DNA of 45,559 nt, taken from Verrucomicrobiota bacterium (GTDB lineage: Bacteria; Verrucomicrobiota; Verrucomicrobiia; Limisphaerales; UBA1100). The stretch lies in contig JASLKQ010000018.1 of the NCBI GenBank assembly GCA_030747505.1, forward strand, positions 1 to 45,559, read 5' to 3'. Position 1 is the first letter of the stretch, and the number at the start of each line of letters is the position of its first letter. The position numbers were made by a program, and so were the translations under genes. The notes below the pieces were generated by a model that was given only the letters and a program-made list of their open reading frames with translations, searched no databases and was not told the DNA's origin. Below are positions 1 through 45,559 of the stretch, one piece after another.

Positions 1-169
1 CCCCTTTTTCCGCCAAACCCTTGATGTCATCTTCAAAGGCGTGCTCCCCAATGCCGTCAAAAGTAACGCATTTGAGAAAACGCGCAGGAATGATCCGGTC
101 GGTATCGATGTCATTGCCGCGCAATGGGATACCGGAGCCGGTAAGGGTGCTGACTGTTTGTCCCGCCAT
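1..169 (-). CDS. leuD: 3-isopropylmalate dehydratase small subunit (partial, N-terminus only)
   Basis: The first 56 residues of LeuD, cut by the window edge. LeuD is the small subunit of isopropylmalate isomerase, which converts 2- to 3-isopropylmalate in leucine synthesis. The visible part carries the family signature [17 protein letters not shown] near residues 17-33, a conserved N-terminal motif of the small subunit. The ATG at 167-169 lies only 3 nt after the leuC stop, so the two subunits are very likely one transcription unit in the order leuC-leuD. The catalytic partner is leuC just upstream. The remaining two thirds of the protein is outside the window. Confidence 0.93.
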
Positions 170-172
170 TCT

Positions 173-1585
173 CTAATCCTCCAAATGTTCCCGCACGTCG
201 GTGACCTTGCCTTCAATTGCAGCTACTGCAGCCATCGCCGGACTCATCAGGAGCGTTCGGCCGGTGGGCGAACCCTGTCGCCCTTTAAAATTACGGTTGG
301 AAGTACTGGCGCTGATTTCGTTTCCTGAAAGCTGGTCCGGGTTCATCGCCAGACACATACTGCACCCGGCCTCACGCCACTGGAAACCCGCTTCATTAAA
401 AACCTGATCCAATCCTTCTTCAATAGCCTGTCGATCCACTTCCTGTGAGCCGGGCACTGCCAACGCCCGCACCCCGTCCGCCACCTTCCTGCCTTTTACA
501 AACTTGGCGGCCTCCCGCAGATCCGACAGACGTCCATTGGTACAGGAACCAATAAAGACGACATTCACCGGAGTACCAACAATGGACTGGCCTTCCTCAA
601 AATCCATGTATTCATAGGCCTCCTTGACCACCAACTGATCAGCTTCATCAAAGGAATCAAGCTGAGGCAAATCCTGTGCCACTCCCACTGATTGCGCGGG
701 CGTGATGCCCCAGGTCACAAAAGGTTCGATCTCCTCACCCTTAATTTCAACGATGTCGTCATAGGTCGCGTCGGCATCTGAGGCGAGTAACTCCCAATCG
801 GCAACCGCACGATCCCACGCCAACCCTTCAGGGCAATAGTCACGGCCCTTGAGATAATCGAAGGTTGTTTGATCGGGGTTCACATAGCCGCAGCGCGCAC
901 CGCCTTCTATGGCCATGTTACAAACGGTCATGCGCTCCTCCATTGTCATTTTGTCGATGACTTCCCCGGCAAACTCATAAGCGTAACCCACCCCGCCATT
1001 TACACCGAGCCGGTTAATGTAGGCCAAGGCCACATCCTTGGCATATACACCCGGCTTAAGGGTGCCTGTAAAATCAATCCGGCGCACCTTGAGCTTGGCC
1101 ATGGCCAGCGTTTGAGTGGCCAACACATCGGCCACCTGACTGGTGCCGATCCCAAAAGCCAGGGTACCAAAGGCACCATGGGTGGAGGTATGAGAGTCGC
1201 CACAGGCAATGGTCATGCCTGGCTGGGTAAGCCCACGTTCGGGCCCCACCACGTGCACCACACCCTGTTCGCCTTTTTCAGGAGAAAAGAAATTGATACC
1301 GTACTCTTCGGTATTCTTTTCAATATGGCGGAACATCTCCTCAGCCAGGGAATCAGCAAGGGGTCGCTGACGTTCCTCGGCATTGGTCGGAATAATGTGG
1401 TCCACGGTGGCAAAGGTACGTTCAGGAAAAGGAACCGGGAGATTCTGTTCACGAATCATCGCGAAAGCCTGTGGAGAGGTCACTTCATGGATCAAATGCA
1501 GCCCAATAAAGAGCTGATACTGACCTGAAGGCAACTGCCCAACGCAGTGCCGATCAAAAACCTTGTTGTATAGATTCTGTCCCAT
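173..1585 (-). CDS. leuC: 3-isopropylmalate dehydratase large subunit
   Basis: LeuC, 470 residues, the [4Fe-4S] aconitase-family subunit of isopropylmalate isomerase in leucine synthesis (cytosol). Seen: the N-terminal block HEVTSPQAF, the [13 protein letters not shown] block, and the three cluster cysteines in FIGSCTNGR and in [10 protein letters not shown] near the C-terminus. The open frame extends 39 codons upstream, but the ATG at 1583-1585 (protein start [13 protein letters not shown]) matches the usual LeuC N-terminus (M-x-x-TLYEKLFDAH in E. coli), so I chose it. It is followed by leuD after 3 nt and is divergent from the phosphofructokinase gene across 123 bp. Confidence 0.95.
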
Positions 1586-1708
1586 GGAACCAAAAAGGGG
1601 CGGGAATCTATCAATGAAACGGTTCTGGAGCAATCCTATTTCCTTTTTGACAGGTTGCCTTTGCTTTGGCAGCTTGTCGGCCCTTTTACCCAAAGGACCC
1701 AAAAGAAT

Positions 1709-2986
1709 ATGTCTGAACCTTTAGTAGGCAATTTGCTGGTCGCCCAGAGTGGCGGGCCCACTGCAGTCATTAATTCCAGTATCGCCGGGGTCATCAGTGA
1801 AGCCGGAAGGCATGAATGCATTGAGGAAATCTATGGCGGCATGAACGGGGTATACGGCATCCTTCAGGAAAACCTGATCGATATCGGAGAGGAAAACACC
1901 AAGTCCATTCAGGCCCTCAAACATACCCCGGCAGCCGCACTGGGAACCTGCCGCTACAAAATTAATTTCAAGACAGACGCCGAGCAGGCCGAGAAAGACA
2001 TGAATCGGCTCTTCGAGGTGATTGAAGCCCACAACATTCGTTACTTTTTTTATGCCGGGGGCAATGACAGCCAGGACACCACCAACAAGGTGCACCTGGA
2101 AGCCGCTAAACGCGGATACGACATCCGAGCCATCGGCGTCCCCAAGACCATTGACAATGACCTGCCGCATACCGACCACACGCCCGGGTACGGCAGCGTG
2201 ATCAAGTACAACGCCACCACGGTGATGGAAGTGGGTGCGGACTTGCGCAGCCAGGCGACGGATGAAGGGTCGTGTTGTATCATTGAAGTAATGGGGAGAT
2301 CTGCAGGCTGGATCGCTGCAGGCACTGTGCTCGCCAAAGAAAGGGAGGATGATCCGCCTCACATTATCCTTTTACCGGAGATCCCCTTCGACCAGACCAA
2401 GTTCCTGGTGAAGGCCATGGATACGGTCACCAAAAACGGATACTGCGTGGTGGTGGTGGGTGAAGGTCTCAAGGACACCGAGGGAAATGAAATAGGAGCG
2501 GACAAAACCAAGCTGGATGCCTTCGGACACCCGGTCCTCGCGGGAGCAGCAGAACGGCTGGCTGAAATCGTGGAGCCGGCACTTAATTTAAAGACCCGGA
2601 CGGTAAAACTGGGTTACGCTCAACGAGCCGCAGCCCATTATGCGAGCCAAACCGATGTCGATGAGGCCTTTGCCTGTGGCGAAGCGGCGGTACGCGCCGC
2701 AATAGAAGGCCAAAGTGGATTCATGGTGAAACTGGTAAGGGAAACCGACGAACCCTACAAGTGGTCCACCGGGCTCCAGCCCTTGGAAGATATTGCCAAT
2801 CAGGAAGCGTTTATTCCCCGCGACTGGATTAGTGAGGATGGATGGCTGCCGAACGAAAAATTTGAGAAATATGCCCGGCCTCTTATTCAGGGCGAACTGC
2901 ATCTTCCCACCAAAGGGGGACTTCCGGCTTTTGCACGACTCAACAAGGTAGCTGTCGGTAAAGTGCTCCCGCCGCGTGAAAGCTAG
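1709..2986 (+). CDS. pfp: Pyrophosphate-dependent 6-phosphofructokinase
   Basis: A 425-residue phosphofructokinase of the PfkA superfamily, acting on fructose 6-phosphate in glycolysis and gluconeogenesis. The substrate-binding block PKTIDND (about 145-151) and the MGRSAGW block are intact. Two specificity positions point to PPi rather than ATP as phosphate donor: Asp120 in GGNDS (Gly104 in the E. coli ATP enzyme) and Lys146 in PKTIDND (Gly124 in E. coli). Known: this Asp/Lys pair marks PPi-dependent enzymes, and PPi-PFKs act reversibly. The ATG at 1709 is preferred over the upstream start because the protein then begins [18 protein letters not shown], with the nucleotide-binding GG close to the N-terminus as in homologues. 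Confidence 0.9.
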
Positions 2987-3053
2987 AAGGCACCCCTAAA
3001 TTCATTGGGAACTTGAGCGGGTTTTTTTCTTTCCCCACTTCAAACAGTGCGTT

Positions 3054-4205
3054 TTGATCCCCTCCGTGGGTAATGAGCAATGGCAGTTTGAAGGCGGCGC
3101 CTTTCACGATTCCCTTCCCAATGGCCGATCTTCAGGAAGGCTGGAGGTCAGCCCGGTCAGCATTAAATTCGTGAGTGACCATGGCGAAGCAGAAATGCCC
3201 ATCACCGGACTCCAAACTGAACTGGGTGGCTCAGCCAATCGCATGCTGTTTCTCAAGCATTCGGACTGTGAAGGGTGGACGTTCTTCACCACCGACCAGA
3301 AACTTATGAAGCATCCGGTCTTTGCCAAGGATGAACGTCTGGCCGGATCCCGCAAAAGTGTCAATCGTACCCGGTGGATGAGCCGCGCTTCGGCCATGAC
3401 TCTGCTTGGAGCCATTATCGCAATCCCTCTGGGCCTGTGGTGGGCCAAGGATCCCTTGGCCGCAGCCGTAGCGGGCAAAATCCCCGTGGAGATGGAACAA
3501 AAGATTGGCGATGCTGCTTTCACCTCCCATGCACCGGCTTCCAAGCTGATTCAAGATGAAGAAATCCTGGCTGATTTTGAGATCCTCTCCAAACCCCTGA
3601 TTGAGGCCATTGGCAGCAAGCGTTACACCTTCGAATTTCATATTCTGGAGGATTCTTCCCTAAATGCCTTTGCGCTGCCCGGCGGAAAAATGGCCATTCA
3701 CACCGGACTCATCCTGAAGGCCGAAAGACCCGAAGAGGTATTAGGCGTCATGGCGCATGAACTGGCGCACGTGGAAATGCAGCATAGCATGCGTAATCTG
3801 GTTGAGATGGTTGGAATGTATGCGGTGATCAGCGCGCTTTTTGGTGATGTCAGCGGGGTTGCAGCCATTCTCGTCAATAATGCTCCTTTCCTGTTACAAA
3901 TGAAGTTTTCAAGGGATCATGAACGTGAAGCCGATGAAAAAGGATTTGAGTACCTGACCAAGGCCAATATCGACCCACGTGGATTAATTGAGTTTTTCCA
4001 AAAAATCCAAGAAGAACATGATGAATCAGGAATGCCCGACATGGATGGAGCACTTAGTGTCCTGACCACACACCCGGCCACCGATGAACGTATTAACAAT
4101 CTAAAGCGATTAATCGATAGCCAAAAAAACTCTGGGTCATACCGTAAATTTGACTTGGACTTTAAAGCGTTTCAGGAAAAGCTGCGGAACCGATTAAACA
4201 AATAG
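3054..4205 (+). CDS. M48-family membrane zinc metalloprotease
   Basis: A 383-residue M48 peptidase. An N-terminal soluble region (about 1-100, WQFEGGAFHDSLPNGRSSG, resembling the N-terminal domain found on some bacterial M48 proteins) is followed by one membrane segment (about 110-130, AMTLLGAIIAIPLGLWWA) and a catalytic domain with HELAHVEMQH (HExxH plus a downstream His) near residue 235 and the third zinc ligand in HEREADEKG near 280. Such enzymes cut misfolded or membrane proteins. There is no ATG near the 5' end: start candidates are TTG 3054 and GTG 3066. The gene ends 15 nt before three AIM24-type genes on the same strand, suggesting an operon. Substrate unknown. Confidence 0.85.
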   Translation: MIPSVGNEQWQFEGGAFHDSLPNGRSSGRLEVSPVSIKFVSDHGEAEMPITGLQTELGGSANRMLFLKHSDCEGWTFFTTDQKLMKHPVFAKDERLAGSRKSVNRTRWMSRASAMTLLGAIIAIPLGLWWAKDPLAAAVAGKIPVEMEQKIGDAAFTSHAPASKLIQDEEILADFEILSKPLIEAIGSKRYTFEFHILEDSSLNAFALPGGKMAIHTGLILKAERPEEVLGVMAHELAHVEMQHSMRNLVEMVGMYAVISALFGDVSGVAAILVNNAPFLLQMKFSRDHEREADEKGFEYLTKANIDPRGLIEFFQKIQEEHDESGMPDMDGALSVLTTHPATDERINNLKRLIDSQKNSGSYRKFDLDFKAFQEKLRNRLNK

Positions 4206-4220
4206 AGGATTTTTTTACTC

Positions 4221-4883
4221 ATGAGAACTACCATTGAAGGCGGCCCAGCCTTCGCCTATATTAACGTTGATCTGGATCCGGGTGAAACGGTTATCGCCGA
4301 AAGCGACGCCATGAGCAGCATGGCCGCAGACTTGAATCTGGTCGCCAAGTTAAACGGAGGCTTTTTCGCCGGCATACTCAAGAAGTTTCTCGGCGGCGAA
4401 TCGCTTTTCGTTAACCACTTCACCAATAACACGAGCGAAGCACGCAGAGTAACGCTGGTGCAGTCCACCCCCGGCAACAGCCGGGAGATACAACTCAACG
4501 GGCAGGAATATTGCCTGCAACCCGGCGCCTTTATTGCCTGCACCCCGGATGTGAATTTTGGACTCAAATGGGCCGGGATCAAATCGTGGTTTGCTCGTGA
4601 AGGACTCTTTAAATTAACCGTCAGTGGCCACGGCACCGTTTGGTACGGTGCTTATGGCGGGCTATTGGAGAAGGAGGTGGACGGCGAATACATTGTCGAT
4701 ACCGGCCATCTGGTTGCCTATGAGCCCCAAATGAACCTCAACATTCAACTCGCCGGCGGTCTTTTTGGCAGCCTGTTCGGAGGAGAAGGTTTTGTGAGTC
4801 GGCTGGAAGGAAAAGGTAAAATAGTCATTCAAACCCGTAGCCTCAGCGGCTTGGCCGACTGGGTAAACCCCATGCTCCACTAA
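4221..4883 (+). CDS. AIM24-family protein, copy 1
   Basis: A 220-residue protein of the AIM24 family (TIGR00266/DUF124-like), a beta-rich fold of unknown biochemical role. Recognisable features are the opening GETVIAESDAMSSM block, the GESLFVNHFTNN block near residues 56-67, the paired VDTGHLVAYE block, and a glycine-rich GGLFGSLFGGEGFV end. Sequence blocks recur in the next two genes, so these are paralogues. It follows the M48 protease by 15 nt and precedes copy 2 by 6 nt. No signal peptide is visible, so a cytosolic or peripheral membrane location is likely. Function remains unassigned in bacteria. Confidence 0.88.
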   Translation: MRTTIEGGPAFAYINVDLDPGETVIAESDAMSSMAADLNLVAKLNGGFFAGILKKFLGGESLFVNHFTNNTSEARRVTLVQSTPGNSREIQLNGQEYCLQPGAFIACTPDVNFGLKWAGIKSWFAREGLFKLTVSGHGTVWYGAYGGLLEKEVDGEYIVDTGHLVAYEPQMNLNIQLAGGLFGSLFGGEGFVSRLEGKGKIVIQTRSLSGLADWVNPMLH

Positions 4884-4889
4884 ATTCTG

Positions 4890-5570
4890 ATGCAAATTGA
4901 CATTACTCACCGACCCGGTAATTCCGCAGCCAAAGTGTCTCTGGATGCCGGTGAAACCATCACCGCTGAAGGCGGGGCCATGATCGCCATGAGCGGCAAC
5001 GTCAGCGTGGAGACCACCACGCAAAAGCGTGATTCGGGTTCTATTCTGGGTGCACTTAAAAGGATGGTCACCGGCGAATCATTTTTTCTCAACCATTTTA
5101 CCCCTTCAGGAGAAGGTGGAGAGGTTTACTTGGGCACAGTTCTGGCAGGCGACATGATGGAATACCAACTTGATGGGCCAGGTCTGCTCGTGCAGGGCGG
5201 CTCCTACGTTGCCTCCGCACCCAGTGTAAACATGGACATCCAGTGGCAGGGCCTCGGAAAAACATTTTTCTCCGGCGAAAGTATGTTCCTGATTCACCTC
5301 TCGGGCAATGGACCGGTGATCTTTAACTCATTTGGTGCCATCTATCCCATTCAGGTCAATGGCGAATACATCGTGGATACCGGACACATTGTCGCTTTCG
5401 AGGAAAGCCTTAATTACGTTATCGAAAAGGCGGGCGGCAGCTGGCTCTCGGCAATCCTAGGCGGGGAAGGTCTCGTCTGCAAATTCCAGGGGCAAGGCAC
5501 CGTATGGTGTCAAAGCCACAATGCCGGCAGTTTCGGACAATCCCTTGGACCGAACCTAAAACACCAATAA
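4890..5570 (+). CDS. AIM24-family protein, copy 2
   Basis: A 226-residue AIM24-family paralogue of the genes on both sides. It shows the same blocks in the same order: GETITAEGGAMIAMSG, GESFFLNHFTPSGEGG, IQWQGLGKTFFSGES, the VDTGHIVAFEE block and a C-terminal GGEGLVCKFQGQGTVW. No signal peptide or clear membrane segment. Only 6 nt separate it from copy 1 and 18 nt from copy 3, so co-transcription and translational coupling are likely. No obvious Shine-Dalgarno precedes its ATG. The role is unknown; three diverged paralogues suggests a hetero-oligomer or three specialised versions rather than a simple dosage increase. Confidence 0.88.
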   Translation: MQIDITHRPGNSAAKVSLDAGETITAEGGAMIAMSGNVSVETTTQKRDSGSILGALKRMVTGESFFLNHFTPSGEGGEVYLGTVLAGDMMEYQLDGPGLLVQGGSYVASAPSVNMDIQWQGLGKTFFSGESMFLIHLSGNGPVIFNSFGAIYPIQVNGEYIVDTGHIVAFEESLNYVIEKAGGSWLSAILGGEGLVCKFQGQGTVWCQSHNAGSFGQSLGPNLKHQ

Positions 5571-5588
5571 TTTCAGGAGACCTGCATT

Positions 5589-6506
5589 ATGAACATTATG
5601 ATCCGAAGAGATGGAGAGGTAAACGGTCCCTATCCCCTCGAGCAAGTAAAAGACCTGATTGCTAATGGAACCTTGAGTCCGGATGAACCGGCCTGCGTTG
5701 AAGGCAGCGAACAATGGATGCCGGTTGGCGAACTCACTGGTGCCCCCGCAGCAGCAGACGTACCCCCGGTGATCGCCTCCGAACCAGTCGCAGCTCCTGC
5801 CGGCGATATCGAAACCTACACCCCCACCGGCCATCACGAACATGAGTTCCGCATTGAGTGCAAACCGGATTACGGATACCTCACCGTACAGGTTCCTGCC
5901 GATCAAACGTTAAAAGTCGAGGCGGCCGCCATGGCTACCATGACGACCAACATGCAGATGAAAACTAAAATAGGCGGTGGCTTTACCCGCATGTTGAGTG
6001 GCGAAAGCATCTTTATCAATGAGTACACTGCCCAGGGCGGTGCCGGGGAGATTGGAATCGCACCCGGCAGCCCCGGGGACATGGCGCATGTGCATCTGGG
6101 TGGCAGCGAAGAAATTTACCTGCAAAGTTCAGGCTACGTGGCCTCGGGCATGAATGTGAATCTCGACTGGAAATGGCAGGGATGCCGCGGCTTCTTTTCC
6201 GGGGAATCATTGATCCTCATGCGCTGCACCGGCCAAGGCGATTTGTGGTTCAACACCTACGGGGCCATTATCGAGATTCCTGTTGATGGGGACTACGTGG
6301 TCGACACCGGTTACATTGTCGCTTTCACCGGCGGCTTGCATTACAATGTGGAATCGGTGGGAGGCCTCAAGAGCCTGTTTTTTTCCGGCGAAGGTCTGGT
6401 CTGCCGCTTCCGCGGACAAGGCAAGCTATGGATTCAAACCCGCCATCCAGGTGCCTTTGCAAACTGGACCTGGCCGTTCCGCCCCCCTCCCCCCAACAAC
6501 GACTAA
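5589..6506 (+). CDS. GYF_2-domain / AIM24 fusion protein, copy 3
   Basis: A 305-residue fusion. Residues 1-50 form a GYF_2-type (DUF4339) domain: RRDGEVNGPYPLEQVKDLI, then GTLSPDEPACVEGSEQWMPV, a small fold usually thought to bind proline-rich peptides. A proline/alanine-rich linker (about 51-80) leads to an AIM24 domain with GESIFINEYTAQGGAGE, FFSGESLILMRC, the VDTGYIVAF block and GEGLVCRFRGQGKLWIQTRHPG. An AGGAG sequence lies about 10 nt upstream of the ATG. It is last of the M48-AIM24-AIM24-AIM24 run and is followed by a hairpin (6512-6537) shared with the convergent gene. The GYF_2 part may recruit the AIM24 complex to a partner, which is inference. Confidence 0.87.
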   Translation: MNIMIRRDGEVNGPYPLEQVKDLIANGTLSPDEPACVEGSEQWMPVGELTGAPAAADVPPVIASEPVAAPAGDIETYTPTGHHEHEFRIECKPDYGYLTVQVPADQTLKVEAAAMATMTTNMQMKTKIGGGFTRMLSGESIFINEYTAQGGAGEIGIAPGSPGDMAHVHLGGSEEIYLQSSGYVASGMNVNLDWKWQGCRGFFSGESLILMRCTGQGDLWFNTYGAIIEIPVDGDYVVDTGYIVAFTGGLHYNVESVGGLKSLFFSGEGLVCRFRGQGKLWIQTRHPGAFANWTWPFRPPPPNND

Positions 6507-6511
6507 CAAAA

Positions 6512-6537
6512 AACCCCGCTTTGGTTTAAGCGAGGTT
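6512..6537 (-). terminator. Intrinsic terminator for the minus-strand gene at 6561-7493
   Basis: Inverted repeat with arms 6512-6521 and 6528-6537 (10 bp, one imperfect pair, loop of 6). Read on the minus strand the hairpin is followed by a run of six T, as in a Rho-independent terminator. On the plus strand it follows the AIM24 run but is trailed by A-rich sequence, so it is a weaker stop in that direction. Confidence 0.75.
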
Positions 6538-6560
6538 AAAATTAAAATTGTTTACTAAGG

Positions 6561-7493
6561 CTAGCGACGGCGGTGGGAAACCCGACCACTCCCTCTGGAG
6601 AGACGGGTTCTAACAACAACCGCACGATTACCAGAGCCTCCATTACTGTTATTACTCGCTCCAGTAAAGGCGGACACGCAACACCCACCCGCCGACACCG
6701 GAGAAATGGGGATCATGGGAACGTAAAACAACCGCAATTTGTCTCCGTGCCTTAAGGAGTTTCGGGCATTAAAAGATCCTAATCCTCCGAATGAGGTAAA
6801 GTTCTTTCCTTGGATTTGCCCGACCAAGAGTCGCCTGCCACCGGTGTTGAGCAATACCTTAAACCTATCCTTATTGTTGGGCGGAGCGTTTCCGGATCCC
6901 GGACCCGCTATTGTTCCGGTATCGGTACCACCACCGCCGCCGCCACCGCCGGTACATGTTGTAAGTTGGTCCAACTGCGCTTGCGGTGGTGGGGTTCCAA
7001 AATTTGTTCCCCCAACACCTGCGCCGATCATTCCGTGAAACCAATCCTCTTCGCACCCACCTTTAGTATCACTAATTCCGGCGACGACGAAGTAAGGGTC
7101 TTGTACCCCCACACCTGGATTATTAATCGTAAAACTTACATTGTATGATCCGGCTACCACTGGGCATCCCGTCGATTGCCAGGCAGCCCAGCTTGTGGGA
7201 GCCCCCGCAACAGGCTGCCCTCCCAACGTTATCACAGGGGAGGGGTTCGAGTTCGCGATGGTAGCCCTCAGTTTTAGTGTCACGGTCCCTGTAGCAGTGA
7301 TGGTAAACGTATTTTGTTCAGTAGACGTCGTAGCCGGAAGCCCCGAAGCTTGGGTGGGAAAATCAAAATTTAGCCCAATCGGAGCACGCGGGGCACAACG
7401 AATGGTCCCGACCGATGCCGGTGCCGCGTGCAAATTATGCGTTAACACCGCAAAGAACCCAAAAATCACCAGACTCTTAATTCTCGCCATCAT
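6561..7493 (-). CDS. Secreted glycine-rich protein of unknown function
   Basis: A 310-residue protein I do not recognise. It has a signal peptide (positive start MMARIK, hydrophobic stretch, probable cut after LHAAPA near residue 25), a probable beta-sandwich region (about 40-165) with several cysteines, a run of eight glycines near 190 as a linker, and a basic, serine/glycine-rich C-terminal tail ending RGSGRVSHRRR. A GGAAGGG ribosome-binding sequence precedes the paired ATG codons. It has its own terminator (6512-6537) and a possible promoter (7570-7596), so it appears monocistronic. The CEEDWFHGMIGAG stretch is the most distinctive segment. It may be an exported adhesive or surface protein, but that is a guess. 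Confidence 0.7.
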   Translation of the reverse strand: MMARIKSLVIFGFFAVLTHNLHAAPASVGTIRCAPRAPIGLNFDFPTQASGLPATTSTEQNTFTITATGTVTLKLRATIANSNPSPVITLGGQPVAGAPTSWAAWQSTGCPVVAGSYNVSFTINNPGVGVQDPYFVVAGISDTKGGCEEDWFHGMIGAGVGGTNFGTPPPQAQLDQLTTCTGGGGGGGGTDTGTIAGPGSGNAPPNNKDRFKVLLNTGGRRLLVGQIQGKNFTSFGGLGSFNARNSLRHGDKLRLFYVPMIPISPVSAGGCCVSAFTGASNNSNGGSGNRAVVVRTRLSRGSGRVSHRRR

Positions 7494-7796
7494 CTCAGCC
7501 CTTCCAATTTAGCAATGTTGCCACCCTTGTCAAACCCAACCCCGAAACTGGCGGAGAAGGGACGCTATTATTATACTTCGTCTAAAAAACTCACAACTTT
7601 AACCATTGCTTTGCCAGTTGAGAGCAGCAACACATGTGCCAATAAGTCCGTTTACCCGAAGAATCTCCCAATCCTACCCGCCAGAGGTCTTGAATACATC
7701 ATAATCACCCAACCACGCGATCAATGTAGCCTCAAAATGGGTCTATTATCCTTTTTTGGGGTAATTAAGGGGTTTTTTACGCATAATGAACTCAAA
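7494..7796. other. Intergenic region, 303 bp
   Basis: No gene is seen. It lies upstream of the secreted orphan and downstream of the HTTM gene, both on the minus strand. It holds a possible minus-strand promoter (7570-7596) and, near the HTTM stop, a mirror-symmetric T/G tract (7752-7778). No hairpin with a U-tract was found after the HTTM gene. Confidence 0.6.
7570..7596 (-). promoter_or_regulatory. Possible promoter of the secreted orphan gene
   Basis: On the minus strand a perfect TATAAT (plus positions 7570-7575) is preceded by TTGTGA (7591-7596) with a 15-nt spacer, shorter than the usual 17. It lies about 75 bp before the ATG at 7493. The -10 match is good, the -35 match and spacing only fair. 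Confidence 0.35.
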
Positions 7797-8726
7797 TTAT
7801 GCTGTTTTTTGGTTTTCCTTTCTTGAGCAGAATGCACCCACTCTGGCAGCAGCCTTTTTGATACTTTCAACACAAACTTCCACCTCTTTTTCACTCAAAA
7901 AACAGAGGTATAAGAGAATCATCACCTCGGTGAAAATGAACACCTTCATGGTGATAATTATGGAAAGATGAAACGCGACACCGAGACCCAAAATCCACAG
8001 TCGAGTACGACAAAACCAGACTAAAAGTGGGAATAATACCAACTCAAACATCAAAGCCGCCGTCGTAAGCAGGGCGGTAATGGCGGGATAATCGGTGAGC
8101 CCCGTATCAAAGCGCATCCAGGAATCGGTCTGGGTTAGTACAATCTGCATCGCCTGCCCATTATGCCATACAGGATAAGCCATCTTCGATATTGCTCCAA
8201 AAAAGTAAATTGAACACAACTGCACCTGAAACAGCCGGTAAGCCCACACCGGAATAGTGTCCGAACTGTTTGACTCCGTACGGTATTTGCAATCCAAGCT
8301 GTAGTGACGTGCGGTGTACCCGGCAAGGCCGGTGATCATAAACAGAAAGGAAAGAATCTTCGTCAGCTGATCGGCACTATTGGTGCCCCATTGAGCCGGG
8401 GTGACCAAAGAGACAAAACAAAAAAAAGTGAGCACCGAACACAGGCGCGTGTAGCAACCCAGCAGTGTCCCTAAAGCCGAAATCAAACCCACCACATAGA
8501 TGGCATAAAAGAAGATTGTTGGATGATCCACCCAGTAAAAGAAGCTCCACTTCATAACAGGAGGTTCGGAAAATATCAGAGACACATCACGCAAACCGTC
8601 CTCGGCATAATATATATCCAACAGCCAGAAAATCTTGAGATAGTAATAAATTAAAAACAAACCCCATACGGCCCGAAAGAATGCCAAGGGCTTGGATGAC
8701 ACAGGGCGATGAAAAAAATCATTCAT
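7797..8726 (-). CDS. HTTM-domain integral membrane protein
   Basis: A 309-residue membrane protein with about seven to eight hydrophobic segments and the look of the HTTM family (the membrane domain shared with vitamin-K-dependent gamma-carboxylase). Typical pieces are FFHRPVSSKPLAFFRAVWG at the N-terminus, WGTNSADQLTKILSFLFMITG, then WAYRLFQVQLCSIYFFGAISK. The start at ATG 8726 is chosen because an AAGGAGG ribosome-binding sequence (8733-8739) sits 6 nt upstream; the earlier ATG at 8732 would abut it. The start overlaps the end of the upstream gene (8719-9237), indicating coupling. Carboxylase activity cannot be inferred; bacterial HTTM proteins are mostly uncharacterised. Confidence 0.82.
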   Translation of the reverse strand: MNDFFHRPVSSKPLAFFRAVWGLFLIYYYLKIFWLLDIYYAEDGLRDVSLIFSEPPVMKWSFFYWVDHPTIFFYAIYVVGLISALGTLLGCYTRLCSVLTFFCFVSLVTPAQWGTNSADQLTKILSFLFMITGLAGYTARHYSLDCKYRTESNSSDTIPVWAYRLFQVQLCSIYFFGAISKMAYPVWHNGQAMQIVLTQTDSWMRFDTGLTDYPAITALLTTAALMFELVLFPLLVWFCRTRLWILGLGVAFHLSIIITMKVFIFTEVMILLYLCFLSEKEVEVCVESIKKAAARVGAFCSRKENQKTA

Positions 8727-9237
8727 CAGCATCCTCCTTGACCTCTTCCAGTTGCCAGACTTGCGTAGGCTGAGGTCGATTACCAGATTGGAGATTAATG
8801 GTGGTGGAATAACGGTATAGCTCCACCCGCTGGTATTGAGACAACTCCAAATCCTTTTCCTTGAACATCAGGTAAGCACGGGCCAGATGAGATTGAAGGG
8901 GGTTCGAGGAATAGGCGATAGACTCAACAAAATATAGTTCGCGAGGGTTGTCTATTTGCAGATACTTGTATTCTTTGTCTTGATTACGAAGGTCAAAGAC
9001 CTTGACCAGAAAGTGATCATTCGCCCGGGTCGGATTATTATACATTCCCCACCCTTTTTGGTATTGCCCCGTGAGGTTCAGGTACCAGAGGTATAAACCG
9101 TCCACTTTATAGGTAAATGCAGTGTGCGGAAGGTTATTGATGAGCAACACTGTAAAATGAAGCACCAACAGCAGGCTCAACCCGTTTCGCCTAGTGAAAA
9201 TCAGGCGCAGCCACGCCTTGGAACCCTCCTTGACCAC
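8719..9237 (-). CDS. Membrane-anchored partner of HTTM protein, unknown function
   Basis: A 172-residue protein with an N-terminal basic stretch and one membrane segment (about 19-38, LSLLLVLHFTVLLINNLPHTAF), followed by a hydrophilic domain rich in tyrosine and charged residues (YLWYLNLTGQYQKGWGMYNNP, then RYSTTINLQS). I know no named family for it, but small proteins of this kind sit next to HTTM genes. The only in-frame start near the 5' end is GTG at 9237, so the N-terminus is uncertain. Its stop lies 8 nt inside the HTTM coding region, and the HTTM ribosome-binding site is within this gene, so the two products are probably made together and may form a complex. Confidence 0.7.
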   Translation of the reverse strand: MVKEGSKAWLRLIFTRRNGLSLLLVLHFTVLLINNLPHTAFTYKVDGLYLWYLNLTGQYQKGWGMYNNPTRANDHFLVKVFDLRNQDKEYKYLQIDNPRELYFVESIAYSSNPLQSHLARAYLMFKEKDLELSQYQRVELYRYSTTINLQSGNRPQPTQVWQLEEVKEDADE

Positions 9238-9333
9238 AGTCTGACACCTACCAGAAAAGAAACTCTTTCACAATGCGAATCTTGCCAAAAAACCTCACCA
9301 TAATAAGTAACCAACACCCCTTGGTTTCTTGGA

Positions 9334-9930
9334 TTAATTTTTCTCCCTCAACCGAGCCATAAAGGAGGGGTCTTTCCCTGCAAGATCCGCCGTTCGTTGA
9401 GCGGCCAAGAGCCCCCCGTAAACACGGATATCATGAATCATCATATCCAACCTTTCCCTGAACGAATCGCTCGTCACCTCTCCATTGATCACATCCTTCT
9501 TTTCCTCAAAACTTACTGCATAAGGCAAACTCCACGCATAACACTGACGGGCAATGGTACGCAGCTGGTCATGAACCGTTAAACCCTTCTCGTGACTGGC
9601 CACAACGGGAGCAAAGAGTTTGCCGGTAAATTCCTGCCAGAAATGGTCGGTAAAGTTTTTCAGGGCACCACTAACACTGCCGTGGTAATCAGGCGTGCCC
9701 AGTACAAAGGCATCAGCCCTCTGCACGCGTTTTTTCAGGGGACCGTAATAGTCGGCACTGAAGGTGCTATCGGTGTTAACTAGGGGCAGGTTTTCTTCGG
9801 CCAGATCCAATAGATCCACTTCACTGCCCGTTTCACGCAGGCCCTCAGCCACATGGTTAATAACCACTTTTGTTACCGATTTCTCATGCAAACTGCCGAC
9901 TACAGCTAGGACTTTTAAGGTTTCGCTCAT
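9334..9930 (-). CDS. NADPH-dependent FMN reductase
   Basis: A 198-residue flavodoxin-fold protein of the NADPH-dependent FMN reductase family. The phosphate-binding loop for FMN is in VVGSLHEKSVTK (about 11-22), and the family signature GTPDYHGSVSGALKNFTDHF (about 78-97) corresponds to the TPEYNGSxPGxLKNxID motif. Such enzymes reduce FMN, quinones, azo dyes or chromate with NAD(P)H; which substrate applies here cannot be read. The gene is 96 bp upstream of the HTTM pair on the same strand and divergent from the TerB-like gene over 82 bp. No clear ribosome-binding site is visible before the ATG at 9930. Confidence 0.88.
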   Translation of the reverse strand: MSETLKVLAVVGSLHEKSVTKVVINHVAEGLRETGSEVDLLDLAEENLPLVNTDSTFSADYYGPLKKRVQRADAFVLGTPDYHGSVSGALKNFTDHFWQEFTGKLFAPVVASHEKGLTVHDQLRTIARQCYAWSLPYAVSFEEKKDVINGEVTSDSFRERLDMMIHDIRVYGGLLAAQRTADLAGKDPSFMARLREKN

Positions 9931-10012
9931 GAGCTGAATCTAACGCAACCAAAACAATGGGTCGAGTCTCTGGGCATGGACGAACCGCCCTCCCTTCGCT
10001 AGACTGGAGGCC

Positions 10013-10477
10013 ATGGGATTACTGGACAATTTATTCGGCAAAAAAGAAGCTTCAAACCCGGGGTCACCTCAGGAAACGGAGACACCCCAGGAACAGATCA
10101 ACATGGCCTGCGCTGTGCTGCTATTGGAGGTGGCTGAAGCGGATTACGCCGATAACCCCGAAGAAATCCGGACCATCATCAAGGTGTTGGAAGCTGAGCT
10201 AAAGCTGCGCCACTCGGATGTGCAAAATCTGCTGGCAAGAGCCAAGGCCGAGACCGCCGGAGCCACAGACCTTTTCCCCTACACCCATCTTTTGAACCAA
10301 AGACTGGATCACGGCCAAAAGTGCGCGATCCTGACGTCCATGTGGCGCGTGGCTTTTGCTGATGGGAACATCGACAAATATGAGGAGCTGCTCATCCGGC
10401 GCGCACATGACCTGTTGCGCCTGGATCACGCCGACTTCATTGCCGCCAAACAGGCTGCACGGCCAACGCAAATCTAG
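10013..10477 (+). CDS. TerB-like (tellurite resistance TerB family) protein
   Basis: A 154-residue helical protein resembling the TerB domain (COG4103-like). After a short variable head (MGLLDNLFGKK, then a proline/glutamate-rich stretch to about residue 28), it has the acidic metal-binding-type helices: QINMACAVLLLEVAEADYADNPEE and a second copy-like segment SMWRVAFADGNIDKYEELLIRRAHDLL. The acidic motifs EADYADNPEE and AFADGNIDKYEE match the two conserved TerB acidic patches. No tellurite operon surrounds it, so the name denotes fold only. Its stop codon overlaps the arsC stop in a shared CTAG (10474-10477). Confidence 0.85.
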   Translation: MGLLDNLFGKKEASNPGSPQETETPQEQINMACAVLLLEVAEADYADNPEEIRTIIKVLEAELKLRHSDVQNLLARAKAETAGATDLFPYTHLLNQRLDHGQKCAILTSMWRVAFADGNIDKYEELLIRRAHDLLRLDHADFIAAKQAARPTQI

Positions 10478-10899
10478 GACTTCAGTTCGCGGGCATAGGC
10501 CTCAAACTTTTCCCTGATTTCATCACGCACACGGCGAAAGACCATACGGATTTCCTCCTCACTACCCTCTGTTCTGGCCGGATCCTCGAAGGGCCAATGA
10601 TGTTTCTCTGATTGTGCCGGGAACACGGGACAAGCCTGATCAGCATTCCCGCAAACGGTAATGACCGTATGCACGTCGCGCTCAAGAAATTCATTCAGGT
10701 GCTTGGAGGTGTGGCCACTGATATCGATACCAATCTCGGCCATGACCTCCACGGCCACCGGATGCACAAATCCTGCAGGAACCGAACCCGCACTGGCCAC
10801 CTCGACTGCGTCCTTCACCGCCACACGCAAAATGCCCTCAGCCAAATGACTACGGCAACTGTTGCCGGTGCATAAGATAAGTAACAGGGGTTTGGACAT
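10474..10899 (-). CDS. arsC: Arsenate reductase, thioredoxin-coupled type
   Basis: A 141-residue low-molecular-weight phosphatase-fold protein. With the ATG at 10897-10899 the catalytic loop CTGNSCRS places the nucleophile at Cys10, and the two resolving cysteines fall at Cys83 and Cys90 in CGNADQACPVFP. This Cys10/Cys82/Cys89-type arrangement is that of thioredoxin-linked ArsC (Bacillus/Staphylococcus type), which reduces arsenate to arsenite in the cytosol; a plain phosphatase would lack the C-terminal pair. The longer open frame to 10950 would add residues not typical of the family. No arsR, arsB or acr3 lies beside it, so it is an isolated copy. It is convergent with, and overlaps by 4 bp, the TerB-like gene. 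Confidence 0.92.
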   Translation of the reverse strand: MSKPLLLILCTGNSCRSHLAEGILRVAVKDAVEVASAGSVPAGFVHPVAVEVMAEIGIDISGHTSKHLNEFLERDVHTVITVCGNADQACPVFPAQSEKHHWPFEDPARTEGSEEEIRMVFRRVRDEIREKFEAYARELKS

Positions 10900-11241
10900 G
10901 AAGGGAAACTGAAAACACCTCACGACAGTTTGTCGAGCCGTAGATGGCAAAAAGTTTGGTTTATAAACGCACCGGCACCGTATCAGGTTTAGGGGGTTGG
11001 GTGTAGTAATGGGCAGGACCTACTTGAGTTATATCGGTGCCGGGCGGTCCTGCATCCTCCCTGCGAAGGCCCGCTTGAGCTGCCTTTAACGTCCCGTGTC
11101 AATCGGAGCCAAGCCGCCTTCGTGGTTCATCTTATACGCCGCTTGCCTTAACAAGCCACGGGCAAGTTATTTTCTCCTGTCCAGAAGTTGTTGAACGGAT
11201 TGAACCCTTCCCGGTGAATAGCCGGAATTCAGAGAATAAGA
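10900..11241. other. Intergenic region, 342 bp, with dense inverted repeats
   Basis: No supported protein gene. Between 10972 and 11166 I find five inverted-repeat pairs: 10972-10980 with 11035-11043 (9 bp), 11013-11020 with 11046-11053 (8 bp), 11064-11081 with 11107-11122 (7+5+3 bp with small bulges), 11093-11098 with 11157-11162 (6 bp), and 11142-11147 with 11161-11166 (6 bp). The first two pairs interlock, as do the third and fourth. At 11200-11214 is a 15-nt sequence found again, with one difference, at 26989-27003. This could be a structured RNA or a dispersed repeat; strand of transcription is unknown. A G-rich stretch (about 10990-11017) is also present. Confidence 0.6.
11200..11214. 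repeat. Short motif shared with 26989-27003
   Basis: TTGAACCCTTCCCGG, one base different from the copy upstream of nrdA. It lies on the 3' side of the inverted-repeat block at 10972-11166. See that entry and the copy at 26989-27003. Confidence 0.5.
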
Positions 11242-11688
11242 TTACCAGAGAAAAGAAACCTGATCATCAAGCATCTCTTCACCCCGCCAGAGGGAGACCC
11301 GCCATGCTTCAGGCTGGCCAAAGCTACGGTAGGTCTTTTCATCAATCAGGATGGGCGTCCATTGGGCGCGAACCAAACCTGAACCGACCTTTTGCTCCAC
11401 CTGCATCGACTTGGAATTATCCTTGGAACTACGTAATTCGAGTCGCAGGATAACTTCCCCTCCTCCTCGCCAGTTCACATCATACCGGACACCATGCACC
11501 AGGCTGGGATTGGATCGCAGTTCTCTTTGGTACACATCCCGGTGCAGAAGCGTGGGGCCATCAGTGTGTTGGCCCTCGTTATCCAGATAATGAGGCAGGA
11601 CCTTGATAATGCCGGTTCCTGACGACTTCTTCGCCGTCCCGCAACCAGCGATGACCAAGAGAACCAATGCCAATCCAAAAAACCTCAT
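11242..11688 (-). CDS. Small lipoprotein of unknown function
   Basis: A 148-residue protein if started at ATG 11688 (protein start MRFFGLALVLLVIAGCGTAKK), which puts a lipobox VIAGC at residues 12-16 and makes it a lipid-anchored envelope protein. A longer start at 11709 would add seven residues. The mature part has a proline-poor beta-rich look, with the segment VKYDVNWRGG-like (seen as VRYDVNWRGGGEVILRLELRSS) followed by WTPILIDEKTYRSFGQPEAWRVSLWRGEEMLDD. I do not recognise the family. It is alone between the structured intergenic block and a 332-bp gap. Confidence 0.7.
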   Translation of the reverse strand: MRFFGLALVLLVIAGCGTAKKSSGTGIIKVLPHYLDNEGQHTDGPTLLHRDVYQRELRSNPSLVHGVRYDVNWRGGGEVILRLELRSSKDNSKSMQVEQKVGSGLVRAQWTPILIDEKTYRSFGQPEAWRVSLWRGEEMLDDQVSFLW

Positions 11689-12020
11689 GAACCAAAAAAT
11701 AATCGGCACCCAGCAAAAGGCAACGCCCGCACTTCAAAACTTATACCCATTGAAATCCATCAATAATCCAGTTTCCTGAAAAGATTGAGGGTTAGAGCCC
11801 TTATTACCTTATTAAAACGCAAATTATAGGGTTCATTTTGTGGGGCAAATACGTTGCAGAATCCCGAAAAACAGGTAAGGTTGTTGAGGAAAGCAGCTTA
11901 TTTTAAATTCTTTGTAACTTTTCTAATACAAGGGATATTAGATAGGGTGCGGGGCCGTCGGATTCCTCTATGTGAACCTGATGGTCTTTAGAGACTAAAT
12001 CCGAATCTAAATTATTTACC
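11689..12020. other. Intergenic region, 332 bp
   Basis: Divergent region between the lipoprotein (minus) and the DUF1501 gene (plus). AT-rich around 11870-11945. A weak promoter-like arrangement (TTGTAA near 11919 and TA-rich sequence about 17 nt later) may drive the DUF1501 gene, but the match is poor. No RNA gene, hairpin terminator or long repeat was recognised. Confidence 0.5.
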
Positions 12021-13439
12021 ATGAACTACGAATACGATCTTTACAACAAAGCCGACCATACCGCCCGAGTCGAAGATTCATTTCTCACTCGCCGTGAGTG
12101 GCTGCAGAAAACTGGTACCGGGTTTGGTGCTCTAGCCCTTTCGGCGATGATGGCTGAACAAGGTCTAATGGGTCAGTCTAATGGAGGCAGTCCTCTAGCG
12201 CCCAAGCAACCCCCCAGGACAGCCAAAGCCAAGCGCGTCCTCAACATCTTTCTGGCCGGAGCTGCTCCGCACATGGACTTATGGGACCCTCGACCTGAGC
12301 TGAATGCCAATGGCGGCAAGGCTCAGGGCAACCGAAAGCTCTTGGCCTCCCCATTTAAATTTCCGAAATATGGCAAGAGCGGACTCCAATTCAGTGAAAT
12401 CTGGCCGAACCTAGGCCGACATGCCGATGATGTTGCCATTGTGCGCAGTACTTATACTGATGCTCCAGCTCACGGACCTGCCACCTACATGCAGAACACA
12501 GGAGAGATGCAGGAAGTTCGTCCTTCTGTCGGCAGTTGGGTGCTCTATGGATTGGGCACCGAAAATCAGAATCTTCCAGGGTTCATCACCATGAGCCCCG
12601 GCAATGCCCCTGATGCACGCAACTTTACCAACGCATTTCTGCCGGGAGCATACCAAGGCACCTTCGTGGATGCCAACAACACGAAGATTGAGGATATCAT
12701 TAAGAATATTAAGAGCGAGTTTACTACGCGAAAAGACCAACGCAAACAGTTGGACCTCCTGCTCAAGCTCAACGAGGTTCATAAGCAAAAGCGACAAGCC
12801 GAGGGGGATCTCGAAGCCCGTATCAACACCTTTGAGCTGGCTTACCGCATGCAGACTGACGCCCGGGAAGCGTTTGACATCGCCGGAGAAAAACCTGAGA
12901 CCATAGCCAAGTATGGAGCCAATGCTCAGGGCCGGCAGATGCTCATTGCCCGACGACTTCTTGAGAGAGGCGTTCGCTTCCTTCAGGTGCGACAGGGTGG
13001 CTGGGATTTACACGGCGGCATCGCCCAACGAGCAAAACGCAATGCCGATCAACTGGATCCAGCCATTGGCGCAATAATGGATGACCTCAAGGAGCGCGGA
13101 TTGTTTGAGGACACACTAATTTATATCACCAGCGAGTTCGGACGCAGCCCGACAGAGGACGGTGGAGGTGGGCGAAGTCACAATGCCCGCGGCTTGAGTA
13201 CAGTACTCATGGGAGGCGGCATCAAGGGTGGCATGGCCTACGGATCTACTGACGAAGTTGGAGGCGCAGCAGTGGAAAACAAGGTTCACGTGAAGGATAT
13301 TCACGCTACGGTCCTCAACCAGCTCGGATTTGACCATGAACAACTGACCTTCGCGACGGGCGGACGAGACTTTCGTCTCACTCAACCCACCCGCACTCTG
13401 CCTCAGGGAGGCATGCCGGTGAAAGGCATCATAGCCTAA
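12021..13439 (+). CDS. DUF1501 protein with Tat signal
   Basis: A 472-residue DUF1501 protein, a family with an alkaline-phosphatase/sulfatase-like fold abundant in planctomycetes and Verrucomicrobia. The N-terminus carries a twin-arginine motif (TRREWLQKTG, residues about 23-32) and a hydrophobic stretch, so export to the periplasm in folded form is expected. Family blocks seen: AGAAPHMDLWDPRPELN, the HGPATYMQNTGEMQEVRPSVGSW region, QGGWDLHGG, TSEFGRSP and the SHNARGLSTVLMGGGIKGG region near the C-terminus. Its partner (13516-17286) follows after 76 bp. Known: such pairs recur widely; the reaction is undetermined, and the usual gene order is often reversed. Confidence 0.9.
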   Translation: MNYEYDLYNKADHTARVEDSFLTRREWLQKTGTGFGALALSAMMAEQGLMGQSNGGSPLAPKQPPRTAKAKRVLNIFLAGAAPHMDLWDPRPELNANGGKAQGNRKLLASPFKFPKYGKSGLQFSEIWPNLGRHADDVAIVRSTYTDAPAHGPATYMQNTGEMQEVRPSVGSWVLYGLGTENQNLPGFITMSPGNAPDARNFTNAFLPGAYQGTFVDANNTKIEDIIKNIKSEFTTRKDQRKQLDLLLKLNEVHKQKRQAEGDLEARINTFELAYRMQTDAREAFDIAGEKPETIAKYGANAQGRQMLIARRLLERGVRFLQVRQGGWDLHGGIAQRAKRNADQLDPAIGAIMDDLKERGLFEDTLIYITSEFGRSPTEDGGGGRSHNARGLSTVLMGGGIKGGMAYGSTDEVGGAAVENKVHVKDIHATVLNQLGFDHEQLTFATGGRDFRLTQPTRTLPQGGMPVKGIIA

Positions 13440-13515
13440 CCAATAGAAGAGCAACACCTATCTGTGTTGGATAGACAATCAAGCTTAGAGAAGCTCAAGA
13501 AAAGGAAACTGTGTG

Positions 13516-16500
13516 ATGAGATATCCCTTCAGGATTCAAACAAGGAACTTTAATCCAATTATACTTGGTGCGATCGTAATTGGACTCTTGGCTAGTCCTC
13601 TACAGTCCCAACATAAGATATCTGCTGCCGATCAGGAATATTTTGAGGCAAAGATAAGGCCTATCCTCATTGATTATTGTTATGACTGCCACGGAGACGG
13701 GGCCACCAAGGGCAGTTTGGATCTCTCAACTAAAAACGGCTCTCTAGCAGGCGGTTCTTCGGGGCCGGGAATTGTTCCCAATGACCCCGGAAAAAGTTGG
13801 GTAATTAAGCGGATTAAAGACCTCGGGGACCCCATGCCCCCAGCTGGAAAAGATGAGATTCCAGAGGCATTGGTTTCAGAACTGGAAAATTGGATTCGTC
13901 GCGGGGCACCCGACCCACGCACGGGCAAGTCGGCTGGTGTCATCAAAAGCGAACAGGACTTGGAAAAAGCCAAAGATCATTGGGGTTTTAAGCCGGTAGA
14001 GGAGCCAAATCTTCCTTCCCCGGACCTTATATTCAACGGCAAGATTAAGGGCTGGATCAAGAATCCCATCGACGCCTATATTCTTCGTAAACAACAGGAA
14101 AAAGGAATGGTCCCCTCTCCTGCTGCAGACAAATGGTCACTTTTACGTCGTGTTTCCTTTGATCTGACTGGCCTTCCCCCTTCCTATGAAGACACGCAGC
14201 GTTTTGTTAACGGAGAAGAATCTTACGAGCAGGTAGTTGATCGTTTATTGGCCAGCCCCCAGTACGGCGAACGCTGGGGCCGGCACTGGCTTGATATAGC
14301 AAGGTACTCGGATACCTCCGGCGGGGATAACCGTCGCGGCAATTTGTCCCGCTACATCTATGCGCATACCTACCGGGACTGGGTCATCAACGCCTTCAAT
14401 GAAGACAAGCCCTTCGATAAATTCCTCATCGCCCAGATTGCTGCAGACTATCCGGAGGGAAGAGAACATCACGAAGACCAGGCAGCAATGGGCTTTCTTA
14501 CTGTTGGACCACGGGTCGCCGGCGGTGACGAAATAATTGACGACCGTATCGATGTTATCACACGAGGAACCATGGGGCTGTCTGTCTACTGTGCCCGCTG
14601 CCATGACCACAAGTTTGACCCGGTGCCAACCGCCGATTACTACTCGCTTTATGGTGTATTCCGTAGTTCACGCGAACCCTCTGAGACGGAAAAACCCGTA
14701 CTCATTCCAGACTGGGGAAAAAATTCTTCCAACTCAGGCGCCTACAACGCCAACCCTGATTACGCCAAATTTCAGGCCGAAAAGACAAAGCTGGAAAAGG
14801 GACATGAAGCTTTCCGTGTCAAAGAGGAATATGAAATGGAAAAAGAGTCGCGGGACAAGGCTGACACCTACATGTACTGGACTCATATGTTCACCAAGGC
14901 GGAGATTCGCGTACAAGATAACCGAGGCCAATTTGAACGTGCAGTGGAAGAAATGCAGAAGAAGGCCGGGGTAAAGGTTGACAACAAGAACCGTATCCGT
15001 CTTAAAGCCGAGGTTGGAGAAACCTGGCAGCGCTATCTAAGTCGCAAGAAGGAGGATGACCGTGTGTTCGGACCGTGGAAGACATACGGGAATGTAGCCA
15101 CAAACCGATTGGGTGGCTTCATCCCCGGTGAACTTACCAAGGCGCGGCAGAAACTGATCCCCATGCTTAATCAGGACCCCAAAAAGAAGGGCAAAAAAAT
15201 CAACCCCATCGTGGCGTCATATTTTCCGGCCAACAAACCTCCCCGCACCATGCTCGAGGCGGCCAAACGCTATAAGGCCATGTTCGACATTGCCTCCAAG
15301 CAATGGATTTATGCTAACAGTGTGTACCAAGCCAAACGCCAGCAGGCAGTTGCCAAGGGAGAGAAACCCATGGACCCCCCAAGAAATATGGAGGATGCCC
15401 AGAAAAGGTTTGGCGTAAAATTTGATGAACAATTTGGCAAGGGCTATGCAAAAAACATGGAGGAAATCCGAAAGGTCATGTTTGACCGGAACCATCCCGG
15501 CGATTATCGATTCGACAATCTTAAGCGTAGAAATGGCGGACTGGAGCGTGAAGAAAGAGAACGGTTCATCTCCAAGATTGAGAGCCTTAAGATCAATCAT
15601 CCCGGGTCGCCCCCACGAGCCATGGTCATGGTTGATGGTCAGCCACGTAATGAGAAAATCATGATCAAGGGAAATCCCCGGCAAAGAGGCAAAGAGGTGC
15701 CGCGCCAATTTCTTGGCATTCTTTCCGGTGAAGAGCGAAAACCATTTAAATCCGGGTCGGGGAGGCTGGAACTTGCCAAATCCATAGCCAATGAGAGCAA
15801 CCCCTTAACCGCCCGTGTGGCGGTCAATCGCGTCTGGAGTCACCATTTTGGAAAAGGTATTGTGAGTTCATTAAACGAGTTCGGGTTGCGGGCTATGGAT
15901 CCTACACATCCCGAACTCCTCGATTACCTTGCGTGGTATCTTGTGAAGAATGGTTGGTCGATGAAAAAGCTTCATAAACACATCGTCACCTCCAACACCT
16001 ACCAGCAAACCAGTGACGATAACCCACGCTATAGCGTCAAGGATCCTGACAATCTTTATTACTATAAGATGAGCCGGCGGCGCCTTGATTTTGAAGCTTT
16101 TCGTGACGGGCTACTCCATGTATCGGGCAAGCTAGATATGAAGATGGGGGGGAAACCTCTCCCTCTTACTGGCGGCGATTCAAACTACCGTCGAACAGTA
16201 TATGCATTGGTAGATCGCCGAAATTTAAATGAAATGTTTAAAACTTTTGACTTCCCTAGCCCTGACTCCACCGCAGGGCAACGATTTACCTCCACCGTCA
16301 CACAGCAGGCGCTTTTCATGCTGAATAGCTCCATGGTGGCCGACCTTGCCGGCCGAATTGTAAATCGGCAGGAATTTAAGAGCATTCAAGACGATCGGAG
16401 CCGTATCACCACTCTATACAACATGGTGTATCAGCGGGATCCTGAGCCTATAGAAACCAAGCTCGGGCAACGTTTTCTTCAGGAACAAACTGGCGGAGTT

Positions 16501-17286
16501 ATAACCTCAAACATGGCCAAAGCGCCCACTTGGTACAACGGTTTTGGCCAGTGGAACGTACTCGATAAGGAGAAGAAGGTGTATGCCGTACAATTTCGCC
16601 AATTCCCGTTTACTGATGGAAAAGTGTGGAAAGGCAATTCATCAGCATACGGCCACCTAAAACTGACCGCCCAGGGGGGACATCCTGGCCCTCAACCGAA
16701 CGTCGCTGTAATCCGCCGCTGGGTCGCGCCCATGAACACCACCGTCACCATCTCTGGCAGGCTCGAGCATCAGTTGAATGATGAGGCGCAATCTTTTTAC
16801 GATGATTTTAAGGATGAACAGCGGAAATGGTATGATAAGAACGCATGGGATGGAGTAACCGGAATCGTCGTGTGGAGCCGTACCGCCAACCGAAGTGGAC
16901 AGCGTTTTGGAAAGGAGATTTGGCGATCTGACGTACGTCGCGGCCGTCGCGATGCCTCCGGTCAGGAAATTAACGTACAACTTGGAGACACCATCGACTT
17001 TATCGTCACCAGTAAGGGCTACCAAAATCCAAACACGTTGCGCAGTGTAGCAGCACAATTCAAACTCGAGAATCCTCAACAGGATAATTTCACCTGGAAC
17101 CCGAAGGTTAGCATTAAAACTGAACTCGCCCAAGCTATGCAGAGAAAGGCCGGAACGATGATGGTTTCATCCTGGACTGCCGCTGATGAGTTTGAAGGAG
17201 CCAGTTACAAACCCAAGCCACTCAATGCCTGGGAAAAATACACGCAGGTTCTTCTGCTCTCGAACGAAACCGCCTACTCGGATTAA
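13516..17286 (+). CDS. Planctomycete cytochrome C / DUF1549 / DUF1553 protein
   Basis: A 1256-residue exported protein. In order: signal peptide (residues about 14-33), a planctomycete-type cytochrome domain with one haem motif CYDCH (about 54-58), DUF1549 (about 180-390, with YGERWGRHWLDIARYSDT and a second CxxCH in YCARCHDHKFDPVP), a charged lysine-rich insert (about 390-730), and DUF1553 (from about 733, LAKSIANESNPLTARVAVNRVW). A glycine-rich beta region (about 1000-1205) splits the end of DUF1553, whose typical tail NAWEKYTQVLLLSNETAYSD closes the protein. The ATG at 13516 follows an AAGGA ribosome-binding sequence; a GTG at 13513 is the alternative. It forms a pair with the upstream DUF1501 gene; a 6-bp hairpin (13452-13469) lies between. 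Catalytic role unknown. Confidence 0.9.
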   Translation: MRYPFRIQTRNFNPIILGAIVIGLLASPLQSQHKISAADQEYFEAKIRPILIDYCYDCHGDGATKGSLDLSTKNGSLAGGSSGPGIVPNDPGKSWVIKRIKDLGDPMPPAGKDEIPEALVSELENWIRRGAPDPRTGKSAGVIKSEQDLEKAKDHWGFKPVEEPNLPSPDLIFNGKIKGWIKNPIDAYILRKQQEKGMVPSPAADKWSLLRRVSFDLTGLPPSYEDTQRFVNGEESYEQVVDRLLASPQYGERWGRHWLDIARYSDTSGGDNRRGNLSRYIYAHTYRDWVINAFNEDKPFDKFLIAQIAADYPEGREHHEDQAAMGFLTVGPRVAGGDEIIDDRIDVITRGTMGLSVYCARCHDHKFDPVPTADYYSLYGVFRSSREPSETEKPVLIPDWGKNSSNSGAYNANPDYAKFQAEKTKLEKGHEAFRVKEEYEMEKESRDKADTYMYWTHMFTKAEIRVQDNRGQFERAVEEMQKKAGVKVDNKNRIRLKAEVGETWQRYLSRKKEDDRVFGPWKTYGNVATNRLGGFIPGELTKARQKLIPMLNQDPKKKGKKINPIVASYFPANKPPRTMLEAAKRYKAMFDIASKQWIYANSVYQAKRQQAVAKGEKPMDPPRNMEDAQKRFGVKFDEQFGKGYAKNMEEIRKVMFDRNHPGDYRFDNLKRRNGGLEREERERFISKIESLKINHPGSPPRAMVMVDGQPRNEKIMIKGNPRQRGKEVPRQFLGILSGEERKPFKSGSGRLELAKSIANESNPLTARVAVNRVWSHHFGKGIVSSLNEFGLRAMDPTHPELLDYLAWYLVKNGWSMKKLHKHIVTSNTYQQTSDDNPRYSVKDPDNLYYYKMSRRRLDFEAFRDGLLHVSGKLDMKMGGKPLPLTGGDSNYRRTVYALVDRRNLNEMFKTFDFPSPDSTAGQRFTSTVTQQALFMLNSSMVADLAGRIVNRQEFKSIQDDRSRITTLYNMVYQRDPEPIETKLGQRFLQEQTGGVITSNMAKAPTWYNGFGQWNVLDKEKKVYAVQFRQFPFTDGKVWKGNSSAYGHLKLTAQGGHPGPQPNVAVIRRWVAPMNTTVTISGRLEHQLNDEAQSFYDDFKDEQRKWYDKNAWDGVTGIVVWSRTANRSGQRFGKEIWRSDVRRGRRDASGQEINVQLGDTIDFIVTSKGYQNPNTLRSVAAQFKLENPQQDNFTWNPKVSIKTELAQAMQRKAGTMMVSSWTAADEFEGASYKPKPLNAWEKYTQVLLLSNETAYSD

Positions 17287-17292
17287 GACGAC

Positions 17293-19077
17293 TCACGGAG
17301 CGGGTACGAGTGGGAGTAATTCATGTTTCTGTCCCTGTAATTCGCGTTGTTCCTCCAAAGTACGCATTAGCTCTTCTTCAGGCAAATTAGGCTGAGCCAT
17401 AAGACGGGTAAGGGCCGCCAGCTTCAGGTCTAAATATTGATCGCGCATACGTGTCACCAAATCCTTTAACTGCCGGGAGGGATCAGGAATCTCGCTCGCT
17501 TCTGCCAGAACAGCGGTCAGGAGCCGACTCGAATCTGCATCCAAATCATTCACCAAAATCTCTACCGATGCACCGGTTTGCGCAGCCCTCTCGAGAATCG
17601 CCCTTACCTGCGGATGTTTAACCCACCGCAAATCCAGACAATCGGCTGTCCAGTCACTGAATGCCTGATCATAGAAAGCCAAACGCAACAACCAACGCTC
17701 CTGTTGTGAAGGCGGCTCAGTTTGAACCACCGGTCCTGTCTCCGAAGTGCTAGTCGGGCGAGCATTAGCTGGCTTCGGTACAGTAATGCGCTGAAACTCC
17801 ACTCGCACCGATTCAGCAGAAGCTCCCACCGCCAATGCTGTTTGTTGCGCGCACCCATCCAACAGAACCGCATCCTTCGTTTTGCGAACCGCTAATCCCA
17901 TCGCCCTGATAACCTCACGCTGCCCCCGTTCTTGCTGCACATTGTGCTCTCCCAACAAGTGGCTCAGATAGAAATCAAAAAAACCAGGGGCCTTATCCAT
18001 AAGTTCCCGGAACGCATCAACTCCTTGTTCACGAATATAGCTATCTGGGTCATGCGGCGCAGGCACCTTCATCACCCGCACGGCCAGCTCTGATTCCAAC
18101 AAAGAATCGAATGAACGCACTGCCGCTTCCTGTCCGGCCGTATCCGAGTCAAAACATAACACCACCTCAGACGTATATCGCTTAAGAATACGAGCATGCT
18201 CAGCCGTAAGCGCGGTCCCCTGCGGAGCCACCACATTTTTGAGACCCGCCATGTAACAAGCCATCGTGTCCAGCTGCCCTTCACATACGAGAGCAGATTT
18301 GGCATCTAGAATTTCACGCCGAGCCTTATCCAAACCATAAAAGACTCTACTTTTATGAAATAAAACTGTCTCTGGAGAATTTACGTATTTTGCCGCCTTT
18401 ACTTCCGCATCCAACACTCGTCCGCTGAACCCTATTACCCGGCCCTGCTCATCGTTAATGGGAAACATTAACCGGCCTCGAAAACGCCCGTACCGTTTCC
18501 CGTCCCGATTAGCCACTAATCCCGACTCCTCCATTAAGCCCAGATCGAAACCCTTCGCACGCGCCCAGTTTACGGTATCCTCCCAGGATTCCGGGGAAAA
18601 CCCTAACTGAAACAATTCGGCCGACTCGCGGCTGATACTCCGAGATTTAAGATAATCACGAGCCGGTTGTCCAATGTCCTCATTAATGAGGACATCATGC
18701 CAGCGTTTGGCCAGTTCTGCATGCACATGCAACAGTCGGTTCTTCTGGTTTCTCGTTTTTTCCGCCTGCGGGTTCTGCTCAAACTCAAAGACAATCCCTG
18801 CCCGCTCGGCCAGTCTCCTGACCGCTTCAACAAATTCCAGATGTTCATACTCCTGCAAAAACTTGAATACATCACCGCCTGCATTACAACCAAAGCAGTG
18901 GTAAATCTGTCTTTGTGGATTAACATTGAAACTCGGACTTTTCTCGTTATGGAAAGGGCACAGAGCCACATAGTTCCCTCCCGCTTTTTTCAGGGGGAAA
19001 TAACCACCGATTACTTCAATGATATCACTCGCTACACGAATCTTATCGAGCGTTGATTGGGAAATGCGCCCAGCCAT
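17293..19077 (-). CDS. dnaG: DNA primase
   Basis: DnaG, 594 residues, which makes RNA primers at the replication fork. Seen: CHC2 zinc finger CPFHNEKSP with CFGCNAGGD (about 38-65), the catalytic core with RFRGRLMFPINDEQGRVIGFSGR (about 200-222), and the TOPRIM domain with ALVCEGQLD (EGxxD) and CFDSDTAGQEAA (about 255-325). The C-terminal 150 residues would be the DnaB-binding region. Start: ATG 19077; a GTG at 19083, directly abutting the upstream stop, is also open. The TPR lipoprotein gene ends right before it, so the two are probably co-transcribed. It is convergent with the DUF1553 gene, 6 nt apart. Confidence 0.93.
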   Translation of the reverse strand: MAGRISQSTLDKIRVASDIIEVIGGYFPLKKAGGNYVALCPFHNEKSPSFNVNPQRQIYHCFGCNAGGDVFKFLQEYEHLEFVEAVRRLAERAGIVFEFEQNPQAEKTRNQKNRLLHVHAELAKRWHDVLINEDIGQPARDYLKSRSISRESAELFQLGFSPESWEDTVNWARAKGFDLGLMEESGLVANRDGKRYGRFRGRLMFPINDEQGRVIGFSGRVLDAEVKAAKYVNSPETVLFHKSRVFYGLDKARREILDAKSALVCEGQLDTMACYMAGLKNVVAPQGTALTAEHARILKRYTSEVVLCFDSDTAGQEAAVRSFDSLLESELAVRVMKVPAPHDPDSYIREQGVDAFRELMDKAPGFFDFYLSHLLGEHNVQQERGQREVIRAMGLAVRKTKDAVLLDGCAQQTALAVGASAESVRVEFQRITVPKPANARPTSTSETGPVVQTEPPSQQERWLLRLAFYDQAFSDWTADCLDLRWVKHPQVRAILERAAQTGASVEILVNDLDADSSRLLTAVLAEASEIPDPSRQLKDLVTRMRDQYLDLKLAALTRLMAQPNLPEEELMRTLEEQRELQGQKHELLPLVPAP

Positions 19078-19083
19078 GGCCAC

Positions 19084-20730
19084 CTATCGTTGATCGTTGT
19101 TAAACAACCACTGACGAATGTTGGCCGCCTCTGGATGCTGAGGATTCAACTTTAGAATCCGTCGGTAATGGATTTCGGCCTGCTCGGGAACCTTAAGGTG
19201 TTCTGAATAAATCACGGCCAACCCCAGATGGGCCGGCACATAATCCCGGTATACCTCGAGCAGCTTCTGAAATTCCCGTGCTGCATCAATATAATACTCA
19301 CTCCGGTTCAAAGCAGTAGCAAACCCGTGCCGAGTCACCTTGGATAGTGGATTGATTGCCAGGGCTTTCTCGTATACAGGCAAGGATTCCTTTACTTCAC
19401 CTTGCACCTGCATGGCCAAAGCAATATTTACATAAGCCTGCTGGTGGGCGGGATTCTCTTTTAGTACCTTGCGGTAACCCGCAATCGCTTCATCAAGCTC
19501 TTGGAGACGATGCTGATGGAATGCCTGATCAAAAATTGCCTTCAGCCGCTTTGGGTCCTGCACTGACTCAGGCAAAGGTCGTTCGGGTTTAAGGTAGCGA
19601 TATCGTGCCACCCCCGGCAGCTCAGGCACCTTAAAGCTCTTAGGAGCATCAGGCCGATGAGCAATTGAGGGCGTATCATCAACCTTTGATGCAAGATGCG
19701 GAGGGGTAACCTCTTTCGGGGGAGGCTCAACAGATGGGTTGGGATTGATGGGGGGAGCCGTCCTCTCAGGAAGCACCTGCGCGGTTTCCTTAGGTGCTTT
19801 AGTTTGGGCTATCGCATTGGGGTTACTAACCGGCGGAATCTCAACCACCAGATTAGTCTTGCCCAAGGCAGTGGTTGACGAAGGGACTGTATTGGTGTTC
19901 CGAAGCGGCAAAGACGCGGTAAGATTCGTTTCGCTCGCCAAAGGCTCCGGCTCCGGGTTCAACCTTGACTGCAGTTGATCCGTCATAATCTGAACATGAG
20001 GGTGGGGCTTCGAATTCAGATCGATGTATGCCTTAAATGATTCCAGCGCCAATGCTTCGCGATCTGGAAAGGATTCGGGGGTATAACGGTAATAGGCAAT
20101 CGCAAGATTGAGCTGAGCCTCAGAAAAGTCTTTCTTGTGCTCCAACGCGTTCTTAAAACTCGCAATTGCTTCAACTGGTTTATTAAGTTTTAGCTGGATG
20201 ATTCCCATTCGATTCCACGCCTCTGGAGAATTACTTTTTAGCTTAATGGCTCTTTCCAAAGTAACCTGTGCCTCAGACCAGTGACCATTGCGACGAAATG
20301 CCTCTGCCAACCAAAACAACGAGTAAAAACTCTGCTTCTCGCTGGCATAGGTATGGAGTTTTTTTTCAGAATCAACCAGCTGGCCACGATCCAGCCCTAA
20401 TCGACCCATGTTGAAATATAATACAAACGACGGATCATTGGGAGAACGTCGCCTTTCTCCAGCAACTTCGACAGCCTGACGGTAGGCCTGATCCGCTCCC
20501 GCCAAATCTCCAGCCCGGTGAAGAGCCATACCGAGATAATTCCACGCACGCCATTCTTTGGGCAGCTGTTTCACTGCTTCTTTAAAGTGTACCACCGCAT
20601 CCTTGGGTTCCCCTCTCTCCAATAACTCCTCCCCCTTATACAAGGCCTGAACACCCGGCGGTTTGCAGCCTATTCCAGCTACAACCAAAAATATTGTAAT
20701 GAATAAATTAAATTTTTGTCTCGTACCCAT
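19084..20730 (-). CDS. TPR-repeat lipoprotein
   Basis: A 548-residue protein. Starting at ATG 20730 it begins MGTRQKFNLFITIFLVVAGIGC, a lipoprotein signal with Cys near residue 22. The mature protein has about five to six tetratricopeptide repeats in the N-terminal half (for example AWNYLGMALHRAGDLAGADQAYRQAVE and AWNRMGIIQLKLNKPVEAIASFKNALE), a low-complexity proline-rich linker (about 265-380), and further repeats at the C-terminus (AYVNIALAMQVQGEVKESLPVYEKALAINP). It probably scaffolds other envelope proteins. It shares its upstream region with the DUF362 gene (divergent, 29 bp between starts) and abuts dnaG. Confidence 0.82.
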   Translation of the reverse strand: MGTRQKFNLFITIFLVVAGIGCKPPGVQALYKGEELLERGEPKDAVVHFKEAVKQLPKEWRAWNYLGMALHRAGDLAGADQAYRQAVEVAGERRRSPNDPSFVLYFNMGRLGLDRGQLVDSEKKLHTYASEKQSFYSLFWLAEAFRRNGHWSEAQVTLERAIKLKSNSPEAWNRMGIIQLKLNKPVEAIASFKNALEHKKDFSEAQLNLAIAYYRYTPESFPDREALALESFKAYIDLNSKPHPHVQIMTDQLQSRLNPEPEPLASETNLTASLPLRNTNTVPSSTTALGKTNLVVEIPPVSNPNAIAQTKAPKETAQVLPERTAPPINPNPSVEPPPKEVTPPHLASKVDDTPSIAHRPDAPKSFKVPELPGVARYRYLKPERPLPESVQDPKRLKAIFDQAFHQHRLQELDEAIAGYRKVLKENPAHQQAYVNIALAMQVQGEVKESLPVYEKALAINPLSKVTRHGFATALNRSEYYIDAAREFQKLLEVYRDYVPAHLGLAVIYSEHLKVPEQAEIHYRRILKLNPQHPEAANIRQWLFNNDQR

Positions 20731-20759
20731 AGGTGGAAAATCTATCTTGGACAGCGAGC

Positions 20760-22130
20760 ATGGTTGCAAAATTGGTACATTTGGCAAAGGCGCATTATTC
20801 ACCAGCTCGGCGCACATTATTCACTTGTTTGCTCCTTTTGTGCCCCATCGGACTAACTGCCGGCACAAAGACAAAAGTAACCAAAATTCACGCGCCAAAG
20901 GCAACACGCTACTTCCAAACCAACCCTAAACAAGTCTTGGCCATGGTGGAAAGCGGGGTAAAACATCTAAGCAACCAAACATCACCGATTGCGGCATGGC
21001 GCCACTTCATCTCAACCAACGATATTGTGGGACTCAAAATCAATACCCGCCTCGGAACACTTTCTGGCACTCGTCCGGCGGTCGTCGAAGCGGTGATTCA
21101 AGGACTAACACGTGCTGGAGTCCCCAGGGGAAATATAATTATTTGGGACCGTGAATTGAAGGATTTGAAACGGGCGGGCTATATCCCAATAGCGAAAAGA
21201 CTCGGTGTTCAATTAGCCGGTGCAAGGGACAGTGGATACAGCTCATGGAATACCTATACCGTACCCGCCCTTCACTGGGATCTGGATAAGAGCGACCGGT
21301 TGTTTGGAAAGGAAAAATCCAGCGCCATCTCTCATACTTCCAAACTCATCACCGAACGACTCAGTGCCATTATCAGCATTCACCCACTCATCGCCGATCG
21401 TCAAAGTGGTATCCGTGGTCATCTGCAAGGATTAGCCCTTTCCAGTGCTGATAATACCAACCGGTTCGAAAAATCAACCCCTCATCTCAATCTGGCGGCT
21501 GCTGAGTTAATGGACCGCATAGCGTTTTCAAAATCCATTTCTCCAACTGATTTCAAGCGCAACCTTAAAATCCTACAAGCCAGTCAATCGTCACAGGCAT
21601 ACCCGCTTCATTTACTGAAGACCCAAGGCAAAGTGTTTTACTATTATCAGAAAGCTTCAAATGAGAACCTACCCGCGCACCAAGCCTTCACTCTCTCTTA
21701 CGAAACGGCGAAGGAGGAAAATATAGGGCAAACCCTTTTAATCCGAACTGATAAACACGAATGGGAACAGGTCATTTTACCCGATGGGCGCAATATTCTG
21801 GAACGCAAAACTCTTGGCAGAGAAGAAATGGCCCAATCAAAACTCAGGCTACATATTACCGATGCCCTCCTCTGCCAATTCCATCATGGAGATCAATCAC
21901 GACCTGACTTTTCAACAGCCTTAAACGAGCTTTGGTTTAGTAAGGATCCGGTCGCATTGGATACCTTATCCTATGAACTCATAACCAAATTACGCGTCTA
22001 TTTGAAACTACCGGTGCGATCCAGCCCCCGTAAACTTCTGGGTTACGCCTCCAAGATGATGATGGGAACCGATTCGGTTCAGTCGATGCAAATTGAAACA
22101 ATCAGACTTCAGGACCGCGCATCCGAATAA
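20760..22130 (+). CDS. DUF362-like exported protein
   Basis: A 456-residue protein with a probable signal peptide (LFTCLLLLCPIGLTAG, about residues 19-34) and a DUF362-like body: DIVGLKINTRLGTLSGTRPAVVEAVIQGLTRAGVPRGNIIIWDRE (about 98-142) is the typical block of proteins that pair this fold with ferredoxin-like or regulatory domains. No [4Fe-4S] CxxCxxC motif is seen. ATG 20760 is preferred over an in-frame GTG at 20733, because the leader then fits. Only 29 bp separates it from the divergent TPR lipoprotein. Its 3' end overlaps the convergent esterase by 29 bp. Function unknown. Confidence 0.72.
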   Translation: MVAKLVHLAKAHYSPARRTLFTCLLLLCPIGLTAGTKTKVTKIHAPKATRYFQTNPKQVLAMVESGVKHLSNQTSPIAAWRHFISTNDIVGLKINTRLGTLSGTRPAVVEAVIQGLTRAGVPRGNIIIWDRELKDLKRAGYIPIAKRLGVQLAGARDSGYSSWNTYTVPALHWDLDKSDRLFGKEKSSAISHTSKLITERLSAIISIHPLIADRQSGIRGHLQGLALSSADNTNRFEKSTPHLNLAAAELMDRIAFSKSISPTDFKRNLKILQASQSSQAYPLHLLKTQGKVFYYYQKASNENLPAHQAFTLSYETAKEENIGQTLLIRTDKHEWEQVILPDGRNILERKTLGREEMAQSKLRLHITDALLCQFHHGDQSRPDFSTALNELWFSKDPVALDTLSYELITKLRVYLKLPVRSSPRKLLGYASKMMMGTDSVQSMQIETIRLQDRASE

Positions 22131-22731
22131 AATCGCGAATCAAAGCCAGTTCCTCGACTCCGGCGATGGTATGTTCCTTGGCAAATTCGTGTGCCTCAAT
22201 CTGCAGTCCTCCCTCGGTGATGAGCTGACGCAATTGACCTTTCACCTTGTCTGCTGGGATAATTGGATCAAGCGTGCCATAAGTAAATAGCGTCTCCTGT
22301 TCCTTGGCAATGGGAGAAAGCTCATCGAGAGCAGTGTCCGGATCATGAACGTAACCGCTGATACCAATACACCCAGCCAACCTGTGAGAGTAGCGCATCG
22401 CCATTTCCATGGTCATGAGACAACCCTGGCTAAATCCAAATTGGAATGTCTGACTCGAAGGAAACCCACCCTCTCTCTGGTTATCCAGCAGTTCCTCAAT
22501 GACCTTTCGGCTGCGTTTGACCCCTGGATCAGGATCCTCATAAATATCATACCACGAAAAACCGCCGTGATAATCATCAGGCGCATTAACCAGTAAATAA
22601 TTCAACCACGGCAAGTCCAGTGCCTTGGGCAACCATCGATAACCTTCCATACTATCCCCCAAACCATGGAGCACAACCATCAACCATTTGGAGTCGGGTT
22701 CAGCAGCAGGAATAAGTTCAGTATCCAGCAT
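22102..22731 (-). CDS. Alpha/beta-hydrolase, phospholipase/carboxylesterase family
   Basis: A 209-residue serine hydrolase of the phospholipase/carboxylesterase group (COG0400-like). Catalytic triad elements: nucleophile Ser in GFSQG (about 98-102), Asp in YGTLDPIIP, and His in KEHTIAG (about 186). The oxyanion block VVLHGLGDSMEG is near the N-terminus (about 19-30). Such enzymes hydrolyse short-chain esters or lysophospholipids in the cytosol. No signal peptide. The 3' end overlaps the convergent DUF362 gene by 29 bp. Downstream of nrdB on the same strand but separated by a strong hairpin (22810-22843), so probably its own unit. Confidence 0.88.
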   Translation of the reverse strand: MLDTELIPAAEPDSKWLMVVLHGLGDSMEGYRWLPKALDLPWLNYLLVNAPDDYHGGFSWYDIYEDPDPGVKRSRKVIEELLDNQREGGFPSSQTFQFGFSQGCLMTMEMAMRYSHRLAGCIGISGYVHDPDTALDELSPIAKEQETLFTYGTLDPIIPADKVKGQLRQLITEGGLQIEAHEFAKEHTIAGVEELALIRDFIRMRGPEV

Positions 22732-22809
22732 GGAGCAAGGCCCAAGAGAGAACAGGAATATGCATAAAAAAAGTTATGGATATAAACCGCTATCCACTGG
22801 AGCAAAGGA

Positions 22810-22843
22810 CTGCTGCGGCGATCCCGCAAGACCGCCGCAGCAG
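22810..22843 (-). terminator. Strong hairpin after nrdB
   Basis: A perfect 11-bp inverted repeat, arms 22810-22820 and 22833-22843, with a 12-nt loop, sits 13 nt after the nrdB stop codon. It is very GC-rich. On the minus strand it is followed by only a short T-poor tract, so it may end transcription weakly or protect the nrdAB mRNA end. It lies between nrdB and the esterase gene. Confidence 0.6.
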
Positions 22844-22855
22844 TTGGCTCTCCAC

Positions 22856-23917
22856 CTACCAACTTAAAGCAGAAGCGGTCTGGTATTCCGTCACGCGTGT
22901 CTCGAAGAAATTCTTCTCCTTTGCCAGATCAATGGTCTCACTCATCCAGGGGAAAGGATTGCTGGAGCCGTATTTGGGTTTCAAGCCGATGCGCTCAAGG
23001 CGCCTGTCGGCAACATGCTGCACATAATCGCGAAAGAGACCTGCATTGAGACCCAGAATACCATTAGGCAAACTATCCTGTGCATAGGCAATTTCAAGCT
23101 CCACGGCCTTTTCAATCATCTCGTTGATCTCGGTCTGAAATTCCGGTGTCCATGCCTCCGGGTTTTCCTTCTTGATACCGTTAATCAGGTCGATACCGAA
23201 GTTGAGATGGATGGTTTCATCTCGCATGATATATTGAAACTGCTCTCCAATACCTGTCATACGATTTTGACGGTGGAAGGAAAGAATCATCACGAAGCCG
23301 GAATAGAAAAAGATACCCTCCATGATGACATAGAAACCTATCAGATTCTTAAGGAACTCCTGGACCCCCTCCAGCGTAGAAGTGTCGAAATCCGCCCGCA
23401 GAATACCCTCGGTCAACTGCATCTCAAACTCATCCTTGTCGCTGATGGAGTTGACCTCATGATACATGTTGAACACTTCACGCTCATCAAGGTTTAGTGA
23501 TTCGCAGATGTAGTGAAAGGTGTGGGTATGAATGGCTTCCTCAAACGCCTGACGAAGAAGGTACTGGCGACACTCTGGATTGGTCACAAACTTGAAGATG
23601 GCCAACACGATGTTGTTGGCGACCAGACTCTCTGCTGTGCTGAAAAACCCGAGATTACGCATGATCACATGACGTTCTTCAGTACTGAGTTTATTGGATT
23701 TCCATAGCTCAATATCTTTCTGCATCGGCACCTCATTGGGCATCCAATGATTCTTGCAACCATTGAGATAATGCTCCCAGGCCCAGTCGTATTTGATGGG
23801 CATGAGCTGGTTTACATCCACGGCGTTACAGTTGATGAGCCTTTTATCCTTAACATTAATGCGCTTGGTGAGATCGTGTGCCTCAGGGCGCTGGTCTGAT
23901 GCGTTGCAACAGGACAT
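22856..23917 (-). CDS. nrdB: Ribonucleotide reductase beta subunit, class Ic type
   Basis: NrdB, 353 residues, which makes the oxidant for ribonucleotide reduction. The metal ligands read by motif are Glu96 ([11 protein letters not shown]), Glu127 and His130 ([10 protein letters not shown]), Glu200 (VIMEGIFF), Glu234 and His237 (RDETIHL). The position of the E. coli tyrosyl radical (Tyr122) is Phe134, and the first ligand is Glu rather than Asp. Chlamydia trachomatis class Ic has the same set (E89, E120, H123, F127, E193, E227, H230), each 7 lower. This predicts a Mn/Fe centre and no tyrosyl radical. The C-terminal Tyr345 (chlamydial Tyr338) for radical transfer is present. An AGGAGG sequence lies 7 nt before the ATG. 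It follows nrdA by 39 bp. Confidence 0.95.
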
Positions 23918-23924
23918 AGATTTT

Positions 23925-23930
23925 CCTCCT
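23925..23930 (-). promoter_or_regulatory. Ribosome-binding site of nrdB
   Basis: On the minus strand AGGAGG, 7 nt before the nrdB ATG (23917). This is among the strongest Shine-Dalgarno matches in the window and supports independent strong translation of nrdB within the nrdAB mRNA. Confidence 0.75.
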
Positions 23931-23956
23931 CTTGTTTTGTTTATTGGTTGGTTAAA

Positions 23957-26830
23957 TTACTGGCAGGCCTCGCACTCCGGATCAAGAATACTGCAGGCTT
24001 TGGGCTCCTCACGATGGACTTCAATCTCACTGGAGGCCGACTTGCTCTTCATCCATTTGGGCTGGATACTGTGCCGGTTCACGTCCAGCGTTGACTTCTC
24101 AATCTGCGTCGCGGCCAAACTGCGCAGATAATAGGTCGTCTTCAGCCCCGCTTCCCACGCAAAGAAGTACATGTCGCTCAGTACACGACCGGTTTTCTGT
24201 CCTTCTGGCACCTGATTAAGATCAAAGTACAGGTTCAGAGACTGACCCATATCAATCCATTTCTGCCGACGGGCCGCACAGGCGATAAGCCATTTGGAAT
24301 CGATTTCAAATGAAGTACGGAAAATATCCCTCAGATCTTCCGGTACACGATCGATTTCCAATACCGACCCATCATGATATTTCAAATCCTCCACCATTGC
24401 GGCATCCCACAAGCCACGCTCCTTGAGTTGATCAACCAGATAATCATTCGCCACAATGAAATCACCGGAGAGATTCGCCTTGGCATAGAGATTCTTATAG
24501 GTCGGCTCAATCGACTGGCTCACTCCAATGATGTTGGCGATAGTGGCCGTCGGGGCGATGGCCATGGTGTTACTGTTGCGCAGACCGTGTTTGGCAACTG
24601 ATTCACGAACCGGCCCCCAATCCATCTGAGAACTGCGATCGAGTGTGAGATGGCCCCCTCGTTCCTGCTCAAGCAGATCGATGGTATCAATGGGAAGCAG
24701 TCCGCGATCCCATTTCGAGCCCTGATAACTTTCATAGGTGCCTCGCTCGGCGGCCAGCTCACTTGAAGCGAGAATAGCATAGTAGGAAATCATTTCCATG
24801 CTGCGATCGGCAAACTCGACTGCTTCCTGGCTGGAGTAAGGAATGCGCATTTTGTACAGTGCATCCTGAAAGGCCATCACTCCCATTCCCACCGGCCGAT
24901 GGCGCATGTTCGCAGTTCTTGCCTCAGGCGTGGGATAGAAATTAATATCGACCACATTATCCAGCATGCGAATAGCCGTACGAATCGTCTGGGCAATCAA
25001 TTCCTCATTAAGACCGTCATCCTTAAGATGAGCCGTAAGATTCACCGAACCCAGATTGCACACGGCCGTTTCCTCGGTGCTGGTATTGAGCAGAATTTCA
25101 GTGCAAAGATTGGAGCTGTGCACCACGCCCGTGTGGTCCTGAGGCGAACGCACATTGGAAGGATCCTTAAAGGTAATCCAGGGATGCCCGGTCTCGAAGA
25201 GATTCATCAGCATTTTCCGCCAGAGATCCTCCGCTTCCACTGTCTTAACGTGTGTAATCTCCCCAGCCTCAACCATGGCCTCGTACTCTTCATAGCGCTT
25301 TTCAAAAGCCGAACCGTAGAGGTCGTGTAAATCCTCCACATCGCCCGGACTAAAGAGGGTCCATTTGCCCCCTTCCTTCACGCGCTTCATGAACAAATCC
25401 GGAATCCAGTTTGACGTATTCATATCAGGAGTACGCCGCCGTTCATCACCGGTATTCTTGCGCAGCTCCAAAAAGTCCTCGATATCCAAATGCCACGTCT
25501 CAAGATACGCACACATTGCCCCCTTGCGTTTGCCTCCCTGATTCACGGCCACCGCCGTGTCATTGGCCACCTTAAGGAAGGGAATCACACCTTGGCTCTC
25601 GCCATTGGTTCCCTTGATATGTGAACCGGTGGCACGGACATTGGTCCAGTCATTTCCCAGCCCTCCGGCCCACTTGGAAAGCCGGGCATCATCAGCCACC
25701 AGTTTAAATATACTCTCCAAATCATCATCCACCGTGCTCAGGTAACAGGAGGAAAGCTGCGGATGCAGCGTACCCGCATTGAATAGCGTAGGAGTAGAGG
25801 ACATAAACCGGAATGAGCTGAGCACGTTGTAAAACTCAATTGCCCGTTTCTCCCTGTTCTCTTCATTGATAGCCAATCCCATGGAAACACGCATAAAAAA
25901 GTACTGCGGTGTTTCGATGCGAGTGCCACCGATATGGATGAGATAACGATCGTAAATCGTCTGAATTCCCATGTAGGCGAATTGCTGATCGCGTTCAATG
26001 TCCAGGGCATCGGCCAGTACATCGAGATCGAATTTCAGCAATTCTGGAGAGAGTCGATCGGCAGCCACCCCTTGCTGAAGATAATCACAAAAATGATGAC
26101 CGTGGACCTGTGTCAACTCGGAAGGCGAATCATATACTGGCAACACCTCCTCATAAATCTGATTTAACAACAAACGCGCAGCCACGTAGGTATAGGCTGG
26201 CTCCTTCTCAATACGTGCCTTGGCAGACATGACCATGGCCTTGTCGATTTCAGTGGTGTGCACCCCGTCATACAAGTTGCGCATAGTCTCATCAAACAGG
26301 TCATTAGCCTGACACCTGTCCTCCACTCCGCGACAGGCTCCATAAATATCGCGTTTGAGCCGATTGGGATCGAGCACCTCCTTGCCTCCATCAGGCAGCG
26401 TCACATACATCACTTCCTGTGCTTCGCCATCCACGGTTCGATCGCCTCGAATTGCGCGGGCCTTACGGTGTTCTTCACGGTAAACAATATAACGTCGGGC
26501 AGCTCCGCGGAAGCCCCGTTCCATGAGCTTATCTTCAACTGTATCCTGAATACGCTCGATCTCAAGAGCCTCGCCTTTCACTGCTCGGCTAATGCATTTC
26601 TCCACTACCTCATTAGCAAGCCGTTGCGCATCAGCCTGCATCTCTTCGGGAGCCTTCGCGTCATACTCCAGTTCTGCATCCGCCTTTAAAGCCGACTCAA
26701 TGGCCAAATAAATTCGGGTTTCGTCAAAATCTATTACGCGACCATCACGTTTACGCACTTGAAACTGCTGTCCTTTAAGGGGGTCCAGTGTAGCCATCCG
26801 CAATTGGCCATCGAGCTGCTCATTGATCAT
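23957..26830 (-). CDS. nrdA: Ribonucleotide reductase alpha subunit
   Basis: NrdA, 957 residues. Two ATP-cone regulatory domains precede the catalytic barrel: the first with [21 protein letters not shown] (about 27-47) and the second with [24 protein letters not shown] (about 145-170). Active-site residues are seen in [25 protein letters not shown] and [10 protein letters not shown], the radical-relay tyrosines in [13 protein letters not shown], and a C-terminal redox pair in CEACQ. Two cones is typical of large class I forms. The ATG at 26830 has a GGAG sequence 11 nt upstream; the open frame reaches a TTG at 26866. It is co-directional with nrdB (39 bp). Upstream lies a long regulatory region (26831-27430) with NrdR-box-like and DnaA-box-like sites. 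Confidence 0.95.
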
Positions 26831-26892
26831 ATACTTATTATCTCCGTCATCGCTGCGGCTCGCCAAATCCGCTCATTCGTAAATGGACAGCA

Positions 26893-26983
26893 CAAGCCGA
26901 TGCTTGGCGCCCGTGGGGGGGCTTGGTTGGGTCAAACCATTCCCGCTGCCTTGGCTTGGCAGCAGCCCGCACGCACGTGCGGG
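26893..26983. repeat. Cluster of three hairpins between the nrd regulatory sites and nrdA
   Basis: Three inverted repeats: 26893-26897 with 26902-26906 (5 bp), 26945-26950 with 26958-26963 (6 bp, 7-nt loop), and 26966-26983 (8-bp arms, 2-nt loop). The last two are adjacent. A 15-nt motif (26989-27003) follows. The block sits between the DnaA/NrdR-like sites and the nrdA start, so it would be in the nrdA leader if the promoter lies at 27090-27150. Confidence 0.6.
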
Positions 26984-26988
26984 ACTCG

Positions 26989-27003
26989 TTGAACACTTCC
27001 CGG
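26989..27003. repeat. Short motif shared with 11200-11214
   Basis: Fifteen nucleotides, TTGAACACTTCCCGG, differing at one base from TTGAACCCTTCCCGG at 11200-11214. Both copies sit at the edge of an inverted-repeat-rich intergenic block. This suggests two divergent members of one dispersed element. Only two copies were spotted by eye in this window. Confidence 0.5.
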
Positions 27004-27077
27004 AGCAAAACTTCCACTAAGAAGTTCATACTCAAATTGGTTTCTAAATAGCCTCATTTTACCGAGAAAACAGGTGG

Positions 27078-27086
27078 TTATTCACA
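27078..27086 (+). promoter_or_regulatory. DnaA-box-like site 1
   Basis: TTATTCACA, a perfect fit to the loose DnaA-box consensus TTATNCACA. Three more sites lie at 27123-27131 (one mismatch), 27211-27219 (perfect, opposite strand) and 27301-27309 (one mismatch). Such clusters occur at replication origins and at DnaA-regulated promoters, including nrdAB in E. coli. Confidence 0.5.
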
Positions 27087-27092
27087 CAAATC

Positions 27093-27142
27093 ACACAGTT
27101 TGTTGTGAAGCTTATTAATAGTCTATACACAACCTGTAGTGT
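27093..27142 (-). promoter_or_regulatory. Pair of NrdR-box-like palindromes upstream of nrdAB
   Basis: 27127-27142 reads ACAC-N8-GTGT, with a core (AACCTGTA) close to the known NrdR box pattern ACAC-WATATYTW-GTGT. A second candidate, ACAC-N8-GTGA, is at 27093-27108. Start-to-start distance is 34 bp, close to but slightly more than the 31-32 bp typical of NrdR box pairs. NrdR would repress nrdAB in response to nucleotide levels. The boxes lie about 265-310 bp upstream of the nrdA ATG, farther than usual. Confidence 0.5.
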
Positions 27143-27210
27143 GACCGGTTGGTCAACTGCGCGATATATTGGGGTATCCTGAAATAGAGTCAATACATTT
27201 CCTGCTGAAC

Positions 27211-27219
27211 TGTGAATAA
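27211..27219 (-). promoter_or_regulatory. DnaA-box-like site, perfect match, reverse strand
   Basis: Plus-strand TGTGAATAA, i.e. TTATTCACA on the minus strand. It is the second perfect DnaA-type nonamer within 142 bp, in an AT-rich stretch, in inverted orientation to the first. Confidence 0.5.
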
Positions 27220-27300
27220 AGCAACAGCAAGAAACATAGGTGTAACGTTTCAGCCCTGTATTTAGCCATTTTTCATAGAAAAAAAACAATTCACACAAGA

Positions 27301-27309
27301 ATATTCACA
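27301..27309 (+). promoter_or_regulatory. DnaA-box-like site, one mismatch
   Basis: ATATTCACA, one mismatch from TTATTCACA, following the weaker CAATTCACA (27287-27295). A series of TTCAC motifs recurs in 27280-27340. Read with the other two sites this makes a cluster rather than a chance hit. Confidence 0.35.
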
Positions 27310-27430
27310 TCAAAATACAATTTGAAGATGTGATTTAGGTGAATAGACCTATTTTAAGTCTGTTTTTCAGCCAATGACTGTTGACAAGTCTTTCAAGGGT
27401 AATCTAAAGGCAATAATCGGAAGCAAAACG

Positions 27431-28324
27431 TTATTCGCCCCGGAACCCGTTGGGCATCTCTGCCCCCTTTTGAATCCATTCAATGAGCTTCGTCACTTCC
27501 TCAGCAGAAACCTGTCCTTTTCCCTTGGGAGGCATTACTTCCTCATGATCTTGGGGCAAAAGAATAACCCGAATCAAGGAACTCTTCGCGGGATCTCCGG
27601 GCACCAAGGCCGGTTCTTCACTCTCTCCACCTATCAGCAAAGATTCCCGATCATCAACTCTCAAATCCCCCTTATCTTTATCTGGCCCATGGCATTTAAC
27701 ACAACGTTCTTTGAGAATCGGCCAAACCTCACTCCATAAACGATTTTCCCCGCCATTAGCTCCTTTCTCGGCAGGAACATTTCTGGGCTCACCTTCCAGC
27801 CAGTTTTTGATCGGAGCGGGTGCATGCTTTAAAAAGAATTCCGTGCCGTGTGTCATCTTTCCCCCAGAGTGACCGACAAGAGGCAGCAACAATACAATTA
27901 CCGCAAGCAATCCCCGAAACCCGTTACGTAATCTTGCGCTTGACCTGTGGTGCTCCCATGTCAATAACCCCATCGCTACCACCGAAATCCACATAACCGC
28001 CAATCCATAGTTCTTGTGTGATTCCACAACCTGAACATTGTAGCCTCCATCCTGTTTCAGCAATATCCCCACAGCAACGGTCCCAAGCGTACTGGCTACC
28101 GCAACCTGCGTCATCCGATATATGATAAGCCTTAATTCTGCGCCTCTATTTCTGTGCCACACCACCTCCAAGGCAGCAACTACCAACATTAATATCATCG
28201 GGAAATGCAGAATAACCACGTGAAGTGGTCCCAAAAATAAACCCCATTTGAACTGAATTTGAGACGCCCATGAAAGCACGCAGCAAGCCACAAAAAATAA
28301 AGCTATAAATATCTTGTCTCTCAT
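27431..28324 (-). CDS. Membrane protein with C-terminal planctomycete-type cytochrome domain
   Basis: A 297-residue protein (starting at ATG 28324; an ATG at 28345 adds 7 residues). The N-terminal two thirds has four to five membrane segments in a DUF2231-like arrangement (LGPLHVVILHFPMILMLVVAALEVVW, then AVASTLGTVAVGILL and YGLAVMWISVVAMGLLTW). A soluble C-terminal domain of planctomycete cytochrome type follows, with one haem-binding motif CVKCH in LKERCVKCHGPDKDKGDLRVDD and the usual VMPPKGKGQVS motif. It is probably a membrane-bound electron carrier facing the periplasm. No close partner is obvious; the next gene (minus) is nrdA after 600 bp. Confidence 0.82.
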   Translation of the reverse strand: MRDKIFIALFFVACCVLSWASQIQFKWGLFLGPLHVVILHFPMILMLVVAALEVVWHRNRGAELRLIIYRMTQVAVASTLGTVAVGILLKQDGGYNVQVVESHKNYGLAVMWISVVAMGLLTWEHHRSSARLRNGFRGLLAVIVLLLPLVGHSGGKMTHGTEFFLKHAPAPIKNWLEGEPRNVPAEKGANGGENRLWSEVWPILKERCVKCHGPDKDKGDLRVDDRESLLIGGESEEPALVPGDPAKSSLIRVILLPQDHEEVMPPKGKGQVSAEEVTKLIEWIQKGAEMPNGFRGE

Positions 28325-28476
28325 AGAACCGGCCCATTTCTCCAACTCAGGTAAGAATCAGACTCCAACCCGCTCAAACTAATTCGAAACGAGTACTGTA
28401 ATAACAACTGACAAACAATACCCAATGTTAATCAATTATTGATGTCAAAAAACCGTAACTTTCTTACAATTCATTA

Positions 28477-29856
28477 ATGATGGCTTTCGCCTTGTTCCCC
28501 GGCGATTCTGCACTGTTACTGGCAATTCTGGTAATAGGGGCTTGGACGCTTCTAGGCAGAGTAACCGATGGCCTAAGAATGGGCATGCTGTTTATCGCCA
28601 CCTTCCTTTCTTGGCTCTTGGCCCCTCTGCTTGGAAACTGGATGCCAGCTTTTCTTTTGCCATCGGCTCCAATCTGGAGTGATTTAGGATTTGGAGCCAT
28701 TCCAGCCTTCGGACTCCTCATGCTTATCTTCAGTGTCGCAGCATATTTCTTAAATAAAAAAGTGACACTGAATCTTAAATACAAATGGGATATTGCAAAA
28801 CATGAAAAATGGGAAAATCTCAATGCCACGTTGGGCCCGACTTGTGGCGGTATACTGGGTGTTTGGTATTACCTGTTAATCGGTGGAGTTATCATGCCTT
28901 TTGGCTACTTCACGGCCAGCATCCAATCGGCCCAACCAGTAAATGACCCGTTGAGCTACCAACTCGGCGGACGTTTGTACCGTGATATGAGTTCATTGGG
29001 GCTAAACGGTGCCGCCCGCATTTTTGACCCCGCTCCTGCCAACTATTATCCAGCAGTCGACATAGCGGCATTAACCTACAATAACTTCAGCACCAACAAC
29101 TTGAAGCACATAAACCGTTTTCGTTCCCGTTTATTGGGTTATCCGGGGATGGTCGATGCAGCCTATAATCGACACATCATGGCCTTAACGCATATATGGA
29201 CTACCAATACTTTCTTTATGGGGCTCCACTCTCGCACCAACCTCACCCACCTCTTGACCCATCAGGGACTATACGCTGCGCGGAAAGATGACAACCTGAA
29301 GGCACAGCTTTCTCAGATGGATTTACATGATCTCACGCGGTTTCTCCAGAGCGGTAAATCACAGCAATATAATGTCGCCATCCTCAAGCAACAAGGCCGC
29401 GACCCGATTCTCGGTCGCTGGGAACTGGATCCAACCGACACCTTGCAACAGTTTAAGTCAAAATATCCCAAGATGGCCGAACGAAAGGAACGAGCTTTAT
29501 TGGATTATCTCGAAACAATCTCGGAACACTTAAGTCTCAGCTTTTCCGATGGTTACTGTTATCTCGAAGGCCGTGCTTTTCCTGAACGGGCCCTAGGGGT
29601 GCGGGTCGCAAACAATAATACCAATGGCTCCACTAACGATTTTATTCCCGACATACCTCCACTCAATTTAACCGCTTATTCATGGCTAATTAGCCATGGT
29701 TCCTGGGAAAAGAACCCTGCTGGAGCATATCTCACTCAATTTAAGTTAATGAAAGCAACGAGTCAGGTTTCCATTCAACTTTACCCAAGTCGCATCATGC
29801 TTACCTTGGAGTCATTCCGATCAGAGAAGTATGTTTTTAAACGGCAAAAACTTTGA
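28477..29856 (+). CDS. Membrane protein of unknown function, 459 residues
   Basis: I do not recognise this protein. Residues 1-160 hold about four to five hydrophobic segments (LLLAILVIGAWTLLGRVTDGLR, then GMLFIATFLSWLLAPLL and AFGLLMLIFSVAAYFL), with a CvpA-like flavour at the N-terminus. A large soluble part follows, with an aromatic-rich PANYYPAVDIAALTYNNFSTNN, and a domain around 310-360 starting ILGRWELDPTDTLQQFKSK that resembles lipocalin-like blocks seen in PVC proteins (weak). The gene starts ATG ATG; a short palindrome (28431-28443) lies about 35 bp upstream. The stop at 29856 lies 3 nt before the convergent prenyl synthase stop. Confidence 0.6.
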   Translation: MMAFALFPGDSALLLAILVIGAWTLLGRVTDGLRMGMLFIATFLSWLLAPLLGNWMPAFLLPSAPIWSDLGFGAIPAFGLLMLIFSVAAYFLNKKVTLNLKYKWDIAKHEKWENLNATLGPTCGGILGVWYYLLIGGVIMPFGYFTASIQSAQPVNDPLSYQLGGRLYRDMSSLGLNGAARIFDPAPANYYPAVDIAALTYNNFSTNNLKHINRFRSRLLGYPGMVDAAYNRHIMALTHIWTTNTFFMGLHSRTNLTHLLTHQGLYAARKDDNLKAQLSQMDLHDLTRFLQSGKSQQYNVAILKQQGRDPILGRWELDPTDTLQQFKSKYPKMAERKERALLDYLETISEHLSLSFSDGYCYLEGRAFPERALGVRVANNNTNGSTNDFIPDIPPLNLTAYSWLISHGSWEKNPAGAYLTQFKLMKATSQVSIQLYPSRIMLTLESFRSEKYVFKRQKL

Positions 29857-29859
29857 GCT

Positions 29860-30873
29860 TTAATCAGTCAGGGCTCCAAGTTGCCTCAGGAGGCAATCTG
29901 AAAGGCCGCGTAATGACTCAACCGCTGGCAATTCTACAACGCACGCATTTGCCTGTTGGATATAGTCCTCAACCACCTCACAACAAGAAGCTGGAATATG
30001 CTGCCCCAACAGTCTTTCACGAATGGTTCCAGCCTGCGCCTCGCCATCCTTTAACATGGCAAGCCAAGCCTTTCGCTCAATTTCATCAGCACGTTCGAGT
30101 GCGATGATGACCGGCAGGGTTGCTTTGCCGGTAATAAGATCTGTGCCCAGCGACTTGCCTGCATGGTTCTCCTCTCCAAAGACGTCCAAGCAATCATCAT
30201 AAATTTGGTAGGCGGTTCCCAGTTTCAATCCATAGTCACGAAGGGCCTGATGAATTTCAGGGTTTTCTGGCACGGCAAAACGAGCCCCCAATTCACAGGC
30301 TAAAGCAAAGAGTTCGGCAGTCTTCATTTGAACCAGTTCCAGATATTCCGTCCGACTCAATTCAAAATTCCCACGATGGAGGGTCTGGCGAATCTCTCCT
30401 GTACAAACAACCTTGGCTGATTGACTGACCAGTCGACACACTTCATTGGAAGGCAATTTTGCGGCCAGCTTCAGGGCCTCAGCAAAAAGACAGTCACCCG
30501 CCAACACAGACACCTTGTTCCCCCAGTGAGCTGCCAAGGTAGGTCGACTTCGGCGCACCTCAGCTCCATCTACAACATCGTCATGAACCAGAGTAGCAAG
30601 ATGAACCATCTCAATAATCACCGCGGCGTGCACATGTTTAGGGTTTAACCCTCCCGTAGCCCGCGCCCCTAAAGCCACCAAGGCAGGCCTCAGCTGTTTT
30701 CCCTGACTACCTAGGGCATACTGAATGAAGTTGGCTATTTGCGGATCAAAGCTTCTCACCTCCTCCTGCAGGCACCCAGAAACCTCGTCGAGAAAAGGCT
30801 GAATGGGATCACATAACTCTTGCCAGTTTCCTGGTGGAGCGAATTGAGCCGTTTGCGTCGCCATTGGGATCAT
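29860..30873 (-). CDS. Polyprenyl (trans-isoprenyl) diphosphate synthase
   Basis: A 337-residue all-alpha prenyltransferase. Both aspartate-rich motifs are present: HDDVVDGAEVRRSRPT (first DDxxD, about 97-112) and YQIYDDCLDVFG (second DDxxD, about 220-231), together with the GKQLRPALVAL block near the N-terminus. It condenses isopentenyl diphosphate to a long chain, as in octaprenyl or solanesyl synthases for quinone side chains. Chain length is not readable. Residues 1-3 (MIP) may not be native; a second ATG is at codon 4. It runs toward the 3' end of the membrane orphan. IspH (40317) is in the same pathway. Confidence 0.9.
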   Translation of the reverse strand: MIPMATQTAQFAPPGNWQELCDPIQPFLDEVSGCLQEEVRSFDPQIANFIQYALGSQGKQLRPALVALGARATGGLNPKHVHAAVIIEMVHLATLVHDDVVDGAEVRRSRPTLAAHWGNKVSVLAGDCLFAEALKLAAKLPSNEVCRLVSQSAKVVCTGEIRQTLHRGNFELSRTEYLELVQMKTAELFALACELGARFAVPENPEIHQALRDYGLKLGTAYQIYDDCLDVFGEENHAGKSLGTDLITGKATLPVIIALERADEIERKAWLAMLKDGEAQAGTIRERLLGQHIPASCCEVVEDYIQQANACVVELPAVESLRGLSDCLLRQLGALTD

Positions 30874-30895
30874 TATACCTAATTACAGATTTTAC

Positions 30896-31309
30896 TCAAA
30901 TCTTGGTTTTTCCGAGAAGCAGGATTCGTTTGAACTCGTCTACACGTAAGGGCATTACCGATAGTCGGCTTTGCTTAATAAGTGCAACCTCGGACAATTT
31001 TGGGTCAGCCTTGATTTGATCCAATGTCACCGGTTCAGTGATCGTCTTCAGAGGCTTCAAATCCACCACACTCCAGTCCCCCTCCTTGGCCGTAGGATCG
31101 GGATAGGCCTCAGTCGTCACTTTGGCTATGCCCACCACGGCTTTTTCACTTACGCTATGGTAATACAAAACCAAATCGCCCTCTCTCATCGCCCGCAAAT
31201 TGTTGCGCGCCTGATAATTACGCACACCGTCCCAATAGGTTCCCTTATCCTTCACAAACTGCGCCCACGAATACTTCTCAGGCTCCTGCTTCGCCAACCA
31301 ATATTGCAT
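30896..31309 (-). CDS. EVE-domain protein
   Basis: A 137-residue EVE-domain protein (PUA-like fold that binds modified bases in RNA or DNA). The start at ATG 31309 gives MQYWLAKQEPEKYSW, the usual family opening, and discards 17 upstream codons of the open frame. Also seen: YWDGVRNYQARNNLRAMREGDLVLYYHS and VVDLKPLKTITEPVTLDQIK. Function in bacteria is unclear; the fold is linked to recognition of modified nucleotides and to defence islands in some genomes, but no defence neighbour is here. Followed after 22 bp by the prenyl synthase. Confidence 0.9.
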   Translation of the reverse strand: MQYWLAKQEPEKYSWAQFVKDKGTYWDGVRNYQARNNLRAMREGDLVLYYHSVSEKAVVGIAKVTTEAYPDPTAKEGDWSVVDLKPLKTITEPVTLDQIKADPKLSEVALIKQSRLSVMPLRVDEFKRILLLGKTKI

Positions 31310-31388
31310 GGGATAAGATTGATACGATCTAGATGCCCGAGTCACGAAAACACTACTCACCTGACCTTACATCAGCTAAGTTCAACCC

Positions 31389-32087
31389 GTGACTGACATC
31401 GCCGAGAACCTAGCCCAAGTACAGCAACGGATCACTGCTGCCTGCAACAGAGCGGGTCGTTCACATGAGGAAGTACAATTGGTCGCGGTAGGTAAAAAAT
31501 TTACTGCTGAAGTCATCAGGGAAGCTGCTGATTGCGGCCTCACCCTATTTGGTGAGAATCGGGTACAGGAAGCCAAGGCAAAGATTCCCGATTGTCCGGG
31601 GCATTTGCGTTGGCACTTTATCGGTAATCTGCAGACCAATAAATGCCGTGATGCAATCATGCTCTTTGATATGCTTCACGCGGTGGATAGTCTGCCTTTG
31701 GCCGAAGAACTCAATAAACGCTGCAACCATGCCGCCAAGGTGATGCCGATTCTATTGGAAGTAAATGTGTCGGGCGAAGGAAGTAAACACGGTTTTACTC
31801 CTGAATCCGCTGTGGAATCAGTGGAGGCGTTTCCAAATTTCCCACAGCTCGAACTTCACGGCCTGATGACCATGGCTCCTTTCAGTCGCCAGCCGGAAAA
31901 TTCGAGGCCCTATTTCCAGAAGTTACGCGAAGTGAAGAGTACTTGCGAAGATAAACTGGGCGCACCTCTGCCTGAATTATCGATGGGCATGAGTGGAGAC
32001 TTTGAGGTCGCCATTGAGGAAGGAGCCACCCTCATCCGCCTCGGCACGACCCTCTTTGGAACACGTGCTCAGGCTAATAAGGATTAG
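31389..32087 (+). CDS. YggS-type PLP-binding protein
   Basis: A 232-residue YggS/PLPBP family protein, a PLP carrier or homeostasis factor with an alanine-racemase-like barrel. Lys in LVAVGKKF (about 29-36) binds PLP, and the phosphate-binding segments GENRVQEAKAK, LHAVDSLPLA, ELSMGMSGDFEVAIEEGATLIRLGTTLFG are as in the family. The start is GTG at 31389; there is no upstream ATG in frame. Divergent from the EVE protein over 79 bp. The adjacent 104-residue gene (32131) is probably co-transcribed. Confidence 0.9.
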   Translation: MTDIAENLAQVQQRITAACNRAGRSHEEVQLVAVGKKFTAEVIREAADCGLTLFGENRVQEAKAKIPDCPGHLRWHFIGNLQTNKCRDAIMLFDMLHAVDSLPLAEELNKRCNHAAKVMPILLEVNVSGEGSKHGFTPESAVESVEAFPNFPQLELHGLMTMAPFSRQPENSRPYFQKLREVKSTCEDKLGAPLPELSMGMSGDFEVAIEEGATLIRLGTTLFGTRAQANKD

Positions 32088-32130
32088 GAGTGCATTTTGG
32101 GAAATTTTATGTTCCGATTCCGATCATCCG

Positions 32131-32445
32131 ATGGATTTGACTCCCGACATGTTCACTGAAGAGATTAAGGCCGCGATTAAAGCCTTTGACCTTCACATTG
32201 TGTGCCTCGACAAATCACCAGAGGATTGTCAGGCATCACTGGAAAGTCTTCTGGCAAAATCCATTCGCACCTACGAAACACGCGGCGAAGGCATGCGCCA
32301 TGGTATCGCACTGGATAATCAGGTCACCATCATTCTAAGCCAGATCGATGATGAACCAAAACCCATGTGTGGCATATATTTCAACCTGCACTCCCCGTAC
32401 AAAAAGAAGCCACTCTCGTCTGTCCATGAACCGGCAGAACAGTAA
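32131..32445 (+). CDS. Small protein of unknown function, 104 residues
   Basis: A small soluble protein beginning MDLTPDMFTEEIKAAIKAFDLHIVCLDKSPED and continuing to ALDNQVTIILSQIDDEPKPMCGIYFNLHSPYKKK. I do not know its family. The open frame extends upstream into the YggS gene, but ATG 32131 gives a sensible N-terminus and lies 44 nt past the YggS stop, so a two-gene operon is likely. No signal peptide or membrane segment. It ends close to a terminator that serves the convergent lipoprotein. Confidence 0.55.
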   Translation: MDLTPDMFTEEIKAAIKAFDLHIVCLDKSPEDCQASLESLLAKSIRTYETRGEGMRHGIALDNQVTIILSQIDDEPKPMCGIYFNLHSPYKKKPLSSVHEPAEQ

Positions 32446-32472
32446 TTCCTTTCCTCCTCAAAAATAAAAAGA

Positions 32473-32496
32473 GCCCCAGAGATTACTCTCCGGGGC
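32473..32496 (-). terminator. Intrinsic terminator for the lipoprotein gene at 32514-32960
   Basis: Stem with arms 32473-32481 and 32486-32496 (GCCCC plus AGAG paired to CTCT plus GGGGC, 2-nt bulge, 4-nt loop). On the minus strand it is followed by a T-rich tract, the usual mark of a Rho-independent stop. It lies 18 bp past the stop of the minus-strand lipoprotein and 28 bp past the plus-strand gene, so it may act on both. Confidence 0.75.
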
Positions 32497-32513
32497 CCTT
32501 CTCCACCCATCCG

Positions 32514-32960
32514 TTACTCAGGGCGAACCGAATCGCCCTCACGGATGTCCCCCTTGTTGATATCAGCCACCAAAAAGGATTCATCAGTTTGTGCGGTAGT
32601 GAGAATTTCACCGACCTGCTGGTTTCCTCGGTAGACAAAATAGCGTTGTTCTGAAGGCGGCATTTGCGCCGTGAACACAAAATCCACCACGCAAAATCCC
32701 AATGCCTGATCCACCAGCATCACCTTGCCCTGACCGGTTTCAACCGTCTTTTTGACAACAGGTTTTGCAGGTGGAACATCACGATAACCTTGCCTAGGTA
32801 GAGACGGCTTTGGGGTCGTCTCTGCTTTTGGTTCGGAAGACGACCCACCTATACCCTTGATGCCTTTACATCCCAAAACGAAAATGCAGACACCAATAGC
32901 TACAAAAATATGGATGGCGAGTCTCCTTGGCACTCTCTCCGCACTCAGACTAGTCAGCAT
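32514..32960 (-). CDS. Lipoprotein of unknown function
   Basis: A 148-residue protein with a lipoprotein signal (IFVAIGVCIFVLGC, lipobox VLGC around residue 31), then a low-complexity proline/serine stretch (about 36-70) and a C-terminal beta-rich domain about 70 residues long: KVMLVDQALGFCVVDFVFTAQMPPSEQRYFVYRGNQQVGEI. The last part (VADINKGDIREGDSVRPE) resembles small SH3-like lipoproteins found in PVC bacteria, but no family can be assigned. Own terminator downstream. Divergent from the SNF2 gene across 160 bp. Confidence 0.72.
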   Translation of the reverse strand: MLTSLSAERVPRRLAIHIFVAIGVCIFVLGCKGIKGIGGSSSEPKAETTPKPSLPRQGYRDVPPAKPVVKKTVETGQGKVMLVDQALGFCVVDFVFTAQMPPSEQRYFVYRGNQQVGEILTTAQTDESFLVADINKGDIREGDSVRPE

Positions 32961-33120
32961 ACCCCCTTAATCAACACCTCTTTGTTCACTTTTTCCTTGT
33001 TTTCGTGAATAAAAGCAAAATTCAGGAGGCATTTTAGTGTATCCAAATAAAAATCTTTGGAGTTGACGGGTAAACGTTAGTTTGCGATGGATACCCTTTC
33101 CGTTTATTTTTTTGTGTAAA

Positions 33121-36100
33121 ATGCCTCGCGGTAAAAAAGGAACTCGAAAGCCATCCCCCAAGAGCGGGGCGGCAATAAAGTATGATGCCAACGCTTCGGC
33201 ATTGGATGATGCCTATGGTATGCTTGCTGAGTTACGTCGGGAACTTTCTGATACCCGGGAAGACAAGGATGAACGGGGAGACTTGCTCCAGATGTTCGCC
33301 AGTTGCAAGGATTCTCAAAGAGCGTGGCTTATTCTTGAAGATTACTTCAACAAATTAAAACTGAGCCGAAAGGACTTCCCTGGTGATGAATGGTGGGAGA
33401 ATGTTGCCGCTGCAAAGGGGAAGAAACGATTGGAAGCCCTTTCGATTGTTTTTCTCCGTGCCGGAAGACAAATGCCTGCCGAATTGGCCGAATTTGCGAA
33501 TCTCAAGCGGTTTAATGAAATTGAAAAATCAGAACGGGAACGTGCCATATACAAGGATTTGGAAAATTGGATGTTTCCACCTGCCCCGAATCATCTCGAT
33601 GCGCCTAGGGCGTCCATCCGCGCCATTGCCACCCCCAAACTGGAGGACCCCAATTCCGGCCTCCATTTACTGAAAATCGAATTTGTCATTCGCAGGCCAC
33701 GCACCGGTGACCGCAAAAAATCCTTGGCCAATTTAGTTGATCTTACTGTACGTGCGGCGCATGAAAGGGAGCTCTTCCCTCCTGAAGACTGGGAATTTAT
33801 CGAGTGGGTCACCGAACAATACGCAACCAAAGCTACAGATGACGGTCTCTACCTCTCTGACCAACAACTCCTGCAATGGCTTGCCCATTGGGGCTCAGAA
33901 TCGCGATTACAACCGGGTATCGACAAACCACAGTATAGTTTTCTTGGACAGTTGACCGAGTTGGTTCCCAATCCCCTCACCAACTCCGCCAAATCTACAC
34001 CTGTTCATCAGCTACACCTGCCCGATGGAACTAAAGTACCCATTCAGAAAGCGATATTCTTTACCGGTCGCCCAACCCTTGTTCTATGGAAGAACACCTT
34101 TTATTTTCTGCGTAACAGCCCATCGACCAAGCAGTTGGCCAGGTTGGTTGCCAACCCGCAGACAACCATCACACAAACCCCAGACTCCAAAAAAATCCAG
34201 AAGGGCGAAACCGAGCTTGCCTCCATCCGGGCCGTATCCACCCCTGAGCCAGAAGATACCGATTCAAGCCTCCATCTTCTGAAGGTCGAGTTTTTTGTCC
34301 ACTTTTCAAAATCCGCTGACGCCCAAAAGAAAACCGTCGCAAATCTCGCTGACCTCATCAAGAAGTCCGCGAGAGAGAAGAAACGTTTCTGTCCCGGCGA
34401 CTGGGAATTCATCGAGTGGGTCACTGAGAATTTTACCGCTGAAGCCGGCGATGATGACCTCTACCTCTCCGGTCAGCAACTCCTGCAATGGCTTGCCTAT
34501 TGGGGGGAGGAATCCCGCCTGCAACCCAGTGTTGATCAACTGCAGTACCGTTTCCTTGGCCAACTCACCGAGCTGTCCCCCTCCCTCCGCAACGGCACCG
34601 CCGAGCTTGCCTTCACCCATCAACTACGTCTGCCCGACGGCACCGAAGCACCCATGGGGGAGGCTGTTTTCTTCGCCTGCCGACCAACCCTCGTCCTGTG
34701 GAACAGCACCTTTTATTTCCTGCGCAACAGCCCGCCGGCAAAGCTGCTGACCAAATGGGTCGCCAACCCGCGCGCGCCCATTACCAAACTCAGCACCCGT
34801 TTTATCACCCATCTGCGTCGCATCCATGAAGGAGGGGATGTGGACTGGAGCAGCCTATGTGATTCACTCGAAGCCAAGCCTCGTTTTGTTTTTGAGTTAC
34901 ACGGGGATCGACTGGAATTACGTTTGCAAGCTAGGGCCAAGGATAGCAGCCAGTGGGAATGGACCGGCCACGAATGGAAATTGATCGTTACCGGTCGCCG
35001 TCAGCCTAAGCGTCCACAAGTTCTGGAAGATGAGCGACTTGAGCCAGCAGTCAATTGGTTGCGCCAACTTGACTGGTTTACCCCTGAACCTGGCCTTTGG
35101 ATTGGCGATGCAAATGAGAACTTCCTGCATGTACTGGCCAGTGTATGGGATGATCGTCCTGAGGACTCCGATTTTGTGGGCAATGATGCTTTCCAGCGTC
35201 TCTTTCTGAAACCCAAACGGCTCAAGCCCAAATTAATTGTCAAAGGCAGCGGCATTGACTGGTTGTCTGTCTCTGCAGAATGGGAAGAGGAGGGCCTCAA
35301 ACTTACCAAGAAGGATTTGGAAAGTCTGGCCCAAGCAACGGGTAGATTTGTTAAGCTGCCGAATAAAGGCTGGGTGGAGCTGGATGCCAAGGCAACACAA
35401 CAGGCACAGGAAACCATGGCGGACCTCGGGCTTGAAGGTCTTGAGCCAGGCACCCAAAAGATCGCCATGGAACAGGCTGCCCACCTGGAGGAAGAGTCCC
35501 TGTCGGTCTTTGGGGATAACAAGCAGGCTCAAAAGCTGCGTAACCGTATAGAAAGTTTTGAAGGAATTCCTTTAACCGGAATCCCCGATAATATTCAGGC
35601 AGAACTACGACCTTACCAACACGAAGGATTTAATTTTCTTTGCCACCTCAAAAGCATGCGGTTGGGGGGTATTTTGGCAGACGACATGGGGTTGGGTAAA
35701 ACACTGCAAACCCTGACTTACCTGTCTTGGCTGAAAAAACAAAAGAAGCGGGGTAAATCCAATCCTTCACTGGTAATCTGCCCTGCCTCAGTCATGCACA
35801 ACTGGCGTCGCGAAACAGAAAAGTTTACACCAGACATGTCCGTGCTGGTCCTGGAAAGCGGTTCAGCACGGCATCGAATGCGCAAGAAAATACCGGATCA
35901 TGACATCGTGGTGACCAATTACTCGCTACTGCGCCGTGACCTCGAGGATTTACAGACCTATAAATTTAACGCCATCGTGCTGGACGAAGCTCAGTTCATC
36001 AAGAACCCGGGAGCGCAGGTCACCCAATCGGTTAAACAACTCCAATGCAAGATTCGGCTGGCCTTGACCGGCACGCCGCTGGAAAACCGACTGCTCGACC

Positions 36101-37008
36101 TATGGAGCATCGTGGATTTTGTACAACCGGGCTATCTGGGGGATGAAAAGCACTTCCACGAAGCCTACGATCCGGGAGGCGGGGATAGCGAGGAAGCGGT
36201 CGCCAACCGGCGAATTGCCCGCAAGCGCCTCTCTTCGCGCCTTAGGCCAGTCCTGTTGCGTCGTGTCAAGAAGCAGGTGGCCAAGGATCTTCCTGACCGC
36301 ATCGAACAACGTCACGACTGCGAACTGGGCAAGGATCAGCGCAAACTCTACCTTGCCGAACTGCGCCGCAGCCGCGACAAGGTCATGGAAACCATCCAGA
36401 GCAAGGGAGTCGCCAAAAGCCGGATGCAGGTGTTGGCTGCCCTCACCCGGCTCCGCCAAATTTGCTGTCATCCCTCGTTGGTTGGCAATGATTCCCTCTC
36501 AGGGAAAACCGAAGCCCTCTTCGATCTGCTCGAGCCCTTGGTGGATCAGGGCGAAAAGGTTTTGGTTTTCAGCCAGTTCGTACAAATGTTGAAGATCCTC
36601 GAGAAGGATTGTGGCACCCGGGAAATACCCACACATATGCTGACCGGGGAAACCAAGAACCGCCAGGAGGTCGTTAATGCCTTTCAGGAATCCGAGGGCG
36701 CCGGGGTATTCCTACTCAGCCTGCGTGCCGCCGGCACCGGCCTGAACCTCACCACCGCCAGCTACGTCGTGCTGTACGATCCGTGGTGGAACCCGGCGGT
36801 TGAAGCTCAGGCGATTGATCGAACCCATCGCATTGGCCAAACCAAAACGGTAAACGCCTACAAACTTATCGCCCCAGGCACCGTGGAGGAAAAAATCTGG
36901 AATCTGCAACAGGACAAGCGTCAGACCATTAACGATGTTTTCGGTGAAGAAGGATTTGCCAAGAGCCTCGACAAGACGGATCTGGAGTTCCTATTCAGCG
37001 AGGACTAG
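33121..37008 (+). CDS. SNF2-family helicase with internal tandem duplication
   Basis: A 1295-residue SNF2/Rad54-type ATPase. The C-terminal half holds both helicase lobes: DDMGLGKTLQTLTYL (Walker A, around residue 853), LDEAQFIKN (motif II, about 953), LTGTPLENRL, SRLRPVLLRRVKKQVA, FSQFVQMLKIL, TGLNLTTASYVVLYDPWWNPAVEAQAIDRTHRIGQTKTV (motifs V-VI). The N-terminal half is an accessory region in which a unit of about 190 residues occurs twice in tandem: about 164-348 and 367-555, offset 203 residues (609 nt). Both copies begin ASIRA, contain DWEFIEWVT and QQLLQWLA and end with FYFLRNSP. ATG 33121 gives MPRGKKGTRK. The enzyme may remodel DNA-protein complexes. Confidence 0.92.
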   Translation: MPRGKKGTRKPSPKSGAAIKYDANASALDDAYGMLAELRRELSDTREDKDERGDLLQMFASCKDSQRAWLILEDYFNKLKLSRKDFPGDEWWENVAAAKGKKRLEALSIVFLRAGRQMPAELAEFANLKRFNEIEKSERERAIYKDLENWMFPPAPNHLDAPRASIRAIATPKLEDPNSGLHLLKIEFVIRRPRTGDRKKSLANLVDLTVRAAHERELFPPEDWEFIEWVTEQYATKATDDGLYLSDQQLLQWLAHWGSESRLQPGIDKPQYSFLGQLTELVPNPLTNSAKSTPVHQLHLPDGTKVPIQKAIFFTGRPTLVLWKNTFYFLRNSPSTKQLARLVANPQTTITQTPDSKKIQKGETELASIRAVSTPEPEDTDSSLHLLKVEFFVHFSKSADAQKKTVANLADLIKKSAREKKRFCPGDWEFIEWVTENFTAEAGDDDLYLSGQQLLQWLAYWGEESRLQPSVDQLQYRFLGQLTELSPSLRNGTAELAFTHQLRLPDGTEAPMGEAVFFACRPTLVLWNSTFYFLRNSPPAKLLTKWVANPRAPITKLSTRFITHLRRIHEGGDVDWSSLCDSLEAKPRFVFELHGDRLELRLQARAKDSSQWEWTGHEWKLIVTGRRQPKRPQVLEDERLEPAVNWLRQLDWFTPEPGLWIGDANENFLHVLASVWDDRPEDSDFVGNDAFQRLFLKPKRLKPKLIVKGSGIDWLSVSAEWEEEGLKLTKKDLESLAQATGRFVKLPNKGWVELDAKATQQAQETMADLGLEGLEPGTQKIAMEQAAHLEEESLSVFGDNKQAQKLRNRIESFEGIPLTGIPDNIQAELRPYQHEGFNFLCHLKSMRLGGILADDMGLGKTLQTLTYLSWLKKQKKRGKSNPSLVICPASVMHNWRRETEKFTPDMSVLVLESGSARHRMRKKIPDHDIVVTNYSLLRRDLEDLQTYKFNAIVLDEAQFIKNPGAQVTQSVKQLQCKIRLALTGTPLENRLLDLWSIVDFVQPGYLGDEKHFHEAYDPGGGDSEEAVANRRIARKRLSSRLRPVLLRRVKKQVAKDLPDRIEQRHDCELGKDQRKLYLAELRRSRDKVMETIQSKGVAKSRMQVLAALTRLRQICCHPSLVGNDSLSGKTEALFDLLEPLVDQGEKVLVFSQFVQMLKILEKDCGTREIPTHMLTGETKNRQEVVNAFQESEGAGVFLLSLRAAGTGLNLTTASYVVLYDPWWNPAVEAQAIDRTHRIGQTKTVNAYKLIAPGTVEEKIWNLQQDKRQTINDVFGEEGFAKSLDKTDLEFLFSED

Positions 37009-37015
37009 CGAAGTG

Positions 37016-37089
37016 TGGTTGTCCCGCAGGGATTTGAACCCCGACTAGATGTACCAAAAACATCTGTGCTACCATTACACCACGGGACA
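37016..37089 (-). tRNA. trnQ: tRNA-Gln (anticodon UUG)
   Basis: A complete tRNA cloverleaf on the minus strand. Acceptor stem TGTCCCG pairs with CGGGACA; discriminator A and the CCA tail are encoded (CCA at 37016-37018). The D-arm has GTGTAATGGTAGCAC, typical of Gln, and the anticodon loop TTTTGGT gives UUG. T-arm GGGGTTTGAATCCC is canonical. It lies 8 bp after the SNF2 stop, on the opposite strand, and 57 bp before the Dus start. Confidence 0.95.
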
Positions 37090-37146
37090 GCCGCAGAGCG
37101 CGTAAAATAGCGACAGGCTCATTCCAAGCAAAGCGAAAATTATGCC

Positions 37147-38193
37147 GTGAACACGGCCGAATCATTCCATACCATCCTTGAACAGGCGCCTTGCACCGCA
37201 CTGGCCCCGATGCAGGATGTTACTGATCTGCCTTTTTGGGGCCTCATGGCGCGCTATGGTGGTCCCGATCTTTACTTTACCGAGTACTTCCGAATCCGCG
37301 AGGGATTTAAACTCGAAAAACCCGTCCTCAAGTCAATCACGCACAACCCCACCGGCAAACCGGCCATCGCACAGGTAATCGGCAACCACGTGCCTTCACT
37401 TGTTAAGGCCGTACACGAACTCCAACAGCACCCGGTAGCAGCCATTGACCTGAATCTGGGGTGCCCGGCACCTGTAGTATACAGGAAATGTGCCGGAGGA
37501 GGCCTGCTGCGCGAGCCCGCACGCGTGGATACCATTCTAGGCGCCTTACGCGAGGCCATCAAAATCCCCTTCACGGTCAAGACGCGCATTGGCTTTGACG
37601 ATTCTTCCGTCTTTGATGAATTGCTGGCCTTATTCGGCAAACACCAGATCGATCTTCTCACTGTACACGGGCGCACTGTACATGAAGGTTACCGTAGTGG
37701 AGTCCATTACGATTATATTGCGCGTGCAGTAAATGCACTACCCTGCCCGGTGCTGGCCAATGGCAATGTATACTCCGCCGCCAAGGCCCAGGCGGTGCTC
37801 GGAGACACCGGCGCTGCCGGACTCATGATCGGGCGCGGTGCTATCCGTAATCCGTGGATTTTCCACCAGATCCGCCAAACTCAAAACGGGGAAACCCCTT
37901 TCATCCCCAAGGGTTATGATGTACTGCAGTATCTGCGTGATCTCTTTGAAACCGTGCGTCCCCCCAGCCTTCGCGAACGTTCACATGTGCAGAAGATGAA
38001 GAAATATTTCAACTACATCGCCATCGGTATCGAGCCCACCGGCGATTTCCTCCACCGCATTCGCCGCGTCACGACCGAAGACGAATTATTTACCGTTTGC
38101 GAAGAGTATCTGGACCACGACCAAACCATGGCCCTGGAACCCTTTGACCTGAATTTAAAACCACGCGATGTACTGGCCGGCGAACATCGGTAA
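37147..38193 (+). CDS. tRNA-dihydrouridine synthase
   Basis: A 348-residue flavin-dependent Dus enzyme that reduces uridine in tRNA. FMN-barrel motifs: APMQDVTDLPFW near the N-terminus, NLGCPAPVVYRKCAGGGLL (active-site Cys in GCPAP), KTRIGFDD, VHGRT (about 175), ANGNVYSAAKAQAVL, and GLMIGRGAIRNPWIF near residue 230. The start is GTG at 37147; no in-frame ATG is nearby, so the N-terminus is uncertain. It closely follows tRNA-Gln, which fits its role but may be chance. DusB-like by length and motif, though subfamily was not tested. A 6-bp inverted repeat (38218-38223, 38251-38256) follows the stop and could terminate it. Confidence 0.9.
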   Translation: MNTAESFHTILEQAPCTALAPMQDVTDLPFWGLMARYGGPDLYFTEYFRIREGFKLEKPVLKSITHNPTGKPAIAQVIGNHVPSLVKAVHELQQHPVAAIDLNLGCPAPVVYRKCAGGGLLREPARVDTILGALREAIKIPFTVKTRIGFDDSSVFDELLALFGKHQIDLLTVHGRTVHEGYRSGVHYDYIARAVNALPCPVLANGNVYSAAKAQAVLGDTGAAGLMIGRGAIRNPWIFHQIRQTQNGETPFIPKGYDVLQYLRDLFETVRPPSLRERSHVQKMKKYFNYIAIGIEPTGDFLHRIRRVTTEDELFTVCEEYLDHDQTMALEPFDLNLKPRDVLAGEHR

Positions 38194-38259
38194 GCACCCT
38201 CTCCTGAACCTCAGATGACCGGGCGGAAATTATGGGGCAAGGCTGGAAATCCCGGTTTC

Positions 38260-39039
38260 TTATTTCACTTCAGCTTTTAATTCATCACCTGTCTTGGCTC
38301 CATGCTTACGGAGGAATCCGGCGGTTTTGTCGCGTTTATTCGCGAGTGCCTCATCCAGCGGGGTTTGGCCTTTCGCGTTAAGTTCATTTATCTTTGCTCC
38401 GCTGGCAATGAGTAATTCACAAACCTCAGAAGCATGCTTTTCTGAAAAACTTCGCGCCACTGTATGCAAGGTTGTTTCTCCCGATTTAGCACGGTAGGGT
38501 TTATTGTCTTTAATCATACTTTCCGTTTTAAGCTTCACATTTACGTCCGCCCCCTTGGCTATCAGCAGTTTAGCCAAGTCCAGGTACATTACATAACTTT
38601 TGGAAGCCCCTTGCGCGGCATTACGTGCCGCCGAATACAATAAAGTCTCTCCCTCACGTCGCGTCTTGGCATTCACGTCTGCTCCTGCGTCAATGAGTAA
38701 TTCAGCGGTTTCCTTATTACTCGCCAAATGCAATGGGGCATGATGGGTGTCATCGATTGCCTTTACATTGGCTCCTCTGTCAATCAGCAGCTTTATCATT
38801 TTGTGGTTGCTCCCCTTCCAATCGCTATTTACAGCATGGTGCAATGGAGTCATTCCCGGTTCATCCTGTAAGTTCACGTTCCCGCCCTGATCGAGGAACT
38901 TTTTGACGGCACCTATATCCCCACTGTGTACGTAACCGAGTAATTTCGCTTCCTTTCGGCCAAGGTAAACGGAATCTGAGTGATAATCACAGCCAAGCAA
39001 AAGGACAGCCGCAAGTGTTGTAATAAGTATTGGTTTCAA
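38260..39039 (-). CDS. Ankyrin-repeat lipoprotein
   Basis: A 259-residue protein if begun at TTG 39039, giving MKPILITTLAAVLLLGC, a lipoprotein signal with Cys17. The body is about six ankyrin repeats (for example GDIGAVKKFLDQGGNVNLQDEPGMTPLHHA, KMIKLLIDRGANVKAIDDTHHAPLHLAS, LLIDAGADVNAKTRREGETLLYSAA), ending GQTPLDEALANKRDKTAGFLRKHGAK. Open frame reaches 39171, but the extra residues overlap the upstream gene and look like its shadow. The TTG start lies 1 nt past the stop of the upstream lipoprotein, so coupling is likely. It is an envelope-anchored interaction protein. Confidence 0.78.
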   Translation of the reverse strand: MKPILITTLAAVLLLGCDYHSDSVYLGRKEAKLLGYVHSGDIGAVKKFLDQGGNVNLQDEPGMTPLHHAVNSDWKGSNHKMIKLLIDRGANVKAIDDTHHAPLHLASNKETAELLIDAGADVNAKTRREGETLLYSAARNAAQGASKSYVMYLDLAKLLIAKGADVNVKLKTESMIKDNKPYRAKSGETTLHTVARSFSEKHASEVCELLIASGAKINELNAKGQTPLDEALANKRDKTAGFLRKHGAKTGDELKAEVK

Positions 39040-39040
39040 T

Positions 39041-39493
39041 TCACGGCTTTCGGTTTTTGACTTTGTGGTGAATCTTGATGCCGTGTTTGGATTCCACCTT
39101 AAGGGCATTATTCTCCTTATAGTCGGGTGAATTAGACTGATTATAGGAGACCTCAAGGTTTTTATCGTCAATCCACTTCACATCAATATCGGTAAAGGCC
39201 TTCCAAGTCTTGTGTTTACCCATAAGGCCATTGCGTGGATCCAGTTTTTCACCCGCTTTACGAAGGCTGGCATTGAAATAGAAGTAGCCGGCGGCCCCTC
39301 CACCAGAGCAGTGGAAACTTGTGGCGATGAACCTGCCATTGGGCGATTTCTCTTCACCGATAATTTTAACTGTGCCAGATCCTCCTCCGGAAAAATCAAT
39401 ACAACCAATTAACAGCACGAGTAGGCTGAAAATTGCTATCAAGGGAAAGGTTGGTTTTAGGTTGTTCATTTTTGTTGGTTTTAAGTTATTCAT
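39041..39493 (-). CDS. Lipoprotein with duplicated start segment (DUF5412-like)
   Basis: A 150-residue protein. It begins with a tandem near-repeat of eight codons (MNNLKPTK then MNNLKPTF), followed by a lipoprotein signal (FPLIAIFSLLVLLIGC, Cys about 31). The mature part has a glycine-serine stretch, then SPNGRFIATSFHCSGGGAAGYFYFNASLRK and WKAFTDIDVKWIDDKNLEVSYNQSN, resembling DUF5412-type extracellular proteins. The first ATG (39493) overlaps the previous stop; the second (39469) is equally possible. It lies in a run of small secreted genes. Confidence 0.68.
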   Translation of the reverse strand: MNNLKPTKMNNLKPTFPLIAIFSLLVLLIGCIDFSGGGSGTVKIIGEEKSPNGRFIATSFHCSGGGAAGYFYFNASLRKAGEKLDPRNGLMGKHKTWKAFTDIDVKWIDDKNLEVSYNQSNSPDYKENNALKVESKHGIKIHHKVKNRKP

Positions 39494-39794
39494 TTTCTAC
39501 TGGCTCTTTTTTCGGTTCACAAAGTTTCTCTATTCCTGCCGCAGACACAACAAAGATGGCTCCAGTCAGCATGGAGTAAATTACCACCCCCGAAAAAAGC
39601 CATCCCAATCCCAGCGGGATATTGCCACGGACCTCCCATGCGTCCGGAGTCACAATCCGGCAAAAGCCAAGCCACACATTTAGCATTGGATCCAATGCTC
39701 CCAGAAATGTGGGGGCAAAGAGAAGCAAGGTCGCAAGTGCCAATAAACACAAGGCACTCGTGATGAGTACCCATTGTATTAATCGCCGCTTCAT
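39486..39794 (-). CDS. Small membrane protein of unknown function
   Basis: A 102-residue protein with two membrane segments: residues 7-32 (VLITSALCLLALATLLLFAPTFLG) and about 64-83 (LGWLFSGVVIYSMLTGAIFVV), with a charged tail CEPKKEPVENE. No named family. The stop overlaps the start of the next lipoprotein (39493), so translation is probably coupled. It follows the secreted protein gene at 39818-40273 by 23 bp. Confidence 0.6.
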   Translation of the reverse strand: MKRRLIQWVLITSALCLLALATLLLFAPTFLGALDPMLNVWLGFCRIVTPDAWEVRGNIPLGLGWLFSGVVIYSMLTGAIFVVSAAGIEKLCEPKKEPVENE

Positions 39795-39817
39795 TATTTA
39801 ATCTTTTTTATTAGGTT

Positions 39818-40273
39818 TTAGCGGCTCTCCCTTTTTCTCTTTTGGGAAAGAAAGGTTCCATCGTACTTGATGGCAACAAACTTCATTTCCATCGTCTGCA
39901 AAAGCTTCTTCTTTTCCTCAGCAGTTTTCGCCTTAGTTATTGCGATAGGCGCCCTAACAACCATCACTCCCCAATAATCTGCGTCCCAGCCTCCTTTCAC
40001 CATGGTCGTGAGAAAAAAATTCTTATTCGGCTTCCAGTCGAATTTCTCTTCAACCGCATCAATTGCCATTTGTGGAATCCCCGCCTGTTTGGCGATTTCT
40101 GAATAAAACTTGTCTGGATCGTCGTATTTCCCCAGAGGCAGAACATTTCTGATCTTGATCATGTACAACTTCTCGAAAAACTCAATTTTCTTTCGGGAGG
40201 AGGCAGGACCTTCGGCCTGAGTAAATTGGACCAGTAAATGACCCACGAACATTATGAGAATGATTTTTTTCAT
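39818..40273 (-). CDS. Secreted protein of unknown function
   Basis: A 151-residue protein with a signal peptide (MKKIILIMFVGHLLVQFTQA, cut near residue 20). The mature part is basic and helical: KKIEFFEKLYMIKIRNVLPLGKYDDPDKFYSEIAKQAG, then a beta-rich portion GWDADYWGVMVVRAPIAIT and a lysine-rich tail. I do not recognise the family. The gene is the first of a run of four co-directional small envelope genes ending with the ankyrin protein, tightly spaced, suggesting an operon; ispH lies 43 bp upstream on the same strand. Confidence 0.62.
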   Translation of the reverse strand: MKKIILIMFVGHLLVQFTQAEGPASSRKKIEFFEKLYMIKIRNVLPLGKYDDPDKFYSEIAKQAGIPQMAIDAVEEKFDWKPNKNFFLTTMVKGGWDADYWGVMVVRAPIAITKAKTAEEKKKLLQTMEMKFVAIKYDGTFLSQKRKRESR

Positions 40274-40316
40274 AAATCTATGGTTGGTTTTGTTGTTGTT
40301 TATAGAGGGTTTGATT

Positions 40317-41189
40317 TCAGCAGTTTAAAATGCTGTGAACCCTGTTTTCCACTGCATCAATCTGTTCATCGGGAGTTGATGTGCCGGCCGTAATTCCAAT
40401 CGTATTCAGCTCCATTAGCCATTCAATCCGAATATCACCCGCCCCCTGCACGTGATGAACCCGATCACAATAATTAGAGCAGGTCCTGCACAGTTCACGT
40501 GTGTTATTGCTACTGGCCCCACCCACCACCAATACCACGTCTGATTTGCGCGCTAATTCCTCGGCCGCACTTTGTCTTTGCTTGGTGGGTTGGCAGACCG
40601 TATCCACAAACTGCACCTCTGATTCAGGGAAACGTGCCTGCAAATACTCCACCAGTTCCCGCACTCTTGCGATGGGCTGAGTGGTTTGGGCCACCACCCC
40701 AAAGCGTGGTTGAAATTCAAGTAAATCGATATCCTTTTCACTTAAAACGACATCGACTTGATCTAAGTCCTCCGTAAGCCCACGCACCTCGACATGCCCA
40801 TGCCGACCGATAACCACGGGGTGATATCCTAAATTTACCAGTTCCTTAACCTGTTTATGGGCAAAATCAACCAAGGGACAGGTGGCGTCCCGCAGCTGCA
40901 GACCCTCAGAGCGGGCACGGATACGGGCCCGCTCTGAGGCCCCGTGAGCACTAATCATCGCGACTTTCGTTTCTACAGCCTCAGGCTTATCTTCAAACTG
41001 CACCCCCTGATTCTTCAGGTCCTCCAACACTCTAGCGTTATGAACCAGTTGTCCCAGTATCGTCAAAGGGCGTGCCTTTCCGACCTGCTTGGCCAAGTGG
41101 ATCGCATCACGCACACCGAAGCACATACCCATGTGGCTGGCGCGTAGAACGGTCAATTTAACTTTGTGTTGCAAAGTATTGGTTGTCAT
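40317..41189 (-). CDS. ispH: 4-hydroxy-3-methylbut-2-enyl diphosphate reductase
   Basis: IspH (LytB), 290 residues, the last step of the non-mevalonate (MEP) isoprenoid pathway, yielding IPP and DMAPP. The three [4Fe-4S] cysteines are Cys23 (GMCFGVR), Cys104 (DATCPLV) and Cys199 (DTVCQPT). Substrate-binding blocks seen: LVHNARV, ISAHGAS, GASSNNT and AGTSTPDEQ. An AAGGA sequence precedes the ATG. A palindrome (arms ACTTTG and CAAAGT, 5-nt spacer) lies inside codons 4-11, the same as the one before the 42142 gene. The winged-helix regulator gene ends 31 bp upstream. Pathway partners include the prenyl synthase at 29860-30873. Confidence 0.95.
   Translation of the reverse strand: MTTNTLQHKVKLTVLRASHMGMCFGVRDAIHLAKQVGKARPLTILGQLVHNARVLEDLKNQGVQFEDKPEAVETKVAMISAHGASERARIRARSEGLQLRDATCPLVDFAHKQVKELVNLGYHPVVIGRHGHVEVRGLTEDLDQVDVVLSEKDIDLLEFQPRFGVVAQTTQPIARVRELVEYLQARFPESEVQFVDTVCQPTKQRQSAAEELARKSDVVLVVGGASSNNTRELCRTCSNYCDRVHHVQGAGDIRIEWLMELNTIGITAGTSTPDEQIDAVENRVHSILNC
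41159..41179. promoter_or_regulatory. Operator-like palindrome 2, inside the ispH start
   Basis: Arms ACTTTG (41161-41166) and CAAAGT (41172-41177), 5-nt spacer TGTTG, with further similarity (TA before ACTTTG). It sits 10 bp downstream of the ispH start codon, within codons 4-11. It matches the perfect palindrome at 42146-42166 before the HTH/membrane pair. A likely target of the HTH_34-type regulator at 41220. Confidence 0.6.
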
Positions 41190-41219
41190 TTCTTTTCCTT
41201 GGTTGGTTAAAGGTTATTA

Positions 41220-41528
41220 TCAGGATTTACGAGCTTCCTTGACGATCCCTTCCAACAGGTTCACATATCCGGCAAAGGCAGCCCTTCCCTCTTCAGTCAG
41301 GCTACAGGTGGTCAAGGGCCGGTTATCCTGAAAGGATTTGGCCACCGCAATATAGCCTGCCTTCTGCAGCGTGCGAATATGCGTCGTTAGGTTTCCGTCT
41401 GTCATGTTCAAGGCATCGCGCAACTCGGTAAAGGACATGTCCGGCGAGGCGGCCAGCATGGACATGATCGCCATCCGGCTCTTCTCATGGATAACCTTAT
41501 CCAGCTGCTGAAACGATTCCGGATTCAC
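41220..41528 (-). CDS. Winged-helix transcriptional regulator (HTH_34 type)
   Basis: A 102-residue DNA-binding protein. The sequence LDKVIHEKSRMAIMSML, then FTELRDALNMTDGNLTTHIRTLQKAGYIAVAKSFQDNRPLTTCSLTEEGRAAF fits the HTH_34 (PF13601-type) single-domain winged helix, with recognition helix around DGNLTTHIRTLQ. Family members are typically small, dimeric and bind a short palindrome. It overlaps the upstream membrane gene by 4 nt (ATGA), so both are translated together. Palindromes with arms ACTTTG/CAAAGT lie before that gene (42146-42166) and inside ispH (41159-41179), suggesting autoregulation and possibly control of ispH. Confidence 0.85.
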   Translation of the reverse strand: MNPESFQQLDKVIHEKSRMAIMSMLAASPDMSFTELRDALNMTDGNLTTHIRTLQKAGYIAVAKSFQDNRPLTTCSLTEEGRAAFAGYVNLLEGIVKEARKS

Positions 41529-42142
41529 CCCGCATCCAGTGGTTCAGCCGTCACTTTCAGATAGATTCCATACATTAAATTACCCAGACCAAATACCCCT
41601 CCCATAATCCAATGAGCGATTGATTCATCCGTCCTCTCCAGAGAATTGAAAGTCAGGCATAAAAAGCCTGAAATGATAAAAATCCAACCCAGAAGTTTAA
41701 GACCGCGCCGCATAAAAAACCCTGCCGCATGTATCCCTCCTCCATAAGAAACCATCCACAAACCAGCCAGCTGAATGCTGTCACGCTGAGCAACGGGTAA
41801 AAACAACTCCAACACTCCAAAGCCCAGTCCTGCCGCAAATAACGGGGCCATGGATTGGGCTACTCTTTTGGCAGGGAGCGACATAAACTCCTCTCCCCCC
41901 TTCACTGCCTGGCGTCGTATCAGTACCAGCGCCAAAGATCCTACAATTATTCCAACGACCATCCAGTAACCTGAAAAGGAATCTTTTCCCGAAAAATTCA
42001 AGCTCTCAGCAACCAATGCGGCAATAATTCCTAATATCCCCACGATGATGCAAATAGGCGCCAAAGCCAGCCGATAAACACCAGCCCTTTCCATCAGGGT
42101 ACGAATAGTCTTTAGATTTTCCTCGGCCCAGCCCTCACTCAT
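41525..42142 (-). CDS. Six-segment membrane protein paired with HTH_34 regulator
   Basis: A 205-residue integral membrane protein with about six hydrophobic segments (for example LAPICIIVGILGIIAALVA, YWMVVGIIVGSLALVLI, MAPLFAAGLGFGVLELFLP, WIFIISGFLCLTFN, WIMGGVFGLGNLMYGIYL). I know no functional name; membrane genes of this kind are commonly coupled to HTH_34 regulators. Its stop overlaps the regulator start. The ATG at 42142 is 3 bp from the perfect palindrome 42146-42166, so the regulator probably represses this operon. Role: a sensor or transporter is possible but unproven. Confidence 0.72.
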   Translation of the reverse strand: MSEGWAEENLKTIRTLMERAGVYRLALAPICIIVGILGIIAALVAESLNFSGKDSFSGYWMVVGIIVGSLALVLIRRQAVKGGEEFMSLPAKRVAQSMAPLFAAGLGFGVLELFLPVAQRDSIQLAGLWMVSYGGGIHAAGFFMRRGLKLLGWIFIISGFLCLTFNSLERTDESIAHWIMGGVFGLGNLMYGIYLKVTAEPLDAG

Positions 42143-42145
42143 GAT

Positions 42146-42166
42146 TAACTTTGTATCACAAAGTTA
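42146..42166. promoter_or_regulatory. Operator-like palindrome 1, before the HTH/membrane operon
   Basis: Perfect 8-bp arms TAACTTTG (42146-42153) and CAAAGTTA (42159-42166), 5-nt spacer TATCA, ending 3 bp before the start codon at 42142. A second, near-identical palindrome is at 41159-41179. Shape (arms plus 5-nt spacer) fits a dimeric winged-helix repressor. Confidence 0.7.
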
Positions 42167-42205
42167 TATGCTTAGACAATCCTTTTCCATGGTATTTGTT
42201 GATTA

Positions 42206-43447
42206 TTAGACCTGATCGGCCGCCACCTTCTGTAGCGTCTCCTCCAGGGTCGTCTTACGATCAACCACCATCTGCAAGCCGCTGGTCCACAAAGTTCGCA
42301 TCCCTGACTGTACGGCAAGGGATTGAATATCACGGGAAGCTTTCTTTTGCATTACCGCTTCTCTAACCCCTTCATCACACACCAGAAGTTCATTAATGGA
42401 GGATCGGCCACTAAATCCAGTATCGGAACAAGCAGAGCACCCGTTTCCTTTGTAAAAACCCTGTTGATCCAGTAACGCCTGCAGATATTCATCTCCCTCA
42501 AACTGGCGCAATTGCTCAAGGGCATAGGCTTCAGGGGTATACGGCGCAGCACAATGCATGCAGTTTGTTCTTAAAAGCCGCACACCAAGTACTCCAATAA
42601 TGGTGGAAGCAAGAAGGAAAGGCTCGATATCCATGTTAATCAGGCGTGCAAAAGTACCCGATGTGGTGCCTGAATGGATGGTGCTGATCACCAAGTGACC
42701 GGTCATGCCTGCATTGATGGCAATCTCAGCTGTTTCCTCATCCCGAATCTCACCCACCATGATGATCTCAGGATCCTGACGCATGAGTGAACGAAGAGCC
42801 GCTGGATAAGTATAGCCTCGGCCCGGATTTAACGAGGACTGATTAACCCAATCAAGATTCTGTTCAACAGGATCCTCAACTGAGGAAACAGCCACCGCGT
42901 TTCCATGTTTCTCCAAAATAAATCCAATCGCAGCATAAATCGCTGTGGTCTTGCCCGAACCCGTTGGGCCGGTAAGTAAAATCAAGCCCGTTGGCTTGCT
43001 GGCCAATTCCTTGAATCTTCCCAGAGTCTCGTCATCGAATCCTAATTTTGAAATATCAAAGACCTTGGCATTGGGGTTAAATACACGGCAGACAATTTTT
43101 TCACCATATACGGTCGGAAAAATTGATACGCGCAGCTGCACCCCTCCAAATTCCTCAGGGGCAGCCTTTCCGTCCTGGGGTAATCCGGTAGTATGACTTT
43201 CCAAATTAGCCATCACCTTGAATCGACCACATATATTCGGATGGTGGTCTGAAGGAATTCCCACAAGCCATTGCAGCACGCCATTCACTCGAACCCTAAC
43301 CCCTGTCATATCCTCCCATGGCTCAATGTGGATATCACTCGCTCCACGATCAATTGCATCCTGGATTACATGATTAACCATCAGGGGCACATCAACATCC
43401 TCATTGGTTGCCGCTTGGGCTTCAAGGTATTGCTCGGCAGTACTCAT
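42206..43447 (-). CDS. GspE/PilB-type secretion ATPase (no N-terminal domain)
   Basis: A 413-residue ATPase of the type II secretion / type IV pilus family. Seen: the N2-like domain (SDIHIEPWED, about 37-46), Walker A GPTGSGKT (160-167), Asp box in VEDPVEQ, Walker B region EIIMVGEIRDEETAE, His box GHLVISTIHSG, and a C-terminal zinc motif CMHC with CSAC. The protein lacks the separate N-terminal domain of classic GspE/PilB, and its start is an ATG at 43447. No other secretion or pilus gene is seen within the window. Neighbours: the PQQ propeller gene is 28 bp upstream on the same strand. Confidence 0.9.
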   Translation of the reverse strand: MSTAEQYLEAQAATNEDVDVPLMVNHVIQDAIDRGASDIHIEPWEDMTGVRVRVNGVLQWLVGIPSDHHPNICGRFKVMANLESHTTGLPQDGKAAPEEFGGVQLRVSIFPTVYGEKIVCRVFNPNAKVFDISKLGFDDETLGRFKELASKPTGLILLTGPTGSGKTTAIYAAIGFILEKHGNAVAVSSVEDPVEQNLDWVNQSSLNPGRGYTYPAALRSLMRQDPEIIMVGEIRDEETAEIAINAGMTGHLVISTIHSGTTSGTFARLINMDIEPFLLASTIIGVLGVRLLRTNCMHCAAPYTPEAYALEQLRQFEGDEYLQALLDQQGFYKGNGCSACSDTGFSGRSSINELLVCDEGVREAVMQKKASRDIQSLAVQSGMRTLWTSGLQMVVDRKTTLEETLQKVAADQV

Positions 43448-43475
43448 TATATCGGGGTTACCAGTAGTCGTTTCT

Positions 43476-44765
43476 TCAATGCAACTTCAGCGCAGTGAGT
43501 TTATTGCCACCGTCCTTAATTCCATCCTTAAGATACAGCACACCGCTTGAGTAAACTGGGAAGTTCCAGGATATTTGACTAACTGCATCTAAACGGCCCA
43601 ACTCAGTGTACGCTTTCGGAGTTGCTTTAAGCAGGGTTAAGGCCCCCCGCGAACCGTGTATCAGTAAAGTGTCGCCCATACCTATCACTGAAGCATAATC
43701 ATCATATCCACGCTGACTCCACATGGTTTCACCTGTCTTATGACTCAGACACACAAACTCCGAATTTTTCCCTCGCGAAGCCCCTAGGCCATAAATATAG
43801 CCATTGCTGAGCACCGGAGTAGTAATATTCGTTCGTACGTCCTTATTACGCCATACTTCGTCAGCTTTCTGTCCGTTTCCACTGTTGCTGATACGTATCT
43901 GAAATGTGCCTACCGTATGACTCGCTACTGTTACCGTGTCTCCATGCAGAATCGGGGTCACAATATTACGTGCTGCCCCGGTTTTCACGGGCACACTCCA
44001 CAGCCCCCTACCATCTTTGGCGCGGTACCCCTTCATATTGGCAGCGGTTACCATCACCACCTGCTGCACTCCTGCCAATCTGCCCAACATGAGACCCGCA
44101 TAGGCGGCATAATCGCTGCCACTTTTCCACACCAGTTTGCCCGTTGTTTTCTCTAAACAGACCAGACTGGCTCCCTCATGCCCTCCAGCCGGTGCATAGA
44201 TATATCTGGAATCGGTTACTGGTGCTCCATTGTTGCCATGACGGCTGGCAGCTGTTCCTTGACTACCCGGAGCGTTCCCTCCAAACCATTTGGCACCGAA
44301 ATCCTTCTCGTAACTTTTACTCCAAAGCAACTTCCCCGTCTTTATTGAAATACAGGCAAGCACCCCCTTCGCACTCTGGCAAAAGATCAAATCACCATCA
44401 ATCATAGGAGCAGTTCTTGGTCCCGGACCATATACATTTGTATATTGCCATGATTCTGAATACGGGGTTTCCCAAATTATATTACCACTAGAAGCATCAA
44501 CTAAAACTACTGTCTCCAGCGGTTTTCCATTCACGATTTTTTCGTGACACATCACGAGCTTCCCTCCGGCAATCACAAGCCCCCCTTGACCTTTGCCAAC
44601 AGAAACCTGCCATATTTTTTTTGGCTTTGCGGGAAGCTGTGAGAGTGGCTTTTCACTCTGCACAAGCCCATCACGGTTAATTCCTCGCCACTGAGGCCAG
44701 TCACCAGCCACGGCGGAATGAACCAGCACAAGAAAAAGAATCAACGGATATATTACGGCTTTCAT
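43476..44765 (-). CDS. Exported PQQ-like beta-propeller protein
   Basis: A 429-residue secreted beta-propeller. A signal peptide (VIYPLILFLVLVHSAVAG, about 4-21) is followed by DWPQWRGINRDG, the opening of a common PVC family of PQQ-binding-like WD-type proteins. Propeller blades show repeated signatures such as LVDASSGNIIWETPY, ISIKTGKLLWSKSYE, LEKTTGKLVWKS and LSHKTGETMWSQ. Residues for PQQ catalysis are not identifiable, so a binding or scaffold role (BamB-like) is as likely as an enzyme. It is preceded by the LptE-like gene on the same strand, 51 bp away. Confidence 0.87.
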   Translation of the reverse strand: MKAVIYPLILFLVLVHSAVAGDWPQWRGINRDGLVQSEKPLSQLPAKPKKIWQVSVGKGQGGLVIAGGKLVMCHEKIVNGKPLETVVLVDASSGNIIWETPYSESWQYTNVYGPGPRTAPMIDGDLIFCQSAKGVLACISIKTGKLLWSKSYEKDFGAKWFGGNAPGSQGTAASRHGNNGAPVTDSRYIYAPAGGHEGASLVCLEKTTGKLVWKSGSDYAAYAGLMLGRLAGVQQVVMVTAANMKGYRAKDGRGLWSVPVKTGAARNIVTPILHGDTVTVASHTVGTFQIRISNSGNGQKADEVWRNKDVRTNITTPVLSNGYIYGLGASRGKNSEFVCLSHKTGETMWSQRGYDDYASVIGMGDTLLIHGSRGALTLLKATPKAYTELGRLDAVSQISWNFPVYSSGVLYLKDGIKDGGNKLTALKLH

Positions 44766-44816
44766 GAGTGCCGGAGAGTGTCCTCCAACTCACACAACCG
44801 AGCAATATAATTAATA

Positions 44817-45359
44817 TTACTGCGCCTTTACCTTGTCCGGCCAATGGCCATCGACAACGAATGAGGTGGCTTGACGTGCCAAATTTTCGGCAATCAGGGG
44901 AATTGCCTGCCGCTGGGCAGAAGTAAGGTCATTGCCCACTCGAACTATTGTTTTCCCGGTCACATCCCCCTCATATACCACCTGACCGGTGGTTCGATCG
45001 GACACTTTAATCCGGGCAGTAAGCTGCATGGTGTAATCCTGTACAACAAGAGAATCTCCCGGAGTATAACTGATCCCGTTCCGGAGAAATTTTGTCAACT
45101 GGCCGCTCACAACCAGATCCGCCTCTCCTTGAGTTTCGAGTTTGTAGGTTCCATCCTGCTGGAGGTTGCGCTTGAGAGCGCGATTAACAGCAACCACCAG
45201 GCGTGGCTCAAGGGTTTCATTGTCAAAGAACTTCACGCGAACCGAACGTGACCCGGCTGGCAAACCATTGGTAGGTCCTGCGTGATAACCGACACATCCG
45301 GTCAATCCCAATAACGCCCCCATCACACCGAACACCATGAATTGCTTAATACATTTCAT
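44817..45359 (-). CDS. lptE: LptE-like lipoprotein (LPS-assembly family)
   Basis: A 180-residue lipoprotein: MKCIKQFMVFGVMGALLGLTGC, lipobox LTGC near residues 19-22, then GYHAGP in the mature start, as in LptE-family outer-membrane lipoproteins that help insert lipopolysaccharide with LptD. Typical beta-sandwich pieces: SVRVKFFDNETLEPRLVVAVNRALKRNLQQDG and ADLVVSGQLTKFLRNGISY, ending with a C-terminal helix (IPLIAENLARQATSFVVDGHW). No other Lpt gene is seen in the window. A partial gene on the same strand ends 12 nt before its start, so they may be one unit. Confidence 0.8.
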   Translation of the reverse strand: MKCIKQFMVFGVMGALLGLTGCVGYHAGPTNGLPAGSRSVRVKFFDNETLEPRLVVAVNRALKRNLQQDGTYKLETQGEADLVVSGQLTKFLRNGISYTPGDSLVVQDYTMQLTARIKVSDRTTGQVVYEGDVTGKTIVRVGNDLTSAQRQAIPLIAENLARQATSFVVDGHWPDKVKAQ

Positions 45360-45371
45360 AAACTTTCCGAT

Positions 45372-45559
45372 TTATTTCCCAGAATCCTCTAATGATTTCT
45401 TATCGATTAATTGCTGAACCCTTGCCAAGTCCGAATCTAGTTTATCTTTCATGTCTTTCAGCTCATTAAAATCCAACTTGGCTGTCACAGCCGTACTTTT
45501 CATCTCTGCGTCAGCAATATATCTAAAATTAATTTTAGCCTTGAGATAGTATTTATGAG
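45372..45559 (-). CDS. Unidentified protein, partial (C-terminal part only)
   Basis: The open frame from the window edge to a TAA at 45372-45374 encodes at least 62 residues, ending in charged helical sequence: ADAEMKSTAVTAKLDFNELKD, then KDKLDSDLARVQQLIDKKSLEDSGK. No start is present here; the gene continues beyond 45559. The tail is mainly alpha-helical and may be a coiled coil, rich in Lys/Asp/Glu. It lies 12 nt upstream of the LptE-like gene on the same strand, so an operon is likely. No family can be named from this fragment. Confidence 0.55.
   Translation of the reverse strand, partial: HKYYLKAKINFRYIADAEMKSTAVTAKLDFNELKDMKDKLDSDLARVQQLIDKKSLEDSGK

Follow-up and report, generated by a model that had tools for sequence, protein, structure and literature searches.

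Pseudoknots of the H type are found in riboswitches of the SAM-II and preQ1 types. The HDV-like ribozymes are built on two interlocked helices, P1 and P2, whose 5' strands are separated by a very short junction; they possess in addition a P3 stem, a P1.1 GG and a catalytic J4/2 cytosine. A different group comprises the anti-Shine-Dalgarno RNAs of the RepG, RsaE and CcsR types, which are bacterial small RNAs that carry a C-rich loop and are built on simple hairpins. The housekeeping RNAs include tmRNA and 6S RNA, and tmRNA also holds pseudoknots.

The RNA described here lies in an intergenic block of the window (the whole stretch of DNA that was analysed, 45,559 nt) between a gene for a lipoprotein and an arsenate-reductase-like gene, arsC, and it has something in common with each of these systems. 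It shares with the HDV-like ribozymes a pair of interlocked helices in the same strand order and a very short junction between the 5' strands, but on inspection the P3 stem, the P1.1 GG and the context of the catalytic J4/2 cytosine are unrecognisable in its loops. Like the RepG, RsaE and CcsR types it is intergenic and presents a conserved unpaired C-rich stretch on a stable fold, although that fold is an H-type pseudoknot and not a simple hairpin. In two genera of the host family, g1 and g3, it resembles the SAM-II and preQ1 riboswitches in placing an H-type pseudoknot upstream of a metabolic or resistance gene; it differs from them in its larger size, its sequence, the lack of a match in Rfam and, in a third genus (g4), a position without arsC beside it. 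In size it is similar to or smaller than tmRNA and 6S RNA.

Fold and strand of the RNA

The block had been singled out in an earlier note for five inverted repeats, all of which were found again, and was taken there for either a structured RNA, with pseudoknots or alternative switching hairpins, or a dispersed structured repeat. Seven perfect repeats of at least 6 bp are present, compared with 3.4 +/- 1.8 in shuffled sequences, and 5.8% of shuffles reach seven; the repeat count by itself is only weakly unusual. An interlocked pair in which both repeats reach 8 bp arose in 0.9% of shuffles. The homologues decide whether the structure is real, and their comparison gives good support to a structured non-coding RNA of about 200 nt with an H-type pseudoknot at its core. 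In an alignment of 11 copies (A4) the conserved unit covers about 208 nt of the minus strand, read from 11172 to 10965 with approximate ends, and homologues were recovered by blastn and covariance models in 15 genomes. The strand had been left open in the earlier note. The RNA is assigned to the minus strand, which is also that of both flanking genes, because G-U pairs of P3 would turn into A-C mismatches if the RNA were read from the plus strand. The folding energy of the minus strand beats that of shuffles (z -2.7); the plus strand shows no such advantage (z -0.5). A coding region was rejected, and the RNA is read as non-coding, since no frame, sense or antisense, is free of stops in every copy and some indels among the copies have lengths not divisible by three. 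The RNA is presumed to be transcribed.

The best-supported part of the predicted fold is the H-type pseudoknot formed by P3 (11053-11046/11020-11013) and P4 (11043-11035/10980-10972). On the minus strand, P3 pairs GCAGGACC (11046-11053) with GGTCCTGC (11013-11020), and P4 pairs CCGGCACCG (11035-11043, extendable through 11046) with CGGTGCCGG (10972-10980), the last strand interlocking with P3 to close the knot. Each of the 14 complete copies retains both helices. Over nine distinct rows, g4 included and the incomplete copy in genome G014 excluded, pairing holds in 98.7% of cells, and across three genera 8 of the 17 pairs (5 of 8 in P3, 3 of 9 in P4) have changed on both sides. The rows of this count consist of the stem strands alone, cut by hand and joined, the same strands having been found in 14 copies. 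None of 500 shuffles reaches the value, a result that kinship among the genomes can inflate; slid controls, which are free of that weakness, are 19-48% paired. The helices are conserved in g4 with other sequences, as read at the loci of genomes G017 and G018. P3 is GCGGGGTC/GACCCCGC and GCGGAGTC/GACTCCGC in G017 and G018, and in P4 CACCGATGCCG pairs with CGGCATCGGTG, the partner in G018 being TGGCATCGGTG, which gives one G-U pair. Directly after P4 the g4 copies continue with TCTTTT or TTTTCTTTT. P4 together with this T-run would fit an unusual intrinsic terminator; the T-run is absent from the g1 and g3 copies.

The 5' domain contains P2, in which CGAAGGC (11116-11122, continued by GCTTG at 11114-11110) pairs with GCCTTCG (11064-11070, continued by CAAGC at 11077-11073). 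P2 is kept in g1 and g3. The earlier note had proposed a search for compensatory changes in homologues, and in g1 and g3 these are present in 4 of the 7 pairs of P2; they are present in P3 and P4 as well. The P2 slot of G017 holds a 10-bp helix of unrelated sequence (0.7% of shuffles are as good), and no helix was found in that slot of G018. P1 is tentative. It would pair CCCGTG (11157-11162) with CACGGG (11093-11098) and would interlock with P2. P1 consists of four base pairs, CGTG/CACG, that are invariant in g1 and g3, and a ragged, variable end; its counterpart in g4 is CCCGT/ACGGG, and it shows no covariation. An alternative partner for the CGTG of P1 is the CACG with which P2 begins. Because of this second partner and the lack of covariation, the crossing of P1 with P2 is not firm; it is plausible but not proven. 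Thus, of two pseudoknot-like overlaps pointed out earlier, the first stands as P3 with P4, whereas the second holds on its P2 side only. The fifth inverted repeat (11142-11147/11161-11166) is not conserved among homologues and is ascribed to chance. When all four helices are scored together in A4, 96% of cells are paired and 7 pairs have changed on both sides; 0 of 500 shuffles reach these values and slid controls fall to 31-43% paired.

Two unpaired stretches are also conserved. GGGAGG (11056-11061, minus strand) lies ahead of P3, and its GGAGG is kept in all three genera (alignments A4 and A7). The C-rich loop between the 3' strands of P3 and P4 (10981-11012, minus strand) reads CTACACCCA-CCCCC in most g1 and g3 copies, according to A4 and a per-copy table, and is among the most conserved unpaired parts of the RNA.

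These features define a previously uncatalogued family of pseudoknotted RNA that is absent from Rfam 15. Comparison with the Rfam models, a check suggested in the earlier note, gave no family match: the window region yielded nothing at gathering score and nothing up to E 5, and the g3 and g4 copies gave only chance-level matches, all under gathering score. The landmarks of tmRNA had been reported as missing from the block, and the genome's tmRNA is indeed located elsewhere, on another contig (G000:C239:601-957), so that this candidate was rejected. No description of the RNA was found in the titles and abstracts of the literature. The RNA adds to Verrucomicrobia a family backed by covariation and built on an H-type pseudoknot core.

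Distribution and gene neighbourhood

The RNA is present in 15 of the 20 genomes of the host family, one copy each: 6 of 9 in g1, 7 of 7 in g3 (counting the incomplete copy of G014) and 2 of 2 in g4. It was not found with covariance model R2 in the single genomes of g2 and g5. The three g1 genomes that do not have it are also without matches to arsC and the lipoprotein and are 50-88% complete. When the genus and family were searched with blastn, the block turned up in g1 and g3, once per genome, and the host genome itself has a single copy; the alternative of a dispersed repeat raised in the earlier note was rejected on these grounds. The g4 copies came to light through a weak match of model R1 in G017 under lax filters, which sits just behind the lipoprotein gene as located with the lipoprotein protein, and reading the loci in G017 and G018 revealed the same RNA. 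Model R2 scores the two at E 1e-11 and 8e-9, values that are not an independent test since both copies are in its building set.

Outside the family no credible copy was found. R1 with strict filters found nothing credible in 196 genomes of the order beyond the family, one weak match (G202, E 0.0055) looking like chance on reading, and R2 with laxer filters, run on 40 genomes, found nothing credible in 20 other families. Where the sequence that follows the lipoprotein gene was scanned, in about 60 genomes from other families, only matches at background rate or simple hairpins turned up. The filters of a first look may lose weak matches, and absence beyond the family is therefore provisional. 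When GTDB contigs were scanned with a pattern, the strong matches that could be confirmed were Verrucomicrobia, mostly metagenome-assembled, and matches in other phyla scored at chance level. Several of the relatives that carry the RNA are, we assume, marine Verrucomicrobia. At one locus in another family (L127, 1997-2060) the lipoprotein gene is followed after 50 nt by a hairpin, long but simple, with the arms GAGGCTCCCGCCGAACCC and GGGTTCGGCGGGAACCTC; it is unrelated to the RNA.

The lipoprotein gene lies upstream (11242-11688, minus strand), with the ATG start at 11688 chosen and a GTG at 11709 possible. Its product matches nothing in Pfam or NCBIfam. The lipoprotein-like family occurs in 288 of 320 genomes of the order, with one match each. 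In g1, g3 and g4 the gene precedes the RNA on the same strand at a distance of about 40-170 nt; G009 (g2) has the gene without a recognisable RNA. The downstream gene arsC (10474-10899, minus strand) encodes an LMWPc protein that is arsC_pI258-like but falls under the cut-off of that model. It adjoins the RNA only in g1 and g3. In all 13 of their genomes that possess arsC, the gene has the RNA (in G014 a remnant of it) upstream on the same strand, usually about 60-110 nt away. Conservation of the linker that separates the RNA from arsC is poor, and in g3 its sequence is wholly different. Linkers in g3 (L017, L018, L021 and L022) contain runs of GGTTGA/TCAACC repeats with the potential to form hairpins.

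The arrangement in g4 is different. There the RNA stays behind the lipoprotein gene and arsC is on another contig. The RNA would consequently belong to the lipoprotein locus and not to arsC. The next gene downstream of the RNA in g4 is convergent and encodes 678-727 aa, P4 and the T-run lying in between (L112 2749-3089 and L113 2208-2534). In G009, G017 and G018, arsC is located behind a gene for a Pit-like phosphate transporter, and an aquaporin-like gene lies between the two in G018 (L077) and G009 (L078); these names were read from translations. The copy in G014 (L025, G014:C376:2734-2877) is a natural partial copy that lacks its 5' half and has a partly broken P3 beside an intact arsC, which indicates that arsC can persist without the whole RNA.

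Possible roles of the RNA

The best explanation, which is held tentatively and may well be correct, is that the RNA is a small RNA, either standing alone or derived from the 3' end of the lipoprotein mRNA, whose P3 and P4 core presents a C-rich loop that acts on other mRNAs. Three features led to this proposal: in g4 the RNA is independent of arsC and is followed by a T-run, and the unpaired GGAGG and C-rich stretch are conserved. The core is the pseudoknot of P3 and P4, with the unpaired GGAGG ahead and the C-rich loop enclosed, and P2, perhaps with P1, makes up a 5' domain. Tied to the lipoprotein locus, the RNA would be made on its own or released from the end of the lipoprotein mRNA. The pseudoknot may protect its 3' end, and in g4 P4 and the T-run may stop transcription. 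The exposed loop could pair with G-rich sites in other mRNAs, such as ribosome-binding sites, and in g1 and g3 the RNA might also be read, as a co-opted element, in the leader of arsC. Termination, targets and action in trans are all read from the sequence, the composition of the loop being what suggests the trans role. A sigma-70-like promoter and a standard short-loop terminator were looked for and not found. The short distance to the lipoprotein gene argues against a stand-alone RNA as it allows simple co-transcription, as does the fact that the g1 and g3 copies always precede arsC and have no T-run. A function, if one is discovered, could bring to light a novel regulatory RNA or a novel fold for ligand binding.

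It is possible, but unlikely, that the knot is merely an element of the 3' untranslated region of the lipoprotein mRNA that ends or stabilises the transcript and has no separate function. The close position behind the lipoprotein gene on the same strand in three genera is consistent with this role, and so is the T-run after P4 in g4. However, the gene is widespread in the order, and neither the roughly 60 genomes scanned in other families nor g2 showed the RNA behind it; mere stabilisation would also leave the invariant unpaired GGAGG and C-rich loop unexplained.

The position of the RNA ahead of arsC in g1 and g3 at first suggested a riboswitch-like leader: arsC would be controlled by the pseudoknot in response to some ligand or ion with a connection to arsenate or phosphate. 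This reading accounts for the unbroken linkage in the 13 genomes and for the g1 genomes that lack both arsC and RNA, although those genomes are incomplete and without a lipoprotein match as well. It is weakened as the primary reading by g4, where the RNA persists without arsC beside it, the linkage thus being confined to g1 and g3. In addition, neither the linker nor the start region of arsC is conserved, inspection found no conserved expression platform, and G014 keeps arsC beside an RNA that has lost its 5' half and some of P3. Titles and abstracts in the literature describe no arsC riboswitch. Control of arsC is accordingly doubtful. The case is a warning that tight linkage to one gene within a genus can mislead; here the wider search detached the RNA from arsC.

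A history that links the stand-alone RNA with an arsC leader may also be imagined, in which the RNA began as the self-terminating g4 form at the lipoprotein locus and became an arsC leader in g1 and g3 as arsC moved in and the T-run was lost. We consider this improbable. If it were true, a stand-alone RNA would have been caught on its way to becoming a gene switch, the direction of such a change being hypothetical.

A self-cleaving ribozyme with HDV-like topology, in which P3 takes the place of HDV P1 and P4 that of HDV P2, is very improbable; the strand order matches and the junction between the 5' strands is almost absent, but the loops lack the recognisable HDV features noted above and the ribozyme models of Rfam give no match. 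That the inverted repeats arose by chance in a GC-rich spacer, a reading that the marginal count and the indifferent folding of the plus strand would permit, is refuted by conservation and compensation in three genera and deserves almost no credence.

Other elements in the window and genome

The block had also been said to contain a motif that recurs before nrdA, most likely TTGAACCCTTCCCGG at 11200-11214 compared with TTGAACACTTCCCGG at 26989-27003. The first of these lies outside the conserved RNA. Within the window alone the motif looks enriched (4 matches, 0.4 expected), but throughout the genome its near-matches are no commoner than those of a reversed control (26 vs 33), and it was rejected as a real element and attributed to chance.

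The identity of the RNA with 6S RNA was likewise rejected, the best candidate for the latter being on another contig (G000:C68:3627-3794) and under gathering score. That candidate is a probable 6S RNA in its own right; such a match occurs in 16 of the 20 genomes of the family, and only 4 of them pass the Rfam cut-off.
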